42,460 bases of DNA from Gemmatimonadota bacterium. GTDB taxonomy: Bacteria > Latescibacterota > UBA2968. A program made the position numbers and the translations under genes. The stretch's first letter is position 1. Every line of letters starts with the position of its first letter. The notes beneath the pieces are model-generated. The model had not been told where the DNA came from, made no database searches, and saw only the letters and a program-made list of their open reading frames with translations. This document shows, one piece after another, positions 1 through 42,460 of this stretch. Location of the stretch: assembly GCA_026706845.1 (NCBI GenBank), contig JAPOXY010000005.1, forward strand, positions 1-42,460, read 5' to 3'.

Positions 1-1126
1 TGGGGTCCGGAAGTCCCGGCAGTGGGGTAGAGACTCCCTCAAGAGGCTCCCACAGCATCCCACCATTGTACAGAAGCGCAGGCGCGTCTGATCCATTCCA
101 GTACACAACCTCCATACCGGTATTGTTAGGCGAAGGATTGAGGCGGAAGTCATTGAGACAATTCCCCTTGGTATCCACAACCATCACATCCGTGTTATGC
201 CCCAGATATCGAATCACCATCTGGGGAGACGGATCGCGCGCGTTAAATCGCGCCACCCTCACCTCCTGACCGTGAGGAACCTTCTCCTCGCCGAGACGCA
301 GAACCACATTCCCACAACCATCCATCACATGCCCAAACCCGGAACAAATGGCGCGCACCTGCCCATTATCCCACTCCGCGATAGACACCGAATCCATATT
401 CCATCCAAGTTGCTTCTCCCAGAGCACCGTCCCATCGTTGTCTAACAGAAAATACCCGCCATTGACCTCATCCCTACCATCGCCATCAATATCTCCGACC
501 GAAGGAATGTACGCCGGACATCGACTGTACTCTGTCCACCTGGATTCATAGGTCCAGAGCACCTGAAGATCCTCATCAAAAGCAATAACCTTGCCCCCGA
601 GCTTAATCACAAAGTCTCGAGGCGTATCGGTTCCGCGGAAATTGGCAATCATAATGCGCTGGTGAACCCAATTCGCCCCCCGTCCCCGACACGACCGCAA
701 CTCACCGGGACTATCTTGCTGCTTGAGATCGCCAGTCTTCCCATCCCGAATCTGAACAACCACATTTGCCATCGAATCGGGATCGGCCTCAACCGCAGGA
801 TCGAGAAAAAAACAAATAACCTCATCTCTGCCATCGCCATCAATATCGCAAATAGCGACAGGACCGGGTCGGCTGGGCTGGACGCCACCCTCTCCCATCT
901 GCCACAGAACCTCACCATCCGCGGTAAAAGCACCGAGAAAACACGGCTTCATGCCCCCGCCGTCATGCGCATCGTCAACCGACCGGTACACCAGAAAATC
1001 CGCCCGTCCCTTTCCCTCGAGATCGCCCATCCGGATATCCCCGCCATAGGTCCCCTCCTCTGCTGTAACGCAGAACTCAGGCGGGATCTCCACGCGCTTG
1101 TATAAAATCGGGCTACCGTATTCCAT
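1..1126 (-). CDS. FG-GAP/VCBS-type beta-propeller protein, partial (3' end outside window)
   Basis: The reverse strand holds an uninterrupted reading frame of 375 codons that runs off the left edge, so the C-terminus is missing. The start is the ATG at 1126, preceded by GAGGGGAG about 8 bases upstream. The protein shows repeated calcium-binding-type loops, DIDGDGRDEV near residues 94 and 225 and a weaker GDLEGKGRADF near residue 34, which are hallmarks of FG-GAP/VCBS propeller blades. Later segments such as VYWNGSDAPALLYNGGMLWE recall the C-terminal part of family 11 rhamnogalacturonan lyases, so a polysaccharide-binding or lyase role is possible but unproven. No signal peptide is visible at the chosen start. 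The forward-strand ORFs over this stretch are shadows of this gene. FG-GAP fold: fairly sure. Enzymatic function: unknown. Confidence 0.8.
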   Translation of the reverse strand, partial: MEYGSPILYKRVEIPPEFCVTAEEGTYGGDIRMGDLEGKGRADFLVYRSVDDAHDGGGMKPCFLGAFTADGEVLWQMGEGGVQPSRPGPVAICDIDGDGRDEVICFFLDPAVEADPDSMANVVVQIRDGKTGDLKQQDSPGELRSCRGRGANWVHQRIMIANFRGTDTPRDFVIKLGGKVIAFDEDLQVLWTYESRWTEYSRCPAYIPSVGDIDGDGRDEVNGGYFLLDNDGTVLWEKQLGWNMDSVSIAEWDNGQVRAICSGFGHVMDGCGNVVLRLGEEKVPHGQEVRVARFNARDPSPQMVIRYLGHNTDVMVVDTKGNCLNDFRLNPSPNNTGMEVVYWNGSDAPALLYNGGMLWEPLEGVSTPLPGLPDP

Positions 1127-1155
1127 CGATCTGCTCCCCTCGTCGAAAAAATACC

Positions 1156-1184
1156 TTGAAAGAATATATCTCTCTAACTAAGAT
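1156..1184 (+). promoter_or_regulatory. Candidate sigma70-like promoter for the 1275 gene
   Basis: TTGAAA at 1156-1161 is followed, after a 17-base spacer, by TAAGAT at 1179-1184. This gives 5/6 and 4/6 matches to consensus. It would leave a leader of roughly 85 bases before the ATG at 1275. The surroundings are AT-rich, so a chance match is possible. Confidence 0.35.
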
Positions 1185-1274
1185 TAAAAAGACAAAACGT
1201 CCGATGTGTCAGGGTAAGATGGAAGGTGTGGAAAGTAGATAGGATTTGATGTTTGTACACATTGAGGGTCTCAC

Positions 1275-1946
1275 ATGAGCAAAAAAACACTTTCTTTTTC
1301 TAATTCAAATTTTGAATCTGGTATGTATGGATTAAGGGATAATACGACGGGAAAATATTTGGGACATGTGGAAAAAGAACCAGAAAAACTTGGTTTTTAT
1401 CCTGTGATTGACGGATTGTTGCCTGAGAGGTGGCTGGTAGATATAGAGGGTCGTTGGGGTGAAAAAGAAGCATTGGATATTTTGTCCGAACATACAGGGA
1501 TACACAGAAAAAATTTAGAATTGGTACAGCACAGCGAAAATTTTTCTGTATTATCATTTTATCCTGTTGCGAGGACAAACAAGATGCCCAGACAACGCTT
1601 TTGTGCCACAGTTGAAAAAATTTACAAAGAACCGAATTATTGGTTTAAGGGACCGGAACAATTGGAAATGGTGCGTTTATCCGATGTGTTTTTAATTTGT
1701 GATAAGTGCGGAGAAGTATCAGATACACGAGTGCTATTTCATTATGGCACATTTGGAGAATCTATTACATGTACTTATACATCTGTGAGTAAAGGAAAAT
1801 GGGCTGAGTACATTACTGAAGGGGATATTATACATTTTTATGCTCGGTATGGCCGACGAGGAGGTGAGCCAGAAGAATGGACGTTAAAAAATATCACAAA
1901 GGTCGAAGTACGTCGTCGTAAAGTTATTCGTATGGATACAATGTGA
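1275..1946 (+). CDS. Hypothetical protein, 223 aa, AT-rich orphan
   Basis: I do not recognise this family. The 223-residue product starts at an ATG after a weak GAGGG ribosome site. It has no visible signal peptide or membrane segment. A lone CxxC (ICDKCG, near residues 142-147) could belong to a small metal-binding knuckle, but no second pair is obvious. The C-terminus is basic (VEVRRRKVIRMDTM). Base use is clearly more AT-rich than in the core genes further right. It converges on the nuclease/ATPase pair at 2009-3995, and the three genes form an AT-rich island, which suggests horizontal acquisition. Whether it takes part in that system cannot be told from sequence alone. Confidence 0.7.
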   Translation: MSKKTLSFSNSNFESGMYGLRDNTTGKYLGHVEKEPEKLGFYPVIDGLLPERWLVDIEGRWGEKEALDILSEHTGIHRKNLELVQHSENFSVLSFYPVARTNKMPRQRFCATVEKIYKEPNYWFKGPEQLEMVRLSDVFLICDKCGEVSDTRVLFHYGTFGESITCTYTSVSKGKWAEYITEGDIIHFYARYGRRGGEPEEWTLKNITKVEVRRRKVIRMDTM

Positions 1947-2008
1947 TGTTTCGAGATTTCGTATAATTAATTCGTGCGGAGATTGGGGAAAGTTTGGGTG
2001 TCGTGCTA

Positions 2009-2575
2009 TCAGGATGCCTCATCAATTAAATTGCTAAAAGAGAGATTCGAACTCCCTAAAATTTGTAGAAAAACATCAGGACGGCTATGTAATTCTCCCT
2101 GGGACTGAATGTCGAGAGTAGAATGCGTCGGTTGTTTTGGAACGTTAATATGTGCTATACCTACAAATCGGTACTCATAACCTTCGAGAAATCCCTTTGC
2201 TGTCCAGAATTCCCTTCCTATAGATTTGCAATAATCCATAACACATCGCGCGCCTCGTAATTGTGCAACAACTTCACTTTTTTGGATGTTGCCTTTTTTT
2301 GTTTCAATACAGATAATCCACTTTTTCGTATCTTCATTGGATACAATCACGAAATCCGCTCGCCTGCGTTCGTCCTTTGAACCTGCAAAGAAAGCCCGTC
2401 TAAGTTCAAAAACGTCCGTTTTGATAACAATTGAGTCATAAGGCAGTTCTTTTATAACAACCGTTGTTTTAGCTTGCGTGTCGGTTAGTTCGACAGAGAG
2501 CCTACCTTGCTCCTGTTGCAATGGAACCTGCGCCTGAGAGATGAGCATTTCCTGTAATATTTCTATATCATTCAC
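2009..2575 (-). CDS. Putative PD-(D/E)XK-type nuclease, partner of the adjacent ATPase
   Basis: The 188-residue protein starts at a GTG (2575), four bases after the ATPase stop codon. GGGGAG lies 7 bases upstream of that GTG, which favours it over the TTG at 2599. The centre carries a plausible PD-(D/E)XK core: D74 in RRADFVIV, then a beta strand ending in E91-T-K93 (IICIETKKG), then Q105 in VVAQLRGA. The order D...ExK...Q matches restriction-endonuclease-like nucleases. The N-terminus is probably helical and Gln-rich. Coupling to an OLD/RecF-like ATPase suggests an ATP-controlled nuclease in DNA repair or anti-phage defence. The nuclease call rests on motif spacing only. No named defence family could be assigned with confidence. 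Confidence 0.6.
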   Translation of the reverse strand: MNDIEILQEMLISQAQVPLQQEQGRLSVELTDTQAKTTVVIKELPYDSIVIKTDVFELRRAFFAGSKDERRRADFVIVSNEDTKKWIICIETKKGNIQKSEVVAQLRGARCVMDYCKSIGREFWTAKGFLEGYEYRFVGIAHINVPKQPTHSTLDIQSQGELHSRPDVFLQILGSSNLSFSNLIDEAS

Positions 2576-2579
2576 AATC

Positions 2580-3995
2580 TTACTCCCCACCCCACACAAT
2601 ATCCCTCTGAATCCTGTTCATTTTCTCAATAGTCTCGTCAAAACTGGGGGCTTCAATGCCAAGTTCTGGATCAACATCGGCCTCCACAAGCGTATGACCT
2701 CTTCTGCGCCTCTTTTGCCCTTCTTCTAATGGCACCAATGCTTCTTGCGCCATATACACTTTAACCTGATCTGAACGGATCAACTCATCATTCCGATACC
2801 CGTTTTCTTTCGCAATTCTTTTTAAGTGCGGCTTATCGTGATTAAGCATGATAAGCGTATTTAGCTCTTTGACGATGTAATCGCTATGGGTCGTTACAAA
2901 GACTTTAATCCCCAAATTCACCAGACGGGCAAAAAGTCTGGCAATGCGACGTTGATTTTTTGGATGAAGGTTTAACTCCGGCTCATCTACCATAAACAGA
3001 TCTCCCCTATGGGCGACATAGCGCAGATAAAAACCCATATCCAGCAATGAACGCGCAGCACTTGAGCTTTGGTCCATCGTCAATCTGATCCCCGTCCCTC
3101 TGGGGATATAATATAGCTGGTCATTTTGTGTTATACTGTAATCGCCACCGACAATATCCGCAAATTCTTCCAATACATCGGGATGTTCTTTAGTGATAAA
3201 ACTTTTTCTTTTTGAAATGTATTCAAGCTGGCCTATAAACTCTACATTGGCTTCTATTGGCGAAGGATAATTTTGGTACCCTTTGGATAGCAAATCCCGA
3301 GAATCAGCCACTTTGTTCGCCTGCGCCATATCTTCAAGCAGACGGTTGCGAGCAAAATTTAGTTCTCTCCGAAAAATAGCCACACCCGTGCGCTCGGTTG
3401 AAGTGATAAAGGGAAAAGGTAGGGATTGAGAAAAAATAATATCGCTAATCCTATGATGAATAAACCTGTTTGCAATACTGTAAAGCATTTCCCTTCTCCG
3501 GCTTTTCTTTTTTGCCTGCAAAGTGAATATTACCTCTTGACTCTCTTTTCTTTTTAAACAGCTAAAGTGCCAATCCTCGTCGAGGTTCCAATTATCACCA
3601 TCAGTGGACATCATTTCGCGTTTATATTCTATACCAAGTATATCAGGAATTTCTATCTCAATGTGAAATTCACTGTTACCAAACCGGCCTTCTGTTGCCG
3701 CAAAAACTTCATCCAGTTTATCCCTATACTTCTCACAGGCCTCCGCAAGAATTTGATTTGCTGTTTTCACATATTGTGATAAGTCGATATTGAGAACACC
3801 ATCTGCAAGCAATCTTTGTATCTGAGCATCACTAATCGAAAAATCAATAAGTTCACGCCAGGACCGCAAGAAACCGTACAGTGCATAAGCCATATATGTT
3901 TTGCCGGTGTTATTTTCACCGCATATAATGGTTAAATCTCCCAGCGAAAATTCCGCATGCTTTAAGATGCCAAGATTTTTTAATCGTATTCTCAT
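2580..3995 (-). CDS. AAA/ABC-type ATPase of the OLD/RecF-like class
   Basis: The 471-residue ATPase starts at the ATG at 3995, preceded by GGAGGT with 6-base spacing; an upstream frame extension to 4016 lacks this support. The N-terminal MRIRLKNLGILKHAEF is typical of SMC/RecF/OLD proteins. Walker A is GENNTGKT (residues 26-33). An ABC-signature-like SSSAARSL precedes Walker B, LFMVDEPELNLHP (D337, E338), and the D-loop. A switch histidine sits in TTHSDYIVKELN. The middle region (about 60-300) is divergent, as is usual for AAA_15/AAA_21-type proteins. The C-terminal 100 residues are charged and contain no obvious Toprim motif, so the nuclease activity presumably comes from the downstream gene. 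It is the first gene of a two-gene unit. ATPase call: confident. Biological role: inferred. Confidence 0.85.
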   Translation of the reverse strand: MRIRLKNLGILKHAEFSLGDLTIICGENNTGKTYMAYALYGFLRSWRELIDFSISDAQIQRLLADGVLNIDLSQYVKTANQILAEACEKYRDKLDEVFAATEGRFGNSEFHIEIEIPDILGIEYKREMMSTDGDNWNLDEDWHFSCLKRKESQEVIFTLQAKKKSRRREMLYSIANRFIHHRISDIIFSQSLPFPFITSTERTGVAIFRRELNFARNRLLEDMAQANKVADSRDLLSKGYQNYPSPIEANVEFIGQLEYISKRKSFITKEHPDVLEEFADIVGGDYSITQNDQLYYIPRGTGIRLTMDQSSSAARSLLDMGFYLRYVAHRGDLFMVDEPELNLHPKNQRRIARLFARLVNLGIKVFVTTHSDYIVKELNTLIMLNHDKPHLKRIAKENGYRNDELIRSDQVKVYMAQEALVPLEEGQKRRRRGHTLVEADVDPELGIEAPSFDETIEKMNRIQRDIVWGGE

Positions 3996-4201
3996 ACCGA
4001 TACCTCCACCACACATAGTGATCGGTTTTTACTGGTGTTGTGCTCCGCGTATAGCTCCCACCCATCTGCCTCTGAGCAAGGCTGATCGCCTGTAAAGTTT
4101 AACAACAGACGCGGGAATCAATCGTGAAAAGAATAAGGTAAACCACAATCTGTAGCAACTTAAAACCCTGCACAGCGATCAGTAAGGGTTCTAAATGGTA
4201 T

Positions 4202-4348
4202 ATGAAGGCGAGTGATTCATGCAGGTCTGCGATAGCAGTTCAACGAAAAACCCTTGAACGAATGAAAGACTCTGAGTATGATAAAAAAGAATTGGATGAC
4301 TGCGTTGTGCTGGTCGGGATGGTCAAAACCTTCTGGGTCGCGGCTTGA
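4202..4348 (+). CDS. Possible small protein or gene remnant, 48 aa
   Basis: An ATG-started frame of 48 codons ends at TGA 4346-4348. The frame stays open upstream to 4142. The product is charged in the middle (RKTLERMKDSEYDKKELDD) and hydrophobic at the end (VVLVGMVKTFWVAA), which looks more protein-like than random sequence. The ribosome site is weak (AAGGG, about 11 bases upstream). A terminator-like hairpin follows 64 bases later. I do not recognise it; it may be a degraded end of a larger gene. Confidence 0.25.
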   Translation: MKASDSCRSAIAVQRKTLERMKDSEYDKKELDDCVVLVGMVKTFWVAA

Positions 4349-4411
4349 CACCATGCCGCGATGACAACCACTAACGTCCAACCATCCCCCAGCCTCTCTT
4401 TTTTATCTGCG

Positions 4412-4440
4412 AAAAACGCTCAAGTTACTCGCGTTTTTTT
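4412..4440 (+). terminator. Terminator-like hairpin upstream of the permease
   Basis: The arms AAAAACGC (4412-4419) and GCGTTTTT (4431-4438) flank an 11-base loop and run into seven T residues. The stem is AT-heavy but has three GC pairs next to the loop. It could end a short transcript from 4202-4348. Because the permease ATG is only 38 bases downstream, it could also act as an attenuator. The A-tract on the left would let it work on the other strand too. Confidence 0.4.
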
Positions 4441-4478
4441 CTGCGTCATCTGCGGATCACGCTTCACACCTATATCCC

Positions 4479-6947
4479 ATGAAACAAACCCTCTGCCTCG
4501 CAAAAAACTACCTCACCATCGCCGTCCGCAACCTGTTGAGACACCCGGGTTATTCATTGATCAACCTGTCGGGATTGGCACTTGGAATGGCGTGTGCGGT
4601 ATTGCTCGCGATCTACATCTCCTATGAACTGAGCTACGACCGGTTTCGCCCAGAAGTAGCGCGCACCTACCGCGTCATGAAACAAACCCGCCATGCAAAC
4701 GGGCGGATAGCGTGGAACACGGGGCAACAGGGACCACTGGCAACCGTACTGACCGAAGAATTTCCAGAAATAGAAGACGCCACACGCTTTTGGGCGGGTC
4801 TCAGATGGATAACCGCCGGGGAAAAATCGCTTCAACAGATGTTCTGGTTAAGCGACCCCAACGTATTCGCGTTCTTCGGCATAGAAGTCCTGATAGGCGA
4901 TCCCCAAACCGTATTACAAGACCCATTTTCAGTAGTTATAACAGAATCCATCGCACGAAAATTCTTCGGAACCATCAATCCAATCGGCAAAATAATCACA
5001 GTAGATCACAACCTATTTGGCGGCACATATCAAATCACTGGCGTCATTCGGCAAGCACCCCACAACTCGCGGTTTCAATATGACTTCATCACCGCCACCA
5101 TGCCACAGGGCGTTCGCCAGCGCAGATCGTGGGATCACTGGTTGCCGCCAGCGTACTCGCGCCCGGCAAACACGTACCTGCGCCTGAAACCCGGAGCAAA
5201 TCCCGAAGACATCGCCCGCAAATTGCCGGAACTCGTCGAACGCTATGCGGAAATCGCAGAAGACGAAAGCGAAACCGTGCGCTATTATCTCCATCCCGTC
5301 TCGCGCATGCACCTGTATTCCAAAATCGATATGCCCGGATTTACCGGCGACGCGGGAAGACCCTACAAGGACATACAGCAGATCTATCTGCTGGGACTCG
5401 TGGGATTCTTTATCCTCACAATAGCCTGTATCAACTTCATGAACCTCTCCACAGCCCGATCCGCCAGCCGTGCAAAAGAAGTGGGACTCCGAAAAGTCGT
5501 GGGCGCGTATCGCTCGCATCTCATAAAGCAATTCCTTGGAGAATCCCTCCTCTTATCCGCCCTATCGGCCTGTATAGCCCTCGGACTGGTATATCTCGCA
5601 CTACCCCCGTTCAGCGCATTTGTGCAAGAAAACCTCACCCTGAACAGCGGATTAACCCTCTGGATCCTGGGAATCACCCTGTTCGTCGGGCTATTATCCG
5701 GAAGCTATCCCGCACTCTACCTCTCCGCATTCGAACCCGCGACCGTATTGAAAGGCGGAGCAATCAAAGCCGGATCAGCCCCGGCCCGCGTGCGAAAAGG
5801 ACTTGTCGTGTTGCAATTTGCCATTTCGATTATATTAATCATAGGAACCATCATTGTAGCCGATCAAATGCGATTGATACGGGAAAAAGACCTGGGATTT
5901 AACAAAGATGAAGTCGTCGTCGCCTCAATCTTTCGACAAGACCGATATCAAAGCGATGGCGGACAGTTGCAAAAGCGATATCTGCAAATAAAAGACGCAT
6001 TCTCACAACACCCGAACATCACAACCGTATCGGCAACATCGCATTTGCCGGGAAACAGCTGGCCTAATCGCGAGTGGTTCTTCCCGGAAGGCGACCCGGA
6101 CCGGGGCGTTGAAGTGCGGGTATTTGGCGCAGACGAGGCATTTATAGACTGCTACGACATTCCCCTGCTATCCGGGCGAAATTACGACCGCACGTACGCA
6201 GAACGCGCGTGGGAAAGACGCGGCAAACCCGGCGAATTATTCGTCCTGAACGAAACGGCAGTAAAAGTATTTGGCTGGACAGACCCCATAGGAAAAATAC
6301 TGAACTCACACGTTCGAAAAGGACATGTGATCGGCGTGGTCAAAGACTTTCACTATCGGCCCCTCTACGAAACCATCGAACCACTGGTCATCACAGCCGC
6401 GTGGTATCGCCTCAGCCACCTCTCCATGCGGATTCGACCGCAAGGACTCTCAGAAACAATGGCATTTCTACAACGCACCTGGACGCAATTTCTTCCCACC
6501 CGCTCGCCCGAAATCGCCTTTGCGTCCGACCAGTTGGAACGCTGGTATCGGGACGACCAGCGCACGAGACAAATATTCAGCGCGGCATTTGTCATCGCGA
6601 TCTTTGTCGCGTGTCTGGGCCTATTGGGATTGGCAGCTTTCACCGCAGAACAGCGCACAAAAGAAATAGGCATACGCAAAACAATGGGCGCATCCGTCTG
6701 GAATCTGATAATCCTGCTGTGCAGAGACTTTATCATCCTCGTTGGAATAGCAAATTTGATCGCCTATCCGATTATTTATCTGGCGATGGACCGGTGGTTG
6801 CAGCATTTTGCCTATCGGATTGAACTCAGCGCAACCCCATTCGTCCTCGGAAGCCTCCTCACATTGGGAATCGCGCTATTAACCGTAAGCACGCAGGCGT
6901 GGAAAGCCGCCCGAACAAATCCCACCGAGACATTGCGATATGAGTGA
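4479..6947 (+). CDS. MacB/FtsX-type ABC transporter permease (no ATPase partner nearby)
   Basis: The 822-residue inner-membrane protein has the duplicated MacB-periplasmic plus FtsX layout. An N-terminal membrane helix lies in the segment YSLINLSGLALGMACAVLLA (residues about 27-46), followed by a large extracytoplasmic domain and an FtsX core with several helices (about 295-415, containing SRAKEVGLRKVVGA). A second half repeats this pattern: the helix VLQFAISIILIIGTIIVAD near 447, another soluble domain, and a C-terminal FtsX core with EQRTKEIGIRKTMGA. Such proteins move or export substrates by mechanotransmission, driven by a MacB-like ATPase. No ATPase gene is adjacent, so it must come from elsewhere in the genome. 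The frame ends inside the upstream region of addB. Its coding strand is C- and A-rich. The substrate cannot be predicted. Confidence 0.88.
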   Translation: MKQTLCLAKNYLTIAVRNLLRHPGYSLINLSGLALGMACAVLLAIYISYELSYDRFRPEVARTYRVMKQTRHANGRIAWNTGQQGPLATVLTEEFPEIEDATRFWAGLRWITAGEKSLQQMFWLSDPNVFAFFGIEVLIGDPQTVLQDPFSVVITESIARKFFGTINPIGKIITVDHNLFGGTYQITGVIRQAPHNSRFQYDFITATMPQGVRQRRSWDHWLPPAYSRPANTYLRLKPGANPEDIARKLPELVERYAEIAEDESETVRYYLHPVSRMHLYSKIDMPGFTGDAGRPYKDIQQIYLLGLVGFFILTIACINFMNLSTARSASRAKEVGLRKVVGAYRSHLIKQFLGESLLLSALSACIALGLVYLALPPFSAFVQENLTLNSGLTLWILGITLFVGLLSGSYPALYLSAFEPATVLKGGAIKAGSAPARVRKGLVVLQFAISIILIIGTIIVADQMRLIREKDLGFNKDEVVVASIFRQDRYQSDGGQLQKRYLQIKDAFSQHPNITTVSATSHLPGNSWPNREWFFPEGDPDRGVEVRVFGADEAFIDCYDIPLLSGRNYDRTYAERAWERRGKPGELFVLNETAVKVFGWTDPIGKILNSHVRKGHVIGVVKDFHYRPLYETIEPLVITAAWYRLSHLSMRIRPQGLSETMAFLQRTWTQFLPTRSPEIAFASDQLERWYRDDQRTRQIFSAAFVIAIFVACLGLLGLAAFTAEQRTKEIGIRKTMGASVWNLIILLCRDFIILVGIANLIAYPIIYLAMDRWLQHFAYRIELSATPFVLGSLLTLGIALLTVSTQAWKAARTNPTETLRYE

Positions 6948-6958
6948 GGAATAGTCCC

Positions 6959-9943
6959 ATGCAATACCACCTCGCACAAATAAAAGCATTCTGTGACGCG
7001 CATCCAATCGACGCAAAAGTCCTGATCGTCCCCACCATGACCGCAGGGCACGACCTGACACTCGCACTTGCGGCAACGGGATATTCGTGGCTGAACTTGC
7101 AAATCGAAACCCCGCGCAGCCTCGCGGAAAAAGATGCGGGTGCCCATCTCATCGCAGAAGGACATGCGCGCATGGCGCAAGACGCGGACTTATTCTGGCT
7201 GGACGAAATCATCCCCCGGGTCGTGCGCGAAATCGATGATGAGTACTTCGCGCAACAAGCCACTGCGCTCGCGCGACCTTTTCTGCGCACATTGCGCGTC
7301 CTGCGTGCAGCGGGTTTGGAACTGGAAACCGACTCGCTTTCTGAGAAAGGCACGCGGCATCAGGTATTACGGCATCTTTACCAGACGTATTGTGCGACAT
7401 TTGAAAGAGACCACCTCTACGACAACGCCGTATTGTATCGACATGCATTGAACCATCAAAAAACCCATCTGCCCCAAAAAAATACACACTATGCCATCCT
7501 CGATGAAACTCCATTACCTAAACTGGCATTCGACTATCTCAGCGAAAAAACAAAGGGTTATATCTACCGCATCGGGCGAAATAATACGGGTGTATCGTCC
7601 CCGCCACACAGTGCGACAAAACGCTTTCCCAAAGCACCCTATCCCGCCAACACAGGCAAAATCGGAGTGGGCGGAAACATATCTAAATCGAGATTAAACC
7701 CCAGAGACAAATCTCAAATTCAACTGTGCGAAACCCTCGGCACCGAAACAGAAATCAGCACCGTATTGCGCGACATAAGATCGGGAACCATACCCCTGGA
7801 CACCGTCGAAATCGCATACACCTCAGAAATGCCCTATGTGAGCCTGTTGTGCGATGCGGTTCAGCGATATGGGCTGCCCGCCACATTTGCCGAAGGCATA
7901 CCTGTTTCGACAACCCGAACCGGTCGCGCACTGGTGAACTTTTACCGGTGGGTAGGCGTGGGATACCCCTCTGACGAACTCGTAATGATGTGCCGCGCGG
8001 GCCTGATCGCCACCGAAGGCGCACCTGTAATTGCAACCGTCCTCCAACACGCGCATATTGGCGAAGGTGAAGGTCCTCGGCGTTATTTTACTGCTCTGAA
8101 CCAGATAAAAGCCGACCTGCGCCATAGAGACAGTGAAAACTCGGAAACCGACCATCGCGGATTAACCCTTGAGGAAATCGAAGCCGTTGAAGAAGAACTC
8201 AAACGCTTATTCGATCTCATCCCCAGCGGACCCCGTGTATCGCTCGGTGCATTGGTCAATGCTGGCTTGCAATTTCTCGCGCACTTTGCAAACGCCGAAG
8301 ATGAGGTCCTCACCGCGATCCGGGATCGCCTGCACCACGTGGCCCAATCCGTGCGCCGCAAAGCACCTGTACGCCGACTGGCAAACCGTCTATCTGAATT
8401 GATCGCCAACCTCTCTTTTAAAGCCGAAGCAGCCAAATCCGGACATCTGTCAATAGCCCCGCTTTCGCGCGCGGGATACACCAATCGCGCACATATTTAC
8501 ATCACAGGCCTGGACGAAGCCACCTTCCCCGGTGGCGCAACAGAAGACCCAATACTATTAGATGGCGAGCGCTCGGGCGTATCCGATGAACTGGAATTGC
8601 GCCGCAAGCGACCCGCCGAGCAAGTGTGGCATCTCATCCGCGTATTGGGCATGGCATATAGCAAAGTGACATTATTGTCCTGCCATCGAAGCCTATCCGA
8701 CAGCCGGGAACGCTATCCCGCCGCCCTCTTTCAGCAAGCCGCCGAACAGATGAACATCAACCCTATACCTGTTGCACCCACTTTGCCCCAAACATCTACA
8801 CAGGCGCTGGACGACGCAGAGGCACTGATAGCGCACCACGCCTCAGCCGACTACGAATCCGTTGTGCATCAGACCTTCCCCCATCTGGTCGCAGGACAAA
8901 AGGCGCGCCGCAATCGCGAATGGGACGGATTGACGACCTATGATGGCTGGCTCGGCAAGCCCACACCCGAATTGGCGATTACCGCACAGCACCGCATCTT
9001 TTCACCCTCAAAACTGGAAATGCTCGCCCGATGTCCGTACCGGTATTTTTTGAACTACGTACTCGAAATACAACCCATAGAAAAAACCGAAACCGACCCC
9101 ACGCGATGGCTCGACCCCCTGTCTTTTGGCGCGTTATTACACAGCTTATTCCACAAATTCATGCAAACCCTGAAAGCGCGGGGCGAACGCCCCGACCGCG
9201 AACGACACGAAACGCTAATTCGTAAAATCTTAGAACGAGAAATAGAAGCAAAAAAAGAAACCCATCCCGTTGAACACGAAGCAGCGTATCGCGCCGACGT
9301 CAAACGCCTATCGCAAGCCGCGCAAGTATTTCTATCCGTCGAGTCCGATGAAAAAAACGCCGACCCCATCGGATTTGAAGTGAGCTTTGGATTTGGAGAA
9401 TCGGGCGGGCTGAATTGCGAACCCCCTGTGACACTCGAACTCACAGAAGACGTCGCGATTCGCATCCGCGGGCGTATTGACCGCGTAGATCGAGTCGAAG
9501 ACAACTTTGTAATTTGGGATTACAAAACTGGATCCATGGCACAATACGACGAACGGGACCTGCTCAAACGCGGCACGCATTTGCAATGGGCACTGTACGC
9601 TTATGCTCTGAATTCGATCTTGAGACAACAACGCGAACCTGGACGCGTACAATTATCCGGTTACGTCTTTCCCGGCGACAGAGAACACGGCCGCAGGCTT
9701 TCAGAAACGCCGCCAGCACCCGAAACACTCGCCAATGTGTTGCGCCCCCTGCTCGAACTGGTAGAGAAGGGCGGCTTTTTTCACATACAGAAATCCCAGG
9801 AATGCGACTACTGCATCTACAACCGCGTCTGCAGCAAAGAACGCCTGGACGCCAACGCCCTCGCCGACGCGCGTGAAACAATGGACGACGACCCCGACTT
9901 CGCACTCTTGCTGGACAGCCTCAATCGCTGGATGGGAATATGA
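6959..9943 (+). CDS. addB: AddB/RexB-like subunit of the AddAB helicase-nuclease
   Basis: The product is 994 residues from the ATG at 6959, which has GAGGA 8 bases upstream; the GTG at 6944 overlaps the permease stop and lacks a ribosome site. AddB works with AddA to process double-strand breaks for RecA loading. The C-terminal nuclease carries RIRGRIDRVD and IWDYKTGS (D854, K856). Four cysteines in the arrangement typical of the AddB iron-sulfur domain are present: C692 (ARCPYRYFLNYVL) and then C949, C952 and C958 (CDYCIYNRVC). The N-terminal half resembles an inactivated UvrD-like fold. I see no Walker A motif, so it is closer to RexB in that respect. The stop codon overlaps the addA start (ATGA), indicating translational coupling. 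Confidence 0.88.
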   Translation: MQYHLAQIKAFCDAHPIDAKVLIVPTMTAGHDLTLALAATGYSWLNLQIETPRSLAEKDAGAHLIAEGHARMAQDADLFWLDEIIPRVVREIDDEYFAQQATALARPFLRTLRVLRAAGLELETDSLSEKGTRHQVLRHLYQTYCATFERDHLYDNAVLYRHALNHQKTHLPQKNTHYAILDETPLPKLAFDYLSEKTKGYIYRIGRNNTGVSSPPHSATKRFPKAPYPANTGKIGVGGNISKSRLNPRDKSQIQLCETLGTETEISTVLRDIRSGTIPLDTVEIAYTSEMPYVSLLCDAVQRYGLPATFAEGIPVSTTRTGRALVNFYRWVGVGYPSDELVMMCRAGLIATEGAPVIATVLQHAHIGEGEGPRRYFTALNQIKADLRHRDSENSETDHRGLTLEEIEAVEEELKRLFDLIPSGPRVSLGALVNAGLQFLAHFANAEDEVLTAIRDRLHHVAQSVRRKAPVRRLANRLSELIANLSFKAEAAKSGHLSIAPLSRAGYTNRAHIYITGLDEATFPGGATEDPILLDGERSGVSDELELRRKRPAEQVWHLIRVLGMAYSKVTLLSCHRSLSDSRERYPAALFQQAAEQMNINPIPVAPTLPQTSTQALDDAEALIAHHASADYESVVHQTFPHLVAGQKARRNREWDGLTTYDGWLGKPTPELAITAQHRIFSPSKLEMLARCPYRYFLNYVLEIQPIEKTETDPTRWLDPLSFGALLHSLFHKFMQTLKARGERPDRERHETLIRKILEREIEAKKETHPVEHEAAYRADVKRLSQAAQVFLSVESDEKNADPIGFEVSFGFGESGGLNCEPPVTLELTEDVAIRIRGRIDRVDRVEDNFVIWDYKTGSMAQYDERDLLKRGTHLQWALYAYALNSILRQQREPGRVQLSGYVFPGDREHGRRLSETPPAPETLANVLRPLLELVEKGGFFHIQKSQECDYCIYNRVCSKERLDANALADARETMDDDPDFALLLDSLNRWMGI

Positions 9944-12900
9944 CCCTTCAAGATCAACAAGCACGCGATAAAATTGCCGAAGCACTGGATCGCAATATGA
10001 TGGTGCTCGCAGGAGCGGGTGCGGGAAAAACCCATGCGCTGGTGCAGCGGATGGTGAACGCGGTGCAAACAGGTGTCGTACCCGTAGATCAACTATCTGC
10101 AATCACCTTCACGCGCAAAGCAGCGGGTGAAATGCGCGGGCGATTTTTCAGTGAATTAAAATCGCGTGCCAAAAACGCAGGCGGTGAGGACCTGGACCGC
10201 ATTCAAAACGCACTCGAAAAAGTAGATCAATGCTTTATTGGCACCATACACTCATTCTGCGGCCAATTATTGCGAGAACGACCCGTTGAAGCGAGCCTGC
10301 CACCCGACTTTTCAGAAGTCGAAGAACGCGAAGAAGCCGTCATGCGCCGCGAAGCGTGGGATCAATTTGTCCAGCAGCGTTTTCTATCCGAAGACCCGCA
10401 ACTCGTCAAATTTGAAGAACTGGGCCTGCGCCCGGAAGACCTGTATGGATTTTTTCAAAGACGCTACCAGTTCAGCGATGTACCGCTCGTAAGCGAACCA
10501 GTACAAAAACCCGATTTATCGACCGCAGTTTCACAACTTGAAGCCTTTCTGCAACGCACGGAAGCCCATATCCCCGATCCACTTTCCGGCAGACGCGATG
10601 CCCTCCAGACAGCATTGTCCCGCGCGCGATTATTCCTGTCGAACCGGGGGATTCACACCGACGCGGATCGCATCGAACTCCTGAAAATACTCAGCGGAAA
10701 CCTCGGTGTCACCCTCAAAAGCTGGACGCCCAACCAGGATTTTGCAAAATACTTGCGAGACACCTTATTACCCGAATTTCAAACCGAAATACTCGACCCC
10801 ACCCTCACCAGATGGCGGCAATACATCTACCGATTCGCTGCCCCCTTTGTCGATGATGCAGTTGCAGAATACGCCAGAACCCGCCGCGAATCCGGCCGCC
10901 TCACATTCCAGGACCTGCTCGAACTCGCCGCACGATTACTGCGCGACCACCCCGAAGTGCGCCGTCACTTTCAAGATCGATATCGCTGTCTATTCGTAGA
11001 TGAATTTCAGGATACCGATCCCATCCAGGCCGAAATATTGCTGTATTTAACCGGCGAAAACCTGCAAGAAACCGATTGGCGCAAAATCACACCCCGCCCG
11101 GGCAGCTTATTTTTAGTAGGCGACGGCAAACAATCAATCTATCGCTTTCGCCGCGCGGATGTCGAAACCTTTGACCTCGTCCGCAACCGCATTGACAATA
11201 CCAATGGCGATATCGTCAACCTGAACACGAACTTTCGCTCACTGGGTCACCTCTGCGATTGGATCAACGCGGCATTTGAACCCCTGTTCACCGCGCATGA
11301 AAAACCCTATCAAGCCGAATTTGCTCCGCTATTCAAATACAGACCCAATGGTGAAAATATGGCGGTCCACCGAATCTCAATCGACAAAGTCTATCGCAAC
11401 AGCCGAAGCCAGATCGCAGAGGAAGACGCCGCGCGGATTGCAAACTTCATCGCAGCTGCCATAGAAGGCAAAACGGAAATTAATGGAGAAGCGGTCAGCG
11501 CATCGCCGGGCGACTTTCTCATCTTAACGCGTACCTCTGGCTATTTGTCCCATTACGCCCAGGCACTGGAGGAACACGGTATCCCCTTTGAAATCACGGG
11601 TGGTGATCGCCTGGGTGAAGCAGACGTATTGCACACACTCGCGGATTTTTTGGAAACCGTTTATATGCCCGACAATCCGCTACCACTACTCGCCTATTTG
11701 CGGGGGGATCTCGTCGGCCTGGGAGATGATGCCCTCTATGCATTCAAAAAAGCAGGCGGTGATTTCAACTGGACACGCGATCTGGCCAAAGGAATGGATC
11801 CAGAATTACACCGACTATTCGAGCAAGCGTATGACCATTTAAAAAAAGCGTCGAAATGGTTGCAATCCCTATCGCCAGATACTGCCATAGCGCGCTGTGT
11901 ACAAAGACTCGGCCTCCTGCCTTTTGTGCGCACTCTGCCCAGAGGAGAAACTCATGCCGGCAATCTCATCCGCATCTTATCTCTCGTCCGCGAATGGAGC
12001 GCGCAGGGATTGCACTGGGGGCAGGTGGTGACCGAACTGCGCGCCCTCATTGACGACAGAGACTACAAAATTGAACAAATGTCCATCCCCTCCGCACAGG
12101 AAGACGTCGTGCGATTGATGAACCTCCATCAAGCTAAGGGATTACAGGGCAAAATCGTCTTCCTCGCCGACCCCTATGACACGAGTTACACGCGCTATGG
12201 TCCCGAGTTTCACGTATCCCGCACCAGCGACGAACCCTTTTTGGCATTACCCATTACAAAACCCCGCGGGCCATATCAGCGCGAAGTCGTCGCCGAACCT
12301 GTGGGTTGGGAAGACGCCGAAGCCGAAGAAACGCGATTTTTGCAAGGTGAAGAACTGCGATTGCTCTACGTAGCGGCAACGCGCGCAGAAAATTTGCTCG
12401 TAGTATCCACCTACGAGGAAAAACCCGACCATGGACCGTGGTCGCCGCTCTATCCCCATCTAAAAAACGTGCCCGAACTGGCGCACGGCGACCATTCACC
12501 GCAACCCACCCCAGAAACCCCATCAACCAAAACACCATCTGTAGAAATAGAACGAGTACAAAGAGATCAATTCTGGAAAACCGTGCAAAAACAATCCTTT
12601 GAAGTAATACAGGTAACAGATGACCGGGCGGACATCACATATACGGACGAAGAGCGATCAGCAGCAGGCAAAGGCGCTGCGTATGGCACCGTAATCCACC
12701 GGATATTCGACGACGCCATCAACATGCGATTGCCCGATGATCCCACACCTTATGTCATACATTTGCTACAGGAGGCAGGTGCAGACGCCGAGTTTTTACC
12801 GAACGCACTGGATGCATTGCAGCAATTTCGCAACTCGGAAATATGGACGGAAATACAGGCCTCGGAAACCGTCTATACCGAAGTCCCCTTTGCGGTATCG

Positions 12901-13149
12901 CAAGCGAAGAACAACGCCAGCGAAATTATTCGCGGCGTCATCGACCTGGTCTATCGCCTGCCCGGAGGATGGAAAATCGTCGATTACAAAACCAATGCAG
13001 TGAAAACCGATGAAGATGTACAGGCACTGTGTGAACAAACAGCCGACCAGGTGAACACCTATGCCAGACACTGGGCGAAATTCACCGGCGAAACGATTTT
13101 TGCAAAGGGCTTGTGGCTGACGGCAAGACGTGAATTTTTAACCATTTAA
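9940..13149 (+). CDS. addA: AddA-like UvrD-family helicase with C-terminal nuclease
   Basis: The 1069-residue subunit supplies the helicase motor and a second nuclease for double-strand-break end processing. Walker A is AGAGAGKT (residues 24-31), motif Ia lies in AITFTRKAAGEM, and Walker B is CLFVDEFQDTDPIQ (D354, E355). Motif III/IV is represented by LFLVGDGKQSIYRFRRADV, motif V by VVRLMNLHQAKGLQGKIVFL, and motif VI by LRLLYVAATRAENLLV. The C-terminal RecB-type nuclease shows GTVIHRIFD, IIRGVIDLVY and IVDYKTN (D1015, K1017). The start overlaps the addB stop by four bases. Length and domain order fit AddA rather than RecB, consistent with the AddB neighbour. No clear terminator follows; the dnaN promoter lies about 60 bases downstream. 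Confidence 0.92.
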   Translation: MTLQDQQARDKIAEALDRNMMVLAGAGAGKTHALVQRMVNAVQTGVVPVDQLSAITFTRKAAGEMRGRFFSELKSRAKNAGGEDLDRIQNALEKVDQCFIGTIHSFCGQLLRERPVEASLPPDFSEVEEREEAVMRREAWDQFVQQRFLSEDPQLVKFEELGLRPEDLYGFFQRRYQFSDVPLVSEPVQKPDLSTAVSQLEAFLQRTEAHIPDPLSGRRDALQTALSRARLFLSNRGIHTDADRIELLKILSGNLGVTLKSWTPNQDFAKYLRDTLLPEFQTEILDPTLTRWRQYIYRFAAPFVDDAVAEYARTRRESGRLTFQDLLELAARLLRDHPEVRRHFQDRYRCLFVDEFQDTDPIQAEILLYLTGENLQETDWRKITPRPGSLFLVGDGKQSIYRFRRADVETFDLVRNRIDNTNGDIVNLNTNFRSLGHLCDWINAAFEPLFTAHEKPYQAEFAPLFKYRPNGENMAVHRISIDKVYRNSRSQIAEEDAARIANFIAAAIEGKTEINGEAVSASPGDFLILTRTSGYLSHYAQALEEHGIPFEITGGDRLGEADVLHTLADFLETVYMPDNPLPLLAYLRGDLVGLGDDALYAFKKAGGDFNWTRDLAKGMDPELHRLFEQAYDHLKKASKWLQSLSPDTAIARCVQRLGLLPFVRTLPRGETHAGNLIRILSLVREWSAQGLHWGQVVTELRALIDDRDYKIEQMSIPSAQEDVVRLMNLHQAKGLQGKIVFLADPYDTSYTRYGPEFHVSRTSDEPFLALPITKPRGPYQREVVAEPVGWEDAEAEETRFLQGEELRLLYVAATRAENLLVVSTYEEKPDHGPWSPLYPHLKNVPELAHGDHSPQPTPETPSTKTPSVEIERVQRDQFWKTVQKQSFEVIQVTDDRADITYTDEERSAAGKGAAYGTVIHRIFDDAINMRLPDDPTPYVIHLLQEAGADAEFLPNALDALQQFRNSEIWTEIQASETVYTEVPFAVSQAKNNASEIIRGVIDLVYRLPGGWKIVDYKTNAVKTDEDVQALCEQTADQVNTYARHWAKFTGETIFAKGLWLTARREFLTI

Positions 13150-13211
13150 GTTGTTCTTTTTTTTCCTGACAACTCTTTGGGACACAGAGGGTTTTCGGAC
13201 AAAAAGCAAGG

Positions 13212-13240
13212 TTGACAAAATCGTTAAAATTCAGTAAATT
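13212..13240 (+). promoter_or_regulatory. Sigma70-like promoter of the dnaN operon
   Basis: TTGACA (13212-13217) matches the -35 consensus exactly. A 17-base spacer leads to TAAATT (13235-13240). The predicted start would be near 13247, leaving a leader of about 110 bases before the dnaN ATG. The context is AT-rich. This suggests that dnaN-gyrA is transcribed independently of addAB. Confidence 0.7.
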
Positions 13241-13355
13241 ATGATGTCTGTAATTGAACAAAAAATCATCCACTTTTGACCTCAAAAAAACGCGCTATAC
13301 AACACCCCAAAAAATCATTCACAAAGGGCTTCATGCGCTTGGGAGAGACGCATTC

Positions 13356-14531
13356 ATGAAAGTATCAATAGAAAAAGATGAACTCCTCAAAGGTATCCAG
13401 GCTGTGATCGATATCGTGCCCTCCAAAACCGCATTGCCAGTATTGTCCAATATCCTGATTGATGCAAACAATGGTAGCGATGTGTGTTTGAGTGCCACAG
13501 ATCTCGATATATCAATAACATGCAAACTTTCAGCCACCATTGAAGACGCCGGGGCAACAACGGTGCCAGCGCGCAAATTCTCAGAAATTGTGCGCGAGTT
13601 GCCCGAAGAATCCCTATCCCTCACCGCAGAAGAAGGTCGTGTAACGCTTCAGCGCCAAAGTGGTGCCGAAGGAACGTATGCCTTGATGTCGGTACCAGCT
13701 GACGACTTTCCCGATCTGCCAACGGAGATTGACGGTCCCGAGATCGGGTTTCTGTCCGATGAAGATGAGGAGGCTCAGGAGGCTTCGGCCGATAGCAATG
13801 TCCTCGGCGAAATGATTTCTAAAACGATCTTTGCCGTGTCTCGCGATGAAACGCGTCCGGTGCTCACAGGCGTGCTCTGGCAGGTTGGCAATGGACGCAT
13901 GACCATGGTGGCAACCGATGGTCACCGCCTGGTCAAATATTCGCGGATTCAAGATGGACTACCCGATCAAAACAGAGAAGCCATTGTTCCACCTCATGCT
14001 CTGAATCACGTCGTTAAACTCATGGGCGGGGGATCAGATCTTCAAAAAGTGCAACTCGGGCAAAGCCATGTGCTCTTTTCACTGGGCGACGAAGACGCCA
14101 TCCAGATCTTTTCTCGACTAATTGAAGGTCCCTATGTCGATTACGAACAGGTGATTCCCCAAAACAACGGCAAGCGCCTTCGCGTTTCGAATAGCCAATT
14201 GCTGCCCGCGGTGCGGCGCGTATCCATTCTGGCAAGTGCTCAGACCCATCAGTTGCGGCTCGAACTCAAAAAGGACGAACTCGCATTATCAGCTACCAGC
14301 CAGGAAATAGGAGGCGAAGCACGCGAATCTATGGGCGTTGAATACGATGAAGATGAAATGACTATTGGATATAATTCCGGCTATTTACAAGACGTGCTCC
14401 GGCGCATTAATTGTGACGAAGTGCTCTTTGAACTCGACAGCGCTGTTGCCGCGGGAATCATCAGACCTGGCGAACAACTCGAAGGCGAAGACTATCTTTG
14501 CCTCCTTATGCCCTTGCGGCTCAATGAATGA
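13356..14531 (+). CDS. dnaN: DNA polymerase III beta sliding clamp
   Basis: The 391-residue clamp starts at the ATG at 13356 (MKVSIEKDELLKGIQAV), with GGGAGAG 8 bases upstream. An upstream TTG extension of the frame lacks family similarity. The protein forms the ring that tethers polymerase III to DNA. Recognisable segments include VPSKTALPVLSNILI, VPARKFSEIVRELP, DETRPVLTGVLWQV, MVATDGHRLVKYS and the C-terminal YLCLLMPLRLNE. An acidic insertion (residues about 134-148, SDEDEEAQEASADSN) at the domain I-II junction makes it slightly longer than the usual 366-380 residues. The stop overlaps the recF start (ATGA). In many bacteria dnaN directly follows dnaA; here dnaA lies over 21 kb away on the opposite strand. 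Confidence 0.96.
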   Translation: MKVSIEKDELLKGIQAVIDIVPSKTALPVLSNILIDANNGSDVCLSATDLDISITCKLSATIEDAGATTVPARKFSEIVRELPEESLSLTAEEGRVTLQRQSGAEGTYALMSVPADDFPDLPTEIDGPEIGFLSDEDEEAQEASADSNVLGEMISKTIFAVSRDETRPVLTGVLWQVGNGRMTMVATDGHRLVKYSRIQDGLPDQNREAIVPPHALNHVVKLMGGGSDLQKVQLGQSHVLFSLGDEDAIQIFSRLIEGPYVDYEQVIPQNNGKRLRVSNSQLLPAVRRVSILASAQTHQLRLELKKDELALSATSQEIGGEARESMGVEYDEDEMTIGYNSGYLQDVLRRINCDEVLFELDSAVAAGIIRPGEQLEGEDYLCLLMPLRLNE

Positions 14532-15616
14532 TGTATGTTTCCTCACTTAAACTCACCAATTTTCGAAACTTTGAGCATGCTGAATTTACATTTGATCAGG
14601 CAAAAACGGCAATCTGGGCAGATAATGCCCGCGGTAAATCAAATGTCTTAGAAGCGTTGTATTTTTTGGCACTGGCCAAATCGGGTCGCGGTGCCAGAGA
14701 TCGGGATGTGCTCAGGTGGGGTGCTAACTATTTTGTGATCGAAGCCCAGATTGAGCGCGAAGATCGTTCCTTCCCCATTCGCATTGCCTACGATCCCCAC
14801 ATTGGCAAGAAACAAGCCTCTGTTGCAGAGACCTCTCTTCCCCGCCTTTCGGACCTCATTGGCGCATTCAACGCTGTTTTATTTTCTCCCGAAGATGTAG
14901 ATCTCGTATTGCGAGAACCGGCGCAGCGCCGTCGCATATTAGATATTCTCGTTTCGCAATCAAGCGCGTCCTATTTGGCTGATCTGGAAGGGTATCAGCG
15001 CGTGTTGGCACAGCGCAATCGGCTGTTAAAAGACCGCCGTTCAGCATTGTTATCACATCCCGAACAAGTTGAACCGTGGAATGAGCAATTATCCAATTTA
15101 GGTGCTCGCATAATATCTCGCCGTCTCGAAGCGCTGAATGATATACAACATCTACTATCTGAATACTATCGGACCATCGCGCCCACAGCAGAAAAAATGA
15201 AAGCGAATTACCGCAGCCCCATATCCCTGGAAACGCGCGATCAGGGCAGGGAAATACTCTTCGACGCGCTGACGACCCGGTTGCCACAGGAAGTCGAACT
15301 GCGATATACACTTACGGGACCACATCGCGACAATCTGATTTTTACACTTGACGACAAAGCTGTACATCAATTCGCGTCCCAGGGCCAACTGAAAACCGTT
15401 CTGCTCTCCTGGAAACTGGCCGAAGCCACATTTTTAGAGCAACAGACCGGGTGGCGCCCTGTCTTGTTGATGGACGATGTGTTTTCAGAACTCGATCCCA
15501 AACGGGCAAACGCCGTATTGAACCTCATTCCCGATTTTGGGCAGGTGGTCGTAACCTCAGCGCGCGATCCGGATTTGGATTTTGAAGAACACGGATTTCG
15601 GCTGTTGAAATTGTAA
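14528..15616 (+). CDS. recF: DNA replication and repair protein RecF
   Basis: The 362-residue SMC-like ATPase helps load RecA at gaps. The N-terminus MMYVSSLKLTNFRNFEHAEF is diagnostic. Walker A reads ADNARGKS (residues 31-38), with Ala in place of the usual first Gly; this still fits the general [AG]xxxxGK[ST] pattern. The signature-like segment FASQGQLKTVLLSWKLAE and Walker B PVLLMDDVFSELDPKR are intact. The start overlaps the dnaN stop; a second ATG at 14531 is an equally possible start and differs by one residue. It lies between dnaN and dciA in an apparent operon. Confidence 0.94.
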   Translation: MMYVSSLKLTNFRNFEHAEFTFDQAKTAIWADNARGKSNVLEALYFLALAKSGRGARDRDVLRWGANYFVIEAQIEREDRSFPIRIAYDPHIGKKQASVAETSLPRLSDLIGAFNAVLFSPEDVDLVLREPAQRRRILDILVSQSSASYLADLEGYQRVLAQRNRLLKDRRSALLSHPEQVEPWNEQLSNLGARIISRRLEALNDIQHLLSEYYRTIAPTAEKMKANYRSPISLETRDQGREILFDALTTRLPQEVELRYTLTGPHRDNLIFTLDDKAVHQFASQGQLKTVLLSWKLAEATFLEQQTGWRPVLLMDDVFSELDPKRANAVLNLIPDFGQVVVTSARDPDLDFEEHGFRLLKL

Positions 15617-15621
15617 ATAAA

Positions 15622-15969
15622 ATGGATGCCGAGACAGACAGACGCAAAAGCGGTGTTTACAGGTATCGGGCTGGTCCAACATCTGACCCGATTTCCGCAG
15701 GTGATGCCATTCGCCAGTTGGTAGATAGCCTGGGACTTGCGGAAAAATTGAAAGAACAGCGCGTATTGTCATTGTGGAAAAAAATTGTGGGTGAAGATAT
15801 TGCTGCTGTAACACAAGTTGAAGGCTTTCGGTGGGAGCAAGGGCAATTAACTGTTTCAGTACAAAACCCCACATGGCGGCACTGGTTGCGCTTTCAATGC
15901 GAAACTATACGTCGAAATTTGAACCGCGAGGTTGGCGGTGATGTTGTAAAAACAATCTGGTTAAAATAG
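15622..15969 (+). CDS. dciA: DciA-like DUF721 protein (predicted replicative-helicase operator)
   Basis: The 115-residue protein has the DUF721/DciA pattern: AIRQLVDSLGLAEKLKEQRVLSLWKKIVGEDIAAVTQ, then a strand-rich part (LTVSVQNPTWRHWLRFQCETIRRNLN). The W-K-I-V-G and SLxWR-type aromatic positions are typical. DciA is the ancestral loader/operator of DnaB helicase in bacteria that lack DnaC or DnaI. Its place between recF and gyrB, five bases after recF, matches the position of DUF721 genes in several phyla. The N-terminal 30 residues are variable and basic. Family assignment is fairly sure; function follows from characterised DciA proteins. Confidence 0.85.
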   Translation: MDAETDRRKSGVYRYRAGPTSDPISAGDAIRQLVDSLGLAEKLKEQRVLSLWKKIVGEDIAAVTQVEGFRWEQGQLTVSVQNPTWRHWLRFQCETIRRNLNREVGGDVVKTIWLK

Positions 15970-17931
<1,962 letters not shown>

Positions 17932-17949
17932 AAAGGAGACAATGAGACA

Positions 17950-20565
17950 ATGATGATAGAACGATCGCGGGTGATCCCGGTTGAAATTGGCGATGAGTTA
18001 AAGAAATCCATGCTCGATTATTCGATGAGCACGCTGGTCAATCGCGCGTTGCCAGATGTGCGCGATGGAATGAAGCCATCGCAAAGACGCATTTTGGTGG
18101 CGATGAATGACCTCGGTCTGGGCGCAAACCGGCAGCATCGAAAATGCGCTCATATAGCCGGTCACGCTTCGGGCAATTATCATCCGCACGGTGAAGACAT
18201 TGTCTATCCAACGCTGGTGCATCTGGCGCAGGATTTTAAGTTGCGTTATCCACTCGTAGATGGACAGGGTAATTTTGGCTCCATCGACGGGTATCCACCC
18301 GCTGCAATGCGCTACACAGAAGCGCGTATGGCCGGACCGGGGCAAGAAATGTTGAACGATCTCGAGAAAGAGACCGTTGATTATCGCCCCAACTACGACG
18401 AGCGCCTGGAAGAGCCCCAGGTATTGCCTTCGGCGTTTCCAAACATGATTTGCAACGGCGCTGTGGGAATTGCCACCACAATGGCCACGGCAATTCCGCC
18501 GCACAATTTGCAGGAGGTCGCCGATGGCCTTGTCGCATTGATCGACAATCCCGAATTGGATATCGCTGAATTGATGGAATATGTCAAAGCACCCGACTTT
18601 CCAACCGGTGGCATCATTTATGGGATAGGTGGCGTTTTAGACGCCTATCAGACGGGGCGCGGACATCTGCGAATCCGGGCAAAAGCCGATATAGAAGAAG
18701 ATAAAACCGGTCGAGAAACCATTATCATCACAGAAATCCCCTATATGGTGAACAAGACAACGCTATTGGAAAAAATGGCGGATCTGGTGCGCGAAAAACG
18801 CATTGAAGGGATTTCAAATATTCAGGATGAATCCGACCGCGATGGACTGCGCATCGTGGTGGAACTCAAACGCGATGTGGTCGGGGATGTGATCTTGAAC
18901 CAACTCTACAAACACACCCAATTGGAATCGACATTTGCGGCCAATATGGTTGCGCTGGTCAACGGCCGGCCGCAACAAGTGACCTTGAAGCACATGTTAC
19001 AGTGCTATATCGACCACCGCCACGATGTCGTAAAGCGACGCACGGAATACGAACTGCGAGTAGCGGAAGAGCGCGCACATATCCTGGAAGGATTAATACT
19101 CGCCCAGGACAATATCGACGAAGTAATCCGCATTATCCGCAGTTCAAAAGATACCAATGAAGCGCGGCGTGCGTTGACACAACTCAAATTGTCTAGAGGA
19201 CAACTCCAATCGACCGAAGAACAACACCAATTGTCTGAACGCCAGGTACAGGCCATTCTGTCCATGACACTGCAGCGATTGACCAACATGGAGCAACAAA
19301 AGATAGAAGACGAATATTCCGAACTGACGCAAGAGATTGAACGCTTGCGCTCTATTCTGGACAACCGCGAATCGCGCATGCAAATAGTCAAAGACGAATT
19401 GGGTGTGATGCGCGAAAAATACGGCGACGAGCGGCGGTCGGAAATCGTGTTCGCGGCCTCTGAGTTCAGCATTGAAGATTTGATCCGCGAAGAAGACATG
19501 GTCATTACCATTTCTCACAACGGATACATCAAACGCATTCCAGTATCCACCTATCGCGCACAAAACCGGGGCGGGCGCGGGATCACGGGAATGCGAACAA
19601 AGGATGAAGATTTTGTAGAAAGCTTATTCGTGGCATCCACCCACAGTTATATCCTCGTATTGACAGACCGCGGGCACTGCGTGTGGTTAAAAGTGCATGA
19701 AATTCCGCGGGGTACGCGTCAAGCGCGCGGCAGGCCCATTGTCAATGTGGTAGATATCCCCTATGGGCATAAGGTCGCTGAAGTCGTGCCAGTACGCGAA
19801 TTTGATGAGGATCGCTACCTGCTGTCCATAACCCGAAAGGGCCTGACTAAAAAGACCGCGCTATCGGCTTATAGTCGCCCGCGCAAGGGTGGCATTATTG
19901 CGATGAATGTGCGGGAAGACGATCAGCTAATCAAAGCCGCGATTACGGGAGGTGACGACCAGGTAGTCATTGCCACAAAGCAAGGGCAAGCTGTGTACTT
20001 TGAAGAAAACAAAGTGCGGGCTATGGGCCGCAACTCCCAGGGCGTGCGCGGCGTGTCTTTGCAAGGCGATGATGTCGTGGTGGGCATGGTCGTCGTTAAA
20101 CCTGAAGCTGTAGAGCAATCTCATTTATTGTCGATATGTGCCAATGGATATGGCAAGCGCTCGCCAATTTCGGAGTATCGCCTGACAAACCGGGGTGGTA
20201 AAGGCGTGATCAACATCAAAACTACAGACCGCAATGGGCCTGTGGTATCGGTGATGGGCGTGACGGAAGATAGCCGCGACGATATGGTGATTGTAACACA
20301 GAATGGCATCTTGATCCGACAGAAAGTAGCGGACGTGAGCGTGATTGGACGCAATACGCAGGGCGTGCGTTTGATCAACCCGGATGAGGGCGATCAGGTG
20401 ATCGATGTCGCGCAGGTCAGCCAGGATGAGGAAGAAGAAGTCGAAACCGCGATGGATGCAACATCTGAAGAAGTAAGTGAAACTGGAGATGAAAACACGG
20501 CTGAGGAAAACGGAACGATGAAGGCATTATGGCGCGAGGTACAAAAACGGGCGGGATGGAAGTGA
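17950..20565 (+). CDS. gyrA: DNA gyrase subunit A with non-canonical QRDR residues
   Basis: The 871-residue subunit carries the catalytic tyrosine Y122 (AAMRYTEARM), numbered exactly as in E. coli. The quinolone-determining region reads NYHPHGEDIVYPTLVHLAQ, so position 83 is Asp instead of Ser/Thr and position 87 is Pro instead of Asp/Glu. The C-terminal pinwheel domain includes GyrA-box-like QNRGGRG (near residue 537) and a later TNRGGKG, which supports gyrase rather than topoisomerase IV. The acidic tail (DEEEEVETAMDATSEEVSETGDE) is near the end. AAGGAG lies 11 bases before the ATG. A three-codon frame (ATG 17942 to TGA 17953) overlaps the start and could couple translation. A strong terminator follows. 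Confidence 0.95.
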   Translation: MMIERSRVIPVEIGDELKKSMLDYSMSTLVNRALPDVRDGMKPSQRRILVAMNDLGLGANRQHRKCAHIAGHASGNYHPHGEDIVYPTLVHLAQDFKLRYPLVDGQGNFGSIDGYPPAAMRYTEARMAGPGQEMLNDLEKETVDYRPNYDERLEEPQVLPSAFPNMICNGAVGIATTMATAIPPHNLQEVADGLVALIDNPELDIAELMEYVKAPDFPTGGIIYGIGGVLDAYQTGRGHLRIRAKADIEEDKTGRETIIITEIPYMVNKTTLLEKMADLVREKRIEGISNIQDESDRDGLRIVVELKRDVVGDVILNQLYKHTQLESTFAANMVALVNGRPQQVTLKHMLQCYIDHRHDVVKRRTEYELRVAEERAHILEGLILAQDNIDEVIRIIRSSKDTNEARRALTQLKLSRGQLQSTEEQHQLSERQVQAILSMTLQRLTNMEQQKIEDEYSELTQEIERLRSILDNRESRMQIVKDELGVMREKYGDERRSEIVFAASEFSIEDLIREEDMVITISHNGYIKRIPVSTYRAQNRGGRGITGMRTKDEDFVESLFVASTHSYILVLTDRGHCVWLKVHEIPRGTRQARGRPIVNVVDIPYGHKVAEVVPVREFDEDRYLLSITRKGLTKKTALSAYSRPRKGGIIAMNVREDDQLIKAAITGGDDQVVIATKQGQAVYFEENKVRAMGRNSQGVRGVSLQGDDVVVGMVVVKPEAVEQSHLLSICANGYGKRSPISEYRLTNRGGKGVINIKTTDRNGPVVSVMGVTEDSRDDMVIVTQNGILIRQKVADVSVIGRNTQGVRLINPDEGDQVIDVAQVSQDEEEEVETAMDATSEEVSETGDENTAEENGTMKALWREVQKRAGWK

Positions 20566-20594
20566 ACAACACAATCTTTTGAGTTGAAATACGC

Positions 20595-20625
20595 AGCGGC
20601 AGAGATTTTTCTCTGCCGCTTTTTT
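20595..20625 (+). terminator. Strong intrinsic terminator after gyrA
   Basis: A perfect 10-bp stem, AGCGGCAGAG (20595-20604) with CTCTGCCGCT (20611-20620), has a six-base loop and is followed by a T-run. It sits between gyrA and the convergent hom gene. The opposite strand lacks a matching T-run, so it mainly serves the gyrA side. Confidence 0.92.
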
Positions 20626-20639
20626 GTTTTCTCATCCTC

Positions 20640-21935
20640 TCACGGATGCAGAATCCGAATAATCTGCGGTTTTTCTGTCACAGCGGACAAATTCCCGATG
20701 CGCGTGATGGCGCGTTGCATCGCAGCTTCGGGAGCATCGTGCGTAATCATAATCAGAGGAACCGTGCCACCTTCTGTTTCCGAGCGCCCGTGCTGGATGA
20801 CCGTTTCTATGCTGATATCTTCACCGGCAAAGAGTGCGGCAACCTGTGCCAGCACCCCGGGTTTGTCGTAAACGGTAAGCCTACAATAGCTACCCGTCTG
20901 AATCTCGCCGACGGGAACGAGGTCTGCCTCGGGTAGCGGAGCAAGTGGTGCTCCCGCGGGACCAAGACCGGCTTTGCGCCGCTCGGCAATGGCGACCAGA
21001 TCGGCGACCACTGCGCTGGCTGTGGGCAATTCACCAGCGCCTTTGCCGTAAAAAACCTGGGCGTCAACCGCACTACCGACAATTTCCACAGCATTAAATT
21101 CATTGCGAATATCCGCCAGGAGTGCATCGTGAGGCACAAAGGCGGGATGCACGCGCACTTCAATGCGACTGCCCACCACGCGGGCTATGCCGAGCAATTT
21201 GATGGTATAGCCGAGTTCGCGGGCAAAATCGATATCCAATGCGGTAATATGAGAGATTCCCTCTTTGAGAATATCGCCGGACGAGACGCGCTGGCGAAAG
21301 GCGAGGCGACAGAGAAGTGCGAGCTTTTGGGCCGCATCTGTACCGTCGATATCCATGGTGGGATCGGCTTCGGCGAATCCTTTGTCCTGTGCTTCTTTGA
21401 GCATGGGATCAAAGTCCTCTCCGGCTTCTGTCATCCGGGTGAGGATGTAATTGGTCGTGCCGTTTAGGATACCGTAAAGCGATTGAATATTATTCGCCAC
21501 CAGCCCCTGACTGAGTGTCTGGATAATGGGAATACCACCGCACACACTGGCTTCAAAGCCGAGTCCTGCATTATTTTTCACCGCAGCCTCAAACAGGTCG
21601 TCGCCGCGTTCGGCAAGAAGAGCTTTGTTCGCCGTAACAACATCTTTCCCATTTTGAAGCGCCGCGAGAACGAGATCATAAGCCGCATCAACACCGCCCA
21701 TCACCTCAACCACAATCTGAATTGTCGGATCCGCGACCACATCCATAGGATTGGTCGTAAAACAATCGGGAATCAAATCAATTGCGCGAGACTTGGACAA
21801 ATCGCGCACAGCAACCTTGCGAACATCGAGATCGAGACCTCGAACGTCTTTGAATTCGCGTTCCCGGTCTCGAAGGATGCGGGCCACACCGCCGCCCACA
21901 ACACCCATGCCAATCAAGCCAATACCAATTGCCAC
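20640..21935 (-). CDS. hom: Homoserine dehydrogenase with C-terminal ACT domain
   Basis: The 431-residue enzyme reduces aspartate semialdehyde to homoserine, feeding threonine and methionine synthesis. The GTG start (21935) has GAGGT four bases upstream. The N-terminal Rossmann motif is GLIGMGVVGGGVARIL. The catalytic part shows NGTTNYILTRM, QDKGFAEADPTMDIDGTDAAQKLALL and the dimer region after it. An ACT domain occupies roughly residues 348-425 (RLTVYDKPGVLAQVAALFAGEDISIE), which usually mediates allosteric feedback, typically by threonine. It is a single-function enzyme, not fused to aspartokinase. It converges with gyrA and diverges from the dehydrogenase at 22042. Confidence 0.94.
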   Translation of the reverse strand: MAIGIGLIGMGVVGGGVARILRDREREFKDVRGLDLDVRKVAVRDLSKSRAIDLIPDCFTTNPMDVVADPTIQIVVEVMGGVDAAYDLVLAALQNGKDVVTANKALLAERGDDLFEAAVKNNAGLGFEASVCGGIPIIQTLSQGLVANNIQSLYGILNGTTNYILTRMTEAGEDFDPMLKEAQDKGFAEADPTMDIDGTDAAQKLALLCRLAFRQRVSSGDILKEGISHITALDIDFARELGYTIKLLGIARVVGSRIEVRVHPAFVPHDALLADIRNEFNAVEIVGSAVDAQVFYGKGAGELPTASAVVADLVAIAERRKAGLGPAGAPLAPLPEADLVPVGEIQTGSYCRLTVYDKPGVLAQVAALFAGEDISIETVIQHGRSETEGGTVPLIMITHDAPEAAMQRAITRIGNLSAVTEKPQIIRILHP

Positions 21936-21998
21936 TTTTACCTCATAAGGTTAAAGATGAAAATATTTTCGTTTTTCTTTATACTATCAAACTGCTAA

Positions 21999-22027
21999 AG
22001 TGTATCCTAAGGGCTTTCTCTTGTCAA
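21999..22027 (-). promoter_or_regulatory. Candidate promoter for hom
   Basis: On the reverse strand TTGACA (22022-22027) is followed after 17 bases by TACACT (21999-22004). This gives a perfect -35 and a 4/6 -10. The leader to the GTG would be about 55-60 bases. It lies just upstream of the ribosome site of the divergent dehydrogenase, so the two genes may interfere in transcription. Confidence 0.5.
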
Positions 22028-22041
22028 GAAAAGGATTTGAT

Positions 22042-23124
22042 ATGGGTGATCTGCCAAAAACAATGCCCGCAGTCATGTGCCGCGCGCCCGAAGATTATCG
22101 CCTGGAAGAATACGCAGTGCCCCAGATAGAGGCGGGTGAGGTTCTAATTCGCGTGCAATCGGTCGGTATATGTGCAAGCGATTTAAAGTGCTATCTGGGA
22201 GCACCCATGTTCTGGGGCGATACCCACCGCGAGGGCTATTGCCAGGCACCGATTATTCCCGGGCACGAATTTGTGGGAGAAGTCGTTGCACTCGGCGACG
22301 GTGCGGGTGACAAATACGGGTTGGCGATTGGCGACCTCGCCGTATCGGAGCAAATTGTGCCGTGCGGCACATGTCGTTATTGCTTGCGCGGGCAATACTG
22401 GATGTGCATGGTACACGATATTTACGGCTTTCGCCAGGCGACCTTTGGCGCAATGGCAGAATATTGCAGGCTGCCCGCTAAAGCCCTGAATTATCGCGTA
22501 CCAAAATCCATACCCGCCGCGCATGCGGCGTACGTAGAACCCCTCGCCTGTGCGATTCACGCGGTCGAACGCGGCAATATTCAGTTAAATGACACCGTCG
22601 TCATTGCCGGCGCGGGACCGCTGGGCCTGGGTATGGTCGCTGCCGCGCGTATGAAGAATCCCGCTTTGCTAATTGCGTTAGATCTGGATGATAGACGGTT
22701 GGAAATAGCCAGAGCGTGTGGGGCAGACCTGGGATTGAATCCAAATTCGGTAGATGTGATCGACGAAGTTCACAAGTTGACCGGGGGTTATGGTTGCGAT
22801 GTGTATATCGAGGCGACCGGGCATCCCGCAGCAGTGGAACAGGGACTGCTTATGATTTGCAAACTCGGCACATTTGTCGAATTCAGCGTAATGCGCGAAC
22901 CCGTGACAACGGATTGGACGATTATTGGCGACACCAAAGAACTCAATATTCACGGCGCGCATCTGAGTCCCCATTGCTATCCCATTGCCATTCGAATGCT
23001 GGAACAGGGCCTTCTCCCAATGGACCAGATCGTAACCCATCAATTGCCACTTGAGGATTTTCACCAGGGCATTGACCTCGTCGCAGATGGAACGCAATCC
23101 GTAAAGGTGACATTGAGACCATAG
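22042..23124 (+). CDS. Zinc-dependent medium-chain alcohol/polyol dehydrogenase
   Basis: The 360-residue protein starts at the ATG at 22042, with AAAAGGA six bases upstream; the frame extends to 22000 without such support. It is a medium-chain dehydrogenase/reductase. Catalytic zinc ligands are C44 (GICASD) and H75-E76 (PGHEF). The structural zinc site is complete: C108, C111, C114, C122 (CGTCRYCLRGQYWMC). The NAD(P)-binding Rossmann motif is VVIAGAGPLGLGMV. The closest known types are sorbitol-, threonine- and related polyol dehydrogenases; the substrate cannot be fixed. It is followed after 19 bases by an SDR and then a cupin, suggesting a small catabolic operon for a sugar or polyol. Confidence 0.88.
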   Translation: MGDLPKTMPAVMCRAPEDYRLEEYAVPQIEAGEVLIRVQSVGICASDLKCYLGAPMFWGDTHREGYCQAPIIPGHEFVGEVVALGDGAGDKYGLAIGDLAVSEQIVPCGTCRYCLRGQYWMCMVHDIYGFRQATFGAMAEYCRLPAKALNYRVPKSIPAAHAAYVEPLACAIHAVERGNIQLNDTVVIAGAGPLGLGMVAAARMKNPALLIALDLDDRRLEIARACGADLGLNPNSVDVIDEVHKLTGGYGCDVYIEATGHPAAVEQGLLMICKLGTFVEFSVMREPVTTDWTIIGDTKELNIHGAHLSPHCYPIAIRMLEQGLLPMDQIVTHQLPLEDFHQGIDLVADGTQSVKVTLRP

Positions 23125-23143
23125 ATGACCACTGGAGAACAAC

Positions 23144-23923
23144 ATGTCAGAAATATATGTAATGGATTTATTTCGATTGGATGGAAAGGTCGCGTTAATC
23201 ACCGGGGGATCCAAAGGATTGGGCGCATCAATGGCGATGGGATTGGCGCAGGCCGGTGCAAAAACCGTCATTTGCTCGCGGACGCAGGCAGATTGTGACC
23301 GCGTGGCCACAGAGATCGCAGAAGAAACAAAACAAGAGAGTCTCGGTATCGCTGGAGATGTAACCCGTGAAAAAGACGTGGATCGGGTATTTGATACCGT
23401 CATCGAGAAATACGGCAAGTTAGACGTGTTAATCAACAGCGCGGGGATTAATATTCGGCATCCCGTAGAGGATTTTCCCCTCGACGAGTTTAAGCAAGTA
23501 ATCGATATCAATCTGACTGGCGTATGGTTGTGTTGCCGTGCGGCTGCCCGGGTTATGAAGCCCCAGGGATCGGGTTCAGTGGTGAACATCGCGTCGGCAT
23601 TAAGCGGCGTCGGATTAAGAGAGCGCTCGGCCTATTGTTCGTCAAAGGCGGGATTAATCGGCATGACAAAAACGATGGCTCTGGAGTGGGCCGAGTCCAA
23701 TGTGCGGTGTAACGCATTGTGTCCCGGACCGTTTTTGACAGAGATCAATGTACCGCTTCTAAAGACACCCGAGAAAGTGAAGTCGTTGTTGGCATTGACG
23801 GCATTAAATCGCTGGGCCGAGTTGCATGAAATTCGTGGCGCAGCATTGTTTTTGGCGAGCGATGCATCCAGCTTTATGACGGGAGCATCGCTATATGTAG
23901 ATGGCGGATGGAACGCCCAATAA
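23144..23923 (+). CDS. Short-chain dehydrogenase/reductase (gluconate 5-dehydrogenase / KduD-like)
   Basis: The 259-residue classical SDR begins after GGAGAA. The cofactor motif is TGGSKGLG (residues 20-27). NSAGI replaces the common NNAG, the catalytic serine lies in VVNIASALS, and the YxxxK pair is Y164 and K168 (YCSSK). The C-terminal FLASDASSFMTGASLYVDGGW is typical of glucose 1-dehydrogenase-like and gluconate 5-dehydrogenase-like enzymes. It probably oxidises or reduces a sugar acid or polyol together with the upstream zinc dehydrogenase. Exact substrate unknown. Confidence 0.88.
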   Translation: MSEIYVMDLFRLDGKVALITGGSKGLGASMAMGLAQAGAKTVICSRTQADCDRVATEIAEETKQESLGIAGDVTREKDVDRVFDTVIEKYGKLDVLINSAGINIRHPVEDFPLDEFKQVIDINLTGVWLCCRAAARVMKPQGSGSVVNIASALSGVGLRERSAYCSSKAGLIGMTKTMALEWAESNVRCNALCPGPFLTEINVPLLKTPEKVKSLLALTALNRWAELHEIRGAALFLASDASSFMTGASLYVDGGWNAQ

Positions 23924-23948
23924 ACCATCAAAGTGAAGGAAAATCAAA

Positions 23949-24407
23949 GTGATAGAAAAAATCAACGAATCGGAAATAGAGGAAATAGCGCGCCAATCGC
24001 GCACGGGCAAATACGGTTTGTCTCGAAAGGATATTTCTGGAGCATTGGAGACCGAAGGACAACCATTTGAGGTTGAATGGGTGCGATTGCCGCCGGGAAA
24101 AATAAATTTTCCGTGTCACGCGCATCAGGTACAGTGGGAATTTTATATCGTACTCTGCGGCCAAGGCACCGTGCGCCGAAATGATCACACATTTAAAGTG
24201 GGAGCAGGCGACGCATTTGTTCAGCCCCCAGGAACTGCGCATCAGATTCGCAATACAAGTGCGACAGAAGACTTGATTTATTATGTCATTGCCGACAATC
24301 CCGTAAGTGACCCGGTCTATTATCCCGACTCAGATAAATGGGCAATTCGCCCACCGGGCAAATTGGGCCGCCTGACCGAGACGGAATATTACGATGGGGA
24401 AGAGTAG
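23949..24407 (+). CDS. Cupin-domain protein
   Basis: The 152-residue protein starts at a GTG with GAAGGA about 8 bases upstream. It shows both cupin motifs: H57-x-H59-x4-E64 (CHAHQVQWEFYIVLCGQG) and H98 in PPGTAHQIRN, so the four metal ligands are present. Single-domain cupins of this type act as sugar isomerases or epimerases, small dioxygenases or binding proteins. The position after a zinc dehydrogenase and an SDR suggests carbohydrate metabolism. Its stop codon overlaps a palindromic repeat (24408-24428). Function beyond the cupin fold is not resolved. Confidence 0.82.
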   Translation: MIEKINESEIEEIARQSRTGKYGLSRKDISGALETEGQPFEVEWVRLPPGKINFPCHAHQVQWEFYIVLCGQGTVRRNDHTFKVGAGDAFVQPPGTAHQIRNTSATEDLIYYVIADNPVSDPVYYPDSDKWAIRPPGKLGRLTETEYYDGEE

Positions 24408-24428
24408 GGGCGACCCTTGTGGTCGCCC
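24408..24428. repeat. REP-like palindrome abutting the cupin stop codon
   Basis: GGGCGACC (24408-24415) pairs perfectly with GGTCGCCC (24421-24428) around a CTTGT loop. Read through, it encodes the GDPCGRP peptide that I recall as a frequent spurious translation product of dispersed palindromes in environmental genomes. Only one copy is seen in this window, so dispersal is inferred. Confidence 0.5.
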
Positions 24429-24447
24429 GCCTGGAGATCATAAAAAT

Positions 24448-25353
24448 ATGAATTGGAAAATCCAAATCGCTAAAATCATATTGGACGAAGTAATTACAAC
24501 TGTATCGGAACAAGAGTTTAATCGACTTGCCAGTGGCTTAAATATTAATGAAAAACCAGAAGATAAGGTTCGCTACGCGCTCGAATCACTTGGGAAACTT
24601 GGAATCGGCGAGATGTCCGATTACCACGATGAATGGGTCGCGCTTTTTTATCACTGGTATCAGCCCGCTCACATAAACCTTGCGTATAGTATGATTAAAT
24701 CAACTGGCATATTGAATGAAAAACTGCACATTGTAGATTTCGGGTGCGGCTCGCTGGCAATGCAATTCGGTGTTGCGTTAGCAGTAGCGGACAAGATAAA
24801 TAAGAAATCAATAACTGAAATCAGGATAGATTCAATAGATACAAGTCCGGCCATGATCAAAGTCGGGCAGAAGATGTGGGAGTTGTTCAAACTAAGGGCG
24901 TGCAGATACCCCGATCTCTACAATGCGTGCGAAATCATAAAGCCGAAGTACTACAGCGACATTAAAAAAGTTGAATTGGCAAAGAATAGCGACTGTTGGA
25001 TTAGCGCAATACACTCAGTTTACGAAGCAAACAAAGCCGATGTAAAGCAGTCGCTCAAGTCCCTTGTAGATAGACTCCGCCCCGATACGTGTTTCCTGTC
25101 CACAAACTCTTCAAAGGAATCTCTTTTGTCAGAAGTGTGGCCTTTTGCTTCCACTAACAGTAAAAACGTTGACCCCCAGCCCCAGTTCAATGGCGCGCTA
25201 ACACAAATTACGCGGTGGAGAAGAAAACTGAACAACACACATTCACAATCCCATGGTTATCTATACTCTCCCGTCACATGGGAATGGCGTGACGCCGCAA
25301 TCTGGCGTTTTTATTCTTGGAAGTACCTACCGACGCATTTACAAGGATGGTGA
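24448..25353 (+). CDS. Class I SAM-dependent methyltransferase-like protein
   Basis: The chosen start (24448, MNWKIQIAKIILDEV) gives 301 residues; an upstream extension would translate the palindromic repeat and is rejected. Motif I is IVDFGCGSLAMQFG (from about residue 95, D97), followed by an acidic residue after the next strand in DSIDTSPAMIKVG, as expected for SAM binding. The remainder matches no methyltransferase subfamily I can name, and the substrate could be protein, RNA or a small molecule. The gene ends five bases before the radical SAM gene, so the two are probably co-transcribed. Base use is more AT-rich than in the cupin before it, hinting at a separate origin. Confidence 0.7.
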   Translation: MNWKIQIAKIILDEVITTVSEQEFNRLASGLNINEKPEDKVRYALESLGKLGIGEMSDYHDEWVALFYHWYQPAHINLAYSMIKSTGILNEKLHIVDFGCGSLAMQFGVALAVADKINKKSITEIRIDSIDTSPAMIKVGQKMWELFKLRACRYPDLYNACEIIKPKYYSDIKKVELAKNSDCWISAIHSVYEANKADVKQSLKSLVDRLRPDTCFLSTNSSKESLLSEVWPFASTNSKNVDPQPQFNGALTQITRWRRKLNNTHSQSHGYLYSPVTWEWRDAAIWRFYSWKYLPTHLQGW

Positions 25354-25358
25354 TCTTT

Positions 25359-26291
25359 ATGACTACATCTAATCAATACCTGTTATTTGATGATGCCGAT
25401 GTGGATCAGTTCCCAGCGGAGAGTCAACCGGAAGATCGGCCTGATCGCATTGGACAAGCCGAGGTCGAATATAAGCCTACCAGCACGATATTGACGCCCG
25501 CTACCGGGTTCATGGACGCCTACGACTATACCTTGAATCCGTATAGCGGATGCTCTTATGGCTGCACCTACTGCTATGCAGCGTTTTTCAGCCGCGACCG
25601 CACAAAGCAAGACTCATGGGGCTATTGGGTTAGTGTCAAAGAGAATGCGGTCAAAAAAATGGAAGGGATCAAACGCCCCCTTGATGACAAGCTTATCTAC
25701 ATGAGCAGTGTCACCGATCCCTACCAACCCATTGAGCGTGAACTGAAGATAACCCGCAAGTTACTGAAAATTATGGCAGAGGGGTACAAACCCAAATTGG
25801 TCGTACAAACGCGTAGCCCCGATGTCGTGCGCGACTGCGACTTGTTCCATCGAATAAAAAAAAGAGGCGGACAGGTGCAGGTGAATATGACTGTCACCAC
25901 TGACGACGAAGACATAAGGCGCACTTTCGAGCCGTACTGTCCTTCCAATGCTATGCGATTACGTGCAATCGAACAGGTTCAGGCTGAGGGCATCGAAGCT
26001 TGCATCACCATGACCCCCTTGCTGTTGGTAAAAGACGCCGAGGTATTCTGCAAGAATTTGCTAAACACACATGTCAAAAAATTCATTGCACAACCATTCC
26101 ACTTCCAGCGGGGCAGGTTTGTTGCAGGCACAAGCGAAAAAGCGTTCGCACTGATGGTAGAAAAACTCGGATGTACACCATCATCATTCCGCGACGAATA
26201 TATGCAGCACTACGATGAGACGGCAGAGGTTCTTCGCAAGAATTTGCCGAACCTGGGTGAAGGTAAAGACGGATTCGCACCCCCCTTCTAA
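25359..26291 (+). CDS. Radical SAM protein of the SplB-like (COG1533 / Rv2578c) group
   Basis: The product is 310 residues from the ATG at 25359, which has AAGGATGG upstream. The 4Fe-4S cluster motif is C65-x3-C69-x2-C72 (CSYGCTYCYA). The preceding LNPYSGC and the later SVTDPYQPIERELKITRKLL and VQTRSPDVVRD are typical of the spore-photoproduct-lyase-like group often annotated as DNA repair photolyase. Real substrates for most of these proteins are unknown. It sits between a methyltransferase and a NucS-like nuclease, a setting compatible with nucleic-acid modification or repair. Confidence 0.85.
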   Translation: MTTSNQYLLFDDADVDQFPAESQPEDRPDRIGQAEVEYKPTSTILTPATGFMDAYDYTLNPYSGCSYGCTYCYAAFFSRDRTKQDSWGYWVSVKENAVKKMEGIKRPLDDKLIYMSSVTDPYQPIERELKITRKLLKIMAEGYKPKLVVQTRSPDVVRDCDLFHRIKKRGGQVQVNMTVTTDDEDIRRTFEPYCPSNAMRLRAIEQVQAEGIEACITMTPLLLVKDAEVFCKNLLNTHVKKFIAQPFHFQRGRFVAGTSEKAFALMVEKLGCTPSSFRDEYMQHYDETAEVLRKNLPNLGEGKDGFAPPF

Positions 26292-26404
26292 ATATACTTT
26301 TGGACGGGTACAGAGGCACACCCCTGCACAATTTAGACAAAAAAAGAACCCTTACCCTGGCGAGGGCCAAAATCCCGTCAGAGATAAAACCAGGGAGAAG
26401 CAAA

Positions 26405-27154
26405 ATGCAAATATACGAAGATCCTGTCCATATATTGCTGAGAGAAATGGCTGAGGATCTTATAGAACATCCTGATCAACAATTCACAAGACAGCAGGCA
26501 ATTGATTGGTTTAAGGAAAAATATCCTAATGTCAGCTCAACAACTGTCGGCGCACAGTTAGCACGCCTATCAACGAATGTGCCACATCGGACTCACTACA
26601 GCCCTAAGCCCGTCAAAGATGACTTTTTCTTTAAGATTGATAGCCAGCATTACCGCCTCTATAACTCTGATCAAGACCCTAAGCCAATTCATGCCTCGGA
26701 AGAATCCCTCAATGATGAGCCTAGTACTGAAGAATACACCAATCCCCAAGGATCATCTGAATTTGCATACGAATCAGATCTGCAAAAATATCTCGCCAAA
26801 AATCTTTCTATCATTAAACCTGGGCTCACACTCTATGAACCAGAGGGGACTAGTGGCATTGAATTTCCAGCTGGTGACGGACGTTCTATTGATATTTTAG
26901 CTATTGACTCTAATGGTGATTTCGTGGTCATAGAATTGAAGGTGTCTCGAGGCTATGATCGTGTGATTGGGCAGATATTACGCTATATGGCCTGGGTTCG
27001 CCAAAACGAGGCCACATCTAACCAGAATGTCTATGGCATAATCATCGCCCGCGAAATTAGCAACGATTTGTTGTTGGCATCGTCTGAGGCCAGAGACATC
27101 CAATTGTTTGAATACGAATTATCATTTAATCTGAAACAAGTCGAAACGACTTAG
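26405..27154 (+). CDS. Nuclease-like protein: N-terminal winged-helix-like domain plus NucS/DUF91-like domain
   Basis: The start at 26405 (MQIYEDPVHILL) follows GGGAGAAG and gives 249 residues. The N-terminal 85 residues (REMAEDLIEHP, FTRQQAIDWFKEKYP, STTVGAQLARLS) look like a winged-helix or similar DNA-binding domain. A Glu/Ser/Pro-rich linker follows. The C-terminal domain has D163 (SIDILAID), E177-L-K179 (FVVIELKV), then VIGQILRYMAWVRQN and YGIIIAREISNDLLLAS, matching the PD-(D/E)XK core of NucS/EndoMS-type (DUF91) nucleases. Family members cut mismatched or branched DNA, or act in restriction. Context with a radical SAM protein and a methyltransferase suggests DNA repair or defence. Domain call: fairly sure. 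Role: inferred. Confidence 0.8.
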   Translation: MQIYEDPVHILLREMAEDLIEHPDQQFTRQQAIDWFKEKYPNVSSTTVGAQLARLSTNVPHRTHYSPKPVKDDFFFKIDSQHYRLYNSDQDPKPIHASEESLNDEPSTEEYTNPQGSSEFAYESDLQKYLAKNLSIIKPGLTLYEPEGTSGIEFPAGDGRSIDILAIDSNGDFVVIELKVSRGYDRVIGQILRYMAWVRQNEATSNQNVYGIIIAREISNDLLLASSEARDIQLFEYELSFNLKQVETT

Positions 27155-27240
27155 GCCACTAAAAAAACCTGGACTTAATCCGTTATTGATTCGTGTCTTT
27201 GTGTGACGCCTTCTTACATCTCACCTAAAAAAGGAGCAAT

Positions 27241-28653
27241 ATGAACAGACCAAATTTTATGTTGATAACAGCAGATGACATGAACTGGGATGCAGTGGGG
27301 GCATTTGGTTGCCCAACAGCGGGCACGACCCCAAATATTGACCGGTTGGCCGCGGGGGGATTGCGGTTTAACCACGGACATGTGACAATAGCAGTATGCC
27401 AACCGAGCCGCTCGGCATTGATGACCGGGCGCTATCCGCATCTCAGCGGGGGCGAGGGTTTTTATCACTTGCGACACGAAGGCGTCCCCATACTACCCGA
27501 TATCTTGCGCGGTGAAGGCTATGACGTGGGCATTTTGGGCAAAGTGACACACTCGACGCCATACGCGGCATTTCAATGGGACATGGCGCATGATCAGATC
27601 GATTTGGGGCAGGGACGAAATCCCGATGCGTATTATCAGCATGCAAAAAACTTTGTTCAGGGTGCAGTAGATGGCGACCGCCCATTTTTCCTCATGGCAA
27701 ACTCCCACGATCCGCACCGTCCGTTTTACGGCAACGACAAACCCGAATGGTACAGCGAACTCGACCCGCCTGCGGTGCCACCTTCGCGCACATTTGACCC
27801 GGAAGAAGTGATCATTCCCGAGTTCTTGCCCGATCTGCCGGATGTGCGTCTGGAAATAGCCGAGTATTACAACTCTGTTCGCCGCTGTGATGATACTGTG
27901 GGCCGATTGCTCAATGTGCTGGATGAAGCGGGCGTGGCGGAGAACACACTGATAATGTTCTTATCCGATAATGGCATGGCATTCCCCTTCGCAAAAACAA
28001 ATTGTTATCTAAACAGCACGCGCACGCCCTTTTTGGCGCGGTGGCCCGCGGTCATTCAAGCCGGACGCGTGGATACCGAGCATTTTATCTCCGGAGTAGA
28101 TTATTTGCCCACAGTGCTGGATGCGATTGGGGTAGATATCCCGGACGGCGTCAATGGCAAATCGCGCCTGCCCGTATTGAGGGGCAAAAAACAGGATGGC
28201 TGCGAACAAGTCTTCACGCAATTTCACCAGACCTCGGGGCGGCGCAATTACCCGATGCGATGCGTGCAAAACACGCGATTCGGCTATATCTTCAATCCCT
28301 GGTCCGATGGCGAACGCGAATTTCGAAATGAATCCCAGAATGGTCGGTCCTGGCAGGCGATGAAAGAAGCAGAAGCCAACGACCCGGAATTGGCTGCGCG
28401 AAACCATTTGTTCAGCTATCGCGTACTCGAAGAATTTTACGATTTTGAGAACGATCCCAACGCGCTGAACAACCTCATTGACGACCCCGACTACGCCGAT
28501 GAAATCCAGGAACTTAGAAATGCGCTCGAAGAATGGATGGCAGAAACAAACGACCCGGCGCGCAAAGCCTTTCGCGGTCGCGCATCGCGGCAAGCGCTCG
28601 ACGATCTGATGGATCACCTCGCGGATACAATTGGAAAACGTCCCAATGAGTAA
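27241..28653 (+). CDS. Sulfatase (formylglycine type, S1 family)
   Basis: The 470-residue hydrolase starts after AAAAGGAG. Metal ligands are the N-terminal D12-D13 (ITADDMNWD). The sulfatase signature C53-Q-P-S-R57 (AVCQPSRSALMTGRYPH) provides the cysteine converted to formylglycine. Further metal and sulfate positions appear in HDPHRPFYG and FLSDNGM. The ending with FYDFENDPNALNNLIDDP is common in this family. No signal peptide is visible, so the enzyme is probably cytoplasmic or exported by other means. It opens a run of co-oriented genes that probably handle sulfated or related sugars. The substrate cannot be given; some S1-like proteins act on phosphonate or other esters. Confidence 0.92.
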   Translation: MNRPNFMLITADDMNWDAVGAFGCPTAGTTPNIDRLAAGGLRFNHGHVTIAVCQPSRSALMTGRYPHLSGGEGFYHLRHEGVPILPDILRGEGYDVGILGKVTHSTPYAAFQWDMAHDQIDLGQGRNPDAYYQHAKNFVQGAVDGDRPFFLMANSHDPHRPFYGNDKPEWYSELDPPAVPPSRTFDPEEVIIPEFLPDLPDVRLEIAEYYNSVRRCDDTVGRLLNVLDEAGVAENTLIMFLSDNGMAFPFAKTNCYLNSTRTPFLARWPAVIQAGRVDTEHFISGVDYLPTVLDAIGVDIPDGVNGKSRLPVLRGKKQDGCEQVFTQFHQTSGRRNYPMRCVQNTRFGYIFNPWSDGEREFRNESQNGRSWQAMKEAEANDPELAARNHLFSYRVLEEFYDFENDPNALNNLIDDPDYADEIQELRNALEEWMAETNDPARKAFRGRASRQALDDLMDHLADTIGKRPNE

Positions 28654-28669
28654 GAAAGGAATTTTAGTC

Positions 28670-28960
28670 ATGCAAAATGATAAACTCGCGGAAACAGTTG
28701 CGGAACAAGGCTGGAAATACGGCGATATGCTCCGGGATCTGGGCACTTATTTTTTGCGGAATCCAAAACGATTCAAATTTGCATTAAACCGCATGTCCCA
28801 CAGACTCGATCCCCGTGAGCTTGCGCAGTTACAAAAATTGAGTCGAGACCGAACAATCGAAAACTCAGGGACATTTGAAGATCGATTTGAGGAAATTTGC
28901 TGGGCAAAAGACCCCGCGGAAAAACGCGAACTCGTGCGGCGAATGCTGCGACACCTGTAA
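28670..28960 (+). CDS. Hypothetical small protein, 96 aa, between two sulfatases
   Basis: I do not recognise this family. The start at 28670 has AAAGGA 9 bases upstream; an ATG at 28646 overlapping the sulfatase stop is also possible. The product is highly charged and probably all-helical (LDPRELAQLQKLSRD, KDPAEKRELVRRMLRHL), with no membrane segment or metal motif. It lies 16 bases after the first sulfatase and 15 before the second, so it belongs to the same transcript. It could be a helper or regulator of the operon, but nothing in the sequence shows this. Confidence 0.65.
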   Translation: MQNDKLAETVAEQGWKYGDMLRDLGTYFLRNPKRFKFALNRMSHRLDPRELAQLQKLSRDRTIENSGTFEDRFEEICWAKDPAEKRELVRRMLRHL

Positions 28961-28975
28961 TTATAAGGAGATGAA

Positions 28976-30247
28976 ATGGCACAGTTGCCCAATATCCTGA
29001 TCATCCTGGGCGATGATCACGGTTACGGCGATATCTCGGCGCATCGGGGACCGCATATTCAAACGCCAAACATCGATCGCATTGCTGAAAACGGCATGCG
29101 CTTGACGCAATTCTACGCAAATTCCTCCGTATGTTCTCCCAGTCGCGCGGCATTGATGACCGGGCGATATCCAGATCGGGTCGGCGTACCTGGCGTGATT
29201 CGCACTTACCCCGAGAGTAATTGGGGATATTTCAGTCGCGATGCCATAACACTGCCGTCAATGCTCAAACAAAAAGACTACCACACGTCAATCGTTGGAA
29301 AATGGCACCTGGGCCTCGAGCCAGAGAACCATCCGTGCAAGCGCGGATTTGATCATTTCCACGGTTTTCTGGGCGACATGATGGACGATTATTACACGCA
29401 TCTGCGACACGACCAGAATTACATGCGAAAGGACCTCGAGGTAATTGATCCGCACGGACACGCAACGGATTTGTTTACAGAATGGGCGATAGACGTGATT
29501 CGCGGACACGCGCATTCGTCGCAGCCTTTTTTCCTTTACCTGGCTTATAATGCGCCACACACGCCCATTCAACCGCCAGAAGATTGGATCGAACGCGTGC
29601 GCCAGCGCGAGCCTGATGCCTCGCCCGAACGGGTGAAATACATCGCGCTGGTCGAGCACATGGATGCGGGCATTGGTCGGGTCCTGGACGCGCTTGAGAA
29701 AACCGGACAACTTTCCAATACTCTCGTGATCTACACATCGGACAACGGCGGACAGTTAAATGTGGGCGCAACCAACGGTGATTTAAAAGGCGGAAAGGGA
29801 CAGATGTATGAAGGCGGCATTCGGGTACCCACCTGTGCAATGTGGGCAGATGAAATCGAAAAAGGCCAGGTATGTGATAACGTTGCCATGCTGATGGACC
29901 TGTTTCCCACAGCCTGCGAAATAGCAGGTGTATCGGTCAACCATGAAATCGAAGGACTGTCTATTTTGCCAACGCTGAGAGGAGAAAACCAGGATTTCTC
30001 TGATCGCGCGATGTACTGGGTGCGAAAAGACGGGGGTCCTTCATTCCTCGGACTAAACCAGCACGCTGTTCGACGCGGCAATATCAAATTGCTGCACAAC
30101 AGTCCTTTTGAACCACTGGAACTCTATGATCTGGGCAATGACCCTCAAGAGGCATCGGATCAGGCAAAAACAGGCGCATTTCGGGAAATGGGTGAGTTGT
30201 TGCAGACGGAAATGCAACAAAATGGCAGTGTGCCCTGGCAAGCATAA
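28976..30247 (+). CDS. Sulfatase (formylglycine type, arylsulfatase-like)
   Basis: The 423-residue sulfatase starts at an ATG after AAGGAG. Metal ligands include D13-D14 (ILGDDHGYGD), and the signature is C53-S-P-S-R57 (SSVCSPSRAALMTGRYPDR). GKWHLG, the NAPHTPIQPPEDW segment and YTSDNGGQ are classic arylsulfatase A-like motifs. The C-terminal LYDLGNDPQEASD is typical. It shares only family-level features with the sulfatase upstream, so the two likely act on different linkages or substrates. No signal peptide is evident. Confidence 0.93.
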   Translation: MAQLPNILIILGDDHGYGDISAHRGPHIQTPNIDRIAENGMRLTQFYANSSVCSPSRAALMTGRYPDRVGVPGVIRTYPESNWGYFSRDAITLPSMLKQKDYHTSIVGKWHLGLEPENHPCKRGFDHFHGFLGDMMDDYYTHLRHDQNYMRKDLEVIDPHGHATDLFTEWAIDVIRGHAHSSQPFFLYLAYNAPHTPIQPPEDWIERVRQREPDASPERVKYIALVEHMDAGIGRVLDALEKTGQLSNTLVIYTSDNGGQLNVGATNGDLKGGKGQMYEGGIRVPTCAMWADEIEKGQVCDNVAMLMDLFPTACEIAGVSVNHEIEGLSILPTLRGENQDFSDRAMYWVRKDGGPSFLGLNQHAVRRGNIKLLHNSPFEPLELYDLGNDPQEASDQAKTGAFREMGELLQTEMQQNGSVPWQA

Positions 30248-30263
30248 GAAGGAGATCTATCAA

Positions 30264-31235
30264 ATGGCGATAAAAATGGTATTGCAGCGGGCATTGGAAG
30301 AGGAATACATGCGGCAGATCCACGACCTGGGTGTGGAAACTGTGGTGGTGAAGTCCGAAGAAGACATCCTGTCGGAAATTGGTGATGCAGATGCGTATTT
30401 TGGAGGTATGACGCCGCAGATTTTGAAGGCAGCGAAAAAACTGCGGTGGGTACAGGCGACGAGTGCCGGGTTGGATGGATATTACTTTCCAGAACTGCGG
30501 AATAGCGATTTGACAGTGACGAATATCCGCGGGATATACAGCGATGTGATTGCCGATCATGTCTTTTCAATGGTCATGGCATTTGCCCGCGGATTGCATC
30601 ACTATATTCGCAATCAGTCCCAGAGCAAATGGGAAAAAGACGCCCCCGTAATCCACCTTGCGGGAACGACATTGGGCGTCGTCGGTTTGGGAGGCATTGG
30701 TCTGGCTGTTGCCGAGCGGGGCCCGGTCTTTGGCATGCGCGTGCTGGGGATGGATCCCGCACCAAAGGGAAAACCCGATTTTATCGCGCGTATTTATTCT
30801 CCCGATGAACTTTCGGATATGGTCGGAGAGTCGGATTTTGTGGTAATTTGCGTACCGCATACAGCACAGACCGAAGGGCTATTCGACGCAGATATGTTTC
30901 GCGCAATGAAAAATACGGGCATTCTAATCAATATCGGCCGCGGCAAAGTGGTCCAATTGCACGCCCTGACCAGCGCATTGCAATCCGGGCAAATCGGCGG
31001 TGCCGGTCTCGATGTGTATGAAGAGGAACCGCTGTCGCAAGACCACGCTCTATGGTCCATGGAAAATGTGATATTGACGCCACATGTGGCCGGTGTGTCG
31101 CCCGAAATAGACAAGCGCAGAAAGGCATTAATCGTGGAAAATGTGCGGCGATTCTGCGCGGGAGAACCCCTGTTAAATGTAGTGGATAATCAGAAGGGCT
31201 ATGTCGTGGATGCGACATCGATTTGGAAAACATAA
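30264..31235 (+). CDS. D-2-hydroxyacid dehydrogenase
   Basis: The product is 323 residues from the ATG at 30264, with AAGGAGAT about 8 bases upstream; the frame extends back into the sulfatase without support. It interconverts D-2-hydroxyacids and 2-oxoacids with NAD(P)H. The nucleotide-binding motif is LGVVGLGGIGLAVAERG. The catalytic Arg lies in NIGRGKVV, Glu in the VYEEEPL region, and His at 274 in LTPHVAG. It resembles the glyoxylate/hydroxypyruvate and GhrA-like subgroup. In the operon it may process acids released from a sugar. Confidence 0.9.
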   Translation: MAIKMVLQRALEEEYMRQIHDLGVETVVVKSEEDILSEIGDADAYFGGMTPQILKAAKKLRWVQATSAGLDGYYFPELRNSDLTVTNIRGIYSDVIADHVFSMVMAFARGLHHYIRNQSQSKWEKDAPVIHLAGTTLGVVGLGGIGLAVAERGPVFGMRVLGMDPAPKGKPDFIARIYSPDELSDMVGESDFVVICVPHTAQTEGLFDADMFRAMKNTGILINIGRGKVVQLHALTSALQSGQIGGAGLDVYEEEPLSQDHALWSMENVILTPHVAGVSPEIDKRRKALIVENVRRFCAGEPLLNVVDNQKGYVVDATSIWKT

Positions 31236-31252
31236 ATAGAGGAGAAAAGAAA

Positions 31253-32260
31253 ATGGCGAGTTTTAAAGCTGGTGTTATCGGTTGTGGGGGACGAGGGAAA
31301 GCGCACGCACGCGGGTGGACCGCGTCGGACGACGTAGCGATCATCGCGTGTGCCGACCCGTTTGAGGCACCGCGTTTGGCGTATATGGCGGAATTTGGTG
31401 TTGAAAATGGCTACGAAGACTATCGCGACATGCTGGAGAAGGAAGACCTGGACTTTGTAAGTGTGTGTACCTGGACCGGATTGCATCACGATATGATTGT
31501 AGATGCGGCGGGCAGTGGGATTCAGGCGATTCACGCAGAAAAGCCCATGGCACCGACCTGGGGAGAAGCAAAGTCGCTGTATCAGGCATGCGTGGATAAC
31601 GACGTGGTCATTACATTTTGTCATCAAAGGCGGTTTGCCGGGCAATTTATAAAGGCAAAGGGGATTGCAAAATCTGGTGCCATTGGCGAAGTGCGGCGTT
31701 TTGAGGGCAATTGCCCAAACATGTTCGACTGGGGCACGCACTGGTTCGATATGTTTTTCTTTTACAATGACGATGAACCCGCCGAGTGGGTAATCGGGCA
31801 AATTGACGCAGAAGGTGGGCGCGAGGTGTTTGGGACCCCCGTAGAAGGCAGCGGAATTTCGTGGATTCGGTACCAAAATGGCCGTGAGGGATTGTTGGTA
31901 ACAGGTATAACCAGGATGCAGGGCGTTGCGAATCGGTTGGTCGGGAGCGAAGGATTCATTGAAATTGGGGGCCGCGATGCTCGCCCACTCCGCGTTGTAT
32001 CGGGCACCCAGGAGGTAGATGTGGATCTCAGCGGCATGGTGAGTCAGCGCGATGCGACAACCGTTGCTGTGCTGGACCTCGTCGATGCCGTGAAAAACGG
32101 ACGCGAACCCGAACTTTCAGGGCGCAAAGCACTGCAAGCAACAGAATTGATTTTTGCAACTTATGAATCGAGTCGCCGCCGAGGTAGAGTTGTATTACCT
32201 CTAAATGTGGATGATTCAGCACTGTTGAGTATGCTGGAAGATGGTACGGTCAAATTATGA
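31253..32260 (+). CDS. Gfo/Idh/MocA-family oxidoreductase
   Basis: The product is 335 residues from the ATG at 31253, with GAGGAG 8 bases upstream. The Rossmann motif is GVIGCGGRGKAHARGW, and the family-defining EKP motif is E96-K97-P98 (HAEKPMAPT). A W-x-x-H-like segment (WGTHWFDMFFFY) carries the probable catalytic His. These enzymes oxidise or isomerise sugars, inositols and sugar acids with NAD(P). The stop overlaps the next gene by four bases (ATGA). Together with the hydroxyacid dehydrogenase it supplies redox steps of the putative sugar pathway. Confidence 0.9.
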   Translation: MASFKAGVIGCGGRGKAHARGWTASDDVAIIACADPFEAPRLAYMAEFGVENGYEDYRDMLEKEDLDFVSVCTWTGLHHDMIVDAAGSGIQAIHAEKPMAPTWGEAKSLYQACVDNDVVITFCHQRRFAGQFIKAKGIAKSGAIGEVRRFEGNCPNMFDWGTHWFDMFFFYNDDEPAEWVIGQIDAEGGREVFGTPVEGSGISWIRYQNGREGLLVTGITRMQGVANRLVGSEGFIEIGGRDARPLRVVSGTQEVDVDLSGMVSQRDATTVAVLDLVDAVKNGREPELSGRKALQATELIFATYESSRRRGRVVLPLNVDDSALLSMLEDGTVKL

Positions 32261-33345
32261 AACACGTAACAGTGTACCGAGAAAAGGGGCGTTTTGCGGG
32301 TTGGCCCGCAAATTACGGCGTGTGGTCGTGGGGTGACGAGATCGCGCTGGGATTTACGCTGGGATATACAGATCTCCATGGCGGTTTTCACGCGCGAGAC
32401 AAAGACCGTCCATTTGTAAACATGCAGGCGCGAAGTGTGAATGGCGGCGAAACCTGGAAAGTAGGCCCCATGCCGTGCAAAACCCCGGGAAATCGCGGAT
32501 TGTCAGCCGACGAACACATGAATGAGGGATTGCGCGTAGGTGAAATTCTGGACGGTGAACACGGGCCGACAGATTGTCCGGGCAATGTGGATTTTTCGCA
32601 TCCCGACTTCGCATTGATGTGTGCCAGGACGGGCCTGGGTCCGGGAGTCTGTTCCTTCTGGTACTATTCGCAGGACCGATGCCAGTCGTGGAACGGGCCT
32701 TTCTCGCTCCCAATGTGGGGGCAAACCGGGATTGCTGCGCGAACGGATTATCTGGTGGATAGCGCGGATCGGTGCACACTATTTCTAACGGCGAATAAAC
32801 GCAATGGACTGGAAGGCCGCGTATTTGCTGCGCGGTCTTATGATGGCGGGCGCAAATTTGGATTTCTATCGTGGCTGAGTGAAGAACCTGCTGGTTTTCA
32901 GATCATGCCCGCAAGTTTGCGTCTCAGTGAAAATCGCATTCTCGTCACTGTGCGCTGCACGGAACGCGGAGAATTTACAGCGTCAAAACACTGGATCGAC
33001 GCGTATTTATCCGAAGATGATGGGTTGACATGGACACATGTCGGTCGGCCTGTACCCGCTTCTGGCCAGGGGGGAAACCCGCCGACATTGACGCTTCTGA
33101 AGGACGGACGAATCGTTCTAACTTACGGTTATCGCGCCGCACCTTATGGTATTCGCGCCAGGATCAGTGACACGACCGGAACCAACTGGAGCGAGGAAAT
33201 TGGACTGCGCGAAGATGGTGGCAATGCGGATATTGGGTATCCGCGCACTGTTCTGAGACCCGATGGATCACTTGTAACTGCCTATTATTATAACGATACT
33301 CCCGAAGGCGAACGCTATATCGGCGCGACCATCTGGAAACCCTGA
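32257..33345 (+). CDS. BNR-repeat / sialidase-like six-bladed propeller protein
   Basis: The 362-residue protein shows Asp-box-like repeats SVNGGETW (residues 60-67), SYDGGRKF (194-201, degenerate) and SEDDGLTW (252-259), the mark of the sialidase propeller fold. An Arg in ILVTVRCTERGE and the late tyrosines (VTAYYYND) could belong to a sialidase-type site, but the full Arg triad is not certain. No signal peptide is visible. It is translationally coupled to the Gfo/Idh gene (ATGA overlap). It may be an exo-sialidase-like glycosidase or a non-catalytic binder; substrate unknown. Confidence 0.82.
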   Translation: MKHVTVYREKGRFAGWPANYGVWSWGDEIALGFTLGYTDLHGGFHARDKDRPFVNMQARSVNGGETWKVGPMPCKTPGNRGLSADEHMNEGLRVGEILDGEHGPTDCPGNVDFSHPDFALMCARTGLGPGVCSFWYYSQDRCQSWNGPFSLPMWGQTGIAARTDYLVDSADRCTLFLTANKRNGLEGRVFAARSYDGGRKFGFLSWLSEEPAGFQIMPASLRLSENRILVTVRCTERGEFTASKHWIDAYLSEDDGLTWTHVGRPVPASGQGGNPPTLTLLKDGRIVLTYGYRAAPYGIRARISDTTGTNWSEEIGLREDGGNADIGYPRTVLRPDGSLVTAYYYNDTPEGERYIGATIWKP

Positions 33346-33347
33346 AG

Positions 33348-34706
33348 TTATTCTTCCCAGGCGTTTACACCTTCACTGTCAAACGCCGGAAGCAGGACAA
33401 AGTGATCCTCTGTCTCAATCATGCGCTCGCACAGCAAGCGATGATGGTGGACAACCAGGTCGCGGTAATTGGGATCATCCACCAGATTATTCATTTCCCC
33501 GGGATCGTTTTTCAGATCAAAAAATTGCCAGGGCTTGCCGCCCATGTTATTGCCCTTCACGGTATATTTGTAATCCCGCGTCCGAAATCCCCGCCAGACC
33601 TCATCAAAAAATGGTGGTCTTTCCCGCAGTTCTGCAACAAACTCGAGCAAAACACCCTCGCGATCAAGCGCATCTACATCCCCGTGAATGAGCGGTGTCA
33701 AGTTCGTCCCCGGCACCTCATTTTTTGGGGTTAACCCCACCAATCCAAGCAGTGTTGGAAACAAATCCTCGGTGCATGTTGGGTCATTGATCACCGTTCC
33801 CGCCCGTTCTCTTATGCGGGGATCCCACACCATGAGAGGAATCCCCACAGATTCTTCGTAGGGCCACTGCTTGGCGCGCAGACCGTGTGCGCCCGCTAAC
33901 TCGCCGTGGTCAGATAAAAAGACCACGACTGTATCATCCAATAATCCTTCCGCTTTGAGAAAAGCCATCATCTTTCCCACATTGGCATCCAGATTCTCAA
34001 CCATAGCATTATAGCGCTTGCGATTGAGAATGAACGTTTCGCGCTGTGCGGGATCCGCCACATCAAAGTTTTCGGGTAATACAATATCTCTCGCTTCCCA
34101 GGCGGATTGCACATCTTCGGGAGCCACAAAAGGATCGTGAGGCGGTTCTACAGAAAGGACCATACAGAAAGGACGGTCATCCACGCGGTCTTTTATATGA
34201 TCCATACCAATTTGAAACAAACCATCGGTCTGATACCCCTCAATTTTTTTCGGCGTGGGATCGTCATCTTCAAAATAACAGGTATCAAAGGGATCATTGC
34301 GCAGCTCAAAACCATACCACTTTTGCCAGCGACCCTGCCGAGAACGCGGTATCCGCGTGCGGTTGACCTGCACAGCAGATCCCAACCGCCCGTGCCCGCC
34401 ATCGAGATGCCATTTGCCCACATAAATGGTTTCATACCCCGCCTCATTAAACTCATCTGCCAGCGTCCGCTCTTCCGTGGACATAGCGTATTCAATGCCC
34501 GGTATTTTGCGGACATGGGCATATTCGCCGGTCATAAGTGTAAACCGAAAAGGCACACAGATCGGATACGTGGAACACGCATTGTCAAATCGAACACCCT
34601 GTTGTGCAAAGGCGTCCAGATGCGGTGTGCGTGCATCCGGATCGCCGTGAACGCCAAGAGCCTGCCGGCGCAACTGGTCACTCAATAAAACGATTAGATT
34701 TGGCAT
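33348..34706 (-). CDS. Sulfatase-like hydrolase with a Cys-x-Pro-Phe-Arg active-site motif
   Basis: The 452-residue protein lies convergent to the operon before it, with only two bases between stop codons. The N-terminal LLSDQLRRQALG has DQ in place of the common DD metal pair, as in the DQ subgroup of S1 sulfatases. The signature is C50-V-P-F-R54 (YPICVPFRFTLMTG): the modifiable Cys, Pro and Arg are present, but the usual Ser/Ala is Phe. GKWHLDGG, EPPHDPF and FLSDHGE are intact. This could be a sulfatase or a phosphonate-hydrolase-like member. Whether the formylglycine-generating enzyme accepts this motif is untested here. Confidence 0.88.
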   Translation of the reverse strand: MPNLIVLLSDQLRRQALGVHGDPDARTPHLDAFAQQGVRFDNACSTYPICVPFRFTLMTGEYAHVRKIPGIEYAMSTEERTLADEFNEAGYETIYVGKWHLDGGHGRLGSAVQVNRTRIPRSRQGRWQKWYGFELRNDPFDTCYFEDDDPTPKKIEGYQTDGLFQIGMDHIKDRVDDRPFCMVLSVEPPHDPFVAPEDVQSAWEARDIVLPENFDVADPAQRETFILNRKRYNAMVENLDANVGKMMAFLKAEGLLDDTVVVFLSDHGELAGAHGLRAKQWPYEESVGIPLMVWDPRIRERAGTVINDPTCTEDLFPTLLGLVGLTPKNEVPGTNLTPLIHGDVDALDREGVLLEFVAELRERPPFFDEVWRGFRTRDYKYTVKGNNMGGKPWQFFDLKNDPGEMNNLVDDPNYRDLVVHHHRLLCERMIETEDHFVLLPAFDSEGVNAWEE

Positions 34707-34737
34707 ACTCCGCTCCGTTTAGAATGAAAGTTTAGCC

Positions 34738-35355
34738 TCACAATTCAAGTGCCCGCCACATGTACCAGCTTCCCACTGAGCGATAAGGTCGCCACCGCTC
34801 GCAATAAACTATCATTTCTTTTTCTGTTGGCAACTCATCCAACCCATAAGTGAGCATAAATCCCTTGCGCACCCCCAAATCTTTTGTGGGGAGCACATCT
34901 GGCCTACCGAGTTGAAACATCAGAAGCATTTGAACCGTCCACTCTCCAATGCCGCGCACCTGTGTAAGATTTTCTACAATATCGGCATCCGACATTTCGC
35001 GAAGGCGTGAACCCGGGGGAATCAGACCATCTATGGTTTTTTGCGCCAGATCATTTACCGCAACCACTTTTGCCCGGGACATGCCCGCATTGCGAAGCAC
35101 CTGGTCATCCATCGCAAGCACTTCATCCGGATTGATATTTCCCCCAGAAAACAGCGCACGCACCCGTTTGTGAATGGCGGCAGCCGCTTTTCCTGAGAGT
35201 TGTTGATAGATAATCGACCGCAAAAGCGCATCAAAAGGGTTTACTTGTCTGGGTAAATCAAGGTTTATTGGCCCTGCCTGCTCGATTAATTGACCGAGTC
35301 TGCGATCATTTTTGCACAATACCCGCATTGCTTTTTGAGAATCATAAGTCAGCAC
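34738..35355 (-). CDS. AlkA-like DNA-3-methyladenine glycosylase
   Basis: The 205-residue base-excision enzyme starts at a GTG (35355) with AGGAGAC upstream. The N-terminal NPFDALLRSIIYQQLSGKAA and the helix-hairpin-helix LTQVRGIGEWTVQMLLMF are diagnostic of the HhH-GPD family. The catalytic aspartate is D159 (LPTKDLGVRKG). It lacks the N-terminal domain of E. coli AlkA and matches the short MAG/AlkA2 type. It removes alkylated purines. It follows oriC on the dnaA strand and is followed by the sulfatase-like gene. Confidence 0.9.
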   Translation of the reverse strand: MLTYDSQKAMRVLCKNDRRLGQLIEQAGPINLDLPRQVNPFDALLRSIIYQQLSGKAAAAIHKRVRALFSGGNINPDEVLAMDDQVLRNAGMSRAKVVAVNDLAQKTIDGLIPPGSRLREMSDADIVENLTQVRGIGEWTVQMLLMFQLGRPDVLPTKDLGVRKGFMLTYGLDELPTEKEMIVYCERWRPYRSVGSWYMWRALEL

Positions 35356-35459
35356 CCCGACCGTCTCCTATCAATGTATGCATGGTAAGATACCTTACTC
35401 TTGATGACACAGAACAATATAAACATATCCCCAGAAAAAACGAAACCCCTTCCTCAACC

Positions 35460-35850
35460 TGAGACAACAATCAACAATAGATTTACCCAATGTGGATAAC
35501 TCAAATTACCATCCGCACAAACAAAAAGTAAAAACTTATTGTTTTTTAAAGAGAAACTGTTTCTGTGCACAGGGCTGTGCACAAATTTTTGTGTGTGGAA
35601 AACAATCTGGATAGATTGTGGATCTTTTGTGTGGAAAAGAAATCCACATTCCAAATTGTGGAAAACCACATAGATTTCCACATGTTCTGCACACAGAAAT
35701 TCACAGTGTCATATTGGCAGAAGCATCCTTAACCCACTATTTTTAAGCGGGTTTTTCTCTTTTTATCGCATTTTCCACAGAATTCACAGCGTTATTATTA
35801 TTATCGTATATCAAGTACACATTTTAATTTTATTAATAATAGAAACAAAC
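35460..35850. other. oriC: Putative chromosomal origin oriC: DnaA-box cluster and AT-rich unwinding region
   Basis: The 630-base stretch downstream of dnaA has no gene but many DnaA boxes. A perfect box, TGTGGATAA, is at 35491-35499. Boxes with one mismatch (TGTGGAAAA or TTTTCCACA) are at 35594-35602, 35630-35638, 35657-35665 and 35771-35779. Weaker ones are at 35617-35625, 35640-35648 and 35674-35682. Twelve bases after the last box lie four TTA triplets (35792-35803), whose complement reads 3'-AAT-5' repeats in the orientation of DnaA-trio elements. An AT-rich tract continues to about 35850 and fits a DNA unwinding element. Box density and dnaA adjacency make the call strong. Confidence 0.88.
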
Positions 35851-35900
35851 AATGTGAGTAATGAAGCATCCCGACGATTCTGGATACCTGCACATAGATC

Positions 35901-35936
35901 AAAAAAATAACCCCAGACATCCAAACGGGCCTGAGG
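35901..35936 (-). terminator. Possible dnaA terminator
   Basis: On the reverse strand CCTCAG and CTGGGG form a six-pair stem with one G-T pair and a long loop, followed by TTATTTTTTT. It lies about 50 bases after the dnaA stop and before the DnaA boxes. The loop is long, so the call is tentative. Confidence 0.4.
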
Positions 35937-35986
35937 CATATATCTAATTACAAAGTCCGAAAAACTTCTACTTACAGGTCTTTACT

Positions 35987-37369
35987 CTAACCTACGATGT
36001 GATCTTGTAGTTCACTCACAAGATGTTCAAATTCTGGATCCGCTGATATTTTGTCTTCTATTCTCCGGCATGCGTGAATAACTGTGCTGTGATCGCGATT
36101 TCCAAATTGCAAACCAATAGTCTTGAGTGGAGCACCTGTCAGAGATTTGCTCAAATACATACTCACATGACGGGCTGTTGCCACATCTTGCTTCCGCGTT
36201 GTACCAATCAGTTTATCCAAAGGTATTTCAAAGAAGTGAGCTGCTGCTTTTTGAATGCTTTCAATAGTGATAGTCGGTTTGGTCTTTTGAGGCGGGCTTA
36301 GCAGCGTCTTTCGCGCTGTTTCAATCGTGAGGGGGTAGCGCTGTAATTTGGTATAGGCGATCAGGCGTTTTAATGCGCCTTCGAGTTCGCGTATATTGGT
36401 ATCGATCTGCTCAGCTAAAAAACTGGCAATTTCGTGAGATAATAAAACGCCCATCTCTTCTGCTTTTTGCATTAAAATTGCCACGCGCGTGGACAGGTCA
36501 GGTGCTTCGATATTTGTAACCAAACCCCATTGGAACCGAGAAATCAACCGATCTTCAAATCCCTTGAGATGAGAAGGTGGGCGATCAGAACTGATGATAA
36601 TCTGTTTATCTGCTTGAAATAGGGCATTAAATGTATGGATAAACTCTCTTTGGCAACCTTCGGTCTTCACATAATACTGGATGTCATCAACGAGCAACAC
36701 ATCCGCCTGGCGATATGTTTGATGGAAAACAGCGATTGTTCCGCGATTGATTCCCTCTAAATAATCTGTGAGAAACTGTTGTGCAGTAACATAAACCACG
36801 CGTTGAGCGGTCCCCATTTCGATACAGTGTGCGCCAATGGCCTGGAGCAGGTGGGTTTTTCCCAACCCAACGCCACCATAAAGGACAAGGGGATTAAAAG
36901 CCGTTTGTCCAGGCGACTCTGCCGTGGCTTTTGCCGCGGAAAACGACACCTCATTGCTTTCACCGACAACAAAATTGTCAAACCTGTAGCGTGGATTGAG
37001 CGGAAATACTGGTTGGACAGGGTCAGGTTGGAAAGATGGGGTAGCAGATACAGAATCAAGAGATGCTCCGTTCATGAATCCGGGAGCATCTGTCGCATGA
37101 GATGGCATTTGTTGATGAGTATCACCAACGACAAAAGTTATGCGTGGATTCCATGTGAAAACTTCCTGGATAGTCGTTTTGATCAACCCGATGTAATTTT
37201 GTTCTAACCAATCGGCATAAATCCTCTCGGGCACCACCAGAATAGTCTCTTCAGAGGTAAACTGCCGCGCCTTGATTGGAGCGAACCAGGTTTCAAAACT
37301 CTGATCCTGTATTTTTTCCTGGATGGCGTAGAGACACCGGTTCCATAAGTCAGAAGAGCGTTCATCCAT
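35987..37369 (-). CDS. dnaA: Chromosomal replication initiator protein DnaA
   Basis: The product is 460 residues from the ATG at 37369 (MDERSSDLWNRCLYAI), where family similarity begins. A GTG at 37399 would add ten residues, and neither start has a clear ribosome site. Domain I (about 1-80) has the W-F-x-P segment FETWFAPIKARQF. Domain II is a short linker rich in Pro and Ser. The domain III AAA+ core has Walker A GGVGLGKT (165-172) and Walker B VLLVDDIQYY. The domain IV helix-turn-helix ends with FGNRDHSTVIHACRRI, the DnaA-box-reading signature. It is transcribed towards oriC and away from rpmH. The canonical neighbour dnaN is absent from its downstream side. Confidence 0.96.
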   Translation of the reverse strand: MDERSSDLWNRCLYAIQEKIQDQSFETWFAPIKARQFTSEETILVVPERIYADWLEQNYIGLIKTTIQEVFTWNPRITFVVGDTHQQMPSHATDAPGFMNGASLDSVSATPSFQPDPVQPVFPLNPRYRFDNFVVGESNEVSFSAAKATAESPGQTAFNPLVLYGGVGLGKTHLLQAIGAHCIEMGTAQRVVYVTAQQFLTDYLEGINRGTIAVFHQTYRQADVLLVDDIQYYVKTEGCQREFIHTFNALFQADKQIIISSDRPPSHLKGFEDRLISRFQWGLVTNIEAPDLSTRVAILMQKAEEMGVLLSHEIASFLAEQIDTNIRELEGALKRLIAYTKLQRYPLTIETARKTLLSPPQKTKPTITIESIQKAAAHFFEIPLDKLIGTTRKQDVATARHVSMYLSKSLTGAPLKTIGLQFGNRDHSTVIHACRRIEDKISADPEFEHLVSELQDHIVG

Positions 37370-37733
37370 AGGGCAATACCGTCTATGGCTGGCAAACACG
37401 CGCCAACTAAAGGAATATCAATAGGATACTTAACGTGCTGGAAACCGTTGTCCGAAAAAAACCGAATATACGGGGGGTTGACTTCGCTTCAGAAAATGGG
37501 GGGAACTCAATTATAGGAAGGAAATTGAAAGTATTCTGAAACTTTGAAATCGAAATACTTCGGTTATTCTTAACAGCAGACCACGGTGGGAGAGTCCACT
37601 TCAAAAGTGAATTTCAAAAAGTTCTGAAAGCTAACCGAAAGCTAAGCAATGAAATAAATGGTGTCAAGAGTGTTTTGCAAAAGAAAAATATTAATAAACA
37701 TTTGAAAAATAGTAAAATAATAGCAAAAAGTCA

Positions 37734-37768
37734 ATATATAGTGTACAAAAAAAATGTACACTATATAT
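37734..37768. repeat. Perfect 14-bp inverted repeat with an A7 centre
   Basis: The arms ATATATAGTGTACA (37734-37747) and TGTACACTATATAT (37755-37768) are perfectly complementary around seven A residues. The dyad lies 41 bases upstream of the rpmH -35 box. It may be an operator for a dimeric regulator, or an extruded structure. It is too GC-poor for a normal terminator. Confidence 0.75.
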
Positions 37769-37809
37769 AGTAGTATGCCTGCACAGCCTCCCAGTCACGG
37801 GGAAATAGC

Positions 37810-37838
37810 TTGACAAAGGAGATACACACTTCTATATT
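37810..37838 (+). promoter_or_regulatory. Sigma70-like promoter of rpmH-rnpA-yidC-mnmE-rsmG
   Basis: TTGACA (37810-37815) and TATATT (37833-37838) are separated by 17 bases. This is a near-consensus promoter, placed about 50 bases before the rpmH ATG. Confidence 0.75.
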
Positions 37839-37893
37839 CCAAACTCTTTGTCGATATAGATAATTGAAATTTTTGTAGATACGAGGTGGTTTG

Positions 37894-38028
37894 ATGAAAC
37901 GCACGTTTCAACCACATAATCGCAAGCGCAAGAATAAACATGGTTTTCGCGCTCGCATGAGTTCTCCTGGTGGTCGCCATGTCCTGAATCGACGGCGCCG
38001 AAAGGGTCGCAAGCAACTGTCGCATTGA
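37894..38028 (+). CDS. rpmH: Large-subunit ribosomal protein bL34
   Basis: The 44-residue, highly basic protein begins [18 protein letters not shown] and contains [20 protein letters not shown], the standard bL34 pattern at its usual length. GAGGTGG lies about 5 bases before the ATG. It is the first gene of the rightward operon, and its stop is 14 bases before the rnpA start. Confidence 0.96.
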
Positions 38029-38042
38029 TATGTAGGTGTGTT

Positions 38043-38372
38043 ATGGGAACACCCAACCTGCGTATTCGACGCGAAATTGCGAAAATGCGACAGCACGGCC
38101 AGATCTTTCGTGGGCGTTGGGTTCATGTTCGGATTGGTACTTCCGAGATGGATCTAACGCTCATTTCAATTCGGAAAAAATTTGGAACCGCGGTTCGGCG
38201 CAATCGCATCCGCCGGCAAGTACGTGCAGTATGTTCCGAACTAATACCTTCAGGCCATCCTCACCGTCTGGTACTTATCTCCATAGGAGACCACGCCTGC
38301 GGTGTCTCTTATACTGAACTCCGCCTTGAACTACACTTCGCATTTCAAAAGCTCGGTCTTATCGACCCCTGA
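38043..38372 (+). CDS. rnpA: Ribonuclease P protein component
   Basis: The product is 109 residues from the ATG at 38043, with AGGTG upstream; the frame reaches back into rpmH but that part is not family-like. It binds RNase P RNA and helps mature tRNA 5' ends. The defining RNR motif is in FGTAVRRNRIRRQVRAV, preceded by the strand LTLISIRKK. The C-terminal half (HRLVLISIGDHACGVSYTELRLEL) is normal. The rpmH-rnpA order is near universal. The small yidD gene, often found between rnpA and yidC, is absent: only 53 bases separate them. Confidence 0.93.
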   Translation: MGTPNLRIRREIAKMRQHGQIFRGRWVHVRIGTSEMDLTLISIRKKFGTAVRRNRIRRQVRAVCSELIPSGHPHRLVLISIGDHACGVSYTELRLELHFAFQKLGLIDP

Positions 38373-38425
38373 TCCGTTTTTGCAATCCCTTCCTTTGTTA
38401 TTTTCTGTGCAGAAAGACTGAATCT

Positions 38426-40129
38426 ATGGATAGACGTACAGTATTTGCCTTTGCGTTAATCGGCCTGATCTTGATACTGATGCCGTATTATATGGAATTC
38501 TTTCAAGGTGACAAACCTCAGCGTCGTGATCCTGTAGAAAAACCTGCCCCTCGCCAGATTGATCCAGCGCAGATTACTGATGCACCTTCCGAATCTCAAC
38601 CCGCGCAACAACCTGAAACCCAACCCGCTCCTATCCAGGACAAAAGTCCAGCCCCTTCAACGACGTTCCAGGCACGTGATATTGTCATAGATGCGGAACT
38701 CTACCGCGCTGTCATCTCCACGCGCGGTGGGGTGATTACCAGTTGGCAACTCAAGAGCTATTTTGATCTCAATGGCAATTGGCTGGAATTGATCGCACCC
38801 AACAGTGCTGGACTCGGTGCTACTCTTGCGAGTGAGTCTCTCAATGGTCTCGAGTTTACTCCCGACCGAGACCGCCTCGAAATTTCTGGTGATACGCAAG
38901 ACCTGATTGTATTTCGCGCTCAATCTCAGCGTGGTCCAGTCGAGAAACGTTTTCGATTTCAGGGCAACCGGTATCGCATTCACGTTTCCGTCATAACAGA
39001 AGGTCTTGCTCGAGATGATAAGTTGGCGATAACATGGGATGGTGCTCTCGCTGACACAGAAAATAAGCGCGGGACTTCAGAGAGTTTTTACGAAGGTGTT
39101 TACGAACAAATCGTCACCTACATGGGGGGAGAAGTCGAAACCTGGGATACAGACCGCCTCCAGGAGAAAGAGACACCCCCGAGCGGTCAGCTAACCTGGA
39201 TTGGCATAAGAAATAAATATTTCCTCGCCGCGGTTATCCCCGACGAAGGTCGTTATGACCTCGCCTTATACGGTGATAATAAGACTGATCCATTTGGCTT
39301 TTCTTATCGCGATTTTGCTTTTGATATGTACGCTGATTCTGGGCTTAATATTATCAATTACTCCGCATATATTGGCCCAATTTCTTATGACATATTGCGT
39401 GCGCAAAATCGCGATCTCGATGGGCTTGAACGAGAACTGGACCTCGATGACTTTGTCGATTACGGTCCTTATTTTGTTCGCTCCATTCTCAAGCCAGTTA
39501 CAATTTTAATTCTCAAAGCCTTCCTCGCCATGCATGCTCTGGTTCCAAATTATGGCGTGGTCATCATTCTTTTTTCTATTCTCGTCAAGGTCGTTGTCTT
39601 CCCTCTCACGCACAAGAGTCTTGAATCTACTGCCAAAATGCAGACTCTCCAACCCAAAATTGCCGAACTTCGCGAGCGTTATAGTAGCGACCAGAAGAAA
39701 ATGAACGAGGCCATGATGAGACTCTATCGGGAGGAGAAAATCAATCCCATCGGTGGATGCCTGCCTATGCTCTTACAGATGCCCATACTCTTCTCTCTTT
39801 TCTCTCTGTTCCGCGGCACTATTGAGCTGAGACAAGCTGGGTTCGCGCTTTGGATAACCGACCTTTCCCAACCAGATACCATCCCCATTGGCGGTTTTGA
39901 CCTGCACCTCTTGCCCCTTCTAATGGGCGTGTCGATGTTTATTCAGCAAAAGATGATGATGAAGGATCCCAAACAGGCTATTCTCGTCTATATTATGCCC
40001 ATCTTTCTCACCTATATTTTTTGGAGTATGTCCTCTGGCCTCGTCTTTTACTATACGCTCTACAATGTGCTGACCCTCGCCCAGCAGATCATCATGGAAA
40101 AAACCAAATCGATGTTGGGCACGTCCTGA
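38426..40129 (+). CDS. yidC: Membrane protein insertase YidC
   Basis: The 567-residue insertase has an N-terminal membrane anchor (FAFALIGLILILMPYYMEFF), a Pro/Gln-rich linker and a periplasmic beta-sandwich (about 85-345). The conserved membrane core follows: PNYGVVIILFSILVKVVVFPLTH, the cytoplasmic hairpin KMQTLQPKIAELRERY and QKKMNEAMMRLYREEKINPIGGCLPMLLQMPI, and later helices (PLLMGVSMFIQQKMMM, IFLTYIFWSMSSGLVFYYTLYN). The large periplasmic domain marks it as the Gram-negative type, evidence for a diderm host. It inserts membrane proteins alone or with Sec. The short, weakly charged tail is usual. Confidence 0.95.
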   Translation: MDRRTVFAFALIGLILILMPYYMEFFQGDKPQRRDPVEKPAPRQIDPAQITDAPSESQPAQQPETQPAPIQDKSPAPSTTFQARDIVIDAELYRAVISTRGGVITSWQLKSYFDLNGNWLELIAPNSAGLGATLASESLNGLEFTPDRDRLEISGDTQDLIVFRAQSQRGPVEKRFRFQGNRYRIHVSVITEGLARDDKLAITWDGALADTENKRGTSESFYEGVYEQIVTYMGGEVETWDTDRLQEKETPPSGQLTWIGIRNKYFLAAVIPDEGRYDLALYGDNKTDPFGFSYRDFAFDMYADSGLNIINYSAYIGPISYDILRAQNRDLDGLERELDLDDFVDYGPYFVRSILKPVTILILKAFLAMHALVPNYGVVIILFSILVKVVVFPLTHKSLESTAKMQTLQPKIAELRERYSSDQKKMNEAMMRLYREEKINPIGGCLPMLLQMPILFSLFSLFRGTIELRQAGFALWITDLSQPDTIPIGGFDLHLLPLLMGVSMFIQQKMMMKDPKQAILVYIMPIFLTYIFWSMSSGLVFYYTLYNVLTLAQQIIMEKTKSMLGTS

Positions 40130-40142
40130 TTGGTTTATTTCT

Positions 40143-41489
40143 ATGTCTGACAACGACACTATCGCGGCAATCGCCACTGCGCCAGGCGAAGGTGCAATTG
40201 GCATCATCAGGCTCAGCGGACCAGATGCCATCTCTATTGGAGAAAGTCTCTTCAGAGGCAAAACCCCCCTCAGTCACCTTCCTTCTCACCAACTTTCTTT
40301 TGGACATCTCTACATTCAGAGTCGGGATTTTGACAAGGTCTTGGTCTCGGTCCTGCGCGCTCCCAATTCCTTTACCGGTGAAGATACAGTTGAATTTAAC
40401 TGCCACGGAGGGCCATTTCTCCTCAGACGGATTATGGAAGCCATTTTTCAAGGAGGCGCCCGACCAGCTGGTCCTGGAGAATTTACCAGACGAGCTTTTA
40501 TCAACGGTAAAATGGACCTCTCACAGGCCGAAGCCGTTTCTGATATGATCACCGCAAAATCCGATCTGAGCCTCCAATCTGCTTTTTTTCAACTCCGCGG
40601 TGGGCTTCATCGCCGTTTCGTAAAAATGGCAGAGTCTATTCGTCAGGCAGCCATGCTTCTCGAAGCTAATTTAGACTTTTCCGAGGATGTAGAGATAGAT
40701 TTCGAGATGATTAAGCCACCGCTCTCGCAGGCTTTGAATCATATTGAAGACCTCATTCTTTCGTATGACCGCGGAAAAATTATTCGTGAAGGTGCTATGA
40801 TCACCCTCGCAGGTCAACCCAATGTGGGAAAATCCAGCCTTCTCAACCGGCTCCTTGAAGAAGACCGTGCGATTGTTACAGATATTCCAGGTACAACTCG
40901 CGACACAATTGAAGAGCAAATTGATCTCGATGGCATTACTGTTACACTGGTTGACACTGCTGGTATTCGCGACACTGATGACCCGGTGGAAAGAGAAGGC
41001 ACGCGCCGGTCTCAACAATTTATAGAACGCGCAGCTATTGTTCTCTATATCGTGGATGGATCGCTTCCTCCGCCTTGCGCGGGTCTGGACAACATCAGTC
41101 GTTATGATCACGCGTTTCTCGTCCTCAATAAGAGCGATCTGGATATTCATGCCGGCTGGCAAAGCATTCAGTCTCTCCATCCCCATATCATTCTTTCAGC
41201 CAAAACAGGAGATGGCATCTCCTCTTTGCGGGATCGCCTTCGTGAGAGTCTCCTGGGAAAGAGCGACCTACCCGAAGAAATCGTTACCAGAGAACGGCAT
41301 GTTCTCGCGCTTCAACAGGCATCAACGGGCCTCTCTCATGCACTTCAAAGCCTTGAATTCGGCAATCCTGGAGAAATTATTGCCATGGATCTCCGCGTTG
41401 CACTGGACGCGCTTGCCGCGATTATTGGAGAGACTACTCCGGATGATGTTCTCGATCGAATCTTCAAGACCTTTTGTATTGGCAAATAA
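40143..41489 (+). CDS. mnmE: tRNA modification GTPase MnmE (TrmE)
   Basis: The 448-residue GTPase, with MnmG, modifies U34 of certain tRNAs. The N-terminal tetrahydrofolate-binding domain begins TIAAIATAPGEGAIGIIRLSG and includes PNSFTGEDTVEFNCHGG. The inserted G domain has GQPNVGKS (224-231), DIPGTTRD, DTAGIRD and NKSD. The C-terminus is the catalytic C-I-G-K. It starts 13 bases after yidC. A repeat ending in a parS site follows its stop codon. Confidence 0.95.
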   Translation: MSDNDTIAAIATAPGEGAIGIIRLSGPDAISIGESLFRGKTPLSHLPSHQLSFGHLYIQSRDFDKVLVSVLRAPNSFTGEDTVEFNCHGGPFLLRRIMEAIFQGGARPAGPGEFTRRAFINGKMDLSQAEAVSDMITAKSDLSLQSAFFQLRGGLHRRFVKMAESIRQAAMLLEANLDFSEDVEIDFEMIKPPLSQALNHIEDLILSYDRGKIIREGAMITLAGQPNVGKSSLLNRLLEEDRAIVTDIPGTTRDTIEEQIDLDGITVTLVDTAGIRDTDDPVEREGTRRSQQFIERAAIVLYIVDGSLPPPCAGLDNISRYDHAFLVLNKSDLDIHAGWQSIQSLHPHIILSAKTGDGISSLRDRLRESLLGKSDLPEEIVTRERHVLALQQASTGLSHALQSLEFGNPGEIIAMDLRVALDALAAIIGETTPDDVLDRIFKTFCIGK

Positions 41490-41521
41490 TGTTGAACTGG
41501 ACAGCGACGTGTTATGCTCGA

Positions 41522-41584
41522 TTGAACTGGTCTGAACCAGTTGTACCCCGCTCACTCGCCTTCATACACCGTTCCACGTGAAAC
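41522..41584 (+). repeat. 63-bp direct repeat, copy 1, downstream of mnmE, with internal hairpin and parS
   Basis: This copy differs from the one at 42306-42368 at five of 63 positions. It starts with AACTGGTctgaACCAGTT, a perfect seven-pair hairpin with a CTGA loop, continues through a constant spacer and ends in a parS-like palindrome. Both copies lie just past a gene end. Confidence 0.9.
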
Positions 41585-41585
41585 A
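41570..41585. promoter_or_regulatory. parS: parS site 1 (ParB binding)
   Basis: CGTTCCACGTGAAACA differs from the ParB consensus TGTTYCACGTGRAACA only at the first base. It lies about 6 kb from oriC, as expected for centromere-like parS sites. Confidence 0.88.
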
Positions 41586-41589
41586 TGTA

Positions 41590-41640
41590 AAGAGGGGTTA
41601 GGTCTGGTGGCTGGTGCGTTGGGCTGTGTACTCCCCTCTT
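41590..41640 (+). repeat. 8-bp inverted repeat with a 35-base loop before rsmG
   Basis: AAGAGGGG (41590-41597) and CCCCTCTT (41633-41640) are perfectly complementary. The enclosed sequence is G/T-rich. The structure would sit in the mnmE-rsmG intercistronic RNA, 40 bases before the rsmG start. It may stabilise or process the transcript; no T-run follows. Confidence 0.45.
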
Positions 41641-41679
41641 ACACTATACTTCTTACTGCCTTTTCTAAAGGTGTATCCA

Positions 41680-42309
41680 ATGCAACCCGATGAAGCCTTT
41701 GAGCTTGCGGAGAGATCCCTTGACCTTTCTTTTTCCCCAGAACAGATCGTGTTGCTCACGCAATACGTCGATTTACTTACCGATTGGTCGGCTCGTGTTC
41801 GATTGATCTCCCGCAATGACCGCAATTTTATATGGGAACGTCATATTCTCGATTGTCTTTCGTTGGTACCGCACCTGCCAATAGATGGTCCTCTCCTTGA
41901 TTTGGGTTCGGGTGCTGGTCTGCCGGGTATTGTGATCAAGATTATGAGGTCCGACCTCGAAGTATATCTCCTCGAACCCGCTCGTATGAAGACCCTTTTT
42001 CTCAGGGAAACGATCACAGCGCTTGAACTTCAAAACACTTTTGCAATTAGAAGCCGCGCTGAGACACTTGTTGGAGATTCTCCTAAATTTATGATTGGTA
42101 CAGCGCGCGCAGTAGCAAGGCTTCCTCAACTCTGGCATTGGGTTGAACCCCTTCTCGCTCCCCAGGGCGTACTTATCGCAATGAAAGGACCGGGTTCTCT
42201 CCGTGAGTTTACAAATGGTGTTCCAGACCACATTTATGCCGCAGAAACCACCTTGACTTTACCATTTTCACGGCGAAAGCGTTCCTTTGTTTTTCTTAAA
42301 AGATGTTGA
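41680..42309 (+). CDS. rsmG: 16S rRNA (guanine527-N7)-methyltransferase RsmG
   Basis: The product is 209 residues from the ATG at 41680 (MQPDEAFELAERSLDL), with AAAGGTG upstream; the longer frame from 41614 begins in the intercistronic repeat zone and is rejected. It methylates G527 of 16S rRNA. The segments VRLISRNDRNFIWERHILDCLSL and LLDLGSGAGLPGIVIKIM (SAM motif I) are diagnostic. The later ARAVARLPQLWHWVEPLLAPQGVLIAMKG is typical too. In many genomes parA and parB come next; they would lie just beyond this window. Confidence 0.94.
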   Translation: MQPDEAFELAERSLDLSFSPEQIVLLTQYVDLLTDWSARVRLISRNDRNFIWERHILDCLSLVPHLPIDGPLLDLGSGAGLPGIVIKIMRSDLEVYLLEPARMKTLFLRETITALELQNTFAIRSRAETLVGDSPKFMIGTARAVARLPQLWHWVEPLLAPQGVLIAMKGPGSLREFTNGVPDHIYAAETTLTLPFSRRKRSFVFLKRC

Positions 42310-42368
42310 ACTGGTCTGAACCATTTGTACCCCGCTCACTCACCTTCATATACTGTTCCACGTGGAAC
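42306..42368 (+). repeat. 63-bp direct repeat, copy 2, downstream of rsmG, with parS
   Basis: This is the second copy of the repeat at 41522-41584. It begins inside the rsmG stop codon. One base change (CAG to CAT) weakens the hairpin by one pair, while the parS end is a better palindrome than in copy 1. Confidence 0.9.
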
Positions 42369-42369
42369 G
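42354..42369. promoter_or_regulatory. parS: parS site 2 (ParB binding)
   Basis: TGTTCCACGTGGAACG matches TGTTYCACGTGRAACA at 15 of 16 positions and is almost fully palindromic. Confidence 0.9.
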
Positions 42370-42424
42370 TAAGTTAGTAAATAGAAGATTATATTAACGA
42401 ATTATTTATCATATAACCAGAGAG

Positions 42425-42460
42425 AAAGCCCGCTTCTCAACGTGAGCAACGGGCTTTTTT
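42425..42460 (+). terminator. Intrinsic terminator at the end of the rpmH-rsmG operon
   Basis: AAAGCCCG (42425-42432) pairs with CGGGCTTT (42450-42457), followed by T residues to the window edge. Inner bases CTCA and TGAG can extend the stem. It lies about 115 bases after rsmG. Confidence 0.8.

Follow-up and report, generated by a model that had tools for sequence, protein, structure and literature searches.

The window, i.e., the whole stretch of DNA analysed here (42,460 nucleotides, contig JAPOXY010000005.1, from a Gemmatimonadota bacterium assigned by GTDB to the Latescibacterota), carries near one end a two-gene cassette held by a polymorphic insert:

1950 to 4461 (no strand): polymorphic insert around the cassette (the same-genus genome G029, locus L114, has 144 bp in its place)
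2580 to 3995, minus strand: ATPase gene, PDC-M47A family, OLD/ABC-type (471 aa; ATG at 3995, stop ending at 2580)
2009 to 2575, minus strand: nuclease gene, PDC-M47B family, PD-(D/E)XK-like (188 aa; GTG at 2575, stop ending at 2009)

The nuclease gene lies downstream of the ATPase gene on the same strand, after an intergenic gap of 4 bases (2576-2579). The gene anatomy, this gap, the Walker motifs and the residues D74, E91-x-K93 and Q105 are all located where the original prediction had placed them. The AT-rich island that it described is found again in the base composition, the GC content being 41.6% for the ATPase gene and 40.8% for the nuclease gene vs 50.1% in bases 4479-42460 of the window. 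In the same way, 42 of 44 homologous loci have a cassette that is AT-richer than its surroundings. Both genes are under purifying selection (dN/dS of 0.22 for the ATPase and 0.15 for the nuclease, relative to the closest genus relative, L002). A promoter scan gave 7 matches for 5.2 expected by chance, a terminator scan found none, and Rfam and tRNA scans gave no match anywhere in the window.

From its sequence, the ATPase is assigned to the RecF/SMC/OLD superfamily. Pfam recognizes only AAA_15 (2.3e-25) / AAA_21, and the solved structures nearest to its AlphaFold model (pLDDT 82.7) are those of the Septu/retron PtuA (E 4e-10). Motif conservation was read from an alignment of 41 sequences (A2):

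3897 to 3920, minus strand: Walker A GENNTGKT, residues 26-33 (G26, N28-T30 and K32-T33 invariant; G31 in 39/41)
3045 to 3068, minus strand: putative ABC-signature-like SSSAARSL, residues 310-317 (S311, S312, R315 and L317 invariant)
2961 to 2999, minus strand: Walker B and D-loop region LFMVDEPELNLHP, residues 333-345 (DEPE invariant)
2877 to 2894, minus strand: H-loop region TTHSDY, residues 368-373 (6/6 positions invariant)
2583 to 2726, minus strand: C-terminal tail, residues 424-471 (where the nuclease probably docks; the swapped tract described below covers its last part)

Walker B itself, VDEPELNLHP, spans residues 336-345, and SSSAARSL would correspond to the ABC signature.

For the nuclease, conservation and the AlphaFold model are built on a 58-row alignment. 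The residues of the putative active site are the following:

2297 to 2356, minus strand: core catalytic motif, with D74 (2354-2356), E91 (2303-2305) and K93 (2297-2299)
2261 to 2263, minus strand: Q105, on the helix that follows the catalytic strands (invariant, 58/58)

D74 and E91 are, like Q105, invariant in 58/58 homologues, and the motif of the window copy reads E91-T-K93. Residue 93 is a lysine in 41 of the 58 homologues and a glutamine in the other 17. This K93/Q93 interchange requires at least 7 changes on the ATPase tree, and all Q93 alleles fall in a Poribacteria-Latescibacterota-Caldilineaceae clade. Since E-x-Q active sites exist in restriction enzymes, e.g., BglII, the Q93 homologues may be active too. 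In the model (pLDDT 89.2, pTM 0.87), D74 immediately precedes strand 75-81, E91 and K93 close strand 84-92, and helix 99-123 carries Q105. This is the PD-(D/E)XK pattern, i.e., D and E-x-K/Q on neighbouring strands, then a helix, with K or Q at position 93 in 58/58 sequences. Foldseek comparison with solved structures retrieves at the top mostly FokI, BamHI, N.BspD6I and MUS81, with a best E of 0.028 (0.03-0.07 for the FokI/BamHI matches). As no match falls below E 0.001, the fold assignment rests on motif and layout. Foldseek against viral models likewise gave no match below E 0.001, the sequence search against solved structures (single sequence and profile) gave none, and Pfam proposed only a sub-threshold HSDR_N_2. 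The conserved motifs and the AlphaFold layout agree with the earlier proposal of a pair in which a nuclease with a PD-(D/E)XK-type active site is gated by ATP. A second PD-(D/E)XK-type candidate of the window, a protein combining DUF7669 and a NucS C-terminal nuclease domain (26300-27154, plus strand), adjoins a radical-SAM gene (25317-26291).

The profiles of PADLOC-DB 2.0 assign the pair to PDC-M47, a computed phage defence candidate. The ATPase matches the PDC-M47A profile PDLC04664 over residues 1-470 of 471 (E=7.2e-202) and the nuclease matches the PDC-M47B profile PDLC04668 over residues 2-185 of 188 (E=1.6e-58). The ATPase also matches PD-T4-4_A (PDLC04033, E=1.4e-155), PDC-M47A scoring higher, and the best PD-T4-4_B profile reaches E=0.014 (13 bits) on the nuclease. 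The window pair is thus a PDC-M47 member and a sibling of PD-T4-4. These full-length matches to curated profiles, joined to the invariance of D74, E91 and Q105 and to the dN/dS values, show that the pair of ORFs is not due to chance. It shares with PDC-M47 both profiles over their full length, gene order and spacing, and no feature distinguishes it. A literature search for PDC-M47 found neither a paper nor a tested member. The description of the pair as uncharacterised and unmatched is not supported, because the pair is catalogued as PDC-M47 and its siblings PD-T4-4 and WonAB were experimentally tested. As the family is already catalogued and akin to experimentally protective pairs, the find is largely ordinary.

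PD-T4-4 came out of a selection against T4 in E. coli (Vassallo et al. 2022, PMC9519451). Its ATPase is homologous to that of the window and has the same motifs, the gene order is the same and the small nuclease, also homologous, shows the pattern D...(D/E)-x-K...Q. However, this nuclease is far diverged from that of the window, the tail and insert regions are unlike, and the E-x-K/Q of M47B corresponds to D-x-K in the PD-T4-4_B of plasmids. The layout of the window pair recurs in PD-T4-4 operons from Escherichia and Klebsiella plasmids and from Vibrio phage 1.202.O. The nucleases of these operons give weak but significant matches to PDC-M47B profiles (E 1e-4 to 1e-7), and the PDC-M47 nuclease-family profile finds them in the reverse search. 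Since each set of profiles matches the proteins of the other, the tested and the candidate nucleases are homologous.

WonAB, from the WASA-1 prophage of V. cholerae (PMC12137116), also associates an OLD/ABC ATPase with a C-terminal extension and, downstream, a small PD-(D/E)xK nuclease, and its authors consider it related to PD-T4-4-like operons. Judging from their description rather than from a sequence comparison, the window pair resembles WonAB, WonB (16.1 kDa) being smaller than the 188-aa window nuclease. By contrast, Septu/retron PtuAB shares with the window pair only the ATPase side: PtuA is its nearest solved fold (E about 4e-10), but PtuB is an HNH nuclease, whereas the window partner is PD-(D/E)XK-like and gives no HNH match in Pfam or PADLOC. 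Neither protein carries a Toprim or UvrD-like domain according to Pfam, and only ATPase parts match OLD, Gabija and PARIS. The distinction initially drawn from OLD, Gabija, Septu and PARIS is therefore correct.

A scan covering 84,980 species genomes yielded 80 loci, which are close relatives by design. The pairing of homologues had been chosen beforehand as a point on which the prediction could fail; in nearly all 80 loci, a nuclease homologue directly follows the ATPase gene on the same strand, and the loci without this adjacency are explained by a contig end or by decay. Of 79 pairs, 41 have genes that share 1 base, and a nuclease-like ORF follows all 13 full-length ATPase relatives found on viral contigs. 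Nuclease genes are decayed in several loci, and L075 has an intact nuclease gene beside a broken ATPase gene, unless this is an assembly error. An apparent fusion of ATPase and nuclease in L011 was not retained, since the nuclease match extends only to residue 63 and a frame error is as likely. Relatives reside on plasmids, on prophages and in restriction-modification (R-M) operons. A PD-T4-4-type pair is the only cargo evident at its location on a 4.8 kb E. coli plasmid (L126), on the 4.3 kb K. pneumoniae plasmid pKPN6 (L128) and on a Vibrio P2-like phage (L129), where it lies between the CI repressor and the integrase.

The cassette is mobile, as seen by comparison with genomes of the same genus. 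In blastn, bases 1-1949 and 4462-8000 of the window match L114 of G029 at 92-93%, and bases 1950-4461 have no match there except two short stretches beside the edges. G029 thus provides an empty site for the cassette. In G037 (L120), a TnpB-like gene is associated with a deletion that took away the nuclease gene together with the last part of the ATPase gene; this TnpB-like gene, of IS200/IS605 type, lies within the G037 cassette (L120:6460-7689, minus strand). No tRNA, integrase or repeat was found at the insert edges in the stretches examined. The gene that neighbours the cassette in the window (P0003, 1275-1946, plus strand) encodes a 223-aa protein, has a GC content of 37.5% and is without match in Pfam, PADLOC and NCBIfam; both this gene and the cassette are absent from G034. 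P0003 was rejected as a third component, because in the phylum search it is confined to this genus and because G029 carries it without the cassette.

Besides the mobility of the cassette as a whole, the nuclease gene is exchanged together with the end of the ATPase gene. The window, G033 (L116) and G031 (L115) occupy the same site and share about 90% identity over 8 kb. Over 1951-2700, which covers the nuclease gene plus ~40 codons at the end of the ATPase gene, identity between G031 and the window drops to 69-81%, and the swapped G031 allele carries Q in place of the catalytic K93. Sister ATPases thus carry nucleases that are only about 60% identical. According to these alignments, nuclease alleles are swapped between close relatives, which is new here. 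Furthermore, the comparison of 71 pairs indicates that, once the rest of the ATPase is corrected for, the distance between nucleases best tracks the C-terminal region of the ATPase, the partial r being 0.44 for residues 377-423, 0.51 for residues 424-470 and at most 0.21 elsewhere. This signal fits a docking of the nuclease on the ATPase extension, as predicted for WonAB (PMC12137116), and the C-terminal tail is probably the docking surface. However, an equal C-terminal signal would arise if recombination simply carried adjacent DNA along (hitch-hiking).

We favour, with a probability of about 0.8, the reading of the window pair as an anti-phage cassette of the PDC-M47 family, within the PD-T4-4/WonAB class, ATP-gated and most likely acting by abortive infection. 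The ATPase would be an OLD/ABC-type sensor, probably an ATP-bound dimer, which would hold or license the small PD-(D/E)XK-like nuclease, probably via its C-terminal tail. A phage-induced signal would activate the nuclease and the latter would stop the infection, most likely in an abortive way. By analogy with WonAB, its target would probably be RNA needed for translation and not the chromosome. Indeed, WonAB protects only if wonA and wonB are both present, with the ATPase motifs and the lysine of the nuclease intact, and it aborts infection by a block of translation that leaves chromosomal DNA intact and allows phage DNA replication (PMC12137116). Alternatively, the activated nuclease could cut phage or plasmid DNA directly and the host could survive, as PD-(D/E)XK enzymes are mostly DNA cutters and the nearest folds are those of restriction enzymes. 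Direct immunity, and not abortive infection, was reported for 7 of 11 systems with DNase-like parts (PMC9519451), which may or may not include PD-T4-4. Nevertheless, WonAB, the closest mechanistically studied relative, blocks translation with chromosomal DNA intact and the window cassette is devoid of a methylase for self/non-self marking, so that direct restriction seems rather unlikely.

A simple toxin-antitoxin system, where the ATPase would merely neutralise the nuclease, is improbable. The overlapping two-gene operons found on plasmids and prophages recall such systems, and over-produced WonB is toxic in WonA-containing cells. However, WonB is toxic only with an active WonA ATPase and harmless without WonA or without its ATPase activity (PMC12137116), which excludes simple sequestration in WonAB; the intact nuclease beside the broken ATPase of L075, if not an assembly error, also argues against it. 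DNA repair had initially been proposed beside defence. In a housekeeping role of this kind, a RecF/OLD-like ATPase would load the nuclease on damaged DNA. The ATPase does belong to the RecF/SMC/OLD superfamily, and dnaN-recF-gyrBA is located about 9 kb away from the cassette, which adjoins addAB-like genes. Yet the cassette is present in only 6/11 genomes within the genus and 9/64 within the phylum (Latescibacterota), a precise empty site and a decayed copy exist in the same genus, and relatives are found on small plasmids, in a P2-like phage and in R-M operons, with decay of the nuclease gene in several loci. Repair is thus little supported and very improbable, and defence is the part of the initial proposal that stands as the most likely role.

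Type III R-M genes, the only neighbours examined for enrichment, are found near the pair in about 19 of the 80 loci. This linkage, through which the suggested check for defence islands was made, is seen among relatives and not in the window, where no defence system adjoins the cassette; type III R-M genes beside it are also absent from the Latescibacterota loci checked. The clearest case is L025 from Nitrosomonas (5361-12633), where five touching ORFs lie on one strand:

5361 to 7652: methyltransferase
7649 to 8017: DUF4325 STAS-like ORF
8001 to 9383: ATPase
9389 to 9940: nuclease
9943 to 12633: Res

In these loci the PDC-M47 pair sits in or beside type III R-M operons on their strand, often with a small DUF4325 STAS-like ORF, and an AriAB-like (PARIS-type) gene is also present in L008, L009 and L030. 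An unselected phylum sample of 85 Poribacteria genomes contains the nuclease in 35 genomes, a type III methyltransferase in 29 and both in 22. In 15 of these 22 genomes, the pair and the methyltransferase lie within 10 kb of each other, always on the same strand (15/15). Random placement would give such a linkage with P about 1e-31, a figure that shared descent makes larger in reality.

This situation is comparable to that of PrrC, the known precedent, which is carried by the type IC R-M locus EcoprrI and acts as a second line of defence once restriction is inhibited (PMC12707154). In both cases, a translation-targeting nuclease and an ATPase-type regulator would be held by an R-M locus. However, PrrC is a single protein, is not homologous as tested and is associated with a type I rather than a type III system, and the window copy lies outside any R-M locus. 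Literature searches found no report of the PDC-M47 pair in type III R-M operons, only PrrC-type cases of R-M loci with an embedded guard when type III was searched, and nothing useful on DUF4325 and defence. The linkage suggests a PrrC-like guard in those 15 Poribacteria genomes, not in the window, and this is new here. By extension, PDC-M47 could guard type III R-M in Poribacteria and some Pseudomonadota. The pair would fire upon inhibition of the R-M enzyme by a phage, like PrrC in a type I system, with the DUF4325 protein as one part of the relay, and the window copy would be a stand-alone derivative; this broader proposal is speculative and rather doubtful.

Related pairs protect E. coli (PD-T4-4, PMC9519451) and V. 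cholerae (WonAB, PMC12137116) experimentally, and the window cassette, which is related to them, is probably a working phage defence. The type III R-M position, if functional, would represent the type III counterpart of the PrrC guard, a reading that concerns relatives rather than the window copy. The window pair itself extends the catalogued defence candidate PDC-M47 to a phylum without cultured hosts, and the comparative data provide testable points for the PD-T4-4/WonAB class, namely docking at the tail, K/Q interchange, nuclease swapping and the R-M position.
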